Shown: positions 1 to 64,000 of the stretch, piece by piece
Layout of the letters: each line of letters starts with the position of its first letter
How positions within the stretch are numbered: position 1 is the first letter of the stretch
Assembly: GCA_963678705.1 (NCBI GenBank)
Contig: OY783223.1
Span: forward strand, 4,588,001 to 4,652,000
Direction of reading: 5' to 3'
From: Panorpa germanica
Lineage: Eukaryota; Arthropoda; Insecta; Mecoptera; Panorpidae
Length of the DNA stretch: 64,000 nt
Translations under genes and position numbers: made by a program
The notes under the pieces: model-generated
Seen by the model: the letters and a program-made list of their open reading frames with translations, nothing else
Databases searched by the model: none
What the model was told of the DNA's origin: nothing

Positions 1-565
1 TGTTAATAAATGTGTGTTGGCGTGTCTATTTTATTAAATATCTAAATATTGATGGAGATATAGCAATTAAAAGTTTGAATTGTAGTTTTAGCGCTAGAAA
101 TGGTTGGCCATATTTGTATGACGTGAAATGCATTTTAACGTCAGTTATTTGTTGAGTAGGTCAGTGGTGTGGTAATGTTTTGTAGCTATTGGTAGTCATA
201 ATAATCAAAACAAGTCAAAGAATAATAAGTTTTTATTTTATTTAACTCTGCTAAGGCAGACATAATATTGAAATTTGATTGTTCCTTGAAATAGCTGTAA
301 ATAATATTTGATATTTTGATATATAAATACATATAGCAGAGATTTATGAGCTGTAAGGTTGGTAACCTTACACAAGGATTGTGATGTCACATGCACTTGG
401 AATGTGTACAACGTTGAATCCCTTTAATAATTTAAGAGACAAAATGACTTTTTTAATTGTTAATATCTCTTAACATATAAGGAGTTAGTAAAAAATAATT
501 GAATATTCGAGGTTCTAGTAACCCACTTTATCAATATATAGTAAACTTTTATTTGACAAACCCAT
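1..565 (+). mobile_element. MITE family 1, copy A (left end outside the window)
   Basis: This is the first of seven copies of a ~640-bp non-autonomous DNA transposon seen in the window. It begins inside the element and matches copies at 14595, 28187, 31122 and 63039 almost base for base, including the internal segment around TGATGTCACATGCACTTGG. The right end is a degenerate form of the terminal repeat (ACAAACCCA instead of ACACAAGCCCA). No transposase reading frame is present. The family has terminal inverted repeats of about 14 bp, TGGGCTTGTGTCCT, and the base next to each end reads as A/T. I cannot fix the target duplication. Confidence 0.85.
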
Positions 566-1385
566 TACATATATATATACAACCCGCTAAATAGTTACGT
601 ATATATAAGGTTAATTTAACATACTGTTAATATAATGTAGGATTACATAACAAAAGTTATGTTTCAATAAAAAATTATATAATGTTACATATTAAATTAA
701 TAAAAGCTTTTTCAACAATTTGATCGAATTTCGAACGATTTGATCAAATAAAATGAAAATGCATGTTAAAGAAAAAAGAATTAAATATTTTGTTACTATG
801 GTCTGTAGCATGCGTCATATGGAGACAAGACTGCCTCAAGTCTTTTCGAACATGTAACATTATTACATTACCGCTGTCTCTGTTTATTCAGTATGTTTTA
901 TATAGTCTCTATAATATTGGTTCCTAATATACATATAAGCAGAACATTTACAAAAGAAACAAAGCTTAACAAACAAAATCATAAGCGGCAATAAAAAATT
1001 CATCATATCACAAAGAATTCAGTTTTTCGCCATTTGAATATTATAATAAGAATAAGGCGCGAGACGAGAACGTGAAATGTCTAATAAAATATTTGACGTT
1101 TTGGCACGTGATCATACGGACTCCACACTCTGGCATACGGTTTAAATATGGCTGTAAACTTCCGTTGCTATTTGCCAGCGTGACTTGTTTAACAATTATA
1201 TTTAGACCGTGTATAGATAGATACAAGCGTGTACTAGCTGTATATAATGTGTACTAGCTTTAAAATTATACAATGTAATAATTATGTATTGTATTTTGTC
1301 TGTAGTTAAAAGAACAGCGTGTTTTATATTCAAGTTATTCTCATATCAAACTTGTTTTCAATATTTCAGGTATATATTTAATATA
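566..1385. other. intergenic, no gene seen
   Basis: AT-rich sequence with no recognisable coding region. The open frames at 1041-1257 overlap on both strands and look like chance. A short direct repeat of GTGTACTAGCTGTATATAAT type lies near 1230-1258. Confidence 0.6.
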
Positions 1386-1945
1386 CTAGAGTTTACCCCC
1401 GTCGCAAGCGACGTCTTTTTAGTGTGTATAATTTGAATTCAATAAAATAATTCGTAATTTTATTTCCATTTTTAAATTGAAATATTTAACTCGTTTTTTT
1501 TCAAAATTTCAGAATTTTTTTTCGATTCGTTCATTAGGTATCAAAGTTAGCTCACATACAAAATTTCAACTTTCTAGCACAATTTTTACCATCGTCAAAA
1601 ACCGCCCCCGTGCCCCCAAATAAAATTTTGAAATTTTGAATTTTCTTTTATTAATAATATACTTAAATATTCTACAATCCATAATATGAACTTTCTCCAA
1701 AGTTACTACTACAAAGTTACTTTTTTTTCAATTATTGAATTTCTGATTTTTGAAAAATGTCAGCATGTAATACCTTAATACAGATGCAAAATTTCAACTT
1801 ATTATCTTTTATGAATTAAAAGCTATACAGAAAATAGGGATTATTTTTTTCATGTTTCTCCAAAATTACGGGTTTCCAGGAAATTCAGGGGATAATCTGG
1901 GGACACCAAAAATCTTAGAATTTTTTCTCTACAAAATAGGAAAAT
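1386..1945 (-). mobile_element. Helitron-like non-autonomous element, 3' end intact
   Basis: Read on the minus strand this element ends with a short GC hairpin (CGTCGCTTGCGACG, positions 1413 to 1400), a 10-nt spacer and CTAG followed by T. That is the known 3' terminus of Helitrons (hairpin, then CTRR, inserted before T). The body matches the elements at 24687 and 26209: the same blocks run through a segment like CCCCTGAATTTCCTGGAAAC and one like GCCCCCGTGCCCCC. The 5' boundary is uncertain. There is no Rep/helicase frame, so it would move only with help from another copy. Confidence 0.65.
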
Positions 1946-2687
1946 ATTAAAATTTCATTAAAACTTATATATATTGATGGAGATATCAATATATCCCGCT
2001 AAGATACTAATGTCTTAAATTAATCAAAACTACACCTGTTTTTCTATTTTAATTACATAGCACAAGATGCGATTGCATAAAATAACAAACCTGCAGTCAG
2101 CTGAACGCGTGCTATAAGTTATTATCATCTAAATATAATCGGCCTTGAATTTTGTACCAGTTATAATAATAAAAACAAACCGTTCACTACAGGTTGCCGC
2201 CTGTCCAATCTAATTCACATTTTCTATTCTATTGTATTTGCTTGTTAGGCCTGTTTTGTGCCTGTCCTGTATAATGTTAACGTCTGTAATATTAGGTCAT
2301 TAAACAGGTCATATCAGCTGGTTGATCACTGGGAATGTCCAGTGAGTCAAAACAGTTTTCAGACTCAATTGCATTGACAATATAAAAGAACAGAATATTT
2401 TGTTTTCTAAGTCAGATATTCTCAAACTCAATATATTTATATGTTAAAAAATATTTTGTAACTTTGCAATGTTTATTATCATTTAATTTTTAGAATTGTT
2501 TCAAAATTGTTATAAAAACGAAATTATTGATGTAAATGAGAGTATTCATCAGACTCATATACTCGTAGCTTTATTAAAAATAAAATTAGGCAGTATATTA
2601 GAAACAATTTTAAATCAAGTTGCACAATCAAATATATTACATACGCATTCCTGTGTGATGAGACGAAGCGCTAGTTTATTATTTATA
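1946..2687. other. intergenic with one weak exon-like ORF
   Basis: Mostly AT-rich unique sequence. The only notable part is the open frame at 2495-2699, listed separately. Confidence 0.5.
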
Positions 2688-2699
2688 ATGTTACACTAA
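2495..2699 (+). CDS. possible terminal exon of an unrecognised gene
   Basis: A polypyrimidine-like acceptor (AATTTTTAG) at 2485-2493 is followed by about 67 open codons ending in TAA. The peptide contains VALLKIKLGSILETILNQVA and then SCVMRRSASLLF, and reads like part of a helical repeat protein. I do not recognise the family; the MRRSA stretch recalls the ATRRSAG motif of THADA-like proteins, but that is too short to rely on. No upstream exons are visible within 2 kb, and a LINE has inserted exactly at the stop codon. It could equally be a chance ORF. Confidence 0.2.
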
Positions 2700-2702
2700 G
2701 GT
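2688..2702. repeat. target site duplication of LINE (left)
   Basis: 15 bp, ATGTTACACTAAGGT, identical to 3680-3694. It includes the stop codon of the ORF at 2495-2699. Confidence 0.9.
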
Positions 2703-3679
2703 AATATTAATATTTATATATTAATTGTGTATTGTGTATGCCTTTCGGCTTTACAATCTACAGTATTATATTTCTAATACATTTCATTCCTGTATACATT
2801 CCAAACTTAAAACTAAACTTAAAATAAACTTAAAATCTTCTCGACTTTTACTACTTCCAAAAGTGCTTTCTGCTTCTTCTTCTTTTGACCCTCTCTATTA
2901 TTCTCCACCAGCTTATTTATTCTCCTGTTTTTCCTTTCCTTCTTACTATTTCCGCCATCCACCTCTTTCCTTCACTGCCTCCCTTTAATAGCTGGCCAAT
3001 ATTCCTTTCGCTTGCTACTTTTTCCTTACACTCAAACTTAATGTGCTCCAGTGTTTCGTCCTCCGCTCCACACATTCTACACTTTCTTTCCTCACTCTTT
3101 TCCCAGTATCTGTTTCCTTTTTCCTCATTTCCCAATCTAAACCTTGCTGTTCTTCTTATGTGTTTTATGTCTTTTTCTATAAGGTACTGAGGCACATTAT
3201 TTTCCCATAACCTCTTATATCTTTTATTGTAGTTACTTTTTTCTATTTTTCCCATTCTCTCCTGCTGCTGTGTCTCCTTATCCCTTCTCCTTAGCTCCTC
3301 TGCCACACTTGCGCCACCTTCTCTTCTCCTCTCTGCCTCCTCGATCGCCATTCCATTCCTTTCAAAGTATTCTTTTCTCTTTTTTGGACCTCCTCCCCCC
3401 CCATTCTTTATGTAATCCTCTCTTATTTTCTTTAAGATTTTGCTTTCCGCTCTGTTCAATTTCTCCTCGTATTTTACCGCTCTTTCCCCTGTTTTAATTC
3501 GTATCTTATCCCTCTTTAGCTCCTCCATCACCATGTATCCTGGCGTGCACCTGTCCAGCCCTAGTATCCATTTCATGTATCTCACCTGTATTCTTTCCAA
3601 CTTTTCTTGTTCCTTCCACCCCCAAACCTCTGCTCCATACGACATCATACTGGCTATCAGTCTCTCATATATCCATATT
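2703..3679 (-). mobile_element. 5'-truncated LINE (non-LTR retrotransposon), ORF2 C-terminus
   Basis: The minus-strand frame 3648-2917 (about 243 codons) starts with YGAEVWGWKEQEKLERIQ and continues LGLDRCTPGYMVMEE. This is the region that follows the reverse transcriptase domain in many insect LINEs. Near the end is a CX2CX8HX4C zinc knuckle (CRMCGAEDETLEHIKFEC), typical of R1/Jockey-related elements. The 3' UTR runs 2916-2703 and contains a GCCGAAAGGC hairpin before an AT-rich tail. The insertion is bounded by a perfect 15-bp target duplication ATGTTACACTAAGGT at 2688-2702 and 3680-3694, so it is a single, fairly recent, truncated insertion with most of the 5' part missing. Confidence 0.9.
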
Positions 3680-3694
3680 ATGTTACACTAAGGT
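3680..3694. repeat. target site duplication of LINE (right)
   Basis: Second copy of the 15-bp duplication. Its perfect identity argues for a recent insertion. Confidence 0.9.
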
Positions 3695-3790
3695 TATACT
3701 GCGAATAAAAATCGCACGGAAATAAATTCGTATGGCAAATTGGTATCAAACTTAATTGCGAATTTAAAATCGTCAGTGCGTGTACGTTAA

Positions 3791-4298
3791 GCCTCATTCC
3801 CACTCACTGTTTTGATATTTAATTTAAAAATTTTATTAAATAAAAACATTATTTAATATTGCAATCCAGATTTCAGGTTCTCGTTTGAGCATTCCTTTTC
3901 ACATTTGTGTTTTAATTTAAGTTTAGTTAATTTAGTTGGTACGTATGCGTCGTTAGTAATAAAAATTTTGACAAAATTGTAATTGAAATAATTAAAATTG
4001 TTATTTTTAATAACAATTAGTAATAGAACTTGTTTTCTTTTCTATATTTTTCAAAAACTGACATTAAACTTCTTTTAAAAGTAAATGCTACTGCATTTTG
4101 ACAGATTGTCACATTTTGGAGGTTATAATATAATATAGTTTTTCTCAATTTAATATTTTTAATTTAAAACATTGGACCTTTTAAAGTTCTAAAAAACTAA
4201 GAAAACATAAAAAAAAAATTAAATAAAAAATGGTACTGTGTGTGTCAAAAATGGTATTCTAAACAATTTAAATTAAATACATAAGTCGGAATGATACT
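3791..4298 (+). mobile_element. MITE family 2, copy 1
   Basis: About 510 bp beginning GCCTCATTCCCACTCACTG and ending in a degraded mirror of the second end (TCGGAATGATAC; intact copies read CAGTGAGTGGGAATGATAC). It aligns along its whole length with 9108-9642 and, inverted, with 10471-10994. Internal landmarks are GCATTCCTTTTCACATTTGTG and TTTTGACAGATTGTCACATTT. No open frame. The flanking bases are TTAA on one side only, so the target duplication is unclear. Confidence 0.8.
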
Positions 4299-4510
4299 TT
4301 ACGATACGATACATTATAGAATTACGAATTTATTCCTCCACTATTTTTTATTTTTTTTCGCTTTAACAAAAAATTTATTATTTTCGTAATACATAATTTG
4401 CAAAAAATTTATGTAATACATAATAAATAATCATAATTTATTTTGTGAAGTTTTATTTATACATTTCTATGTTAAAAAATATATTTTGTAATTTTCGCAA
4501 TCTATTATAT

Positions 4511-4582
<72 letters not shown>

Positions 4583-5209
4583 GTATATATGTGTACAGAA
4601 AAGTGCCACATGTTTTTTCAAGACATTACAGTTTTAGAAGCGTTGTTGTTGTTGTCCATACTGTAATAGTGAACCATAAATATGAGTCACGGTGAGTGTA
4701 ACCGGTTTTGAACATTTTTTGGAACCTGTATATATGTATCGTATGTGCAATTAAACACGTAACGTATCGTATGTAATTATTATAGTTATGCAACGAGAAT
4801 GTGTAAACGAGACACTATCTGGCATTTAAAGGACATTTGAATAATTACAGCGGCAAGCAGGTACTAGTACCGTGGCAGTGGCAATATTGCAATAATATTT
4901 AATTGTTTATTAAGCTGGTTCTTCTTGTAAATTATGATTTAATTACAGAGCCTTGATTATTGGGAAATATACAAGTAAAAAACAAAATATGCAAATAATC
5001 TTTCCTATCTTTCTCACAAATGCTTTTAAATACAAAATTCAAATACCTCGTTATTCTCCTATTTTAAATACAAAATAAAAAATAAATTTCATGTTAGTAT
5101 TTAAGTACAAAATACGCATTTTAAAAATACTTTTGAGAAAATAAAATACTCTTTATGTTACTAATATAAATGTTATTTTTTTAATAATTACGAGAATTCT
5201 CTTTGATAA
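4299..5209. other. intergenic with a (TA)n microsatellite
   Basis: The TA dinucleotide run occupies about 4516-4580. The rest is AT-rich unique sequence. The open frame that crosses the repeat (4445-4666) encodes alternating Ile-Tyr and is not a gene. Confidence 0.7.
4516..4580. repeat. (TA)n microsatellite
   Basis: About 32 uninterrupted TA units. Confidence 0.95.
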
Positions 5210-6155
5210 AGACAGACTTCGTTTTGAAACATTTTTGTTTCATAAAAATACTACCTAGAATTTTTAAAAATTGCAAAAGTAAGGGTTTTATTAGTGTTGC
5301 ATGTTTATGTCGCACTAGTATGTACGTTAAAAGTACAACACATTTAGTACACTCATGTCTAAATAATGTCAACTTATGAATGAAAATATATAAATGTTGG
5401 ATGTCGCATGTGGGGGTAGTAGGGGGTATTAAGACAATTGTACAGATAGTTTTAGATCATAGATGGTGCTAATATCGGGGGAGTTTAAAGTTTCTATTCA
5501 AAAAATAATATTTACTGATTAACACTATGAAGTAACAAAAATGAAAAAAGTATTTTGTATTTTCCAAATAGGAAATAGGTTTGTAAAAGTTTTCAAATAA
5601 AATATAAAATTCTAAACTCTTAAAAGATATTTAAATACAAAATAGAAAATAGGTGTTTACTAATTTGTATTTGCATTTTGAGTATATGTATTTGAAAAAC
5701 GCACATCTCTGGTGCTCAATAATTTTCAGTAAAAACCTTGAGCGTATTTTGGAAGGCTCTAAACTGCTTTCTTTTCAGCAGTATTTTTTACGGAGCAATT
5801 TTAAGATTATGTAATAACGATTTGGTTTCATATCTACTATTTCATACCCAATACATATTTAATTAAAGTCATAAAATGTTGAATTTAATCAAGGTGTTAC
5901 TAAATAATTTTATAGGTTCTTTACGTTCAATTTAATAGCGCGTTACTTGATACGGTCTCTAAAGGCTCTATCACACTGCAACCGTGTTCTTACGACTTGT
6001 TTTTTTTTCAGTCGCATTTAGACATGAGTGTACTAAATGTATTGTACTTTTAACGTACAGACTAGTGCGACTTAAACATGCGACACTAATAAAACCCTAA
6101 CTTATGCTATTTTAAAAAATTCTGGATAGTATTTTTATGAAACAAAAATGTTTCA
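5210..6155. mobile_element. foldback element with ~150-bp inverted arms
   Basis: The left arm (about 5210-5365) and right arm (about 6020-6155) are reverse complements with few mismatches. Shared blocks include GAAACATTTTTGTTTCATAA, TAAGGGTTTTATTAGTGT and TTTAGTACACTCATGTCTAAAT. The ~650-bp interior is AT-rich with no frame of note; the minus ORF 5372-5181 lies in the left arm and is not a gene. Family unknown. Confidence 0.7.
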
Positions 6156-6703
6156 ATTCTTCGGCGGTACTTCTAAAAGGACTCTGCTCAGAACAACGTG
6201 TTGTACAACTTTTTTCAACAAATGTTGGGTGTCGTATATTTAAATACAATATCAATTTTTATATTTGAATTAAATAATAGAACAAGGAAGTTTTTAATAA
6301 ATTCATTATGTAATTGTTTGTACATAAGTCTTATATTTATTTACTGTACACTTGAGATTATTAATTTTTTAATAAGTTTTTTACTTAATTAATTATTGTA
6401 ATTTCAATAATACATTTTTATATTTCCTTTAGTACAAGTTTGTTTTTTATATAAATAGTATTTTTTAAATATTATTTTATTGTTGCAGCCAACTAATTTG
6501 CATAATTGTATAAGCATATAACTGTTGGGACTTACCTACTAAGCAGTCACCTTCACTTTCTATTTTAGTTTAATTTACATAACGTTTAGATTTAAATCAA
6601 TATTTATTTTCTCAATTTGTATGAGATATAAAGATTCAAAATTTAAACTACTGTGTATCTTGATGGGTGACGGCGTGGGCGTACAACGTCAATTTAGAGA
6701 AGA
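6156..6703. other. intergenic, no gene seen
   Basis: AT-rich. The 64-codon frame at 6198-6392 has a composition expected by chance. Confidence 0.6.
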
Positions 6704-7295
6704 AAAGTGTACTATAGATTGATAAAGTAGGTTACTAGAACCTCAAATGTTTAATTATTTTTTAATAACTCCTTATATATTAAGAGATATTAACAATTAA
6801 AAAAGTCATTTTGTATCTTTAATTATTAAAGGGATTCAACGTTGTATACAGTCCAAGTGCATGTGACATCACAATCTTTGTGTAAGGTTACCAACCTTAC
6901 AGCTCATAAATCTCTGCTATATGTATTTATATATCAAAATATCAAATATTATTTACAGCTATTTCAAGGAACAATCAAATTTCAATATTATGTCTGCCTT
7001 AGCAGGGTTAAATAAAATAAAAACTTATTATTCTTTGATTTGACTACCAACAGCTACAGAACATTATCACAGCACAGACCTACTCAACAAATAACTGACG
7101 TTAAAATGCATTTCACGTCATACAAATATGGCCGACCATTTCTAGCGCTAAAACTATAATTCAAATTTTTAATTGCTATATCTCCGTCAATATTTAGATA
7201 TTTAATAAAATAGACACGCCAATACACATTTATTAACATCAATTTCAATCAACAATTGAAAAATTAACAACTAAAAAATGAGGACACAAGCCCAT
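6704..7295 (-). mobile_element. MITE family 1, copy B (one end missing)
   Basis: Reverse-orientation copy. The right terminus AGGACACAAGCCCA is intact at 7281-7294. The other terminal repeat is absent, the match starting abruptly at the AAAAGTGTACTATA segment. Confidence 0.85.
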
Positions 7296-8059
7296 TTTAA
7301 ATTAGTTGTATATATTTTTTAGTGTTCATATAGGCTGACAGTACTATGGTATTCTGGTCGCGTGTATTCGCTCCATCACCCATATGTGTTTACCTCAATA
7401 AAGAGAGTGTCGGTGTCGCACTTGTCTTTTAGGTTATTTTATTTGATATACGTAATAAAATCCGGCACGAAGGACCATTTAAAAAGTGTAGAAAAACTAA
7501 TTTGATTATTATCTTATAACGGCTAAGTATTCGAGAGTGTTGCGGTATTAACACTAGGTGGTCATCCAATTTATTAGTGAGATATTTCTGAATATTGAGC
7601 TTTCAGATAACGATGAATGAAATATTCGAATTATAAATAGCTGCCCCAATACGAGTGTCGAATTTAGTATCATCTCATATAAAACATCCTGATATAAGTT
7701 ATATGGATATACAGTATGTTTGTTCTATTTGAGATGATACTAAACCCGGCGAACTTATTATGACAAAATCACTGATTATAATGGCATTAAAATATGACTA
7801 ATGCATGTTAAGTAAAGGCCATGAACTTTGGGTGCATTGAAAGAATATAGGAGTAATAAATAAGCCGGCATTTATACACAAGGCTGTGTAAGAGTAAAAC
7901 CGTGCATTAATTAAGAATAGTAATGAAACTGACAAAGTCGGGTTCAAAAGTTCAATTTAATAAAGATTGCATGATTAGATATAATGACCTTATTTTAATC
8001 TTTGATTATGTGAATAATTTAAAATATCTGTAGTACAAAGTTTTTCAATAGGATTAAAA
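7296..8059. other. intergenic with a small inverted repeat
   Basis: A perfect 15-bp inverted repeat, TTTAGTATCATCTCA at 7664-7678 and its complement at 7730-7744, encloses about 50 bp. Otherwise nothing recognised. Confidence 0.6.
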
Positions 8060-8245
8060 CCTCATTCCCATTCACTGTGATTGATATTTAATTTACTGTT
8101 TTTATTTAATATTGCAATCTAGATTTCAGGTTTTCGTTTAAGCATTCCTTTTCACATTCGTGTTTTAATTTAAGATTAGTTAATGCATCGTTAGTAATAT
8201 AAATTTTGACAGTTCGACAGTTGGACAAAATTGTATGTGGAATAA
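8060..8245 (+). mobile_element. MITE family 2, copy 2 (5' fragment)
   Basis: It matches the first ~180 bp of 3791-4298 and 9108-9642, beginning CCTCATTCCCATTCACTG, then stops after the GGACAAAATTGTATGTG segment. Confidence 0.75.
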
Positions 8246-9107
8246 TTCTGGGTTTGATTGTTGTCAAAATTTCATTGATGATGTGAGAGCTCACAAATAT
8301 CATAAACTTATTAGACAGTGGTGTAGTAGACATATACGGGGCACGACACCATAAAAACTGCCAGTAATAGTAGGAGGTCGCCAGTAGTAGGAAATAATTC
8401 GACGTTAAATAAAAATAATATAAGAAATAGTAATGATTTAGGTAAATAATAAAACATAGTAAAATATATTACTAATTTTCTGAAAATACTCAAAAAACAA
8501 TAATACATAACTTTCAATAAAGTTTCAAAGTATTAAATTACAATTAATAATACATAATCCGATTGACAATTATCTGTATCATATTAAAAACTACATTAAT
8601 ATAGAAAATAAATTTTATATTAAAACTTTCTAATCATTGTATGAAATTAGAATTGCGGATTTAGTGGAATATCAGAAAAACTAATGAAGTGTGAAATATA
8701 ATTACTGTCATTATTGCAATCGTAGTTGCCGTTACTGTGTTGTCCACTTCGTTCCATTGTGTTGGCATCAATTGTCCCAATTGTTCGCTTTTTAGCTTCA
8801 TAGTACTCTCATACTTCTATACTATGCCAGACGGATCCAGTCGTAGTACACATTTGGCAAATAGAAAGTTTTATTCATTTCTTCGCGTTTAAATTTAGAT
8901 TTCTTGTCATGTGTCTTATTTATTTAGGTAGGCGGCGCGCCCTACGGCAGTGGTGCAGTCATAAACGCAAAAAAGTCTGCCACAACAATATTCCAAAAGA
9001 TATTGAAATATCTCGAAAAACGGAAACTTTTTAATAATTAATCTACTAAAAATTTTTTTTGTGATACTACTGAGTAAAATTTAAATAAGACATTCGAGTT
9101 GAATTAA
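8246..9107. other. intergenic with possible hAT-end remnants
   Basis: CAGTGGTGTAGTAG at 8316 and CAGTGGTGCAGTC at 8948 resemble the CAGTGGCGTAGC termini common to hAT transposons. No transposase is recognisable between or beside them, and the resemblance may be chance. Confidence 0.3.
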
Positions 9108-9642
9108 GCCTCATTCTCACTGTTCACTCACTGTTTTGATATTTAATTTACTGTTTTTATTTAATATTGTAATCTAGATTTCATGTTTTCGTTTAAGCAT
9201 TCCTTTTCACATTTGTGTTTGATTTTAAGTTTAGTTAATTTAGTTGGTGCGTATGCATCGTTAGTAATATAAATTTTGACAGTTCGACCTAAAATTGTAT
9301 GTGAAATAATTAAAATTGCTATTTTTAATAACAATTAGTAATAGAAATTGTTTTCACTTCTATGTTTTTCAAAACCTGACATTAAACTTCTTTTAAAAAT
9401 AAATTCTACTGCATTTTGACAGATTGTCACATTTTGGAGGTTATAATATAATATAGTTTTTCTCAATTTAATATTTTTAATTTAAAACATTGGACCTTGT
9501 AAGGTTCTAAAAAAAACTAAGAAAATTTAAAAAATAAATTAAATTAAAAATGGTACTGTGAATGACTACGCGTATTTCCCATATGCTAAACAAATTAAAT
9601 TAAATAAAAAATTAAATTGAAGCAGTGAGTGGGAATGATACT
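9108..9642 (+). mobile_element. MITE family 2, copy 3 (near complete)
   Basis: Best-preserved copy, with both ends: CCTCATTCTCACTG... on the left and CAGTGAGTGGGAATGATAC on the right. It carries a small duplication in the left end (CACTGTTCACTCACTG). Confidence 0.85.
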
Positions 9643-10470
9643 CTAATATTACAATTTTACTTTTTATTGGCTGTGTTTGAAATCTAAAACTTATCATAAA
9701 GTTTTGAAGAATATTCAAAATTAAAACTTAAAACTAAAACACTGCAAGAAACGCATGCTCTGTTTTGTGACTAAAACAAACAATTTAAAGTTAAAACATG
9801 AAATTAAAACAGTAAGTAGGAATATTGTTTTACAATTTGCAGTAAATTATGAGTGGTTAAAATTAAATTTGGTTTTGATTTAAGAAATCGCTATGTGTTT
9901 CTAGAGTTAAGTAACATTTTGAAAGCATAATTTTGTAATTGCGTATTTTGGCCATGATATAAGTTATGAAGTACATATTCTCGTAAATATTAATAAATAA
10001 TCCATTTTAATTTATTTGTTGTTTTTATTTATTCAAGATATACGTTTAATACACGAGTTTTAGCTTCATAAATTTATTCAGAATTTTTCATTACTTCCTG
10101 GTTAAGTTCCGGCCATTAATTTTATAAACACACAACCATACTTCATCATTTTACATATTTACTATTTATGGAGAAATTATTACATATACATATATTGTCC
10201 AGGAATTAACGGGAATTTAAAAATTCCGTGATAGAGGTATCGATGGAATCTTTTGGGTGTAATTTGTAACTCGGTACTAATTTGTTAGCACCAGTTTGCA
10301 CAAGATGCGAGATCGATCGTTTTTCTAATTTTCGTTTAGGTTATCTTTTCTTTATGTTTGAGAGAATTAGTTCTAAACTTATTGACTATATTGTATAACA
10401 GTTATTTCTTTTTATAAAAAATACATTCTCTTCTAAAACGTAAATTTTCTTTATAAAAATGCCGCCTAAT
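9643..10470. other. intergenic; possible MITE family 2 relatives
   Basis: The stretch 9715-9830 ends in AACAGTAAGTAGGAATATT, similar to the terminus of MITE family 2, and may be a decayed relative. No gene seen. Confidence 0.4.
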
Positions 10471-10994
10471 GTATCATTCCCACTCACTGCTTTAATTTAA
10501 TTTTTTATTTTGTATTTAATTTAAATTGTTTAGCATATGGCAATGTAGTCATTCACAGTACCATTTTTAATTTCATTTATTTTTTAAATTTTCTTAGTTT
10601 TTTAGAACCTTACAAGATCCAATGTTTTAAATTAAAAATATTAAATTAAGAAAAACTATATTATATTATAACCTCCAAAATATGACAATCTGTCAAAATG
10701 CAGTAGTATTTACTTTTAAAAGAAGTTTAATGTCAGTTTTTGAAAAATATAGAAGAGAAAACAATTTCAATTACTAATTGTTATTTAAAATTGCAATTTT
10801 AGTTATTTCACTTACAATTTTGTCGAACTATCAAAATTTATATTACTAACGATGCATACGCACCATCTAAATTAACAAAACTGAAATTAAAACACAAATG
10901 TGAAAAGGAATGCTTAAACGAGAACCTGGAATCTAGATTACAATATTAAATAAAAACAATAAATTAAATATCAAAATTTTGAGTGGTAATGAGG
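10471..10994 (-). mobile_element. MITE family 2, copy 4 (inverted)
   Basis: Full-length reverse-orientation copy: it begins GTATCATTCCCACTCACTGC and ends GAGTGGTAATGAGG. It lies 828 bp from copy 3 in the opposite orientation, so the two copies together form a large imperfect inverted repeat. Confidence 0.85.
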
Positions 10995-12163
10995 TTAAGC
11001 TTTTAGTTTTACAAGGTTTTGGAGTTTTCATTTTTCTAAAACTAAAACATATTTTCTATCATGGTGGCTAGACGTATTCCATTTTGTAATTAATGGTTTT
11101 AGTTCCCTTAATATTAATATCGGCAAAGTCATTTACCATACCAACAAGATTTAAAATGCAATCACCATAAAGCGAAAAAAAAAAAAGTTAACATGTGAAT
11201 GAAATTAAAAAATTAATGTTTTTTTTACACATTCGGGCGTAAAAAAGTATATTGTGAAACATTTTCAGTTTTCTCTGAAAGTACGTTTTATATTTAATGA
11301 GTTTTTCTTTTATTATTTTTCCAGCTTTAGTTTGCACGTTTTTCCAAGGTTTTCATATGGAAATTTCAAATGGAACATACACATAAAGAAAACTTAAGTT
11401 TGTATGAACATACTTGGATTTTGCCTTTGGCTATTTCGTTATTAAAACAAAAAGAATTCTTTATTTAGATTAATTGTGGGTTTTTTAAAAGTACTCATTA
11501 ACATAAGTACACGGTGTTTCGAAATATTTTGATCAAAATTACTTTGATAACATTCATTTAAAGGAAACCTATACACATTTTATCTAAGAATGCTTAAATG
11601 TTTCCTATATTCAATTTCTTTTATGATTCTATATTTTAAGATGGGCGTTTTATGATTCTATTTGAATAAAAAAATATTTAGATAGAATTTTTTGCTTAGA
11701 ATGTAAATAATCCTTAAATTCGGAGATATGCATGTATTTAAGGTATATTTAACAAAATACCTAATTTACAAATAACAAAAACGCAACCCAGTAAACAATT
11801 TGATAAAATGTCCTGTTTTGTGACGTTTCTATCACTATTGCACTTCAGTTATAGTTCGCATCAACTTTATCTTCATTTGTATTTCGACAGGTGGAGTGGT
11901 TTCGTCATTTGTAGCCATTAAATAGTCATTTCATATGAACGACTGTGAGAAACTGAACTGTAAATGAACTCTTTCATGACAAAAAAATCATGACGCATCT
12001 TCAATATGATGGCAAAGTGACTCCAAAATGTTTACTGGGTGGTATATTAGATATGTTTAATGAGCTACGTTTTTCAAGTCAAATAAACGTTTTTATTTAA
12101 GAATGGTATATTTTAAAGTACAAGATTCTACATTTATTTATAACCCGCACAAAATAAACATTT
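10995..12163. other. intergenic, no gene seen
   Basis: AT-rich unique sequence; no convincing frame, RNA gene or repeat recognised. Confidence 0.6.
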
Positions 12164-12968
12164 GAATCAGCTATATTTCGCATAGACCTGAAAGTTGGTA
12201 CAGACCTTGAGGACACTATTACAAATAAAATACTAAAAGTCCTCACCGATCGCACATCTGCAAAAAAAGATATTCAAGGTTAAAGGTCAACAAAAATGGT
12301 TTTTCCAATGTTTCCGGTATTACTGAATCAAGATAACACTATTGTGGTGTTATCCTAGAGATCCTTGAGCAAATGAAAGTAAAATGATCTCATAATTCTT
12401 GTACTATGTGAATATCTTAAGTTACATCTGTTAAGTTTATTGGTGCTTTACATAAAATATTTTAACTTGCACTTTAAATAGTTAATTTATATCACATTGC
12501 ATAACTGTGTAATTTCGGAACACTTTGAAATGCCCATATTTTCTTTAACAATGTGTATATTCTCACAATCGTATAATTTAAATTTACAAGTTACACAAAC
12601 CAATATTTTTACTCATATTAAACATCCGATGGCGTGTATACTAGCATATATAAGCGGTTCAGCGTATATATTATTGTTTTCGGTGATTTAGAATCGTAAT
12701 ATCTCAGGAATGGTGATACTTAGAAAAAAAAGTATTAGAACAATTTTTGTAGATAATTTCATGATCTACAACTTTCGTCTAATCTATTTTTGTGATAAAA
12801 CTTACCGTTTATCGTAAAAATTGAAGAAACCATTTTTATTGACTTTTGAACTTGAATAACTTTTTATGCAGATGTGCGATCGGTGAGGACTTTTCGTATT
12901 TTATTTGTAATAATGTCCCCAAGGTGTATACCAACTTTCAGCTCTATGTGAAATTTGGCTAATTTACC
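12164..12968. mobile_element. foldback element with ~145-bp inverted arms
   Basis: The left arm (12164-12310) and right arm (12825-12968) are reverse complements at roughly 85% identity by eye. The best block is GTCCTCACCGATCGCACATC, with flanking CTGAAAGTTGGTA and ATTACAAATAAAATAC. The interior (~515 bp) has no gene; the 64-codon plus frame 12497-12691 looks accidental. Family unknown. Confidence 0.75.
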
Positions 12969-13499
12969 AATATTTTATTGTTTATAAACACGCAAAAATA
13001 TGTTAGGGTTCGGTAAATAATATTACATAAAATAATACGATAAGAATTTAAGTTTCGTATTTAGCGAGAACTGTTTATTAGCAGGAAATATATATTTTTT
13101 AATTAAATAGCTGCATTACGTTAAGTGATTACGAGAACATTCCAGGAAATGCAAAAACATTGTCGGTTAATTGTTTGTACTCGTTTTACTGCGACATTTG
13201 TCATTAGCTTAGAACAGTGTATAGTCACCTTAAAATTAAAGGTCAGAAATATTTAAAAAAATTGTCAAGAGTTATGATGGGTCATTTCCAGAACAGTTCT
13301 ATAAGACTGTTAATGACCTTATACTGTTAAAGTTAAAAGCGTTTTTATTTTTTACAGTGTTTCTTAAATCGTATACATAATCCAAAGACACTGTACCTAA
13401 TAGTTTAGCAATGACTTAACATCGTAGCACAATTTTTTGTTCTAGTTGGACAAAATTCATTTTTTAACACAACCCAACTGTTAGTAGTAATTGACGTAT
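12969..13499. other. intergenic, no gene seen
   Basis: AT-rich, nothing recognised. Confidence 0.6.
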
Positions 13500-13605
13500 C
13501 ACACACACAATCGTATGCGTCTCTGTTGTATAAAAGAGATGGCAAATCGTCCGATGTGACGTATCATGCATTGACATTTTCTATAACGTTGAATCCCTTT
13601 AATAG
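13500..13605 (+). mobile_element. MITE family 1 fragment, variant subfamily
   Basis: It carries the internal CTCTGTTGTATAAAAGAGAT cassette found in copy F (near 59890-59915, reverse orientation), followed by the AACGTTGAATCCCTTTAATA block common to the whole family. Only about 100 bp remain. Confidence 0.6.
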
Positions 13606-13729
13606 AAGGGTAAGGTTTCAAATTTGTTTTATCGTATATTATAATGTCACAGGTGTGACGAAAGAAAACGGTGACCAAAGAAGACTAATTTAAAGAAGAA
13701 TATATTTTAACCGCGAAAACATATAATAT

Positions 13730-14140
13730 TTTCAAAAATCGGTATTTTGACTTCTAAGTGAAAGTGAAAACTTGACTGGGTTATCTGCAGAAACTTATCA
13801 ACTAATGAAATGATTTTTGTTTTTTTGATTTCAAAGAATCCAGTGATGAGTTATGAGTGACACCACAATGTTACTTTTTTGTGACGTCTGCGGAGATTCG
13901 CTGTCAATGCCTCATTTCTTGATATTTATTTATAAAAATTTCACAAAGTATTCTTTAAATCTTATTTATTCATGTAGTAATTACAGACATAATTATATAT
14001 TAACTGTGTCGCCAAAAAACATTATCGAAAATATGCTTTTTTGTATCGAATTGTTATGTATATTACTGTATATGTTATTAAAAGTAATATCCCTGTTTCT
14101 AAAATATGCTGTAGAAATGTTCTAAAATTAATAAAGTTTC
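13730..14140 (+). repeat. dispersed repeat family 3, copy 1
   Basis: It aligns with 30060-30465 over some 350 bp. Shared blocks are AAAAATCGGTAT, ATCCAGTGATGAGT, GTGACGTCTGCGGAGATTCG and AACATTATCGAAAATA. Both copies keep the same open frame containing CDVCGDS and PHFLIFIY (13853-14125 here). I read it as a transposon derivative, family unknown, with a shared frame that may or may not once have been coding. Confidence 0.65.
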
Positions 14141-14594
14141 TTTAAGAGTGTAGATAATAGTTGTCGCCTTACACCATCCTGTAATTTACAGTTTGTCATA
14201 CATACCTATATAAATACGATGTGTAGACGACAGTCTAATAAATAAATCAAGACTGTACGGAAGATGGGCACGGTCACACGGTCACGTGATACAATAAATG
14301 ACATCGTGCTTCCGTTATTAGATCTAATTGCTTGATCCACAGATTTCCTCTTATAGACTTATTTTATTTACCTACGATTCGATTTTATCCAATGTAAAAT
14401 TATCAATAGTTCCATTCTGTTTCGATATAAACCGAAGTCCAGTATAAATTTGTTAAATATTGCTAAATAAATAAATATTTGGGTTGTGAACAATATCTTA
14501 AATTCTAGAAATGTATATCATATATACTGTTAACTATGAAGCCCTTAAAAGTGATTTTCTTTAAATAGTCGTAATGTTATTCAAGATATAAGTA
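14141..14594. other. intergenic, no gene seen
   Basis: AT-rich spacer between repeat copies. Confidence 0.6.
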
Positions 14595-15231
14595 ATGGGC
14601 TTGTGTCCTCATTTTTTAGTGGTCGATTTTTCAATTGTTGTTTGAAATTGATGTTAATAAATATGTATTGGCGTGTCTTTTTTATTAAATATCTAAATGT
14701 TGACGGAGATATAGCAATTAAAAGTTTGAATTGTAGTTTTAGCGCTAGAAATGGTCAGCCATATTTGTATGACGTGAAATGCAGATTAACGTCAGTTATT
14801 TGTTGAGTAGGTCAGTGCTGTGGTAATGTTTTGTAGCTGTTGGTAGTCAAATAATCAAGTCAAGTCAAAGAATAATAAGTTTTTATTTTACTTAACTGTG
14901 CTAAGGCAGACATAATACTGGAATTTTGTTGTTCCTTGAAATAACTGTAAATAATATTTGATATTTTGATATATAAATACATATAGCAGAGATTTATGAG
15001 CTGTAAGGTTGGTAATCTTACACAAGGATTGTGATGTCACATGCACTTGGAATGTGTTCAACGTTGAATCCCTTTAATAATTAAAGAGACAAAATGACTT
15101 TTTTAATTGTTAATATCTCTTAACATATAAGAAGTTATTAAAAAATAATTGAACATTTGAGGTTCTAGTAACCCACTTTATCAATATATAGTACACTTTT
15201 ATAGAAATTAAGACATATTACACAAGCCCAT
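14595..15231 (+). mobile_element. MITE family 1, copy C (full length)
   Basis: Complete 637-bp copy. The left end is ATGGGCTTGTGTCCTC and the right end ACACAAGCCCAT, with TA on both outer sides, the only copy that would fit a TA target duplication. The 67-codon frame 14603-14806 is internal repeat sequence, not a gene. Confidence 0.9.
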
Positions 15232-16299
15232 TAAAAACGTTAATAGTTAAAATGGTAAAATAATTCAAAAAGTATAAAACCTACACCTTAATTAATTATT
15301 ATATCAGGTCTTTCAACAAGAGCGGTCATTTTAACTCAATTGAAAACGGTTATGAAGTTATGATATTTTTATTTTAATCTAAAGTACAAACTCTGAGGTT
15401 AGTAACGAAACACAATACCTGCCAAATTTCACCGCAATATTACTTATATTAATATTTTAGTAAAGTTAATTTCTTTATTGTGCTGACTTCACACTGAAGG
15501 ATAATTCCTTCCAATTCCAACTCCTCAACTCTAATATAAACCCTGCTTCCAACGATTTCCTTTTTATTGTCTAATGCGTCACCAAAAACACCTGCGTCAG
15601 TTAAAATATCTCTACCACAGTAAACTCGAGTCATTAAACAATTTCACTGTTAATTGACTTAAGTTGTTATGGGGAATAAAGATATACAATATGCATATAC
15701 CTTATCGTTTAATTGTTGAACACTTAAATGCAACAACGTATAAGTAAAAACAAAGAGAAAATAGTACGTGAGAGTATAATTGTTTTAAAAACTATCTCAT
15801 TATTTCAATTTCTTTTAGATCTTTATGAAAATGATTTTTAGGCGCCTCATTAAAATGCATTGTATCGTGCATTGTATGATTCTTACGCCAACATTACTTT
15901 TTATTCAAAAACTATTTATGTTAAGAAGAAAATGTTTAAATAATAGTTGTAGAATGTTAAAAATCTTTTTAAATGATATATGATATGTTTAGATTCTATA
16001 ATGGGATTAAGTGCAGTGGCGTAGTTACCATCGTATCTGCCGTATCAATGATACGGGGCCCCAAACGTGTGTAAGCAAAAATTCTTTCTTCACTATTTGA
16101 AATCAGTAATTCTGTTTCTAAAACTCTACAGCATGAAATGAATGACTTACAGAAAGCTATCAGAAGATGAGAGAATTTCAGATCGGAAGTCAATGTGTAC
16201 TTTTGCTAAAGATTTCAGAGCCTCTGTGACCTAAGTAATATGTTCGAAGTATTACAATCGGAAAAACTCTTATTTTCAAATGAAATAATAAAAAAGTAT
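15232..16299. other. intergenic with a hAT-like remnant and one coding-like ORF
   Basis: CAGTGGCGTAGTTACC at 16014 matches the usual hAT terminus, followed by ATCAATGATACGGGGCCCC, a string familiar from decayed hAT copies in insects. The separate minus frame 15634-15449 (61 codons, with VYCGRDILTDAGVFGDAL) has a protein-like composition, but I recognise no family and see no partner exons. Confidence 0.4.
15449..15634 (-). CDS. unrecognised small ORF, coding-like composition
   Basis: 61 codons from ATG to TAA. The peptide is mixed polar/hydrophobic with acidic runs (RVEELELEG) rather than the Ile/Lys/Asn/Tyr bias that chance frames show here. There is no visible signal peptide, no known motif and no neighbouring exon. 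It may be a gene fragment carried in by a transposon, or chance. Confidence 0.2.
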   Translation of the reverse strand: MTRVYCGRDILTDAGVFGDALDNKKEIVGSRVYIRVEELELEGIILQCEVSTIKKLTLLKY

Positions 16300-16710
16300 G
16301 CCGAAATCGGACCATTTTTGATTCGCAAAATATAGATGGCGATACTATACAGCAGGTTAAATATTATCAAAAAAACCATGTTTTTTATGTTTATATCGTT
16401 TTATGTAAGTAACTATAAACGCGAATCAAAATATAAAGCTGCAATTAGTTAGATGAATAACGGTATCTACATTTCCACTGACTTTTAATGAGTTGAAACC
16501 GCACAAATAAGTTTTGAAAATGATTATTGCTATATTTTCTAGTTAAATTTCAATTTTTATATGACTGGTAACATTTCTAAGGGTTTGTCATAAATAAAGG
16601 TTATAAAATTTACCCTTAGAATTGTTAGATTTTGATTCGCGTTTATAGTTACTTACATAAAACGATTTAAACTCTATTTCGCGAATTAAAAATGGCTAAG
16701 TATCGTTTCA
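16300..16710. mobile_element. foldback element with a perfect 37-bp inner inverted repeat
   Basis: Positions 16395-16431 are the exact reverse complement of 16630-16666 (core TAAGTAACTATAAACGCG). Weaker symmetry extends outward: CCATTTTTGATTCGCAAAAT near 16310-16330 against ATTTCGCGAATTAAAAATGG near 16675-16695. The loop is about 200 bp, with no gene. Confidence 0.7.
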
Positions 16711-17207
16711 CCTTAACAACAAAACAATATTCAAATTAAAACGAATACATGTTAAAAATATTTGGTTATATTTATATATCAAATAAAGGTTTACCACCGC
16801 TGGTTATCAGTCTATATACCTGCCAATAAACGTATTGGTAATCTAATTATTCAAATAAAGCACACAAGTATAGCGCACAGCACAGGCCTGTGCCCGCATA
16901 ACACTGGGGACCTATTTGGCAAACACGTGAATGTTACAATTATTTGCATGTATTTAGTTCATCCATATACAAGTTTGTTGAACTTGTATATGTGTATGTA
17001 GACTGAATAATCAAAATGTGAACCTATACAGCAAGTCGATGAAATCAATGTACCAAATGCTATTAGTATTATTCGATTATAAACGAAATATATGTGCTAA
17101 AATGTAAAGAATAAAAGATAATTTAATTAAGGAACCCATTCGTTAAAAACTTTAAGATTTAATCTATTTTGAAGGATAAATAAATTAACGTTCCTTTATG
17201 TTTTCAG
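16711..17207. other. intron sequence upstream of the tamalin PDZ exon
   Basis: AT-rich; it ends with the acceptor TTATGTTTTCAG at 17196-17207. No earlier exon of this gene was found in the window. Confidence 0.6.
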
Positions 17208-19210
17208 TCCCAAATCTTGGAGCGAGTCAAATCTGATCGAGTGGCGGTCACTAAACCAGAAGAAGATCGTCGGCGAAGGACAATCATCGTCGAGAAGAAG
17301 AATGGTTCCTTCGGTTTTACCCTTCAAAGCTACGGAATCCATTATCGACGAGAACAGGAAGTGGAAATGATAACTTATGTAGATTACGTAGAACATGATG
17401 GCCCAGCATACAGGGCAGGAATGCGAGAAGGGGATGTCATCCTCAGCATCAACGGTACAGACATGGAGAAGGCAGATCACAAGGCGCTCGTAGCTTTCAT
17501 CAAAAGCTGTGACGCTCGAATGAGAATGGTGGTGTTGTTCGAAGACTGTGTGCGAAAGGTAAGCAAGAGCATTCCTACGTGCCAGTAACTATAAATTATT
17601 ATTACCCGTAAAGATAACACGCAAACTGTGATAAGTAAAGTATTAATATGCAAAGAATGTAAAAAACAACGTTAAATCAATGTATTAATTTCTAGGTCGA
17701 GTTGCACATACGATATATACAACTCCAAGGGGTTCTTCAAGGCAAGATGAATGAGCTGGAGCGACTCTGTTTGCGAGAGCGTGAACTACTTGAAGGAAAA
17801 TGGAAAACACACTCGTTGCCGGCTCGTAAGAAAGCATCGTCAGCCCACGCTGAAGATCCCAATGCATCTCCAACAGAACCTGATGTAGATGGTGCTTATT
17901 GCCGACCAACAGTATCAACAGAGGACGTCGGTCGCGCCCCAAATCATATCCTTCATCCTCCACCCCCCGCTCAATTTATGTTAGCATATCAATACCTCGA
18001 TCCACATTACAGGGCTTATGTTCTACGTCCATCAACATCAGGTAGTGGTGAATATCTAGTTAGTTTAGGGCCCCCGCGAAGTCGTAGTGACCATCATCAT
18101 TTTCTAGTCCGCGCACCCTCAGACCAATCGACACGTTCAAGCGCTTACACGCAACCAGAAAAACCTCCAAAGAGTAAAACATGTCATGGACATACATGTA
18201 ATCCATGTATGAAAAGTCGTGATCGAGAAAGAGATAATTCAGGCAATCCTGATAACACTAGTCTAGAAGCGTATGATTTGGCGAGTCCATGCTGTGATCC
18301 ACATTGTGTGCCTTCTTCCAGACGACGCTCCAGACACCATAAAGACCATCATAAACATAGACATCGTGAAAAAGAATCTAAAGAAAGAACTGATCGAAAT
18401 GAAAGACCACAAAGACCTAGATCTCAATCTCACGCCATGAATCAGCAACCGCAACCACAACCACAACAACCTGTTCAAAATTCTCGACATAGATATTATA
18501 ATATAGGTTCTGGATTAGTAAGTCATTGCAGTTTACATTCCTGTACGTCAAGTGAATTGAGTGGTGCTACAGCAGCTCCTGGAGAAACTTCAGCGGCTTC
18601 ATATACAACATCATTAAGTACAGATACTTTGTACTGGGAACAGCAGGATAGTGCTGCTGCAAGACATCATTCCGCGAAATCAGCTTCCAGACAGTCATAT
18701 CACGCACAACAACATGGAGCTCCACGCTACGGTACTGCTCATCCCCCAGCTCCAGTTTATACCACACATTATGTACCCGCAAAACCGAAATCATGGGACA
18801 ATTTAACAACGAAAGCTTTTGGTGGATATGGATTTGGGTATGGTTATTTAGATACAAGTGCTGTGAAACAAATTAAAAGAACACCTCCGAGTAATAAACA
18901 TGTACATCGACATTCCCATTCGCATGAGAAACAACTGCAGGTCTATCCACAACAACAACAACCTGCCCCTAGGTATGTTCACCCAACAAAATCAACAGAG
19001 AGCCTCATTAGTCAACAAGCGCATTATACATTATCAGATTCTAGTTTGTCGTGTGATTGTTTAGAAGGAGCTGAAAGGTGTTCACCTGAAACCTCAGGGA
19101 GAAATCAAAGATTGTTAATGGGACAAACTTCTGATCAAAGGGGCTACTACTCACATTTACCAAGACCACATAGAGGGGTGGCGACTAGTTCAGAAGTTAC
19201 CCGATTGTAA
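17208..19210 (+). CDS. tamalin/GRASP-like PDZ scaffold, 3' two exons
   Basis: Two exons: 17208-17558 and 17696-19210, joined in phase by a 137-bp GT-AG intron (GTAAGC donor, TTTCTAG acceptor). The first exon encodes a complete PDZ domain: [19 protein letters not shown] carries the carboxylate-binding GFTL loop, followed by [20 protein letters not shown]. The second opens with a helical leucine-rich stretch ([20 protein letters not shown]...[13 protein letters not shown]), the layout of vertebrate tamalin (GRASP) and CYTIP, where it binds ARF exchange factors of the cytohesin type. The rest is a long low-complexity tail rich in His, Ser, Pro and Gln, much longer than in vertebrates. Tamalin links metabotropic glutamate receptors to trafficking machinery; that role is inferred here. 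The 5' exons lie left of the window or were not recognised, so the N-terminus is missing. The 3' end is convergent with the zinc-finger gene. Confidence 0.85.
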
Positions 19211-20506
19211 TATTTCTTCAAATGTAAAGTGAACCAAAGAGCTAACAACCAAAAACCGCAATGATGGTAGAATGAATTTATAAAGTATTTGTTTATTAAT
19301 TGGAATTAATATACGCCTGGTTAACTACAACCACATAAACACGAAATAAGAAAAAAAGTTAGAAGGATGGTAGTCATTAAATAGTAAGTAAAAATGATTT
19401 TGTTTTCTTCAAATTTATTTATTATTTTCTTTAAAATAAAAACTCTTAATATAAATGTGTAAAAATAATAATCAGTGATATTTAAATATTAGCAACTTTA
19501 GAGAAATTGATAATAACTTTAAAATATTTGACCTTTTAGTTTTTCTGATCTCATTGCTAAATAGTTATATTTACAATGAAGTTTTTATTCTTAAATTCAA
19601 ATTTAAATTATTTATTACACAGTGATAATATGTAACTTATTTATTATAAATGTCTAAATTATAATGTGTGATATTTATTTAAAAAAATAAGAAATAATAC
19701 ATAATTACTTTATAAATTCATCAATAATTAAATATATATCAAAAATTAATAATCAAATATATCTAAAATATGCTAATTTATGTAAAGTATTTAATTTAAA
19801 TAATAAGAATAAAAGTGCGGGTTAATTTCCATTTTAAATAATTTTAATTATCGTGATAATAGTATTAATTTACTTTAAATAAAATAATAGTTTTAAATAA
19901 TTCTTTATTCAATTAGCTACAATTATATAATATAATAAATCGCTAACACCAAAATTATATAAAATAATATGATATAGACTTATTTGCTCATCGAAAAAGG
20001 ACAATAAAATATATTAGATGTTTTTTAAAGTACATATAATAATTATATAATAGATATCTTTTTTAATATGTTGCAATTTTGTAAAAACTTGTGTACAGTA
20101 GATAATTTAAACGAAACTTAATATTGCAATAGCATATAAGTTTTATATATAATTTAAGCCAATCCGAATAGAGATCATATTTGTAATCAGACTCTGAAAT
20201 TAAAAAAAAACATATTAGTATTTTATCTTGTATACTACTTTATTGTAGATTATTATTAGTATATATTTACCATCCAGTAATTGCCCGTCCTGCCTTCAAA
20301 ATGGCTCTCTTTTCAAATCAAATTGGCTTTCTTTTTTTACTTATTTCCATAAAAACTTTGGCAAGAGCATTCGGTAACATACATATTGCGTTTTAAACTT
20401 TTTTACAAATATCTAAAGCTACCTAAGAGTATTATTTATAAATCTATATAAAAAAATATATTTGAGTATTTTGGTAACTATTATAAAATATAAATTAGAT
20501 AACATA
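19211..20506. other. convergent 3' regions of the tamalin and zinc-finger genes
   Basis: AT-rich with many AATAAA-type signals on both strands, consistent with 3' UTRs meeting tail to tail. Nothing else seen. Confidence 0.6.
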
Positions 20507-21730
20507 TCAAACTCTCAGACACAAAGGTGTGTGATGAAAATGGCAATGTCGTACAAGGAAACTGTTGCGAAAGAATGTGGCCCCACATTCGCCACATCTG
20601 TATTGAGGATGTAATATATGTCGAGGTCCTCGATGATGGTTTCGTAAGTGACTGATAAGGTCTGCGTTACAGCTCCAGGACTTCATACATCGAGCACATT
20701 GAAATTGACCAGTTTCTTTAGACAAAACTTCAGCAACAGATTTAATACTAGATAAATTTGACAAACTTGTATTATTCCACTTTGAACATTTATTTGAAAT
20801 TGGAGTACTCGTAATAATATTATAAGAAATTTGTTTTGCTTTTTTATTACTACATTTCTTAATTTTAAATATTGATCTCCAGGTCGATCGTTTTCGGGCT
20901 TCTTGTATTGGTTGTGGGGTATTTTCTTTGTCACTGCATGGTAAATCAAACCTTAATTCCCTCCGAACAGCCAGTGTTCGACGTACGGAATCACCACTTC
21001 TTTGGCGTAGTGTTCCTGTAGGTGTCAATTCTCCTGCAGGAGTTTTCTTCAAAATAGATTTTAATTGTGTTTTTTGAGTTTTATCAACATCACACTCTAA
21101 TTCGTTGAATATATCGCTTAGACCTGGAGTACACTGCACATAACACAAACCTTCTCTATCATACTTTGGTTCTTCGCTGTCACTTCTATTCCAGTAGCTA
21201 TCATTTGGAGGGTGCCACTTCATAATATGTTTTTCCAATAAATCACTACTATAAAAATTAGAATAACAAGTAGCACAATGATGAAAAACAGCAGGATTAA
21301 ATAAATTTATTTCTCGTAATTCTTTATGATGTCGTTGTTGAAGGTGTTCTTTTAAAATGTACTCAAAGTTAAAATCTTCCAAGCAAAACATACAATGTAA
21401 CCGTCGCGGCAGGTTGCAAGCGATTGTTACTACCTGCCCTGCAAGAATACTAACAGAATTTGTAGGTGGTGTTAGTGTTAAACAGGTGTTTGAATAATTG
21501 GCGCATAATGAAGACAGTGGTTGAACTGTTGGTATTGTTTTTAAATTCTTTGATGTTTTTATTAAATTTTGTTCATTAAGTGTAGCATGAAATGATTCTT
21601 TTAATATTAGAGAGAAATCAATATTCTCAATAATTGTTTCACTACTACTATTTGCAAAATTATCGGCAGTATCTGAAGGTATTTGTGTTAGTCCATACGG
21701 AGTATTGTTATTGTCTACTATGTTAATCAT
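20507..21730 (-). CDS. C2H2 zinc-finger protein, single exon, 407 aa
   Basis: Uninterrupted frame from ATG to stop. Four C2H2 fingers in two pairs: about residues 113-135 (HCMFCLEDF...HLQQRHH), 152-173 (HCATCYSNF...HIMKWH), 345-366 (FQCARCMKSW...HLRNHH) and 379-400 (YRCGECGATF...HCHFHH). Between the pairs is a basic, Ser/Thr-rich linker with SILKKTPAGELTPTGT, followed by RRELRFDLPCSDKENTP, whose KEN tripeptide is a known APC/C degradation signal in other proteins; whether it works here is unknown. Likely nuclear and nucleic-acid binding. I do not recognise a named orthologue. The start is the first ATG of the frame. It is divergent from KIAA1143 (1 kb between start codons) and convergent with the tamalin gene. 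Confidence 0.85.
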   Translation of the reverse strand: MINIVDNNNTPYGLTQIPSDTADNFANSSSETIIENIDFSLILKESFHATLNEQNLIKTSKNLKTIPTVQPLSSLCANYSNTCLTLTPPTNSVSILAGQVVTIACNLPRRLHCMFCLEDFNFEYILKEHLQQRHHKELREINLFNPAVFHHCATCYSNFYSSDLLEKHIMKWHPPNDSYWNRSDSEEPKYDREGLCYVQCTPGLSDIFNELECDVDKTQKTQLKSILKKTPAGELTPTGTLRQRSGDSVRRTLAVRRELRFDLPCSDKENTPQPIQEARKRSTWRSIFKIKKCSNKKAKQISYNIITSTPISNKCSKWNNTSLSNLSSIKSVAEVLSKETGQFQCARCMKSWSCNADLISHLRNHHRGPRHILHPQYRCGECGATFFRNSFLVRHCHFHHTPLCLRV

Positions 21731-22737
21731 TTTGATTTCTAACGGTCGAAAAACACCTGGTTATATTTCTTCAATTTATATAATTCTGTCGAAGTAAAAC
21801 ACGAATATTTATACAACACATTATAGGGGTAATGTATATACACTTTATTTTCATATTTTTATGATGAAGATCACAAGATTTATATTTATTTGTTTAAAAT
21901 AAATTTCTCCCGATAAACGTTCCTCAACAAAAAAGTTTTTACAGCCAGCCATTTGCCATATGGTCGTGCTCTAGAGACGTGCCCATAGAGTACCGATGTT
22001 GTGATTTATCACCGTTTCCTGAAGATGGCGGAAACTGTATGTTTTATATTCTTCATAAAATGCATATCATAATAATATATGAAGGATTTTCTTTTCTTTT
22101 TTTATATTTATCTTTAGCCTTATTATAACATATTAAATATAAATCTGTTTCTTGTTTCTTAATTGTTTTGAGACTATAGTTATAGTTTAGTAACCAAAGT
22201 TGATTCTCTAATAACATTTATGAAAGCAAAGTACATAAATATGTAATAATTTGAATGACAAGAAGCTGGGAAAGGAGAGATTGTTAAATTAAAATCATTT
22301 TGAAAGGACGTTGTTTAGCCGTATGTTGAAAGTATTATGTATGATGTGATGAAATTTTTTAATACATGAAAGAAAGAAACATCATAATCTTTAAATAAAC
22401 GCGCTTTAATATTCATTTAGAAATATAGTAAATATTAATAATAAATAATTAGTTCCAATCACGCCTACTAACATAACGAACTCATATATTTTTCTAAGGT
22501 TGGCACTCGGTAATCTCCGTTATGCTTTTACAAAGCAAAGTGAGATTCCAAGAGTTATTAGATGTACAGTGACCTAACCTACTCTTTCTTAAATTTGAGT
22601 GATAAATATTTAGAATATTATATTTTTAAGAGTTTTATTTTATTAATTAAAAATTTTACATATATGATTATTTTATATTGGTAATATGTTTCATTTATTA
22701 ACGAAAAATTTATGTTTTGTGATACAATTGTATTGAA
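21731..22737. promoter_or_regulatory. shared upstream region of two divergent genes
   Basis: Only about 1 kb separates the start codons of the zinc-finger gene (-) and KIAA1143 (+), so their promoters probably lie here. The CpG-containing part 21955-22035 includes GAAGATGGCGGAAAC, matching the YY1/Pleiohomeotic core (AAGATGGCGG). Transcription starts cannot be placed from sequence alone. Confidence 0.45.
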
Positions 22738-25700
22738 ATGTCAAAGAAAAGAAATATTTCATATATAAAACCTGAAGAACCCAATTTTCTAAAGAGAATT
22801 AAGGCTCAAATCGGATATAAGGAAGGTCCTACCGTTGATACGAAGGTATATATTATAAAAAATTAGTTATAGATCATAGAGAAACACGTTTCCGACAAAG
22901 AAGTAACCAAACTTTTATGTTGCTGCTTTTTCTGTTTTGGTAATATCAATTTTCTTTTATAGAGAGAAGAACTACCTTCATACGATCCTAACGATTTTCG
23001 AGAAATAGACGACGAGCCCCTGGTTGTTGTTCTTAAAAAAGGAGATTTAACAGCTGAAGAAGCTGCATCTGAGAAAGCAAAACTAGAAAAAGGTAAGATT
23101 TGTTTATTATTATTATATATGTTGTAAACACATCTTGCTTGCAATTTTTACATTGTTAACAATTATTATTTATATAAAATAGTAAAGGATTTGGTTAATT
23201 TAGTCTTGTGTTATGGTATTTATATAGGTCCCATTATATATTATCTTTATATAAATATGAATTTGGGCGGGAAGTTTAAAGTTATACGTTTTTACTACAA
23301 TTGAATTAGATAAACAAGAATACATGTTTATTTAGTTAATACAAGGTATATACATATACGTAAATGATATGTAAATTATTATGAAATATTGTTAATTAAA
23401 ATAGAAAATTAGCTTAATAATCAATAATAACAATAAATCATAATTTGTTATTTTGCACGTGACTGTACCGTCACGCCACGTAAGCTTATTCAGGACGTTC
23501 TGTGTAAAGTTACATAGAACGTATTATAGATAGTCTGTCTGAGCTTCCCCTTCAATATGTAATGGTTGGACCCATTTTGTGAAAACGGTAGTTCATAATA
23601 TGATACCGACGTAACATTTCCAATACGTCCCTGAATTTTATAATGTCATATTTACTATACTTTACATAATAATAGTGCGCATGCGTTAGCTTATTAGGAC
23701 GTCAGTGTAACGTTTAGCGGAACTTTGTTTTTTTTTTAATAATTTTTTTTTTTTTAATTTATTTTTAGTATTTTATTTTTTTCCTAATTTAATATTTGAA
23801 TCTTATTTATTTGGCGGGAAATTATATGACCTTGCAACTTCTGTGAATCATTCAAGTTGAGTTTCGCGCTATTTCAGTTATTGAGCTTGTTAGATTTGAT
23901 TTCATAACAAACGAACAATTTTATTTGTCATTATTCTGGCAATACCGGTATTGCCTCAGATGATACGTATCACCAAATAATTTGTTTATAATAATATACA
24001 TTTTAAACAATACAACTAAACCATTGTTTACTAAATTTCACATTACTAATTATATCGGCTACTCACTTGCGAAATAAGACACCAAGAGAACTGCAAACAT
24101 AGTACGAGGTCTTCAGTTAAAGAATCTGCTTGTTTATATCATAAATGTGTCGGTTATAGGGCTAGTTTTAGAAATAGACTGATGATAAGTTAAACTTAGT
24201 CTTAAAATGTACCTATTTGAGTCTTTTGGGTTATTAACATTTTGCGGAAACTTTTAAATATTTTGTGTAATTCAGAGGAGACATTTTTCTTATAAAATAA
24301 AAATAGAATTTATTAGAATCATATTAATGAAAATGCCTTGTTCAATTTTTTTGTTATAATTATTAAACATTCATATCTCAAGAGTGTTTTGTCCAAATAT
24401 TATGCGAAAATTTTAAGATTTGACAAAAGTTTAAGACTTTGAAGTGACAGCCGTCTATTTCTTATATACAATAGCTATTAAATATCAACGATTTTTGTTT
24501 AATACTTGTTTTTTCAAGTCTCGTTGTGGCATAGAGTTTAACATTTGATTGAAAATATAAAAACATATTTCAGTGAGAGGGGAAGGGGACACAAACCCTT
24601 GGTTGACTTTTCCAAATTAAACTACTTTTGTACATCCTCAAAGTCAAAAGAAGTCTTTGAAATGCGTTACCTTTTAGAAATCCTCCTCCTATATTATAAT
24701 GTTCCAAGTGTATATTTATATTCTTGTACGAAAGAATATTAGATTTCTTTCTTATAAGAAATAAGAATATTTGTTGATATGTTTGGTACGAATTTTGTAT
24801 GGCAGCTCGAAAACGGCTCCGCACATTTTCTTGAAAATTTTGTATTTCGTAGAGAAAAAAATTCTAAGACTTTTAGCGTCCTCGGATTTTCCCCTGAATT
24901 ACCTGAAATTTTGGAAAAACTTTTCGAATTTTTAATTCATAATAGATAGAAAGTTAAAATTTGGTATGTGTATTACGGAGTTCAATGCTAACATTTTTTG
25001 AAAATTAGAAATTAAAGAATTTGAAAAGGGGGCGTTGAGAAAATTAGGGGGCGCGGTAGGAAACTTTGGAGAAAACACAAATTTTGGAATACATAATAAC
25101 GAACGTTCTTAGGAAAAAAAAATTCAAAATTCAACAATTTTATTTGGGGACACGCGGGCGGTTTTTTCTGAGGGTAAAAATAGGGCTAGCAAGTTGAAAT
25201 TTTTTATATGGGCTACCTTTGGTACCTTATTTACAAATCGAAAAAAATTTCAAATTTTGAAAAAAGTTAGTCATAATACAAGTTGGAAATAATACAAAAG
25301 AATTAGAAATTTATTTGTGATAAAAGTATAAAGTGATAAATTAAAACAATATGTAAACTGTAATCATGAAATTACAAAGGAAACTGTCAAAATGTATATT
25401 ACTGACACACAACGCATGCGCACTAAACACTTCAAAATTTACCCTATTCTGAAAACATACAACTTTAGGATTAAAACGTTAAATTAAGGAATGATACAGC
25501 AGTTTATGACTCAATTTTTTGGATGATCCCCTTATTAATAAATATAAGCTGGACGTAAACGGAAGTACTATTTTCTTAGAACGAGGGGGCTCCTCAACTG
25601 ACGTAGAAAAGTAAAATATTTTCTTCTTAAATACTGGTTTATACATCAGTTAATTATGTATAGCCTATTATTCTATATTATAGCACGCATACATGCACAA

Positions 25701-28700
25701 TGTCTAGCTACGATGAGCAAGTCTTTACCGTAGCTACAGCAGCCATGACTGAGGCTAGGTGAATAACACAAAACGAAGACAATGACGACATTAAAGATTA
25801 CGTAAACATCGTGTACATTTTTTGGACAGGTTCTTACGTTTCTTATCAATCTTGTCCATTATTTTATCTATGTGTAATAACAGCTGTCAATGATTAATTT
25901 ATTTATTTTTATAATATCATTGTTAGGTCAATATTTTGATTTTTTGTTAAATATTAACTTTCTATTAATGTGAGAAAGAATTTGACTTATTTGATCGTCC
26001 TTTGTGAAGGTAATCACTGATATATCTCTTCGTAAAATCTCAATAATACTGTCATTACTAAACTGATCATTATTGATGACAGTACAACCAATGATACTAT
26101 TCAGAATCATTTCAAAATCATTAAAATGTATGAACTTAGCACGTTTTCAAGAATACTGTACTGTCAATATTGATGCTCCAGTATCAAAATATTCAGCTCC
26201 ATGTGTTATCCTATATTATAATGTTCCAGGTGTATATTTATATGTTTATATTCTTATATGTTTGGTTCGAATGTTGTATGGTAAAACGAAAACTGCTCTA
26301 GGGAAGTTTTTCAAATTTTCGTATTCTAATTCTAAATTCTATTCTAAATTTCCCTTTCGTAGAGAACAAAATTCTAAGACTTTTGGCGTCCCCGGATTTT
26401 TTCCTGAATTTCCTGGAAACCCGTAATTTTGGAAACAATAGGCTCTTTTTTGTTGTATAACTTTGTTATTTGTAAAAGATAGAAAGATGAAATTGTGCAC
26501 GTGTATTACGCTATTGAATGAGAATATATTTCAAAATTTAGAATTCAAAATTTTATAAAAAGGGCGCCAAGAAAATTAGAGGGCCCGGTAGGAAACTTTG
26601 ATGACAGCTCAAATTTTGAATTTTGTAATAATTGAATTTCAAAATTTTATTTGGGGGCACGGGGGCAGTTTTTGCCGAGGGTAAAAAATGTGCTAGAAAG
26701 TTCAAATTTTGTATATAAGCTAACTTTGGCACGAATTATTTGTTCTTATATGTTAAATTAATATCAATTTAAAAATGTAATTAAAATTTGAAATGAAATT
26801 CAATTCACATACAAAGGACAGTCGTCGCTTGCGATCATTTATACACATCTAAAAACTTGACAAATTTAGTAATACTGTTATTATTATATCAATATTTATT
26901 AATGTCATTATTCTGCAAAATTTGTGTTGTCAAAATAATCATTATCACATAATTTTTGGTATCATTCCATATTTACGTTTTCCATCACAATCCATCATTT
27001 TTTTTGACTAAAGAAAAGACGAACTTAAAAATGATATAATTAAAACTACATTTTTAATTGTAAGTATGTTCTATAACATTACCACTGTTTAAATACATAG
27101 CTTTATCAATGTAAAGTTTAATATAATCCAAGATTAAGGTAATCTAACACAGTTATGTCATATTTACCTGTATACGCATTTATTACATAAATATTATGTA
27201 AATAATATATTTATTATGTATTATTAATAATTATTTACAATTACTCTATCCGCCATTGATCAGTCTATATGTATATTACATATATACACACACTTCTTTT
27301 TATATACCTACGAAAAGTATATAAAAGGAAGTATATAAGGATAAAACTTGGTGTACTTTTCCATCCACTTTTGCTGTGCCGTGGATCGATACTAGAGACG
27401 ATATTTCGGGTTCGACCCTTCTTAAGGTTTTTACTTTTTTGCTCCTTTTTCATTTGCTTTCCTCTAACTTTTCGGTCTTGTTATTATAGTTCTCGGCTGC
27501 ATCGATTTCTCTCTCGTTTCCACCTATCTTTTCCTGGAAATCTATAATTAATTTTTAAGGTGTTAGTTTATATTAGAAATATTATTTCTTGACGAAGAGA
27601 ATAAAAACGACAAAAAGAAAATATCTTTTTAAATTGAGAAACAAATTATTATATAAAAAATTATTTTTGAGGTTCCAATACGTAAAATTGTAACAACCGT
27701 TACTCTGGAGTACATATTAGACAACTTATAAGTCAACTTCAAAACTAAATTAAAACTAAAACGAAAATTCGTGTGCTTGCAATAATATTTTATGAAAGAG
27801 AGAGACAACACTATTTGGAAAGGTAAAGCAAATAGAGACAACGCTAACAATTTTATTTTCAGACATATTTCACAACTGCTTATATCAAATACACAGATAA
27901 TCTTCCGCGAATAAGGTCCGTGGTTTGCATATCGAACATATACGAATATGCATACGTATAACTGTATACGAACACGATTTTTTTCGTTCTAGTATCTGTA
28001 AATATCACATATTAAAGTGTATGAATCTGACAATCGGCAAAGATCACGAATAGGCGAACACGCATGTTCGGATAAGAATGGTAGTACACTGTAGAGATGA
28101 TCACGCACATTTGTGACAGGTCTGTCTTAAGACAGACTTTTGTGTGCTCATATGGAATTATCTATATCTTCCACGACAAAAACAAAATGGGCTTGTGTCC
28201 TATGTCTTAATTTCTACAAAAGTGTACTATATATTGAAAAAGTTGGTTACTAGAACCTCAAATGTTCAATTATTTTTTAATAACTCCTTATATGTTAGGA
28301 GATATTAACAATTAAAAAAGTCATTTTGTCTCTTTAATTATTAAAGGGATTCAACGTTGTACGCATTCCAAGTGCATGTGACATCACAATCCTTGTGTAA
28401 GGTTACCAACCTTACAGCTCATAAATCTCTGCTATATGTATTTATATATCAAAATATCAAATATTATTTACAGCTATTTCAAGGAACAATAAAATTCCAA
28501 TATTATGTCTGCCTTAACAGGGTTAAATAAAATAAAAACTTATTATTCTTTTATTTGCCTTGATTATTTGACTACCAACAGCTACAAAACATTACCACAG
28601 CACTGACCTACTCAACAAATAACTGACGTTAAAATGCATTTCACGTCATACAAATATGGCCGACCATTTCTAGCGCTAAAACTACAATTCAAACTTTTAA

Positions 28701-29260
28701 TTGCTATATCTCCGTCAGTATTTAGATATTTAATAAAATAGACACGCCAATACACATTTATTAACATCAATTTCAATCAACAATTGAAAAATCGACCACT
28801 AAAAAATGAGGACACAAGCCCATTGTCTGAGCGATCTGACAAGATCGCAAGGAGGTTCATATTGTTATCTACAGTATAAATTCATTTAATCCAAGACATC
28901 CCTATGAGAAAATATTATCTCATACTACTATTGAAAATTCAATAATATATTTCTTATTATTCCATTACCAGTCGTATGATACTTCCTTTTTCTGATATTA
29001 AAACACAAGTACAAATTTCCTAATATATATATTTTCTTATTGTTACAGAAAAGGACGACACACCCGCAGATTTAAGTGAACGCGTAATTTTCCGACCCAA
29101 ACAAAAAGCGGAATCAGCACTAACCATTGAAGATAATTCTAAAAATAGTGAAAAAGAAAGTGTAAAAAATAAAAGTGAAATTAAAAAAAGTAAATCTAAA
29201 AAGCAGAAATCAAAAATAGTGTTATCGTTCAACGAAGACGAAGAAGAGAACGAGTTCTGA
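22738..29260 (+). CDS. KIAA1143: KIAA1143 homologue, 3 exons, 149 aa
   Basis: Exons 22738-22845, 22963-23092 and 29049-29260, all with GT-AG junctions; the last intron splits a codon after its first base. The protein begins [20 protein letters not shown] and continues [12 protein letters not shown], then has [34 protein letters not shown] and ends [12 protein letters not shown]. This matches the human protein block for block ([60 protein letters not shown]) and in length (154 aa in human). The function is unknown. It is small, highly charged, without membrane segment or signal peptide, and probably nuclear. Intron 1 is 117 bp; intron 2 is about 6 kb and full of transposon copies. Confidence 0.92.
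23093..24686 (+). other. KIAA1143 intron 2, first part
   Basis: AT-rich. A small imperfect hairpin (ACGTTCTGTGTAA against TTACATAGAACGT) lies near 23493-23522, and AAGCTTATTCAGGACGT at about 23480 recurs in similar form near 23690 (TTAGCTTATTAGGACGT). No gene. Confidence 0.5.
24687..25270 (+). mobile_element. Helitron-like element, 3' truncated
   Basis: It starts TCCTATATTATAATGTTCCA, as does the copy at 26209; Helitrons begin with TC. The body shares GACTTTTAGCGTCC and the GGGGACACGCGGGCGGTTTT block with the other two copies. The 3' hairpin is not present. Confidence 0.55.
25271..26208 (+). other. KIAA1143 intron 2, between Helitron copies
   Basis: A possible family 2 terminus (TTAAGGAATGATAC) occurs near 25480-25497. 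No gene. Confidence 0.4.
26209..26852 (+). mobile_element. Helitron-like element, near full length (~640 bp)
   Basis: The 5' end TCCTATATTATAATG is preceded by A, and the 3' end has the hairpin core GTCGTCGCTTGCGA followed 18 nt later by CTAA, so both expected ends are present, although the hairpin is degraded. Internal blocks (GGCGTCCCCGGATTTTTTCC, GGGGGCACGGGGGCAGTTTT) match the copies at 1386 and 24687. No Rep/helicase frame; non-autonomous. Confidence 0.6.
26853..28186 (+). other. KIAA1143 intron 2; possible SINE trace
   Basis: At 27409-27418 GGTTCGACCC resembles a pol III B box in a tRNA-like context (GTGGATCGATACTAGAGACG just upstream), but no good A box is visible. Otherwise AT-rich. 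Confidence 0.3.
28187..28823 (-). mobile_element. MITE family 1, copy D (full length)
   Basis: 637 bp with both termini (TGGGCTTGTGTCCTATG at left, GAGGACACAAGCCCA at right), in reverse orientation, inside KIAA1143 intron 2 and ending 225 bp before exon 3. It is nearly identical to copies C and E. Confidence 0.9.
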
Positions 29261-30059
29261 TTTAAATGTAAGTGCCATGTTTCTATACCTTATGTATATC
29301 TCTATTGATAACCTCTAAATATAATCTTAAAAGACATCAATTTTATCACAAATCGTTCTATATTAGCTACAAGTTTTTTTTATGTAAAATAAACCTTAAA
29401 TTTACGTAACTTTGATTAGCTGACCAATGTATGGACCTTATTACAAACACAATCCTCCTTTAGAATAATATTTGGTGACCCCTACCTTGAATCGATAAAA
29501 GGTCACCATTCTGAACTGGTTTGTGAGTAGGTAATTTCATATGCCAAGTTGTTTTTTACTTCCTTTTTATAATTTCTTACACTTAATTGTATTCCCTTCC
29601 TTGAGCAACTCTCACCCCTCCCCCACCCTACACTTTTTTTATCTAAATGTCTCGCTAAAGACATATTTAATCTAAAAGGGTCTAAGTTTTCCTTAAAATC
29701 TGATTTTAATACATTTCATTCCTATCTTAACAATTCAAACTTAAAACTAAACTTTATTAATATAATATTTATTTATATTAATTTAGAACATATTAAGTTT
29801 ATTGTGTAAAAATTTGAAGTCAATTGAAGTAAAACTGTCGAAGATATAGAGTTTTAAAAAAGTCTTCATCTTTCGTGTTACTTTGAAACTTTTAAATGCG
29901 TTTTCTCACACTTAGCTTTTTCAGAGTCGGTGCCCTCTGTGGCTCAAAATTACTGAACCGATTCTTTTGAAATTTTGCACAGTTTTTCTTTACATAAATG
30001 CCGAAGTAATGCTGTCGAATTTTTTATATTTTTCAATTTAAACGTATTTTAAAATAACA
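29261..30059. other. 3' region of KIAA1143 and spacer
   Basis: AATAAA-type signal near 29388. The block 29920-30050 (AATTACTGAACCGATTCTTTTG, then AAATTTTGCAC) is the kind of sequence found in insect DNA transposons and may be the left part of the next repeat. Confidence 0.45.
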
Positions 30060-30465
30060 TTTTCATGAAAAATCGGTATCTTGACTTTTAAGTGCTATAA
30101 AAAATTGAAAAAACAATAAAAAAAATAAAAACTCGACAGCGTTACCAGCAGAAACTAACCAACTAATGAAATCATTTTGGTTTTTCGATATCAGAAAATC
30201 CAGTGATGAGTGGCACGCAATGTTACTTTTGTTTGTGACGTCTGCGGAGATTCGCTGCCAATGCCTCATTTCTTAATATTTATTTATGAAAATTTCACAA
30301 AATATTCTTTAAATGTTATTTTATCATGTAGTAATTATGGAAATAATTATATATTAACTGTGTCGTCAAAAAACATTATCGAAAATAGGCTTCTTTTTTA
30401 TTGTTTTACCCTCGTATCGTATTTTTTTCAAAAATTAATAATATTAAATAAAGCTCATTACTGAC
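30060..30465 (+). repeat. dispersed repeat family 3, copy 2
   Basis: Same family as 13730-14140, about 16 kb away and in the same orientation. The shared frame (30210-30464) again contains FVCDVCGDSLPMPHFLIF. Confidence 0.65.
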
Positions 30466-31121
30466 GCGAAATACACAGCGAATAAAACATGAGATTAAAA
30501 CTAAACTTTAAAATTAAAACAATAGCTGAGAATGATACCAAAATCGCAAATATTTTGTATCTTATCCAAATTCAATCGGTGTTACAAATAAAAACTTTTT
30601 ATTCTCAAGAGAAAACAACTATTATATGATTTGACTGTAAATCTCCATGGTGTTCCGGACCATAAAGTCAACTGGTGGAAAGTCCTTTTTATCATCTATA
30701 CATATTTTCAACTGTTGTTTTGTACTTCCATCAGCTATGGAGTCTGTTATCCATAGACACACATACCAATATACATACATATATACTATTTTATTGGGTA
30801 GAGTTAGAGTTAGACTGATTTCTCCACAGATGTTACCTGTTGCTGAAGCTCAGCGTTTGCAGTCCTTTTATTTATATGTACCAGGGTTACCTCATAAAAT
30901 ATATAAATCTACAATTGTCGTTGTCGGGACATTTTCATCGCCGAAATGAATGTTTATATAATAGAATCTATGTGATATACTATGTTATATATAGGGGATG
31001 ATATTCTAACATAAAAATAATACGTACGATTAGGGGAGGTGTTTTTTTTATGTATTATATTTAATATATATGGAACAACTGTATTATTGCTTATAAGTAC
31101 TATATATGGCGTCCAGTTTGA
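30466..31121. other. intergenic, no gene seen
   Basis: AACAATAGCTGAGAATGATACC near 30520 recalls the end of MITE family 2. The 100-codon frame at 30647 crosses low-complexity sequence and is not convincing. Confidence 0.5.
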
Positions 31122-31757
31122 ATGGGCTTATGTCCTCATTTTTTAGTGGTCGATTTTTCAATTGTTGATTAAAATTGATGTTAATAAATGTGTATTGGCG
31201 TGTCTATTTTATTAAATATCTAAATATTGACGGAGATATAGGAATTAAAAGTTTGAATTGTAGTTTTAGCGCTAGAAATGGTCGGCCATATTTGTATGAC
31301 GTGAAATGCATTTTAACGTCAGTTATTTGTTGAGTAGGTCAGTGCTGTGGTAATGTTCTGTAGCTGTTGGTAGTCGAATAATCAAGACAAATCAAAGAAT
31401 AATAAGTTTTTATTTTATTTAACCCTGCTAAGGCAGACATAGTATTGAAATTTTATTGTTCCTTGAAATAGCTGTAAATAATATTTGATATTTTGATATA
31501 TAAATACATATAGCAGAGATTTAAGAGCTGTAAGGTTGGTAATCTTACACAAGGATTGTGATGTCACATGCATTTGGAATGTGTACAACGTTGAATCCCT
31601 TTAATAATTAAAGAGAAAAATAACTTTTTTAATTGTTAATATCTCTTAACATATAAGGAGTTATTAAAAAATAATTGAACATTTGAGGTTCTAGTAACCC
31701 ACTTTATCGATATATAGTACACTTTTATAGAAATTAAGACATAGGACACAAGCCCAT
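31122..31757 (+). mobile_element. MITE family 1, copy E (full length)
   Basis: 636 bp with both ends (ATGGGCTTATGTCCTC at left, AGGACACAAGCCCAT at right). Very close in sequence to copies C and D. Confidence 0.9.
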
Positions 31758-32634
31758 TAACCTTTAATAACCGATAGTGTTGCCAGTGAGGTAACAATTG
31801 TTAATAAATTTTAAAAAATATCTATACGGAAAATTTTAAGTTTGTTGTTAAAACAGTTAGGAAATTGAGCCACTGATACTCTAAAAATGGTATTAAGCAC
31901 AGAAATTTATGATTTACAAAAGTTTTTATATAAATTCAACTCAAATACAAAAAATAATAATTTTTAGTATTTTTTTTTTTACACAATAAGGTAGAAGTCT
32001 CCCCTAGGTTGTGGAATTGTCAGCTTATTATAGTAAAAACTTTCCAAAGAGAAAATGTGACGCAATCGAATGAGGTGGTCAATCGATATCAACAGATTTT
32101 TATATTACTTAACCTGCAAGTGAACAAAGAAATTTTCAAGCATCACATAATTTAATTCTCTGTTTAAAATAACCAATGAAATTTTCAGAAAATGTAAGCA
32201 TCTTTGCTGTATTTATAATTTAACCACTTTAAACACAATATTGATGTATCAAATTCTTTATAAAAATTTGTGCATTTGAAATAGGTCAAATCACACCTAT
32301 CTGCAAATGCTATAAAAAAGAATACCGACAAAAATTCCCTGTACACTGTCGTCCATTTCATGTTGAATATGATATTATGTGTAAAATTGTATCCTTTTTC
32401 TAATTTAATAGTCAGATAAATCGTAATTGGAACCAAATTAAATTATAACTCAGATAACATTTACCGAATACCGTTATAATGCTTGAATCTCGAATATCCT
32501 TTTTCTCTTTATCTCAAAACTCTTTATTCAGAGATATCCCACTAATGTACTGGACGATCGATATGAACGATTAAAGATCATATTAGAGAAAAAACAGATA
32601 ATATTTTTAATCTGTACATTTTTTATCAGTAGCC
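31758..32634. other. intergenic, no gene seen
   Basis: AT-rich; a few short frames, none convincing. Confidence 0.6.
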
Positions 32635-32645
32635 TTAGGTATTAT

Positions 32646-32936
32646 TTGTTTTTTTAATTATTTTATTTGCCTTGACTTTTATTATATTTTTACATATTTC
32701 ACATTTTATAATTCTATTTTACAAATTTCTAAATATTTAAATAATTCACTAATTAATTTTAAATCACTTATCAAAAATTTAGTATTAACAGAAAAAGTTT
32801 TAAGTTTTTCACTATTGAATTTTGATCTTTTGAAACTATAATTTATGCAATCAAATATAATATGATCCAAAGTTCCTTCTTCACCACATTGACATCTATC
32901 GTCAGATTTAATATTAATTTTGAACGGGTGAAGGTA
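32646..32936 (-). mobile_element. short 5'-truncated LINE (same family as 53244-54120)
   Basis: On the minus strand the sequence reads a CQCGEEGTLDHIIF knuckle and the following INYSF segment, matching the LINE at 53.2 kb. It then runs into a shared 3' end (AAGTCAAGGCAAATAAA) and an A-rich tail. The insertion is flanked by an 11-bp target duplication TTAGGTATTAT at 32635-32645 and 32937-32947. Only about 290 bp of the 3' end was inserted. Confidence 0.85.
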
Positions 32937-32947
32937 TTAGGTATTAT

Positions 32948-34059
32948 ATTTAAATTATTTATATCGGTTGCATATATGGTTCACTTTTAAGAGACAATAT
33001 TGAAATATCCTACCATATCATGAGCCTGTATTTCTAAACGGTATGTAGGTCTAAATCTGTTGATAATAAATTTTACCTATACCACACTTTTAATACCTAA
33101 AAGTGTTGCCAAAGGTAAGAATGATGTATTCTGTTCTATATCGCAAATAATAGAATATCCTTATATCTGGTAACACTATTGTTAACGTTAAGGCAGTTAG
33201 AGAATTAGGCTCTATAGCACTTTTGGTCATATGATTATAGTTTAGTATTGCATTTATTAAGGAATCCACATTTCCTAGTTAGAATATATTCTTTTTTTCC
33301 GATATTTTGAATTATAGGGTATAACAATTAAACATGAACATACTCTTTTTACTTATTTCGATAACGGTCTTTTTGATCGGTTCTTACTGTTCAAACAATC
33401 ACCAGAAAGCATAGCAGCGTGGCATCAATGCCTCAACCATTTTTAGCCATTATTGTTTAGTAGTAATAATTACATTTATATACATTAATTTATAATTCTA
33501 TCAGTCGTTCCAAAAAGCAATCACAATATGTGCCAGTACTTGTTGATTGACTTAGAATTAGTATAATTGACTCTAATGTAACAATTAGTAATTTTTACGT
33601 AAATTATTAAGGTCAACATTTTTTTAAGCAACATGACAAAAGAAATAACATTTTAATTTTAAATTAGCATAACATTATGTGTCAATTTATAAAAAGAGCT
33701 TTTGGTATGTAAATCAAATAAGTATATAAATTAATTAGTGATTTGAATATTTAATGATTTTATTCTTTATGAGCTTCTTTTTAATTGTTTTGTGGAACTT
33801 TGTTGTCTTAGAATATGTTTTTGTAATGTGTATTTTGTATAAGAAATGTATTATGTTTACTTCAGTTTAGTTAAGAAGGCAAAAACATTGAATTTTAATT
33901 AGTTGTGAAAATATAACAACAGCATACGAGTATAATTGATGCAGCGCTAATAGTAGTGATTGTTGCAGTGTCGTATTCAAAGATTTGGAAAATTTAGTAT
34001 TTCTTGAAAGTAAAGAACTTGTACTTTATTAAAAAAAAAGGAGTTGACCTTTTATTTGA
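32948..34059. other. intergenic, no gene seen
   Basis: AT-rich unique sequence with no coding or repeat signal recognised. Confidence 0.6.
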
Positions 34060-34270
34060 TGTAATGTAAATGTAACGGTTTCGCTGAAGATAACGGCTCC
34101 TAAAAAAACTTACTTACTAGCGCCTCAAACGCTCTCAATAGAAACTCCGAGCCCAACAACGACAACGACGTAATGTGCGCCGCGAACGTTGCAGTGAATA
34201 AACGTTACCCAGAACGAATACTAGCTGTAACTTAAAAAGTAACGTCAGCGTAAAGTTTACTTAAACGAAT
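34060..34270 (-). promoter_or_regulatory. orphan CpG-dense patch with a strong splice donor
   Basis: In a region that is otherwise ~75% AT, this block is rich in CpG (CGACAACGACGTAATGTGCG, GCCGCGAACGTTGCAG). On the minus strand it ends in GAGGCGCTA followed by GTAAGTAAG (donor at 34117), a near-ideal 5' splice site. It could be the promoter and first non-coding exon of a minus-strand transcript, but no downstream partner exon is identified. Confidence 0.35.
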
Positions 34271-35820
34271 AAATATACTACATAGCTGATTGGTTGGTGA
34301 GATCTATATATTTTACGTGTTGTTTAAAGTTTCATCGAACGAATATTTTTAATATTATTACGAAGAAAATCGATAATTTAATAAATTATTATTTCAATTA
34401 TTTCTAATTGTATTATACGTATATTTTGAAAAATAGTAATTTTCGAAATTTGAATGATTAAAATGAAATTTTAAATCAATAACAATAGAAATTTTATGTC
34501 AATTATTTTATTTAGGGTTAAATTATGTTTTTGTAAATTTAGGCATTGTTTTAGCGTTTTTTTTTTTTTGAAAGTATTTTTGATATTGACGTCATTTTTT
34601 TTGCGTCGTAGCTTGACGTCCATTTTGCCTTTCAAGCCACATAGGCAAAATGAAGATCGGGCCAAACCATTATGAAATAAAGGGGAGGCCGGTTTATACT
34701 GCTTGGGCCCCAGTTCGACTGCCAAGCGTCAGTTGCAGGACCGTATTAAAATTATTATTATTTTGACCCGGTTATTTACGCGGAACCCCTATAAATAATT
34801 TATCATATTTATTATTTATTTTAATTTTTTTTTTATATTACGCTGATGATATTTATCTTAATTAAGATTTAATTTTAATTATTTGTTTTTTAATTTTTAT
34901 TTTTAATTTAAATTTGTTTCTTAATTACTTTTAATGATTTTAAATTGTTTTCATAAAATTATTTATTTGAATTTTACTTGAATTTTAAGTTTTGGTAATT
35001 TATTTTCTTTCTAAAACTTTATTTTAAAGAAATATTTCTTTTCCTTTTAGATTTTCATTTAGTGATATGATTCTTATATTTAAATTTCTATTTAAAAGAC
35101 ATTTTTAGGACAGTTTGTTTCTATTGTATAAACACGTGTATTATATATTATTATTATTATTTGGTAAAAAAATAATAAAATATTTTATTATTTTAATATT
35201 TCAATAGATATTAATTACCTATTGATTTCAAATAAACAAATCTACATTTAAATTAATTTAAAAAAAGTCGTCTTTAATAATTAATCGAATTAGATATTTT
35301 TACAAGATATATTATTAATTAATCATTATAGTGAAATGATGCAATCCATTCTTAAGATTTCTTTCACTATAAATTTTCATAGGCTATAAAATCTAAATCT
35401 ATGTTATAAAATGGTATTTCAAAAAGAAATATTTGCGTTATTGATTCATCTGAAATGAATAATAATAATAAGAGCTTTTCTGTTGTAGAACTGGGCTTTT
35501 ATTAAATTAAATTAATCAACAGTCTATTTCCTTTCTTATCACCTAACGACAGACTTATTAAAAAACGATTTGTCTAGACATAAGACGCTGTAATTTCCAT
35601 TTCAGTTTCTCACTCGATCTTTCATAATATATTCTTTCTAAATTATAATCAATCAAGGCAAATAAAGTGATTATTATTTGTAATAAGCAGATCACTCAAA
35701 GATCATAAATATCTCTATGCCCCAGCTCCACACGTGGACCCCTAAAAGGCTCTGCAAAGTTAAAAAATGTAAAAATTAATTCCATTGTTCACTTATTATA
35801 TTGTTGATGTCTAGACCTAA
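34271..35820. other. intergenic, very AT-rich
   Basis: Contains a short GC-richer segment at 34600-34750 with an imperfect inverted repeat (CATTTTGCCT / AGGCAAAATG), possibly a transposon remnant. No gene. Confidence 0.5.
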
Positions 35821-36180
35821 AAAGGCAGCCATAACCGGAACTTGCGTTACTTACGACCGGATTTCTCCTAAGTACGTTACTGACTAGTCACGTGATCAGT
35901 TGCCGCCATCTTGATCATTTTGGTGGTACGGGCTTAGTGACGTCGTGTTGTAATAAAATAAAATTAAATAATTTGTTGCTTTATATCATACGTAATTATT
36001 ATGTTAATTGGTGATCTTATTTAAAGTTCAATCAGGTACAATATAATGTTTACTGTTTTTAAATATTCCCGGGTGTTATAGTGTATTTTGTTCTTATAGG
36101 ATTACAGCATTATAATATTAGTACAACCGCGCGATGTTGGCGGCATCGGTATTATCAATCGCAGCTGTCTTGAGAAGTAT
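35821..36180 (+). promoter_or_regulatory. probable MEP-1 promoter
   Basis: GC-richer block about 0.7-1 kb before the MEP-1 start codon. It holds a CACGTG E-box (35890-35895), GCCGCCATCTTGATC (YY1/Pho core) at about 35903, a TGACGTC CRE-like site near 35938 and a second CpG-rich stretch (CCGCGCGATGTTGGCGGCA) near 36128. The 5' UTR is probably split, since an acceptor (TTGCTTTCAG) sits 26 bp before the ATG. Confidence 0.5.
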
Positions 36181-36843
36181 AATAATGTCAAATATAAATA
36201 TGTTGAAAGTTTTTTAATCATTTTTGGAATCATTGAAGTTTTTATTGTTCGCAAATATGTTGTATATTTTGACAGTTGTATTTTATTTGTTTATACTTCA
36301 TGATTTTAGTTGACAAATGATGTCAAACAGTTGTGATAGTTACTTTTCTAACCTAATTGTCAATAGTTATAATCAATGAATGTATAATTAGTAAAATATG
36401 TGCCAGATATTAAGAGCCTCTTTTATATGGAACATGTGTTCGGAAATAGAAGTTCAGACGCCAGGTGCAGGCCACAATCTCTTGCACGGGTCTATGTGCT
36501 CCACACTTTAGTAGTGAGTGTACTTTGGTATAGAAAATACATAACTGTATTAATAAAGTTTTATCTACAAATTAGAATAATTCAATATTACATGCACCAG
36601 CTCTTAAATCGATGTAAGAGCCCCCTTTTTTCGAAAAAGATTTTCCAAATATTTTTTCCACATAATGAAATGAGTGTACTTTTCAAACAACTATATGGTC
36701 GCCATTTTGAAAAATGCAATTAGGTCTCAAAATTATGAATTTTTAATTTTTCTTACATGCCCCATTATCTCTTACAGTTGCTCTATATTTACATTATGTG
36801 CTACATTTGTCTGTTGCTAATCTGTAAAAAAAATTGCTTTCAG
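36181..36843 (+). other. 5' intron of MEP-1
   Basis: It ends in the acceptor AAATTGCTTTCAG at 36831-36843. The 107-codon frame at 36400 shows no protein-like pattern. Confidence 0.5.
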
Positions 36844-36869
36844 ATATTTTACGTTAACCAAAGACAGCT

Positions 36870-39800
36870 ATGGGAGAAGTAGCTTCAGACACCGAGCCCC
36901 AGACTGCTGATCCTGGTATTTATATACTCTCGTATAATGACATTGATATTGATGTGTTACTGATAAAATTTATTTTTTTAGGCAAAATAAGTCTAGAAAT
37001 AAATGGGTCCTGTGAAGAACCTATGGACGTGTCACCTGTACCGTCCCCTACGACTTCCGAAGTCAAGGAAAACACTGATGATGCAGTTAAGAATCATAAC
37101 GCAAACAGCATAGATTCTGTAGAATCTGAATCAAATCATAGCAACAGTGATAGTATACAAAAGGTGCCCAATGATAATGATGTAGAGTCCATGGAGGAGG
37201 ATACACAGGAAAACGCAAAAGGTGATGCTAATATCGTTGAAGCATCTGAAAATGGAGAAAATGTAGACAATGTAGACGAAGAGACCTCTAAAACACAAGA
37301 AGTTCCGAATGAAGATGGTATATTAATAGGTGACTCTTCAGACGAGGATGATGAAGAAGATGTACCAGCTAAAACTGCCATGGATAATTCCGACGACGAA
37401 CCTATGGATGTCGATGGAGTACAAAATGGTAGTAATAATGATGAGCCTGTCAGCATACTCTCAGATTCAGAACCTGAAGAAATTGCTGATAGTGTGTCTA
37501 AATCGAATTCTGTAGAAGAAGTTAAAATTAATGGGGACACTTGCAGTAGTCCTGACGTACAAGAAATTGAAAGTGATAAAGAAGATGATTGTATTGTAAC
37601 AAATGAAAACACTCCTAAAAAGGAACCGTCTTCAACACCCCCATTACTTAATGAATCCCCAAGAAGAAGCTCTAGAAACATTAACAGAAAGAGTTATGCC
37701 TTAGATGAAGATACAAACGATGAGGATGATGATGACGAAGACGATGAGGAGGAGTCAGACATAGAGGAAATAACCCCCATGGATCCGTTGAGTGATCCGT
37801 TAGCTGGAAGTTCAAGGCCTGGACCTAAGAGTAAAATGCGTATGACGATAACTAATAATAATACGTCAATCACTATTCCAGAGCCGGAAAGACCTGCTGA
37901 AGTAATAAAACCACAACCACCTCCACCGAAAACTGGAAAGAAATCACCAACACTTGTTATTATTGATACAAATTCTATTCTATCTGGAAGAGGTCCGATT
38001 CCAATGACTTCGAAGAATTCTAATCAAAACTTTTCTGTCATGCCTGTAGCTCTGCCAGCTCAAGGAGTGTATCCAGCTAATATGAGAGCAACAATAACGC
38101 CGGTTCCACCACCAGTGACTATAACTAGACCTGCAGCACCGATAATACTGCCTTCACTAACAGACGACATGTTTGTTGTAGAAGCTCCTTCATTTATAGT
38201 ACCATATGTATACGAAAAGCCACCTATTCAGCCTTTTAAAGAATTTGTTGATAAGTTAGGCAAAGAGATTGAAGAATTGAGGTTAAAAGAAGAAAAAGAA
38301 AAGAAGGAGAAAGACAAGGAAGTAGGAACTGATAATGCAGAAAAATCAGGTGGAGAAGAATGTAAAGATGAACAAAAATCTGATGAAAATGAAAGCAGTA
38401 AAAAGAAGAAAAAGAAAAGGAGAAAACACGGTGAAGATGATGAGTCGTGGGATGGGTCAGACCATTCTTCTGAGTCTGATGAGGATAATAGCGACGAAGA
38501 AGAAACGGTTAAAGAAAAGGAAATTATTGTTAAAGAAATGAAAGAAGATGCTTTAGACGCTATTAAGGAACACATTATAACACCAGAATCCGCAGCGGCA
38601 GCGACATTGAAACAACCAGAAAAAAAAAGTGATAGTTACTTCGAAAATCCATTAGGAAAATTCTTTATGAGTATAGGTATTAATTTAGTGCAAGAACACG
38701 TACAAACTGATTTACTGAAACAACAAAAAAGAAAGTATGATCGTGAAGGTAAAGGAAAGAACTCAGATACGCAAATGGCTATAAAATCATTGGTCAAAAA
38801 TTTAGAATTTAGTAAAGAAAATAATGAACCATTTAGATTTGAACAAAAAAAGTGCGAATTTTGTAATTTTAAAACTGAGTCGTCGTTGGCAATGGAACAT
38901 CACATGGAAACTCCGCATATGCGTAATTATGTTTATAGATGTAATTTCTGTCCTTTCGAGATAAGAAGCCCTCACGATATATTATTCCACATGGAAGCAG
39001 AACATAATACACGAGGTCGCTTAGAACGGGGACCGGCATACCACCAATGTCCAAATTGTCCATTTGAAGATAATGGCAAAGGCAAATTGACGAGACATTT
39101 AATAGCTTGTGCTAAGAAATATAAACCAGAAGTAAATTTAGGACCACCCTCTGATTGGGAACCTCCAGCAAAGATTCCTAGAACGTCTAGACCTAAACAG
39201 TCATTATCTGCAGCAGCTAATGCTTTCCAAGCAATGCAAGGTGCTAGAGCAAGTAATGCAGCTTCTAGGGCTGCTGCTATACAAAGAGCAAGAGGAAACA
39301 ATAATAGACAAGTTTTGCCCAAGCAGACATCAGTTATTTCACAAAATATCATCAGAGGAGGAGTTATGTATAGACAAACTACGGGCAACAATTCAGTTTT
39401 AGTACCTACTTCATACCAATATAGCGGAAATCAATTAATTCAGGTAATTGCATATTACATTTTTATGATTTATTTATTTTTAAGAAAATACAAGTATTGA
39501 TTTATTTTTATTTTTGTTCTTTTGGACGTTATAAAAATATATATATTATAATATTTAGGTGGTAGGTTCGTCAGTTGCTATGCTGCCAAGTGCAGTGGCC
39601 TCTGGCAGTGGTACTGTCACGATACAGGTAAAATTCATAATCTGCAGAAAACACCTCAACATCTCTCATTATTTTAACACCACATTTATTATTCACCAGT
39701 GTGTCCTATCGTATCATTCATCACTTATACTTTCATCATACTCGACGACATTTTTCTAAATTCTTCAGGTGTTAGCCTTAGTACAAATATTGAATGGGGC

Positions 39801-40877
39801 TTTTGTTTGGTGAACAATTTTTCCTTTTCGTTTGTCGTTTGTTATTGTAAATATGTTCCTAAATATTTGTTTATTTAATACACTGTTATACGTTCTTATA
39901 ACTAATGCATTCATATTTTTTTACAGACAAGCTCTACAACTACAAAACCTGGTAGTAAATTAGTACATCAACCCAGTATTTCGATAACTCCCTTGCCACG
40001 ACAACCGGCGACAACAATCACTCCAAGTTCGCAATCGATAACTCCTGGTTTAAAACCAGGTCAACAACCCTCTGGAAAAACTTCATTTGTAATTTGCGAA
40101 ATTTGTGATGGTTACATTAAAGATTTGGACCAATTACGAAATCATATGCAATGGATTCATAAAGTTAAAGTAAGTTGTATAAATAAAATTCAAAATGCAA
40201 ATTTAGAACTTTTAAAGATTAGAGTACCATTGTTATTTTTGTAATTGTTTTGCAGATCCATCCTAAGATGATATACAATAGACCTCCATTAAATTGTCAG
40301 AAATGTCAATTCAGATTCTTTACTGACCAAGGATTGGAGAGACATTTATTAGGATCACATGGTTTGGTGACGTCGTCAATGCAAGAGGCTGCCAACAAGG
40401 GCAAGGACGCTGGTAGATGTCCTGTTTGTGGGCGGGTACGTAAATAGCTTAAAAACTATCTATACATTCCTATTTATTGCGTGTTATATCTCTGTGTGCT
40501 ATAAGACTTAACTCAACTTATGCTTATAACTTTCATTATAGGTTTACCAATGGAAACTATTAAATCATGTTGCTAGGGATCACAGTATGACACTTAAACC
40601 AGCCCATTTATCTTATAAGTGTACTGTTTGTACAGCAACTTTTGGCATGTACAAGCAATTTGAAAATCATGTATATTCTGCACATAGTGTAGTAGCTAAA
40701 AAAGTAATGGATAAAAAACCAACTCCCACAACTAAAACAGGTGGTGATTCATTGTTGAAACCACTTAAAATCAATGATGAAATTACTATCATTCCACAAC
40801 CACCAAAACCACGACCTGGACCAGCCAGTCGAACAGCCTCACCTGCACCTGCTAGGTTACCGAATAAAGGTAAATAA
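36870..40877 (+). CDS. MEP-1: MEP-1 homologue, seven zinc fingers, ~1111 aa
   Basis: Seven exons: 36870-36915, 36982-39443, 39559-39627, 39927-40169, 40256-40435, 40542-40877 (last), all GT-AG, plus an upstream UTR exon. The N-terminal half is acidic and disordered (DEDDEEDVPAKTA; DDDDEDDEEES) with basic islands (KKKKKKRRKHG). Then comes the conserved block YFENPLGKFFMSIGINLVQE and the zinc fingers: CEFCNFKTE (about residue 638), CNFCPFEIR (666), CPNCPFEDN (703), CEICDGYIK (916), CQKCQFRFF (953), CPVCGR/VYQWKLLNH split by an intron (994) and CTVCTATFG (1027). Layout and length fit Drosophila MEP-1 (about 1150 aa), which forms the dMec complex with the Mi-2 remodeller and represses transcription. 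A 66-bp first intron keeps the frame open; the spliced form (…TADPGKISLEING) is preferred. The stop at 40877 is in the seventh exon; a weak donor (GGTAAAT) overlaps it, so a further exon is possible. Confidence 0.93.
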
Positions 40878-43800
40878 TAAAAAGTACGTACATTTTTTTA
40901 TTTTATTTTGTTTTTATTTACATAATATAATCATGAAATCAATAATGATTTTGTGGATTTCTTATCTGAATTTGTTTTTAACTAGCATATATTTATTTTT
41001 ATTCAGAGTAAACTAAGTTGAACATATTTTTGCGAAAACAGAAGGTTTTTCAACAACTCTGCAGTCCAAGCAAGTCTGAAAAGAAAACAGTTTCCTCATT
41101 CGTTGTAAAATATAATAATAATAACTCTTTTAACACTTGTGATTATATAAAAATGAAATTTAAATAAAGTGTTTGAAAATGAGAAATAGGACTACCTCGG
41201 GACTGCTTGTGCCTTTTAACGAATTGGGCGACTTATATTAGTTCATTCCTTTAAAAGAAAAATATATGAATAATAATTAAAAAAAAACGTAAAATTAAAT
41301 GAATTAAAATCAAGCAAATATACCATACGTCTCCTGTCTTAAGAATTAAGAAATATTTAAAATAAAAAGAGAATGAAGGGTGAGTGCCGAACAAACATTA
41401 TATAGCTATGTTTTTGCACATTATTTTTACAAAATAATTCAATAGAAATATAAGCACGGGTTTATTGTACATTTATTTTTAATTTAGTGACTGAGTTGTA
41501 TTATAAAAATCCATTTTTATAATATTTTTTTAGTGTTCTGTTAATAATGATAGTATAAATAAAAAAAACATAATTTTTAGTTAAATAAAATTAAAAAAAA
41601 CTCATAAACTTATTTTAAAACTTAATATAATGAATTAAAAGAAAATTTATTGGATTTTAAAATAATTTTGAATAAATATAAATAAATGTGCTATTGTTTC
41701 TGTATACTGCCACAAAACGGAAAAATAAAACATAGGTATACCTAATAAAATAATTCGTTCGCAGAAGAAAAACGTATTGTGTGTAATTACGATTCTTGTT
41801 AATATTTTTTTATTATTATTAGTCTTTATTTTTATACCATTAAATTATTAATAAAGTTATTATGCAAAAAGTGTTTCACGGTATTTAAATCTAAGAATTC
41901 TGTGTAAGATATAGTCACACTAGTAGTCTTACTAAAACTGTTACGAAACAAAATGATCAATTTCATTCAATTCAATTTAAACATAAAATTTAAGTATTCA
42001 CTTAAATCTGTATTAGTTTTCAGAGAATATAACATTTCAGTTAAATTTTACATTTCAAAAAAAAGTGCATATAATTGGAACACTATTGAAATGATGAAAT
42101 TTAATATTTACCTTTAAATTATTATGTTATTTCTTAGAAAGAATTGCAAATAATGAAATATTTTTTATATACATTAAAATATAAATTATTGCTTTGATAG
42201 CAAGAAAAATTGCTAAATATTATTAATCGATATTTTTAAGTATATTTACATTTTGCTTTTAGAATTCATTAATTTATAACTTATTAGTTAAATATTTTGC
42301 AATTATATAAATTGAGACAGAAGAATTTATTTCTGCTGATATCTGTGATTCTTAATTTAAAATATTTTTCACGAATTCAATTCAATTTTCAATTATTTTA
42401 TAACCAATTATAATTTATATCATATTTATTTTATAAATTATAATATATTTGTATTTGCTACAGTATAACTAGAACTATATGAATTAAAAATAAATTTTTC
42501 TATTGCATAAATTTCAATTTTTTTCAAATAATAGTAATATTTTTTGAATTAAGAAACTTGTTATGTTATTTCTATATAAAAAGCAGATTTCTTAATTTTA
42601 AATTTTTCCTAATTTGTATATTATTTTAATAAACTAATTTATATTTTATTTAATTCTAAATGCATGTATATATTAAATTAAATATAAATGAAAAGATAAT
42701 GAAATGAACTATGAAATATTAAAGCATTAAATTATATTTGAATAAGAGTATAAAAATTATTTCATTGTTAAAAATGTATGTTATTTTTGAATTACAAAGG
42801 TAAATTAATTTTTCAGGCAACAACAAATATAGATATTGCAATAGATATAATATGTACATAGTATCTGATACCAAACAATTTGTATTGTAAAATATGTTAG
42901 GACAGTGACCACACTGCTATATATTAACATATAAATATAAATTATGTTCTGATAAAACAGCTTTTTTATTTTAGGCTTTTGGTCATTTCAAAGATTTGGA
43001 AATTTTTAATTCAAAATACTGTAAAAACAATGAGTTACTGAATTATAATACAAAATAAAAATTGGGTATTTATAGCACATTTATTAAGAGCATTGACTGA
43101 TTGATTGAATTAAGATACTTATGAGTTTGAATCTGAGGCAATGTGTGTTGATTTCTTATTTGTTGAAACAAATCTGAAAACGAACAGCGAGAGTTTGAGA
43201 TCGAAAGAAAGTATTATTTATTTAAACATATACCTGGAATATTGATGATTGACCTGACTGCTGTGTCTTCAGGATCGATCTTCTGACCAGAATTATATTT
43301 TCTGGGTTTGGTTATTAATAAATTAAATTGATTATGTGCATAGATAATAATAAACTTATCAGGTAGCGATGTAGGTCACATATGAGGTCACGACACCAGA
43401 AAAAGTGTCGATGGTAGACTGTGATAACTCAGCATCGGAAATAAGCTGACATTAAGTTAATTAAACTTATACAAACATATTCCTGTATTATTATCAAAAG
43501 TTCTCAACTAAATTATACATATTTTGTTCTATACAATAGATTTTTTCGTAATAATCACAATTTCTTTGCATTGGAAATGGTTTGTGTCACTGCTAATGAA
43601 ACTTTTTTTTTATTTGGATATTTACAAGTGTGTCAGGATTAAATCAGCAGACAGTAATTATCCTGAATGTCAAAGATGTAATTATATATTTTTATTAATC
43701 TGAAACCAAAGAAAAGGTAATTCAAAATTAATACATTATAAATAAAAATTTCTTTTCTCTTTGGTTTGCAGTTTGGGTTATTTCATTATGAACGCCATGT

Positions 43801-44409
43801 TTATTTTCACAACTGTTGTAATTAACTGTACTTGGTTAGTTTTTAATTTATGATTATAATTAAATAGTTCATCATATAAATTTTATTAAAAATGACTTAT
43901 AAAACTAACGTTTTAATATTAAAAATTATCAGTATTTATAATAATCTCTAAACAGGTAAATGTTTTTATTATTTATATTCTTAACCTAACTTTTTTATTC
44001 TTTACATATAGTTAAGCAATATCAGAATAATTTAATCGTTAGTTATGTATAGTTAATTAAAAATAGAGTTGAAATAAGTGATGAAAATATGTTATCATTA
44101 TTAATTACAAACATTTTGCAGTTAATTAGTGAACTTGCTATTTCCGACTCTAATCTCATGACGTTTCTGTTGACGTTGACCAATTTTTGGAGATGACAAA
44201 ATACTTCCATCAGCGTTCGACAATGGTTAAAGAAAACGGTGAACATACATGAAAAAATTCTTCAAGAAGAGTTTAGGTATTTAGAAATAATACTTTCTTA
44301 GCTTAAAGAGGTGTTTTATAGAATTAAACTACAAGATTTTCTTGTTTCTGTTACATCTGCAATCAAATTCTCATTTTGTTTTTCTCAATTCTCGTTTTTC
44401 ATTTGCAGA
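40878..44409 (+). other. MEP-1 3' region and downstream spacer
   Basis: Extremely AT-rich, with many AATAAA-type signals from 41.1 kb on. A long 3' UTR is likely, but its end cannot be placed. No coding sequence seen. Confidence 0.5.
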
Positions 44410-45248
44410 TACTACAGAGTAGAAGATTATGAGGAGAGTTGTAAACCAGTATAAACTTATTGTCACTTATTGCAATAGGCAATGAGAAATAACACCAAGA
44501 GCAAAACAAATGAAAATAGCAAATGTGTCATCATATTCGAAGAAGAGTTTAAAGGTAAATGTAAAAGTTTATAATAGTTATGCATTGTTGTTATATTACG
44601 TTTTCGTCATTAAATTGCATTTATTTTAATTAACGATAACATCATTTTATGAAGTTAAATGAATTATTAAAATATTTATATATGGTTTCTTGAGTTTTTA
44701 GAGGACGAGCAGTGCTTGTCTTAATATATGTTAAATATTTCCTTAATATTGTTTTATTTTGCATTTGTCACATCAAATCTGTTGAATCTATATTCTATTT
44801 AATTTAATATTTAATCAAAACAGCCAGAAAGGCTTCCTGAAATAAAACATCTTCATATTTTAAGTGTTTCATAATGTCTTTCTCTTCATTTAGGATTTTC
44901 AGAACAGGAAGCATAAGTAGATCGTACTGGATCTAACCATGTTACTAGCTTTTCCTACAACTATGAGAGTTGATAACCGGACCTTCTTGTAGAGTTTAGA
45001 AGCACCTCGGAAATAGCCAGTCTCCAGCAGGAAACTCATGGTGTACCAAGAGCAAAATGTATGTGTAGAATTTTGTTAATCTTTTACAAATCATTAGATG
45101 TCATGTGAAATGTAAACAATACTAGCAGTAAGTGCCATGTAGATGATGCCATACGACTTTTATTTTCAGGATGTACTTGTTAGAAGAACAACCGCCGCGT
45201 GGAAGTCGAACTCTAGCAGCAGTAGATTGGGAATCAGACTGGAATTAT
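44410..45248 (+). ncRNA. candidate spliced non-coding transcript
   Basis: Three exon-like segments with good GT-AG borders: 44410-44451 (TTCATTTGCAG acceptor, GTATAA donor), 44903-45058 (GGATTTTCAG acceptor, GTATGTG donor) and 45170-45248 (TTTATTTTCAG acceptor, GTAAGG donor). The middle one has stops in all frames; the last has two open frames, including one with MYLLEEQPPRGSRTLAAVDW. I read the set as a long non-coding RNA or UTR exons, with low certainty. Confidence 0.3.
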
Positions 45249-45263
45249 GTAAGGTATAGCAGT

Positions 45264-45279
45264 AAATGCCATGGCATTT
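45264..45279. repeat. 16-bp perfect palindrome
   Basis: AAATGCCATGGCATTT. It runs directly into GCATTTTTTTTGCG (45274-45287), which recurs at 46022-46035 next to the hairpin cluster. Confidence 0.8.
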
Positions 45280-45544
45280 TTTTTGCGGGTAAAAGGTGAT
45301 TATGCGACATCGGTTAAGGTTAAAATGAACATAATATGAATATTGTAATTATATATCAATAAAAATATATTTATTAAATGCTTATTTCGTATAAAAATCT
45401 TTTATTTATCGCATATATGTTGGTTATCCCAGATCACAATCATTTTTTGGTTCCGTTATCATATTATAGATGACTATATCATATTATGATGAGATATAGA
45501 TGAATATATATGATAATTGAACCACTCTTTTTACTTCCGGTTTT

Positions 45545-45900
45545 ATAATATAGATGGCAGAGTTAGTTAGTTAAGATTACAACCATCAGTGTTTATTTCC
45601 AGTTTTCAAATATAGATGGCAGAGATGCTTAGCAAAGATTACAATCAATGTAGTTCCGGTTTTATAATATAGATGGCAGAGTTGCTCAGCAAAGATTAAA
45701 ACCACTTGTAGACTGGTTCCTGTTTTATAATATAGATGGCAGAGTTGTTCAGCAAAGATTACAACCAGTTGCAATTTGGTTCAGCTTTTATAATTTAGAT
45801 GGCGACAGTTATCTATCCAAGATCATTACCTTTTGGTTGGTTTTATAATTTCAATCATATTTCCTATTTAGTTCCGATTTGACAATGTAGACGGCGGTAG
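45545..45900. repeat. ~60-bp degenerate tandem repeat, about 6 units
   Basis: The anchor TAGATGGC recurs at 45551, 45613, 45670, 45733 and 45797, with a last weak unit TAGACGGC at 45888 (spacings 62, 57, 63, 64, 91). Each unit carries CCGGTTTTATAATATAGATG-like sequence and an AGCAAAGATTACAACCA segment. The minus frame through it (45774-45586) translates as a repeated peptide and is not a gene. Confidence 0.85.
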
Positions 45901-45949
45901 TATGGTGAAATACATTAAAAAATTTAATCCCTACTCAAAATAAAGTATA

Positions 45950-46060
45950 TATACCATGGTAAAATAGATATATTCTCAGTGTAGCGTTAGAGCTACTCGA
46001 GTAAAGGTAGGGGTAGGCGTCGCATTTTTTTTGCGTTTTTATAATAATTAAGTATGTTAA
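45950..46060. repeat. small palindromes leading into the hairpin cluster
   Basis: TACCATGGTA (about 45952), GTAGC...GCTAC (about 45982-45996) and TACTCGAGTA (about 45993) are short perfect palindromes; GCATTTTTTTTGCG is at 46022-46035. Confidence 0.55.
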
Positions 46061-46354
46061 TTAAAATTGTAAAGCCTAACGGCTTTACAATTTTAATGTA
46101 GTCGCCGGAGGCGACTACATGGCACCCGTAGGGTGCCATGGCAAACGCGTAGCGTTTGCCTAGTGCCCGCGGAGCGGGCACTGAATGCATCCTAGTCGCC
46201 GAAGGCGACTACATGGCACCCGAAGGGTGCCATGGCAAACGCGTAGCGTTTGCCTAGTGCCCGCGAAGCGGGCACTGGATGCCTCCGGCATCCTTAATAT
46301 ATAGTATATGTATAGGGTTACCTTCGGTAACCCTATACATATACTATATATTAA
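46061..46354. repeat. cluster of eleven contiguous perfect hairpins
   Basis: Eleven inverted repeats lie end to end with almost no spacers: 46061-46096 (16-bp stem, TAAC loop), 46097-46119, 46118-46140, 46140-46160, 46162-46182, then 46193-46211, 46212-46234, 46234-46254, 46256-46276, then 46277-46293 and 46294-46354 (29-bp stem). All arms are perfect. Loops on the plus strand are GGA, GTA, GTA, GGA, GAA, GAA, GTA, GAA, then TCC and TTC (GNA on the other strand), each closed by C-G. GC content is far above the surroundings. Hairpins 2-5 and 6-9 form a tandem duplication. No open frame. Palindrome clusters of this style are known from organelle genomes of some green algae and fungi; I know none from insect nuclear DNA. 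Origin unresolved. Confidence 0.95.
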
Positions 46355-46448
46355 TCTCGTCTAACAATATTGATTTCTCTATATATATATATATATGCTT
46401 AACAGACAACATCATATAAATACAAGTTTTAATTTTATACCAGCAAGA

Positions 46449-46680
46449 GCCACCGTGGCTCAGCGGTTAGCTCGTTGCCCCGTATTCCGTAGGTCCCGCG
46501 TTCGAATCCAAACCAAAACCCCGGCGCTACAAAAAAAAATCTTAATACGTCGCCCCACCCCCCACCCACGCCATACAACCAAACCACTATGCAACGATAC
46601 AACCGTGCCGAACCCCCCCCCCCCCTGGTGACACATCCCTCCTCGGTGGAAATAAAAAAAAAACCCTTGCTTGAATAAAA
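46449..46680 (+). mobile_element. tRNA-derived SINE
   Basis: A perfect pol III A box TGGCTCAGCGG (46456-46466) is followed at tRNA spacing by a B box CGTTCGAATCC (46499-46509). The flanks cannot fold into an acceptor stem, so this is not a tRNA gene. The body is C-rich with a 13-C run (46613-46625), and the 3' part is A-rich (AAATAAAAAAAAAA). It begins 95 bp after the hairpin cluster. Confidence 0.7.
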
Positions 46681-46689
46681 AAAAAAACG

Positions 46690-47888
46690 CACTTTTGCTA
46701 AATTTTACTAAAAAAAATTCTTTATTTTTTTTTAAATTTTCTTTTACATATTGTTACAATTTACAAAAGCTTATAAAATATATTTTTTCATTTCATTTCA
46801 TCATGAAGACTTCTTCCAGTAACTGCAATTAAAAAAAAATGTACTTAGAAAAATCGCATGTCATATCTTTTATTCTCTTTTAATTTTCTGGATAAATATA
46901 TTGTATGTCTTTAGTAAGACCTGTGTATTCAATACGAATATGTGTTATACATTTAGAGACGTGCCTACCCACTATCTTTGTTTGTCCAACATTTTCGTAA
47001 TGACTTAAATCTTTCTAAGACAAGGCCTGTCTAATGACTGGAGAGAATTATATTTGAATATTCTGGTTTCAATTTCTTACACTCTTACGTGGGATAAAAA
47101 TAATATTATAACAAATTAAGCCCTGAGTATATTTTCATAGTATTCATACATAATGTATGCACAGAGGTTTATTATAATATTCATTTCACCCCACTTAAGA
47201 ACACAACAAATTGTTAGACAGAATATATCACTCAAATATACATTTTACATCTGGCTAAATTATAACACAGCCTATTGAATATATACACACGTAAGCAAGA
47301 CAAATAATATAAGGCCTCTCTCACAATTACGACTATTTCAGTAGAGTGTAGATGCATTAGTACTTTAATGTTTATCAATATACCACTGTTGTGAAATAAT
47401 TATCAGTTCTTGCGTCTGTGATTATATCACAACAGGAATGTATTGATAAACATTAAAAAATCTTCATCTTATGATAAAGTGTGATAATGCGAACATCCCA
47501 AATACCGTACTGAAGGCGGGGTGACAAGTAATCCATAGCAGTGTAAGGGCAGCCTTAGACTATTCATTCAATATTATTTGTTCATATCCAAATACATGCA
47601 ATACATAACAGACTTAAAATACAGCCCGAGGGACGAATAGGCATAGAACAGAAATATATAATAATTAATTTTGCCTGAAGTTATTTTCTTCTAAAATGCT
47701 ACAGATACTTTACTATAAATAGAAGGGACATATTAAGAAATAGGGGAAGAAGCATCTCCCATTCATCCCCCTATTCACACAAGATTTTAACTATTAAAAT
47801 TATGCAGGACATAGTTCGTAACCTATTCGTAATGGCTTCTGAAAGGCCCGGCCCAAACAATTAAATTATTATGATAACTGATTCCTAC
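46690..47888. other. spacer, possible 3' UTR on the minus strand
   Basis: AATAAAG-type signals on the minus strand near 46710-46725 would suit the 3' end of the minus-strand transcript above. No coding region seen. Confidence 0.35.
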
Positions 47889-49256
47889 CTTATTATGTAG
47901 TGCCTCAAGGAGTCTGGTCGTGAACTGCCTGGAGCCGCCATCGGTGTAGATCGTGGTGGTATTAGCCAATACTCTTACATTGCCTCTTCTCAAGCTACAT
48001 TCTACTGGAGGAGGACCATCTACTTCCAAACATCTTTGAATCTACGTGTTTTCATTTCAAGTCCTGGAAAAACAAAATTAAATTAATGAACTAATAATGA
48101 AAATAACTTAATGACACAAGAATATGTTGTCAGTATAAGCAGAATATAATTACTAAAGCAAAAGCTTCTAGCAATATTTATAGATTAATATTTAATAAAT
48201 TAGACATTCATTGTAGTAGAATAATTCTTGATTTGGATTGGAGGAGTTTGTATTGTATTGCATACTAACATAAAACAAAGCACTAATGTTTGAAGATAGA
48301 AATTCTTTTATGGGGTAGATAATAATATTAATAAAAAGTATCTTTAACAATCAGAAGCGCAGTAAAAGTAATCTACATTGCTTTATAATTATTTTAAGTG
48401 AGTAAAAGAAGCTTACCATTAGGTGTTCCTCCACAGGTGCCACATACTGGTTAGTGAGTCGACGAAGAGTGTCACAGAAAACATGTCATCTTATCTGCAA
48501 CAATGTAATATAACGTTTATACACTTTCACTAATTCATTTATTAATTAACGTATTTATATAACACCACACATTTAATATTAAATGATATTAAAACACGAG
48601 CAATCCATGGCGTGAATTAACATCGGCCATTACAAAACGCCATATTGGCGATGTTATTATAGAAATCTATATTACCAACATACAAGTTTAAGATTTATAT
48701 CAAAGATGGCACTCTTAAACAAATTTGACATTTATCAATTTGATTATAAATTTAAAGACTATGAACTTATATAAAATTGATATTATATAATAAATTAACA
48801 TCTTACTTATGTTATCTTCCATTCAAGAACTGATACATAGTTCATAAAAGCGGTATCTTCTTACAGCATCCCCTCATAGTTGCCTAAGACAACCCACCAA
48901 GATGTTGAGGACACTCCGGAAGATATTGGAGTCAAACATTAAGACCAGAAATATTTTCGAAACCTACAATAAGAAAACAATTAATAAATGAATATGAATG
49001 TATCATACATCGCGTTATGATAACTTACTACCTGGCCATCTTTTTAATCCAACTTTCTCGTCCTACAGGATCTTCAGTAATTTTTGTATTATATTCACTT
49101 TCTTCTTTTCCAATCTTAACTATTCGATTCGTAGGTGAAGTAAATATTTTCCAAAGTAACTTCATTATATAGAATACAATTTACATAACTTAATTCATGT
49201 TTAAATTCATCTTGAATAAATACTGCCATGTTTTGGGGATAAGGTACACTCCTTAG
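47889..49256 (-). other. chain of four exon-like segments on the minus strand
   Basis: Segments with good splice borders, in transcription order: 49256-49032 (TTTTTAACAG acceptor, GTAGTA donor), 48963-48807 (TTATTGTAG, GTAAGA), 48494-48417 (TTGTTGCAG, GTAAGC) and 48063-47889 (TTTTTCCAG, GTAGGA). The middle two have stops in every frame, or nearly so. The first continues open for 47 codons in the phase left by the glutamate receptor exon at 52883 (LRSVPYPQNMAVFIQ...), so it could be the receptor's C-terminal tail with the others as UTR. The last contains an open stretch (CLEVDGPPPVECSLRRGNV) only after an internal stop. Alternatively this is an independent non-coding transcript. Confidence 0.35.
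49028..49165 (-). CDS. small ORF, 45 aa, unrecognised
   Basis: ATG to TAG within the first exon-like segment: MKLLWKIFTSPTNRIVKIGK, then ESEYNTKITEDPVGRESWIK. Basic, no membrane segment. The LWKIF start and the WIKK end vaguely recall mitochondrial complex I assembly factor NDUFAF2, but the central conserved part of that family is absent. It overlaps, in another frame, the possible receptor tail. Confidence 0.2.
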   Translation of the reverse strand: MKLLWKIFTSPTNRIVKIGKEESEYNTKITEDPVGRESWIKKMAR

Positions 49257-54120
<4,864 letters not shown>

Positions 54121-54133
54121 TAGTTTACAGATA
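54121..54133. repeat. target site duplication of LINE (right)
   Basis: Second copy of TAGTTTACAGATA, directly after the poly-A. Confidence 0.9.
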
Positions 54134-57100
54134 GAGTACACGTTATAGTTAAGGTTTAATGTTTTGTTCAATAGATGTAGCTTGTAAACGTTTAGTACCG
54201 TATAGCATTCATGTGTCTATTTACATTCTCTAGCATCTAACCTACAATGTAGTCGTCTACAAGCTCGTATCTCAATCAATTAAACACAGTATACGTTTTT
54301 CTGGTGATTAATACTCACAACTAACCATCGCAATATTCTAACAACGCCGTGAATATCTTCGACTAACAACTTTACACCTACTAGTTCGATCAATAGTCTA
54401 ACAACTATATTCTTCTGGTTTTTTCATTAGTTTTGTTACTCTTGTTAAATAAATGAACAGCGCTAATGAATACCAAATAAATTTAATGTATTTCCATTAT
54501 ACTTTTATAATAAAACATGAATTTATCTCCGCTGTAAAAGCGTCTATCAATTTAATGGACACGGATTCCTGCTTTCATGGTTTTTAATTAATCAAGTAAA
54601 AATGAGCGACTGCATGTACGAGTAATATTCTACAGTTCTCTATCTATATCTATCTATATACATGTCTATACGCTGGCCATACAAAGTAAAGCGAAACGTA
54701 TTCATTGACGAAACGATACGATGGATGTAAGCATCAAAAAACGTCCAAGAGTTCTGTTACCGAATGAATGAACATAAAAAGCAGTAAATTGTCAAAGCAT
54801 AATATTGATGCTGCTTTATTTTGTATAAATTTCATTAAATATCATGTTTTCAAACAGTTTGTTCAAAATACGAGTATATTCAACTTTTAATATAAAAGCT
54901 ATATACTGAATTCGTTCGGTAATTATTGAGACCACTCGTAAGCTTCACTTCAGTAGCGTAGCTGGAAATACAGACCTACACGTAATTTTTTTCATCCTTT
55001 CTATATTCACAGGTATATATTCCAAATTTCAACCTTCTACCTATATTCTAAAAATGAAGTAAGTTTTTATGGATGACTAGTCTTAAAACAGTGTAATAGT
55101 TCTAGTAAATGAATTTCAGCGAGACTTTAGCGCTAAAAACTACCAAATAGACTAGCATTTCCTCTGCAACTTCCACATATAAAGTACAAAGGATACTTAA
55201 AGAAGAAGTACTCTTGTACAATTTCTGTAAGTTCATAGTATAATATTTGGAATTCTAAGAATAAAATTTAATTATATAAATAATTTGACAATATATGAAT
55301 TATACTCTCAAAAAGTTTTAAAAGTACACTCTAAGTAAATATGTTTAAAATGTAGTATTATATAATCATTCTTAAGGTCTTAAGACCCTTATGTTTCTTA
55401 GAATATATTAAAGTTTAACAACTTGAAGTCTGTAGAAGTATATAAGTTGTCAGTATTCGTAGCATATGTTGCATAAAAACCAGGCGCACCACTTTTTAAT
55501 TAGTTATAAGTATGTTAATTGGTACAATGCTTTTATAAAATGCATAAACATTTTATATTTTAGAGAGTTTTTGTTGAGTCGTGGGTAATAAACATTTTAT
55601 TTCTATATATCTTACTTTACAAACGATTTTTAAGAAAGTTAGTACAGCTACAAGATGCTTTCTTTTAAAATTTAATTTGTTAAAAAAACTTGTTTTTTTG
55701 AACAAAAACACCGAAGAGACAGTTCTTAAAACACTTTTGTCTTTTGTTGCTGTTTTAGTAAACAAAACACATTACCATCTGGAGTCTGTAAGATCAAAGG
55801 AAAACACGCTTCTTGTTGTTTTTTAGTCTGCTTGGTTTGGACACGCAGTTTTGTTTTTTGTGAACATTTGCGCTTGTTAGTTGATGTTTATCAGGTTTAT
55901 AATTTTTATGGGACACGCAGAAAAACACTAAAAACAAAACCAGTCCATTCAGTGTGAAGTCTGCGAAAAACAGAACTGTTTTAGAACAAAACAAAACATG
56001 TTTTTGTCTTATTTTTTGACAACAAAACTGTTTTCAAAACTGTCTCTCTGGTGATGGTTCTTGTTACATAACATCTAAACTAAAAGTCCCCAATGCAGGA
56101 GCCAATATTTTGGGGCAAACTATAGTGTGTTCAACAAAAGTGCACACAAGAATTATGTGATTGTAAAACAAGTTGGGTCATGTGTTAAACCTTTAGGTAT
56201 ATACGTTCTAGAACTGTCAACTTTTAAGCTTCATTATTCCATTAATCATTCAAGCGCTATTGAAGTACATACAGATTGAAGAAGATCCCTCAACCGGAAG
56301 TCAAGCCACACATCCTCCCAAAGTATTCCAAATATAATAAAAACATAATAATAACTAAAAGTAGAAAATAAAAACAAATATAAAATATAGATGAGATTAT
56401 AAAATAAGCTGTTATTTTTTCTCATTTTAGTCCATTAATTTTTTCATATATTTTAAACAAAAAAAGCTGAATTTATAAAAAAGTAAATTATTAATTTTAC
56501 TTATAGAATATTGATGAATAAAAACATTGGGAATTATACCAAAGTGAGACCAGAAATGGCGACGGTACAGTCTAAGAAGGAAATAAAAAATTAATAATCA
56601 AAGTTAGTGATGATGAAAAAGAAGAAGAGGATGACGTGAAGAAATAAAGAGGAAGTTGAATAAGATCTGGATGATGAGGAGGAAGAGGATAATGAACAAA
56701 AAGGAGAAAAAAGGGAAAGGAGAATAGCGGAATGACAGTGGTTGAGGAGCAGTTTGATGCAATGGAAACATAATACAGAAAGAAATAGAAATAAAGAATG
56801 AGAAAAAGCGAAAAGAAGTAGAGAACGACGTTAGAAGAAAGAATCAAACGAGGAAATGTTGAAGACGATTTTGCAAGTACGATACGCAATGTAAATTAAA
56901 GTTATTGTAATTCACAGAGCGAAAAGAGCCATGGCCCTAAGAACCCTATCAAATTATAATTTAAAAAAACATTGGGAATTTTTTAAGCGCAGTTTTAAGA
57001 ACTGCGAAAAATCTCATTATTATTATTTTAAAGAAATTACTAAGAAAGAGCGAAAGAGGTTAGTTCCAGGGAAAGAATTATAAAATGGTGAATGATAAGT

Positions 57101-57500
57101 AGAGTAGTAGGCTACAGCTAATATCAAATATCTAAATAATTTATATGCAAAACTTTTTTGCGAGTTTACGAAATATATACGATATTATTAAATTTAATGG
57201 TAAAAACAGGGAAACCCCACTTTGGCATTATTATTATGTATATTTCAACTAAAAGAAGTTTTTATTTATATAGTTTTTTTATGTTATCACACAAGGTGAC
57301 TATAAATATACTAGATCGTATTAAAAAATAATATTAGTAAATCAGATAGGTCTACGAAAGCTAAAACAGGCTGAGAATTAATTGAAATAAATAAATACAG
57401 TAAATAAATACATTTAAGAAACAGTGAGAGAGGGATGTAGAGAAAAGAAAGTTCAATTCCTTCAATTTTAGAAGTAAGATAAAATTGTAAGAAAAATAAA
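54134..57500 (-). other. probable receptor intron, no exon recognised
   Basis: CAGTAGCGTAGCTGG at 54951 resembles a hAT terminus. The segment 56560-56900 is purine-rich (GAAGAAGAGGATGACG-type) with long frames only on the complementary strand, a low-complexity effect. No gene. Confidence 0.4.
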
Positions 57501-59726
57501 AATCTTTTAAAAAATGTGTACAGTTGACGTATCACCTTGTTAACGGCATGTTGACGAACCCGTAATGGGTCAGGGCAGGGGTGTCGTGTTCCTAGCGGTT
57601 GTTAAGGGTGTGAGAAGGGGGTTAACTAAGGGTGGTTATGATGCTCTGCTTGCACGGTTCAGAGAAGAGCTTTATTAGCCGTATAAATCTGTCTACTGTA
57701 GAATAAATCATACTACTTTTGTGGTTTTTTTTTTCTTCTACTTTTATGTTTTCATTCGTATGTTGGTCATCAGCATAAGTAATGGAATGAAATAGTTGGA
57801 AAACAGTGGCGCACATGATTCTTTTCTTACACATTACTGTTTCATCAATTTTTTCTTTGGAACTGTTAAAGATTTTCTGTATCACAGGTAGAAATTGGTC
57901 TTGGAATGCGATTATCGCACTTTGTAGATTACCACAAGCTAATTCTAAGGTTCAGTTTCATCGTCTTATATAGAAACTGTCTTACAATGCAAGTAAAACA
58001 CTTTCTACCTTGCTACAAGCTAATTCCATGATTCCGTGAACCGCGCTTTGCTGTGTTTCAGTCTGATAGATGAGAAAGTAAATAAAAGACACACACACAA
58101 ACGATGATCAACTGGAAAGAAATAAATTCGATTTTCGACAACACAACGTTGTGTCAAAATTTCAAGTCAATCGACCGACTACTTTTCGAGTTTTGCGAGC
58201 ACAAACGCATGCTGAATTTTTACATATAAAGAGAAAAACCAAGAAAAATACAAAAAATGTCAAAAACTAAACAAAAAACCTATTGTCCTTAATAATAGCT
58301 AAGGTAATAAATCCGCTTATATATATTGTTAATTAATTAAATTAAAATTACACATCAAAAACTAGTCCAAATAACATGGAACAAATAAGAACAAAGCTTA
58401 ATGTCTTCTTAAAATGAGTGACGTAAAAACGAAAGAGGGGGGGGGGGGGGTCAAGACGTGATAACAGAGGAGAGGAGAATTTCCTGTTGCTTAGTACTTA
58501 TAAGAGGGGAGATCATAAGCATCATAACATCAAAAAGAATAGTAGACAAAGTAAGACTAGATTGTTCTTAATGAGACATAAAATCGAGGGGGGGAGGAAT
58601 TCAGGTGGGACAAGACGTGGCAAGAGAACAGAAAGTGCGGTCAAAAAACCATAAAGTTTCTGTGACGTAATTTAGTTAAATTTACATAGTATGCTCATTT
58701 TGATTTCCTATAAAATAATTGAAGTTCAGTTTGACTACCACTGCTTTAATGATTTTGTATAGAGATAAACCTTTGTAAGGACAGTCCTTTCATATGATAA
58801 TTACGGACGCTGTAATGTACTATGGTCTACTAGAGTGGTATAAAGTCAGGCTTTGTACAGTATAAATATGCGGTACAGGATATTAATAGAAAATAAAACA
58901 ATTTATTCACTATGTGTAACAAAATAAAACTTGAATTTGTCTTTGTCTTTTCTCCCGCTATGTTTTCCTATTATATATTATATATTCAGATTTTCCACTG
59001 TTTTGAAAATTACAAAAAGTAGCGTCACTTAAACCACTATAACTTGTAAACTAATGTTCGGAATGTTATGAAATTTCGACACAATTCGTTTGAAGGTTGG
59101 TACTATCTAAAAATCATATAGATTTGTCGATAGTGCTGCCATCTATATGTCATCCTACAAACTTATAGAGTGAATTTTGATTTTTCCCTTGAATAAAACT
59201 TTTGTATGTATAAGTTTTACAGAAAGAGAGGTAAAACTAACCCTTCCCCTCCCGAATTAACTACTTTTCCAAGATATCTTAATAACCTAGTATCAATCTC
59301 AATAATTACAGTTTGCTCGTAAATAACTTAATTAAGTTTTAGCCTTACTACGTCTATAAACTAGTATACTACGTGTAGTATATATGTACTATGATGACTT
59401 TAAAGTTTCTGTTAACCCATCCCCTCCACTAAAACATTTGCCCCACTCTCTAACTTATGACCCCACCCACTTATTCGATATTTATTGCATGAAACAGAAA
59501 CTGAGGGGGGGTGGGGTACTTATTAACTTGCTCCTAACTATTATTAACTGCTAAATACGTCTCAGGACAGTTAGCCGCCATCTTGAAGTTATATACATAA
59601 ATATAAATATGTATCAAATGTATATATTTTACAAATTGTACTGTAAAGAACAAAACTGGCCCGAAAAAACACGGAGCAGTGCAAAGTTTACATGTGGAGC
59701 CCCCTTTTAAAATTGGTGTAATAATA
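57501..59726. other. intergenic or intronic, transposon-like fragments
   Basis: Blocks such as CAAAATTTCAAGTCAATCGA (about 58157) and AACTAATGTTCGGAATG (about 59050) look like pieces of old DNA transposons, family unknown. GCCATCTATATGTCATCC near 59140 repeats the GATGGC motif. Several G-rich runs occur. Confidence 0.4.
58437..58450 (+). repeat. 14-nt poly-G tract
   Basis: Unbroken run of G in an AT-rich setting; other G runs lie near 58590 and 59505. Confidence 0.9.
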
Positions 59727-60163
59727 AGTACTAGAACCTCAAATGCCCAATAACTTTTTAATAACTCCTTATATGTTAGGAGATATTAACAATTAAAGAA
59801 GTCATTTTGTGCCTTTAATAATTAAAGGGATTCAACGTTGTAGAACATTCCAAGACATGTGACATTACGTCCGCTAAGTTGCTATCACTTTTATACAACA
59901 GAGCGTAAAAGAGATAGCATATTCCACACAGAACTCTTACACATATAAAAAATAACTGACCTACCCTTAACAGTACAGACATGTTACGTCATAAATATGG
60001 CCGACATCTGTAGCGCTAAAACTACAATTCGAATATTTAATTGCTATATCTCCGTCAATATTTAGATATTTTTTAAAATAAAAACGCCATTATACATTTA
60101 TTAACATCAATTTCAATCAACAACTAAAACATCGACCCGTAAAAAATGAGTAAACAAGCCCAT
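59727..60163 (-). mobile_element. MITE family 1, copy F (variant, shortened)
   Basis: Reverse orientation; it ends ACAAGCCCAT but lacks the left terminal repeat. The central ~200 bp differ from the other copies and carry the TATACAACAGAGCGTAAAAG cassette also seen at 13.5 kb, so this is a distinct subfamily. Confidence 0.8.
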
Positions 60164-60362
60164 TACTCTAAAACAGGCTCAGTTACTCTACTGATCTTAT
60201 CTATTTTTTTGTATACAAGTTATTAGTAGACAAGCAGGGCTATATTATATGGCTGTATAAGGTTTAATTTCGTGAAAATCTCTACCCTAATATGAATGTG
60301 AAAGTGGTTGATTTTTAATCCCCTAAAGCGGCTATAATTTGTAATATGTAACAGTTTTTTTA

Positions 60363-60426
<64 letters not shown>

Positions 60427-60430
60427 ATGT

Positions 60431-60488
<58 letters not shown>

Positions 60489-61799
60489 AAACATATACAA
60501 ATACCTGTCTCTTTTAATTAAGGGTTTTAATCAGTTTTATATTCCATTTCAAATTCAATACAAAAACTGGCAGGAGGGGAGAAATGTTTGATTGCATTCC
60601 ATACTTAATTAAAATTTTGATTGTTTTAACAAGTAATTTTAAATATAACGTGAATAAATATAAGTAACCTAATTAAAAACAAATTATTGTTATAAGGGCA
60701 CCTTTATTCTACAATAAGGGTTGTAAAGTAAGAGTGAGAGAGAATGGAATAGATAAAAGGTATAGTAAGAGAGTAAAAGAGAGAAAACAAAGACTCTGTA
60801 TACTAATTATATAACAAAATTATTTTAAATTATTATTGTTGGGATTAATAGATTAATTTATAAGTTTTTAATGAAAATACGAAAACCTCATTAAAATTAA
60901 ATTATATTTCTGTGTTATTTTGAGAAATAATGTGGATCCTTTGATCATGCATATTTATACGTACAGAGTTGTCGAAAATTGACTTTACTACTTTTGTGGG
61001 GTTTTTAAAAGTTCAACACCGTAGAATTTAGTATTCTTTATTCGATTTAAATACTATAAGTAGGAATTTAAGCTTTGCACCTCTTTTCATCCTGAAAACA
61101 GTAAAGTGAACCTCGTTTCAACCTAAACGTTATTATATGACCCTCGCCTGATCCTAAAAGAAACCTTATAAGTTAGAATGTGGCCCATATGAGATAGCTC
61201 TACTCCTAAGCCGACCCTGACGTTGTCGAACTGTCATCTCCATAAAATTTAATATTTACATGAACATACAACTCGCTATGTTTGCTTAAGCATGCATGTG
61301 TCCTTAAATCGAAATTCTTCAAATACTTGAAAATCGCACTTAGACGGGGTAAAATATATTGCTTCCAAATGTAATGTATGGTACCACCCCATCATGCTAC
61401 ACCATATACCATGGCTCTAGCTTTTCTATAAAACGATGAAAAAATGTAACATGTGAACAAGTAAGTTTAAAAAAAAAAAAATTATTTCTCTTGTGAAAAA
61501 AAAAATATGTAAAAAGTTTTTATTGCATTATAAAAATGTTTGCAAAATAGAAATTACAAAATACGAGTACGTTCTAGATTCAAGTTAAAAATATACAATA
61601 GGAACATGGAAATGTAAAAAAATATATACTCGTTCTCGGTTCAGGATTGTTGGATTGTAAGGCGGTGAAAAACAGGCCGACATAGTGGGGCCGGGGGGGA
61701 GGAGGGCGTTGGAGAAGCTTTTTCAATAAAATACTGTTTTTAAAATTGTGTTACAGAACTTTAACTTTATAGTTTACATTTTATTTTCTGCTTTCAACA
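60163..61799. other. intergenic with (CA)n(TA)n microsatellites
   Basis: CA run at 60364-60379, then TA runs to about 60421 and from 60436 to 60485. No gene recognised in the remainder. Confidence 0.6.
60364..60485. repeat. compound CA/TA microsatellite
   Basis: About 8 CA and 21 TA units, a short break, then about 25 TA units. Confidence 0.95.
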
Positions 61800-62480
61800 T
61801 GTTCTGTTGAAAATACAGAGATACACATGGTCGTACCGGGGCCTTTCTATGTCATTTCCGGTAGATTTCAATCCAAAATCAAAAGGGTCTACCAATAAGA
61901 ACTATTGGAGAGTAAATATCACGACACTAAACGCCAGTGACTGACAGCATTCGTGAATATGTTTTGTTTTGCCGGAAAAATGTTAAGTGTAACAATAGAG
62001 CAACAAATTTGTGATGAAATTTCACACGAAACTTAGAAAAACGGTTACTGAACTTTATAATTTATTGAAAGAAGTGTATGGCAATTCATGTTTATAGCGT
62101 GCACGTTTCTTTGAATTTAAGCGTTCTAAATATGGCCGAGAAGACGTTCAAGATGATTAACGCCCTTGCTGAAACTGCAGGAATTGATAAAGAATCCGTT
62201 CGGCAAATTTTACAAAACAATTTGAACTCCAAAAGTGTTTGCCAAAACGGTGCTTAAAATTCTCTCGTTTTAACAACAAGATGCTTATGCATTAAAAGGA
62301 ACAAGATTTGAGTCCTGAAGGAGCTGACAGAAGAAGACTTCTAGCACTGTTTCAAACTCGTATAGAGCGTTGTAGGGATACAGGAGCGGTGTATATTGAA
62401 GGTGATAATAATTAAATATGTTTGAAATCAAAATAAAATGTTAAACAGTGTCAGTCTCGTTATTTAATAGGAGCACCTCA
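61800..62480 (+). pseudogene. decayed mariner transposase
   Basis: From 62018 the frame reads KFHTKLRKTVTELYNLLKEV, then YGNSCL, a stop, and FKRSKYGREDVQDD. This is the N-terminal helix-turn-helix of mariner transposases (usual ETYxMLKxVYGxECLSR, then FKRFKEGREDVxDD). A second block in another frame reads ALAETAGIDKESVRQILQN, the second helix-turn-helix, and a third resembles the C-terminus (FQTRIERCRDTGAVYIEGDN). The catalytic DDD region is missing by internal deletion, and there are stops and frameshifts. The terminal repeats are not clear. Long inactive. Confidence 0.8.
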
Positions 62481-63038
62481 CACACAAAAAAAAATGTTCG
62501 CTTCTGCTTTATATTTAATACAATAATTACAAAATCAATAAAAACCGCTGGTAATTACAGGGGATTACGACCACCTAAAGTGATCATCCCTTTAACTAAA
62601 TCTTACTGCCATATGAGGATTAAAAAAGATGCATAGCAATTTAAGAAAAAATACTTTTAAAAAAATATTAGTTCAAAATTCTTTACCGTAACGAAAATAA
62701 TGAACAAACTTATGAATTAACAATCGAGAACATTTTTACTTGCAGAATATTGATTAAATGGAATTGAAATTTAAATATATGGTCTGTTTAAAGATTATGC
62801 CAGGTACATAATATAAAAGTGCCATGTACCTAACTTCTTTCCTCTTAAAAAACTGTACCACTCGCACTTAAGTGTTCCACTATCTCTTTAGAATAGATAA
62901 AGTTATAACCTGATAGTCACAGATCAGATTAACTGCCACAATACTGCGTGTAACGCTATTACATAAGTATTAAATTGTCGCGCCTACTTCAAATTGCTAT
63001 AACTCAGATAATATTCGAAGTATTACCATGGATCAAAA
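62481..63038. other. intergenic, no gene seen
   Basis: AT-rich spacer between the mariner remnant and MITE copy G. Confidence 0.6.
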
Positions 63039-63636
63039 ATGGGCTTGTGTCCTCATTTTTCAATTGTTGATTGAAATTAATGTTAATAAATGTGTATTTG
63101 CGTGTCTATTTTATTAAATATCTAAATATTCACGGAGATATAGCAATTAAAAGTTTGAATTGTAGTTTTAGCGCTAGAAATGGTCGGCCATATTTGTATG
63201 ACGTGAAATGCATTTTAACGTCAGTTATTTGTTGAGTAGGTCAGTGCTGTGGTAATGTTCTGTAGCTGTTGATAGTCAAATAATCAAGTCAAATCAAAGA
63301 TAATAAATAAATAAGACATAATATTGAAATTTGATTGTTCATTGAAATAGCTGTAAATAATATTCGATATTTTGATATATAAATACATATAGCAGAGATT
63401 TATGATCTGTAAGGTTGGTAACCGAACACAAGGATTGTGATGTCACATGCACTTGGAATGTGTACAACGTTGAATCCGTTTAATAATTAAAGAGACAAAA
63501 TGACTTTTTTAATTGTTAATATCTCCAAACATATAAGGAGTTATTAAAAAATAATTGGACATTTGAGGTTCTAGTAATCCACTTTATCAATATATAGTAC
63601 ACTTTTATAGAAATTAAGACATAGGACACAAACCCA
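63039..63636 (+). mobile_element. MITE family 1, copy G (internal deletion)
   Basis: Both ends present (ATGGGCTTGTGTCCTC at left, AGGACACAAACCCAT at right). It is about 40 bp shorter than copies C-E, having lost most of the AGTTTTTATTTTATTTAACC region and part of the left end after TCATTTTTC. Confidence 0.9.
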
Positions 63637-64000
63637 TTAAAATATTCTGAACAATATTATTAATAAATATTAGCAAAAAAATATTCGTTTTACTGAAAAT
63701 TTCAAGGTGTGCTAACCCCTTAATGCTATAATTGTTTTAATATCTTTTAAAGACAAAGAAAAATAAATAAAATAAAATTACAAAAATAAATTAATCTCAT
63801 TATTTTAACCTGGTCTCGTCTCTTACTTTATTTACTTTTTAAAGGCTCCTGCACATATTTGTTCAACTGAACTGAACAAACACAACTAAAGCAAATATAA
63901 ACATGAAAGTAATAATAAATGAACGATTTAGAAATAAATGTAATATTTTTATTTACTTTTTTAGCTTTACTCTTTTACAAAATTGTCGATGAATTTCGTT
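63637..64000. other. intergenic, no gene seen
   Basis: AT-rich right edge of the window. Confidence 0.6.

Follow-up and report, generated by a model that had tools for sequence, protein, structure and literature searches.

Arrays of perfect hairpins behind a promoter-like leader form a dispersed nuclear repeat family in Panorpa germanica

The closest described counterparts of the hairpin array analyzed here are elements of organelle genomes. In demosponge mitochondria, repetitive hairpin-forming elements (RHE) resemble the array as many dispersed perfect hairpins, which are single, double, or triple and in part GC rich; their stems are conserved, and substitutions are found only or mostly in the loops (available text of PMC2800124). 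The palindromes of Volvox and other green-algal organelles share with the array loops of 3 to 5 nt and nested insertion; compensatory stem changes were noted for the HyLIMPs of Lobosphaera, and palindrome copies occur in the Volvox nucleus (available portions of PMC2670323, PMC4524435, and PMC7235400). The double-hairpin elements of Allomyces mitochondria and the GC clusters of yeast are likewise GC-rich, mobile-looking hairpins (PMC2800124 and PMC5910586, in their accessible text). The origin of organelle hairpin elements and the upkeep of their perfection are unsettled, and a similar pattern was found here in the nuclear chromosomes of an animal.

Analysis of a 64-kb stretch of P. germanica chromosome 20 (C20:4588001-4652000), referred to as the window, revealed eleven perfect inverted repeats arranged end to end at positions 46060 to 46354. 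This confirmed the original prediction of eleven contiguous perfect hairpins, the true start lying 1 bp before the one given there. The array and its accompanying features are as follows.

45535..45803, plus strand: tandem repeat (period 63, 4.4 copies) that carries AGATGGC sites and precedes the promoter-like block.
45946..45951, plus strand: TATATA box; the A of TCAGT follows 32 bp downstream.
45975..45997, plus strand: leader CTCAGTGTAGCGTTAGAGCTACT with TCAGT, which we take to be an arthropod-type start, and the small hairpin GTAGC/GCTAC; 44 genome copies.
46025..46032, plus strand: T run after the leader, with four T invariant across 35 aligned copies.
46060..46097, plus strand: 5' AT-rich terminal hairpin with a 17-bp stem and the loop TAAC.
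46096..46293, plus strand: inner array of nine GC-rich perfect hairpins, defined by inverted-repeat calls and family comparison.
46294..46354, plus strand: 3' AT-rich terminal hairpin with a 29-bp stem and the loop TTC, showing covariation.
46355..46437, plus strand: spacer CTCGTCTAACAATATTGAT ... ATAAATACAAGTTTTAAT, conserved in the alignment of A- and C-type copies.
46438..46515, plus strand: tRNA-like tail with blocks that we presume to be A-box-like and B-box-like motifs; 17 genome matches.

The stems measure, in order, 17, 11, 10, 9, 9, 8, 10, 9, 9, 7, and 29 bp, and the loops comprise 3 nt, except for 4 nt in the first hairpin. Adjacent hairpins abut, overlap by 1 to 3 bp, or lie 1 nt apart, the sole exception being a 10-nt gap at 46183-46192; 283 of the 295 bases of the array are located inside hairpins. 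Dinucleotide shuffling of these 295 bp (n = 2000) produced a maximum of 2 hairpins (mean, 0.07), and the rest of the window contains no more than 2 perfect hairpins per 300-bp stretch. Folding of the array yielded z scores of -20.7 as DNA and -18.4 as RNA. The two outer hairpins are AT rich, and the nine inner hairpins are GC rich with three-base loops; the high GC content claimed for the middle holds for the inner hairpins but not for the outer ones. A 94-bp unit is present twice in tandem (46099-46192 and 46193-46286), and 5 of the 94 sites differ between the two units, the middle base of a loop being affected in 3 cases. The succession of inner hairpins is alpha (TAGTCGCC), beta (TGGCACCC), gamma (GGCAAACGC), and delta (AGTGCCCGC), twice over and then followed by epsilon (GGATGCC). 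The tip of the epsilon hairpin is missing from the first 94-bp unit.

Elsewhere in the window, an abundant repeat of ~640 bp was observed in six copies (1-552, 6703-7296, 14593-15236, 28186-28824, 31121-31759, and 63038-63646), which are 88 to 95% similar to a stretch of locus L111. LINE-like remains are located at 53354-54031 (RNase H match) and 2917-3648 (frame without a Pfam match). A 37-nt inverted repeat with 86% complementarity (47364-47457) gave microRNA-like Rfam scores below the gathering score. Scores of this kind on the long hairpin, none of which reached the gathering score, were taken as chance.

The genome assembly (464.2 Mb in 249 contigs; 254 scaffolds in the assembly note) was generated from HiFi reads at 52-fold coverage and has a QV of 59.9. 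A genome search revealed at least 87 matching pieces with the window array and at least 66 with a B-type array, which merged into at least 56 array loci on at least 15 of the 21 chromosomes; among the 56 loci listed, four are short fragments (three on C2, and C4:10670287). Perfect matches to TGGCACCCNNNGGGTGCCA and AGTCGCCNNNGGCGACT numbered 109 and 132, respectively, and the reversed controls gave 0. The check proposed with the original prediction, a genome search for the hairpin units, thus yielded many dispersed nuclear copies. The hairpin array is one copy of a dispersed nuclear repeat family of P. germanica.

Forty array loci were retrieved with their flanks. Under the script filter, 35 of them show 7 to 25 hairpins, L087 shows three, and L100 to L102 and L106 show one each. 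The retrieved arrays reuse variants of one set of hairpin types in a recurring order, namely, alpha TAGTCGCC, beta TGGCACCC, gamma GCAATCGC or GCAAACGC, delta GTGCCCGC or GTGGCCGC, and epsilon GGATGCC, with types substituted or missing in some subfamilies. The 5' terminal hairpin is retained in other copies (4 distinct sequences, with 64/64 pair cells Watson-Crick in a center-anchored count). Tandem units of 94 to 116 bp are confined to the inside of arrays; long head-to-tail arrays of the unit, of the satellite type, are absent, the arrays being short and the loci dispersed.

The array was not found in viral, prokaryote, plasmid, or phage collections. Against plasmids and phages, blastn gave weak matches only, with best E values of 0.3 and 1 and no more than 13% of the query covered. 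Viral pattern scans gave 1, 0, 0, 0, 0, 22, 16, and 3 hits, and prokaryote genomes gave 0 hits for a two-hairpin pattern and 19 scattered hits for a single-hairpin pattern; the 61 viral and prokaryote hit loci that were retrieved contain at most 5 perfect hairpins per 300-bp stretch. Two viral contigs (L059, 1416-1615, and L060, 980-1114) carry five separate short perfect hairpins per ~200 bp, including GCAAACGC stems; these clusters are separate from the Panorpa array and likely convergent. The hairpin cluster of a further viral contig (L031) was also set aside as separate from the Panorpa array. A literature search for the hairpin and leader sequence strings found no occurrence, and literature searches on insect or subtelomeric hairpins and on Mecoptera telomeres turned up nothing alike.

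Analysis of the region upstream of the array revealed a promoter-like block. The motif AGATGGC is found in the window at 45552, 45614, 45671, 45734, and 45797, and 11 of 12 subfamily representatives carry AGATGGC or AGACGGC in the 260 bp that precede the start. The distance from the TATA box to the A of TCAGT is 31 to 32 bp in 11 of the 12 representatives and 34 bp in the remaining one; a spacing of this size is typical for arthropod Pol II promoters. The leader is present in 36 of the 40 retrieved array loci, and in an alignment of 35 of these 36 leaders (L095 was left out), TATATA, TCAGTGTAG, and the T run are invariant. Among the 12 representatives, the leader bins show an identity of 0.78 to 0.87, compared to 0.51 to 0.72 in other bins. 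A genome search with the 23-mer leader, in which up to 2 mismatches were permitted, revealed 44 copies (41 exact and 3 with one mismatch; reversed control, 0), and for all 44 an array lies 61 to 98 bp downstream on the same strand. The 23-mer is lacking at 12 of the 56 listed array loci, four of which are the fragments; a diverged leader is present at L082, L085, L086, L103, and L109 and, for the array at C20:9003948, at 9004548. The array at C18:518137 (L117) has no leader within the retrieved stretch, and that at C8:19839853 has none among the matches to a looser leader pattern.

In A- and C-type copies, similarity to the window covers ~45943 to 46508; in B-type copies, it stops at the array end. 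Of the 17 genome matches to the tail, 14 coincide with array loci and 3 are on C16; the tail is absent from some subfamilies. Two of the three C16 matches were retrieved (L115 and L116), and both are array loci. Neither ARAGORN nor Rfam recognized a tRNA in the tail at 46438..46515, and Rfam gave no match at the gathering score. A tRNA-derived SINE was rejected, the tail not being dispersed alone. A second, opposing promoter in the right part of B-type copies was likewise rejected, its alignment score of 13 being attained by 244 of 300 shuffles.

Of the 44 leader loci, 20 are no farther than 0.5 Mb from a chromosome end, 25 no farther than 1 Mb, and 34 no farther than 2 Mb, compared to expected values of 2.1, 4.2, and 8.4. 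In 20,000 uniform simulations, in which some chromosome lengths were rounded, the maximum was 13 loci within 1 Mb of an end; owing to local duplication, the leader loci represent fewer than 44 independent events. A leader locus lies within 1 Mb at 14 of 42 chromosome ends, the exceptions to end proximity being C20 and part of C13. The setting may be a subtelomere or an end-located centromere. Several copies sit within duplicated blocks of at least 3 kb, and near-identical blocks occur across chromosomes (L098/L105, 98.7% over 3.3 kb). On the X chromosome sequence, close to its end (L113, C21:1-7500), a frame at 6623-6958, ~1.5 kb from an array, presumably corresponds to the start of a WDR92-like protein.

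The looser leader pattern matched 63 places in the genome (control, 1). Retrieval of ten new leader places revealed one array (C19, L125); the other nine have none in ~790 bp downstream, where one to five scattered hairpins are found. Because 9 of 10 new leader loci lack an array, the array is a separable module. At L126 and the near-identical L127, the leader part joins directly to the B-type sequence that lies to the right of the array, and at L118 to L124 this right-of-array sequence is present in inverted orientation. L115 and L116 (both on C16) and L125 show the full succession of leader, 5' hairpin, four inner hairpins, 3' hairpin, and tail. Their 5' hairpin stem is related to that of the family, and their inner stems differ, e.g., AGGAAGGGGCC, TGCATTCGC, and GTACGCGC. 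The inner array of L115 has 1 nine-mer in common with the window array, and 22 of its nine-mers are found somewhere in the 40 retrieved stretches.

Comparison of 15 close pairs of copies revealed substitutions at 15/3034 stem positions, 86/526 loop positions, 13/397 positions between hairpins, and 400/14567 positions of the flanks (within 500 bp). Fisher tests gave P values of 4e-37 for loops versus flanks and 6e-18 for stems versus flanks, for pairs that are not independent, some loci being reused, and whose tandem units are possibly misaligned in multi-unit arrays. Because of this possible misalignment, the three pairs lacking tandem units (L074/L075, L077/L078, and L079/L080) were taken separately; stems showed 0/363, loops 8/63, and flanks 77/2960 substitutions (stems versus flanks, P = 2.6e-4; loops versus flanks, P = 3.1e-4). 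Relative to their own flanks, the stems are slower and the loops are faster.

Changes within stems affect both arms. For the 3' hairpin, an alignment of 12 copies out of 23 (7 distinct) shows 9 of 29 pairs changed on both sides (17 cells) and none on one side only, with 4 of 202 cells unpaired; these are aligned counts, center-anchored counting being inflated by a one-base length difference. Four of five covariation measures were reached by 0 of 500 shuffles and the fifth by 1, and slid controls were far lower. One gamma pair is A-T in 22 and T-A in 72 hairpins with 0 mismatches, and one delta pair is C-G in 25, G-C in 50, T-A in 2, and T-C in 1. One stem of L116 exceeds its L115 counterpart by one base in both arms. 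A perfect inner 7-bp stem was found in 416 of 449 hairpins (up to 3 mismatches to the chosen core). The original prediction had held that the mismatch-free arms call for an explanation; the rates, the both-arm changes, and the small number of stem mismatches bear this out. Pair swaps without intermediates would be hard to obtain by stepwise mutation and selection and would be natural if one arm were copied from the other.

Triloops were counted in hairpins whose stem is perfect, 7 bp or longer, and above 40% GC (5 tRNA-like hairpins included). Of the 415 triloops, 317 are GNA or its complement TNC, i.e., 245 GNA and 72 TNC, and 98 are other. Alpha and beta loops are GNA-like, delta loops are mostly TNC-like, and gamma and epsilon loops are of both kinds. 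GNA triloops form extraordinarily stable DNA mini-hairpins; the class commonest here is the same, but that work concerns a physical structure and not a genomic family (available text of PMC6479982). Among 181 aligned loops (16 pairs), 101 are identical and 1 is an exact flip, which indicates that inversion of whole hairpins is not the main process.

We tentatively favor, at somewhat below an even chance, hairpins that act at the DNA level, with arms re-copied by fold-back and with the duplicating and recombining of larger blocks, towards chromosome ends, as the main source of copies. The region would become single stranded or extruded, and the GNA/TNC triloops would fold it into mini-hairpins. 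During repair or replication, the tip would be opened and one arm re-copied from the other by fold-back synthesis. Such re-copying would keep the arms perfect, alter both together, and make the tip the fastest-changing part; the copies would multiply chiefly as parts of larger blocks that are duplicated and recombined, with a concentration towards chromosome ends. Human Pol theta is capable of fold-back (stem-loop) synthesis; in vitro, the human enzyme copies a single strand that is folded and so produces inverted repeats (available text of PMC11292364). The constant three-base loop speaks against fold-back, as random repair of the tip need not yield it. A bolder version, possible but held with less confidence, is an undescribed class of nuclear DNA, i.e., promoter-linked self-editing palindromes whose arms are rewritten from one another, whose triloop hypermutates, and whose layout outlives its sequence, in that the slots behind one leader are occupied by different inner stems in different subfamilies.

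The strongly conserved leader points to a transcribed unit and hence to RNA, and selection on a non-coding RNA would be the main rival of the DNA-level reading. The locus would then be a multicopy non-coding RNA gene with the array as its structured part, e.g., a protein-binding scaffold, and the stems would be under selection; the putative promoter would be of the TATA/TCAGT type or a Pol III promoter, given the T run ~50 nt past the start. The conserved stems and the (nearly) invariant TATA box, start, and leader, next to bins of 0.51 to 0.72 identity, are consistent with such a gene, as is the same-strand array behind 44 of 44 main-form leaders. The small leader hairpin contains one pair that is C-G in 18 distinct sequences and U-A in 4, so that 4 distinct sequences are altered on both sides; however, for 2 of 5 covariation measures, this hairpin is not above the shuffled level (277 and 499 of 500 shuffles). 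The stem mismatches among the 449 hairpins (spurious hits included, e.g., L100 to L102) comprise 8 G-T, 16 A-C, and 25 others; 7 of the 16 A-C mismatches represent one change common to L074, L075, L077 to L080, and L106. The lack of a G-T excess argues against an RNA gene and, together with GNA loops on either strand, fits DNA better than a one-strand RNA. The A-T to T-A swaps without intermediates, the array-less leader loci (9 of the 10 further ones in the retrieved stretch), and the differing inner stems that serve in the C16 and C19 copies are also difficult for an RNA gene, and selection on stems would leave unexplained why loops change faster than flanks. On balance, an RNA gene appears rather unlikely.

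A discrete transposable element, consisting of the array or of the array with flanks and inserting behind the leader or elsewhere, is improbable. Copies dispersed over at least 15 of 21 chromosomes, leader loci without an array, and A- and C-type loci that harbor B-type units together with the right part of these units would be expected of such an element. A truncated, leaderless array on C18 (L117, C18:517700-518600), whose tail is cut in the tRNA-like part, likewise lies amid unrelated-looking surroundings and could be informative on how fragments move. However, flanks outside the array are common to different loci over 0.5 to 3 kb, and the TTAA at the edge is part of the repeated unit in all aligned copies rather than the mark of one insertion; a TTAA target-site duplication was therefore dropped. 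Terminal inverted repeats joining the array ends are absent, the outer hairpins being self-complementary and the two ends different. No transposase partner was found, and the C2 copies amount to a fragment of the 3' hairpin next to Helitron and CACTA-like pieces. At one of three near-identical C2 copies (L114, C2:17301500-17309500), the region 3687-7999 contains Helitron pieces (Helitron_like_N, PIF1) and a CACTA-like frame (weak DUF4218), and the family's 3' hairpin lies between them; a Helitron or CACTA partner was dropped, as these are fragments only. The suggestion of a self-propagating element is thus borne out in the many dispersed nuclear copies but not in a target-site duplication, discrete ends, or an enzyme, and duplicated blocks of at least 3 kb also stand against it.

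Ordinary concerted evolution, in which gene conversion and unequal exchange homogenize the stems and the loop differences are old shuffled variants, appears slightly more improbable still. Tandem units and module exchange are evident, and stems are common to many arrays, but exchange ought to homogenize the loops as well, and fast loops with still stems are also found in single-unit arrays. The C16 pair L115/L116 is alike in this respect (stems, 0/177; loops, 4/20; between hairpins, 3/11; flanks, 13/311). An assembly or sequencing artefact, suggested by the fact that hairpins can disturb sequencing and that loop differences might be errors, is hardly credible; the HiFi chromosome assembly (52-fold, QV 59.9) places at least 56 loci in locus-specific flanks, and the loop variants conform to the GNA/TNC pattern. 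Equally far-fetched is an algal, fungal, or other organelle fragment moved into the nucleus, for although the array is similar to organelle elements in its GC-rich hairpins and changing loops (PMC2800124 and PMC2670323, available text), it belongs to a large nuclear family in which a repeated unit with its own TATA box, start site, leader, and tail also carries other inner stems.

The analogy with organelle elements, as drawn in the original prediction, therefore holds as a likeness in behavior and fails by location, the family residing in chromosome-scale nuclear sequences; for this reason, the array is not classified as an organelle hairpin element. As in organellar RHE, there are many copies per genome and conserved stems with loop-centered substitutions. 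The demosponge RHE, in contrast, are mitochondrial, and the available text of their description reports no promoter or leader (PMC2800124), whereas the Panorpa array is a nuclear composite unit with ordered hairpin types, two terminal hairpins, and a tail. The Volvox palindromes are organellar, and their nuclear copies are described as inert and often degenerate with mismatched stems (PMC2670323, PMC4524435, and PMC7235400, in the text available), whereas the Panorpa stems are perfect. The Allomyces and yeast elements differ in being mitochondrial and in comprising one or two hairpins, and mobility was suggested there (available text of PMC2800124 and PMC5910586). In P. germanica, hairpin arrays are associated with chromosome ends and with a promoter-like leader that is conserved. 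Because dozens of nuclear copies have aligned flanks, the rates of stems, loops, and flanks are directly comparable, and the choice between selection on RNA and arm-to-arm copying of DNA becomes testable within one genome.
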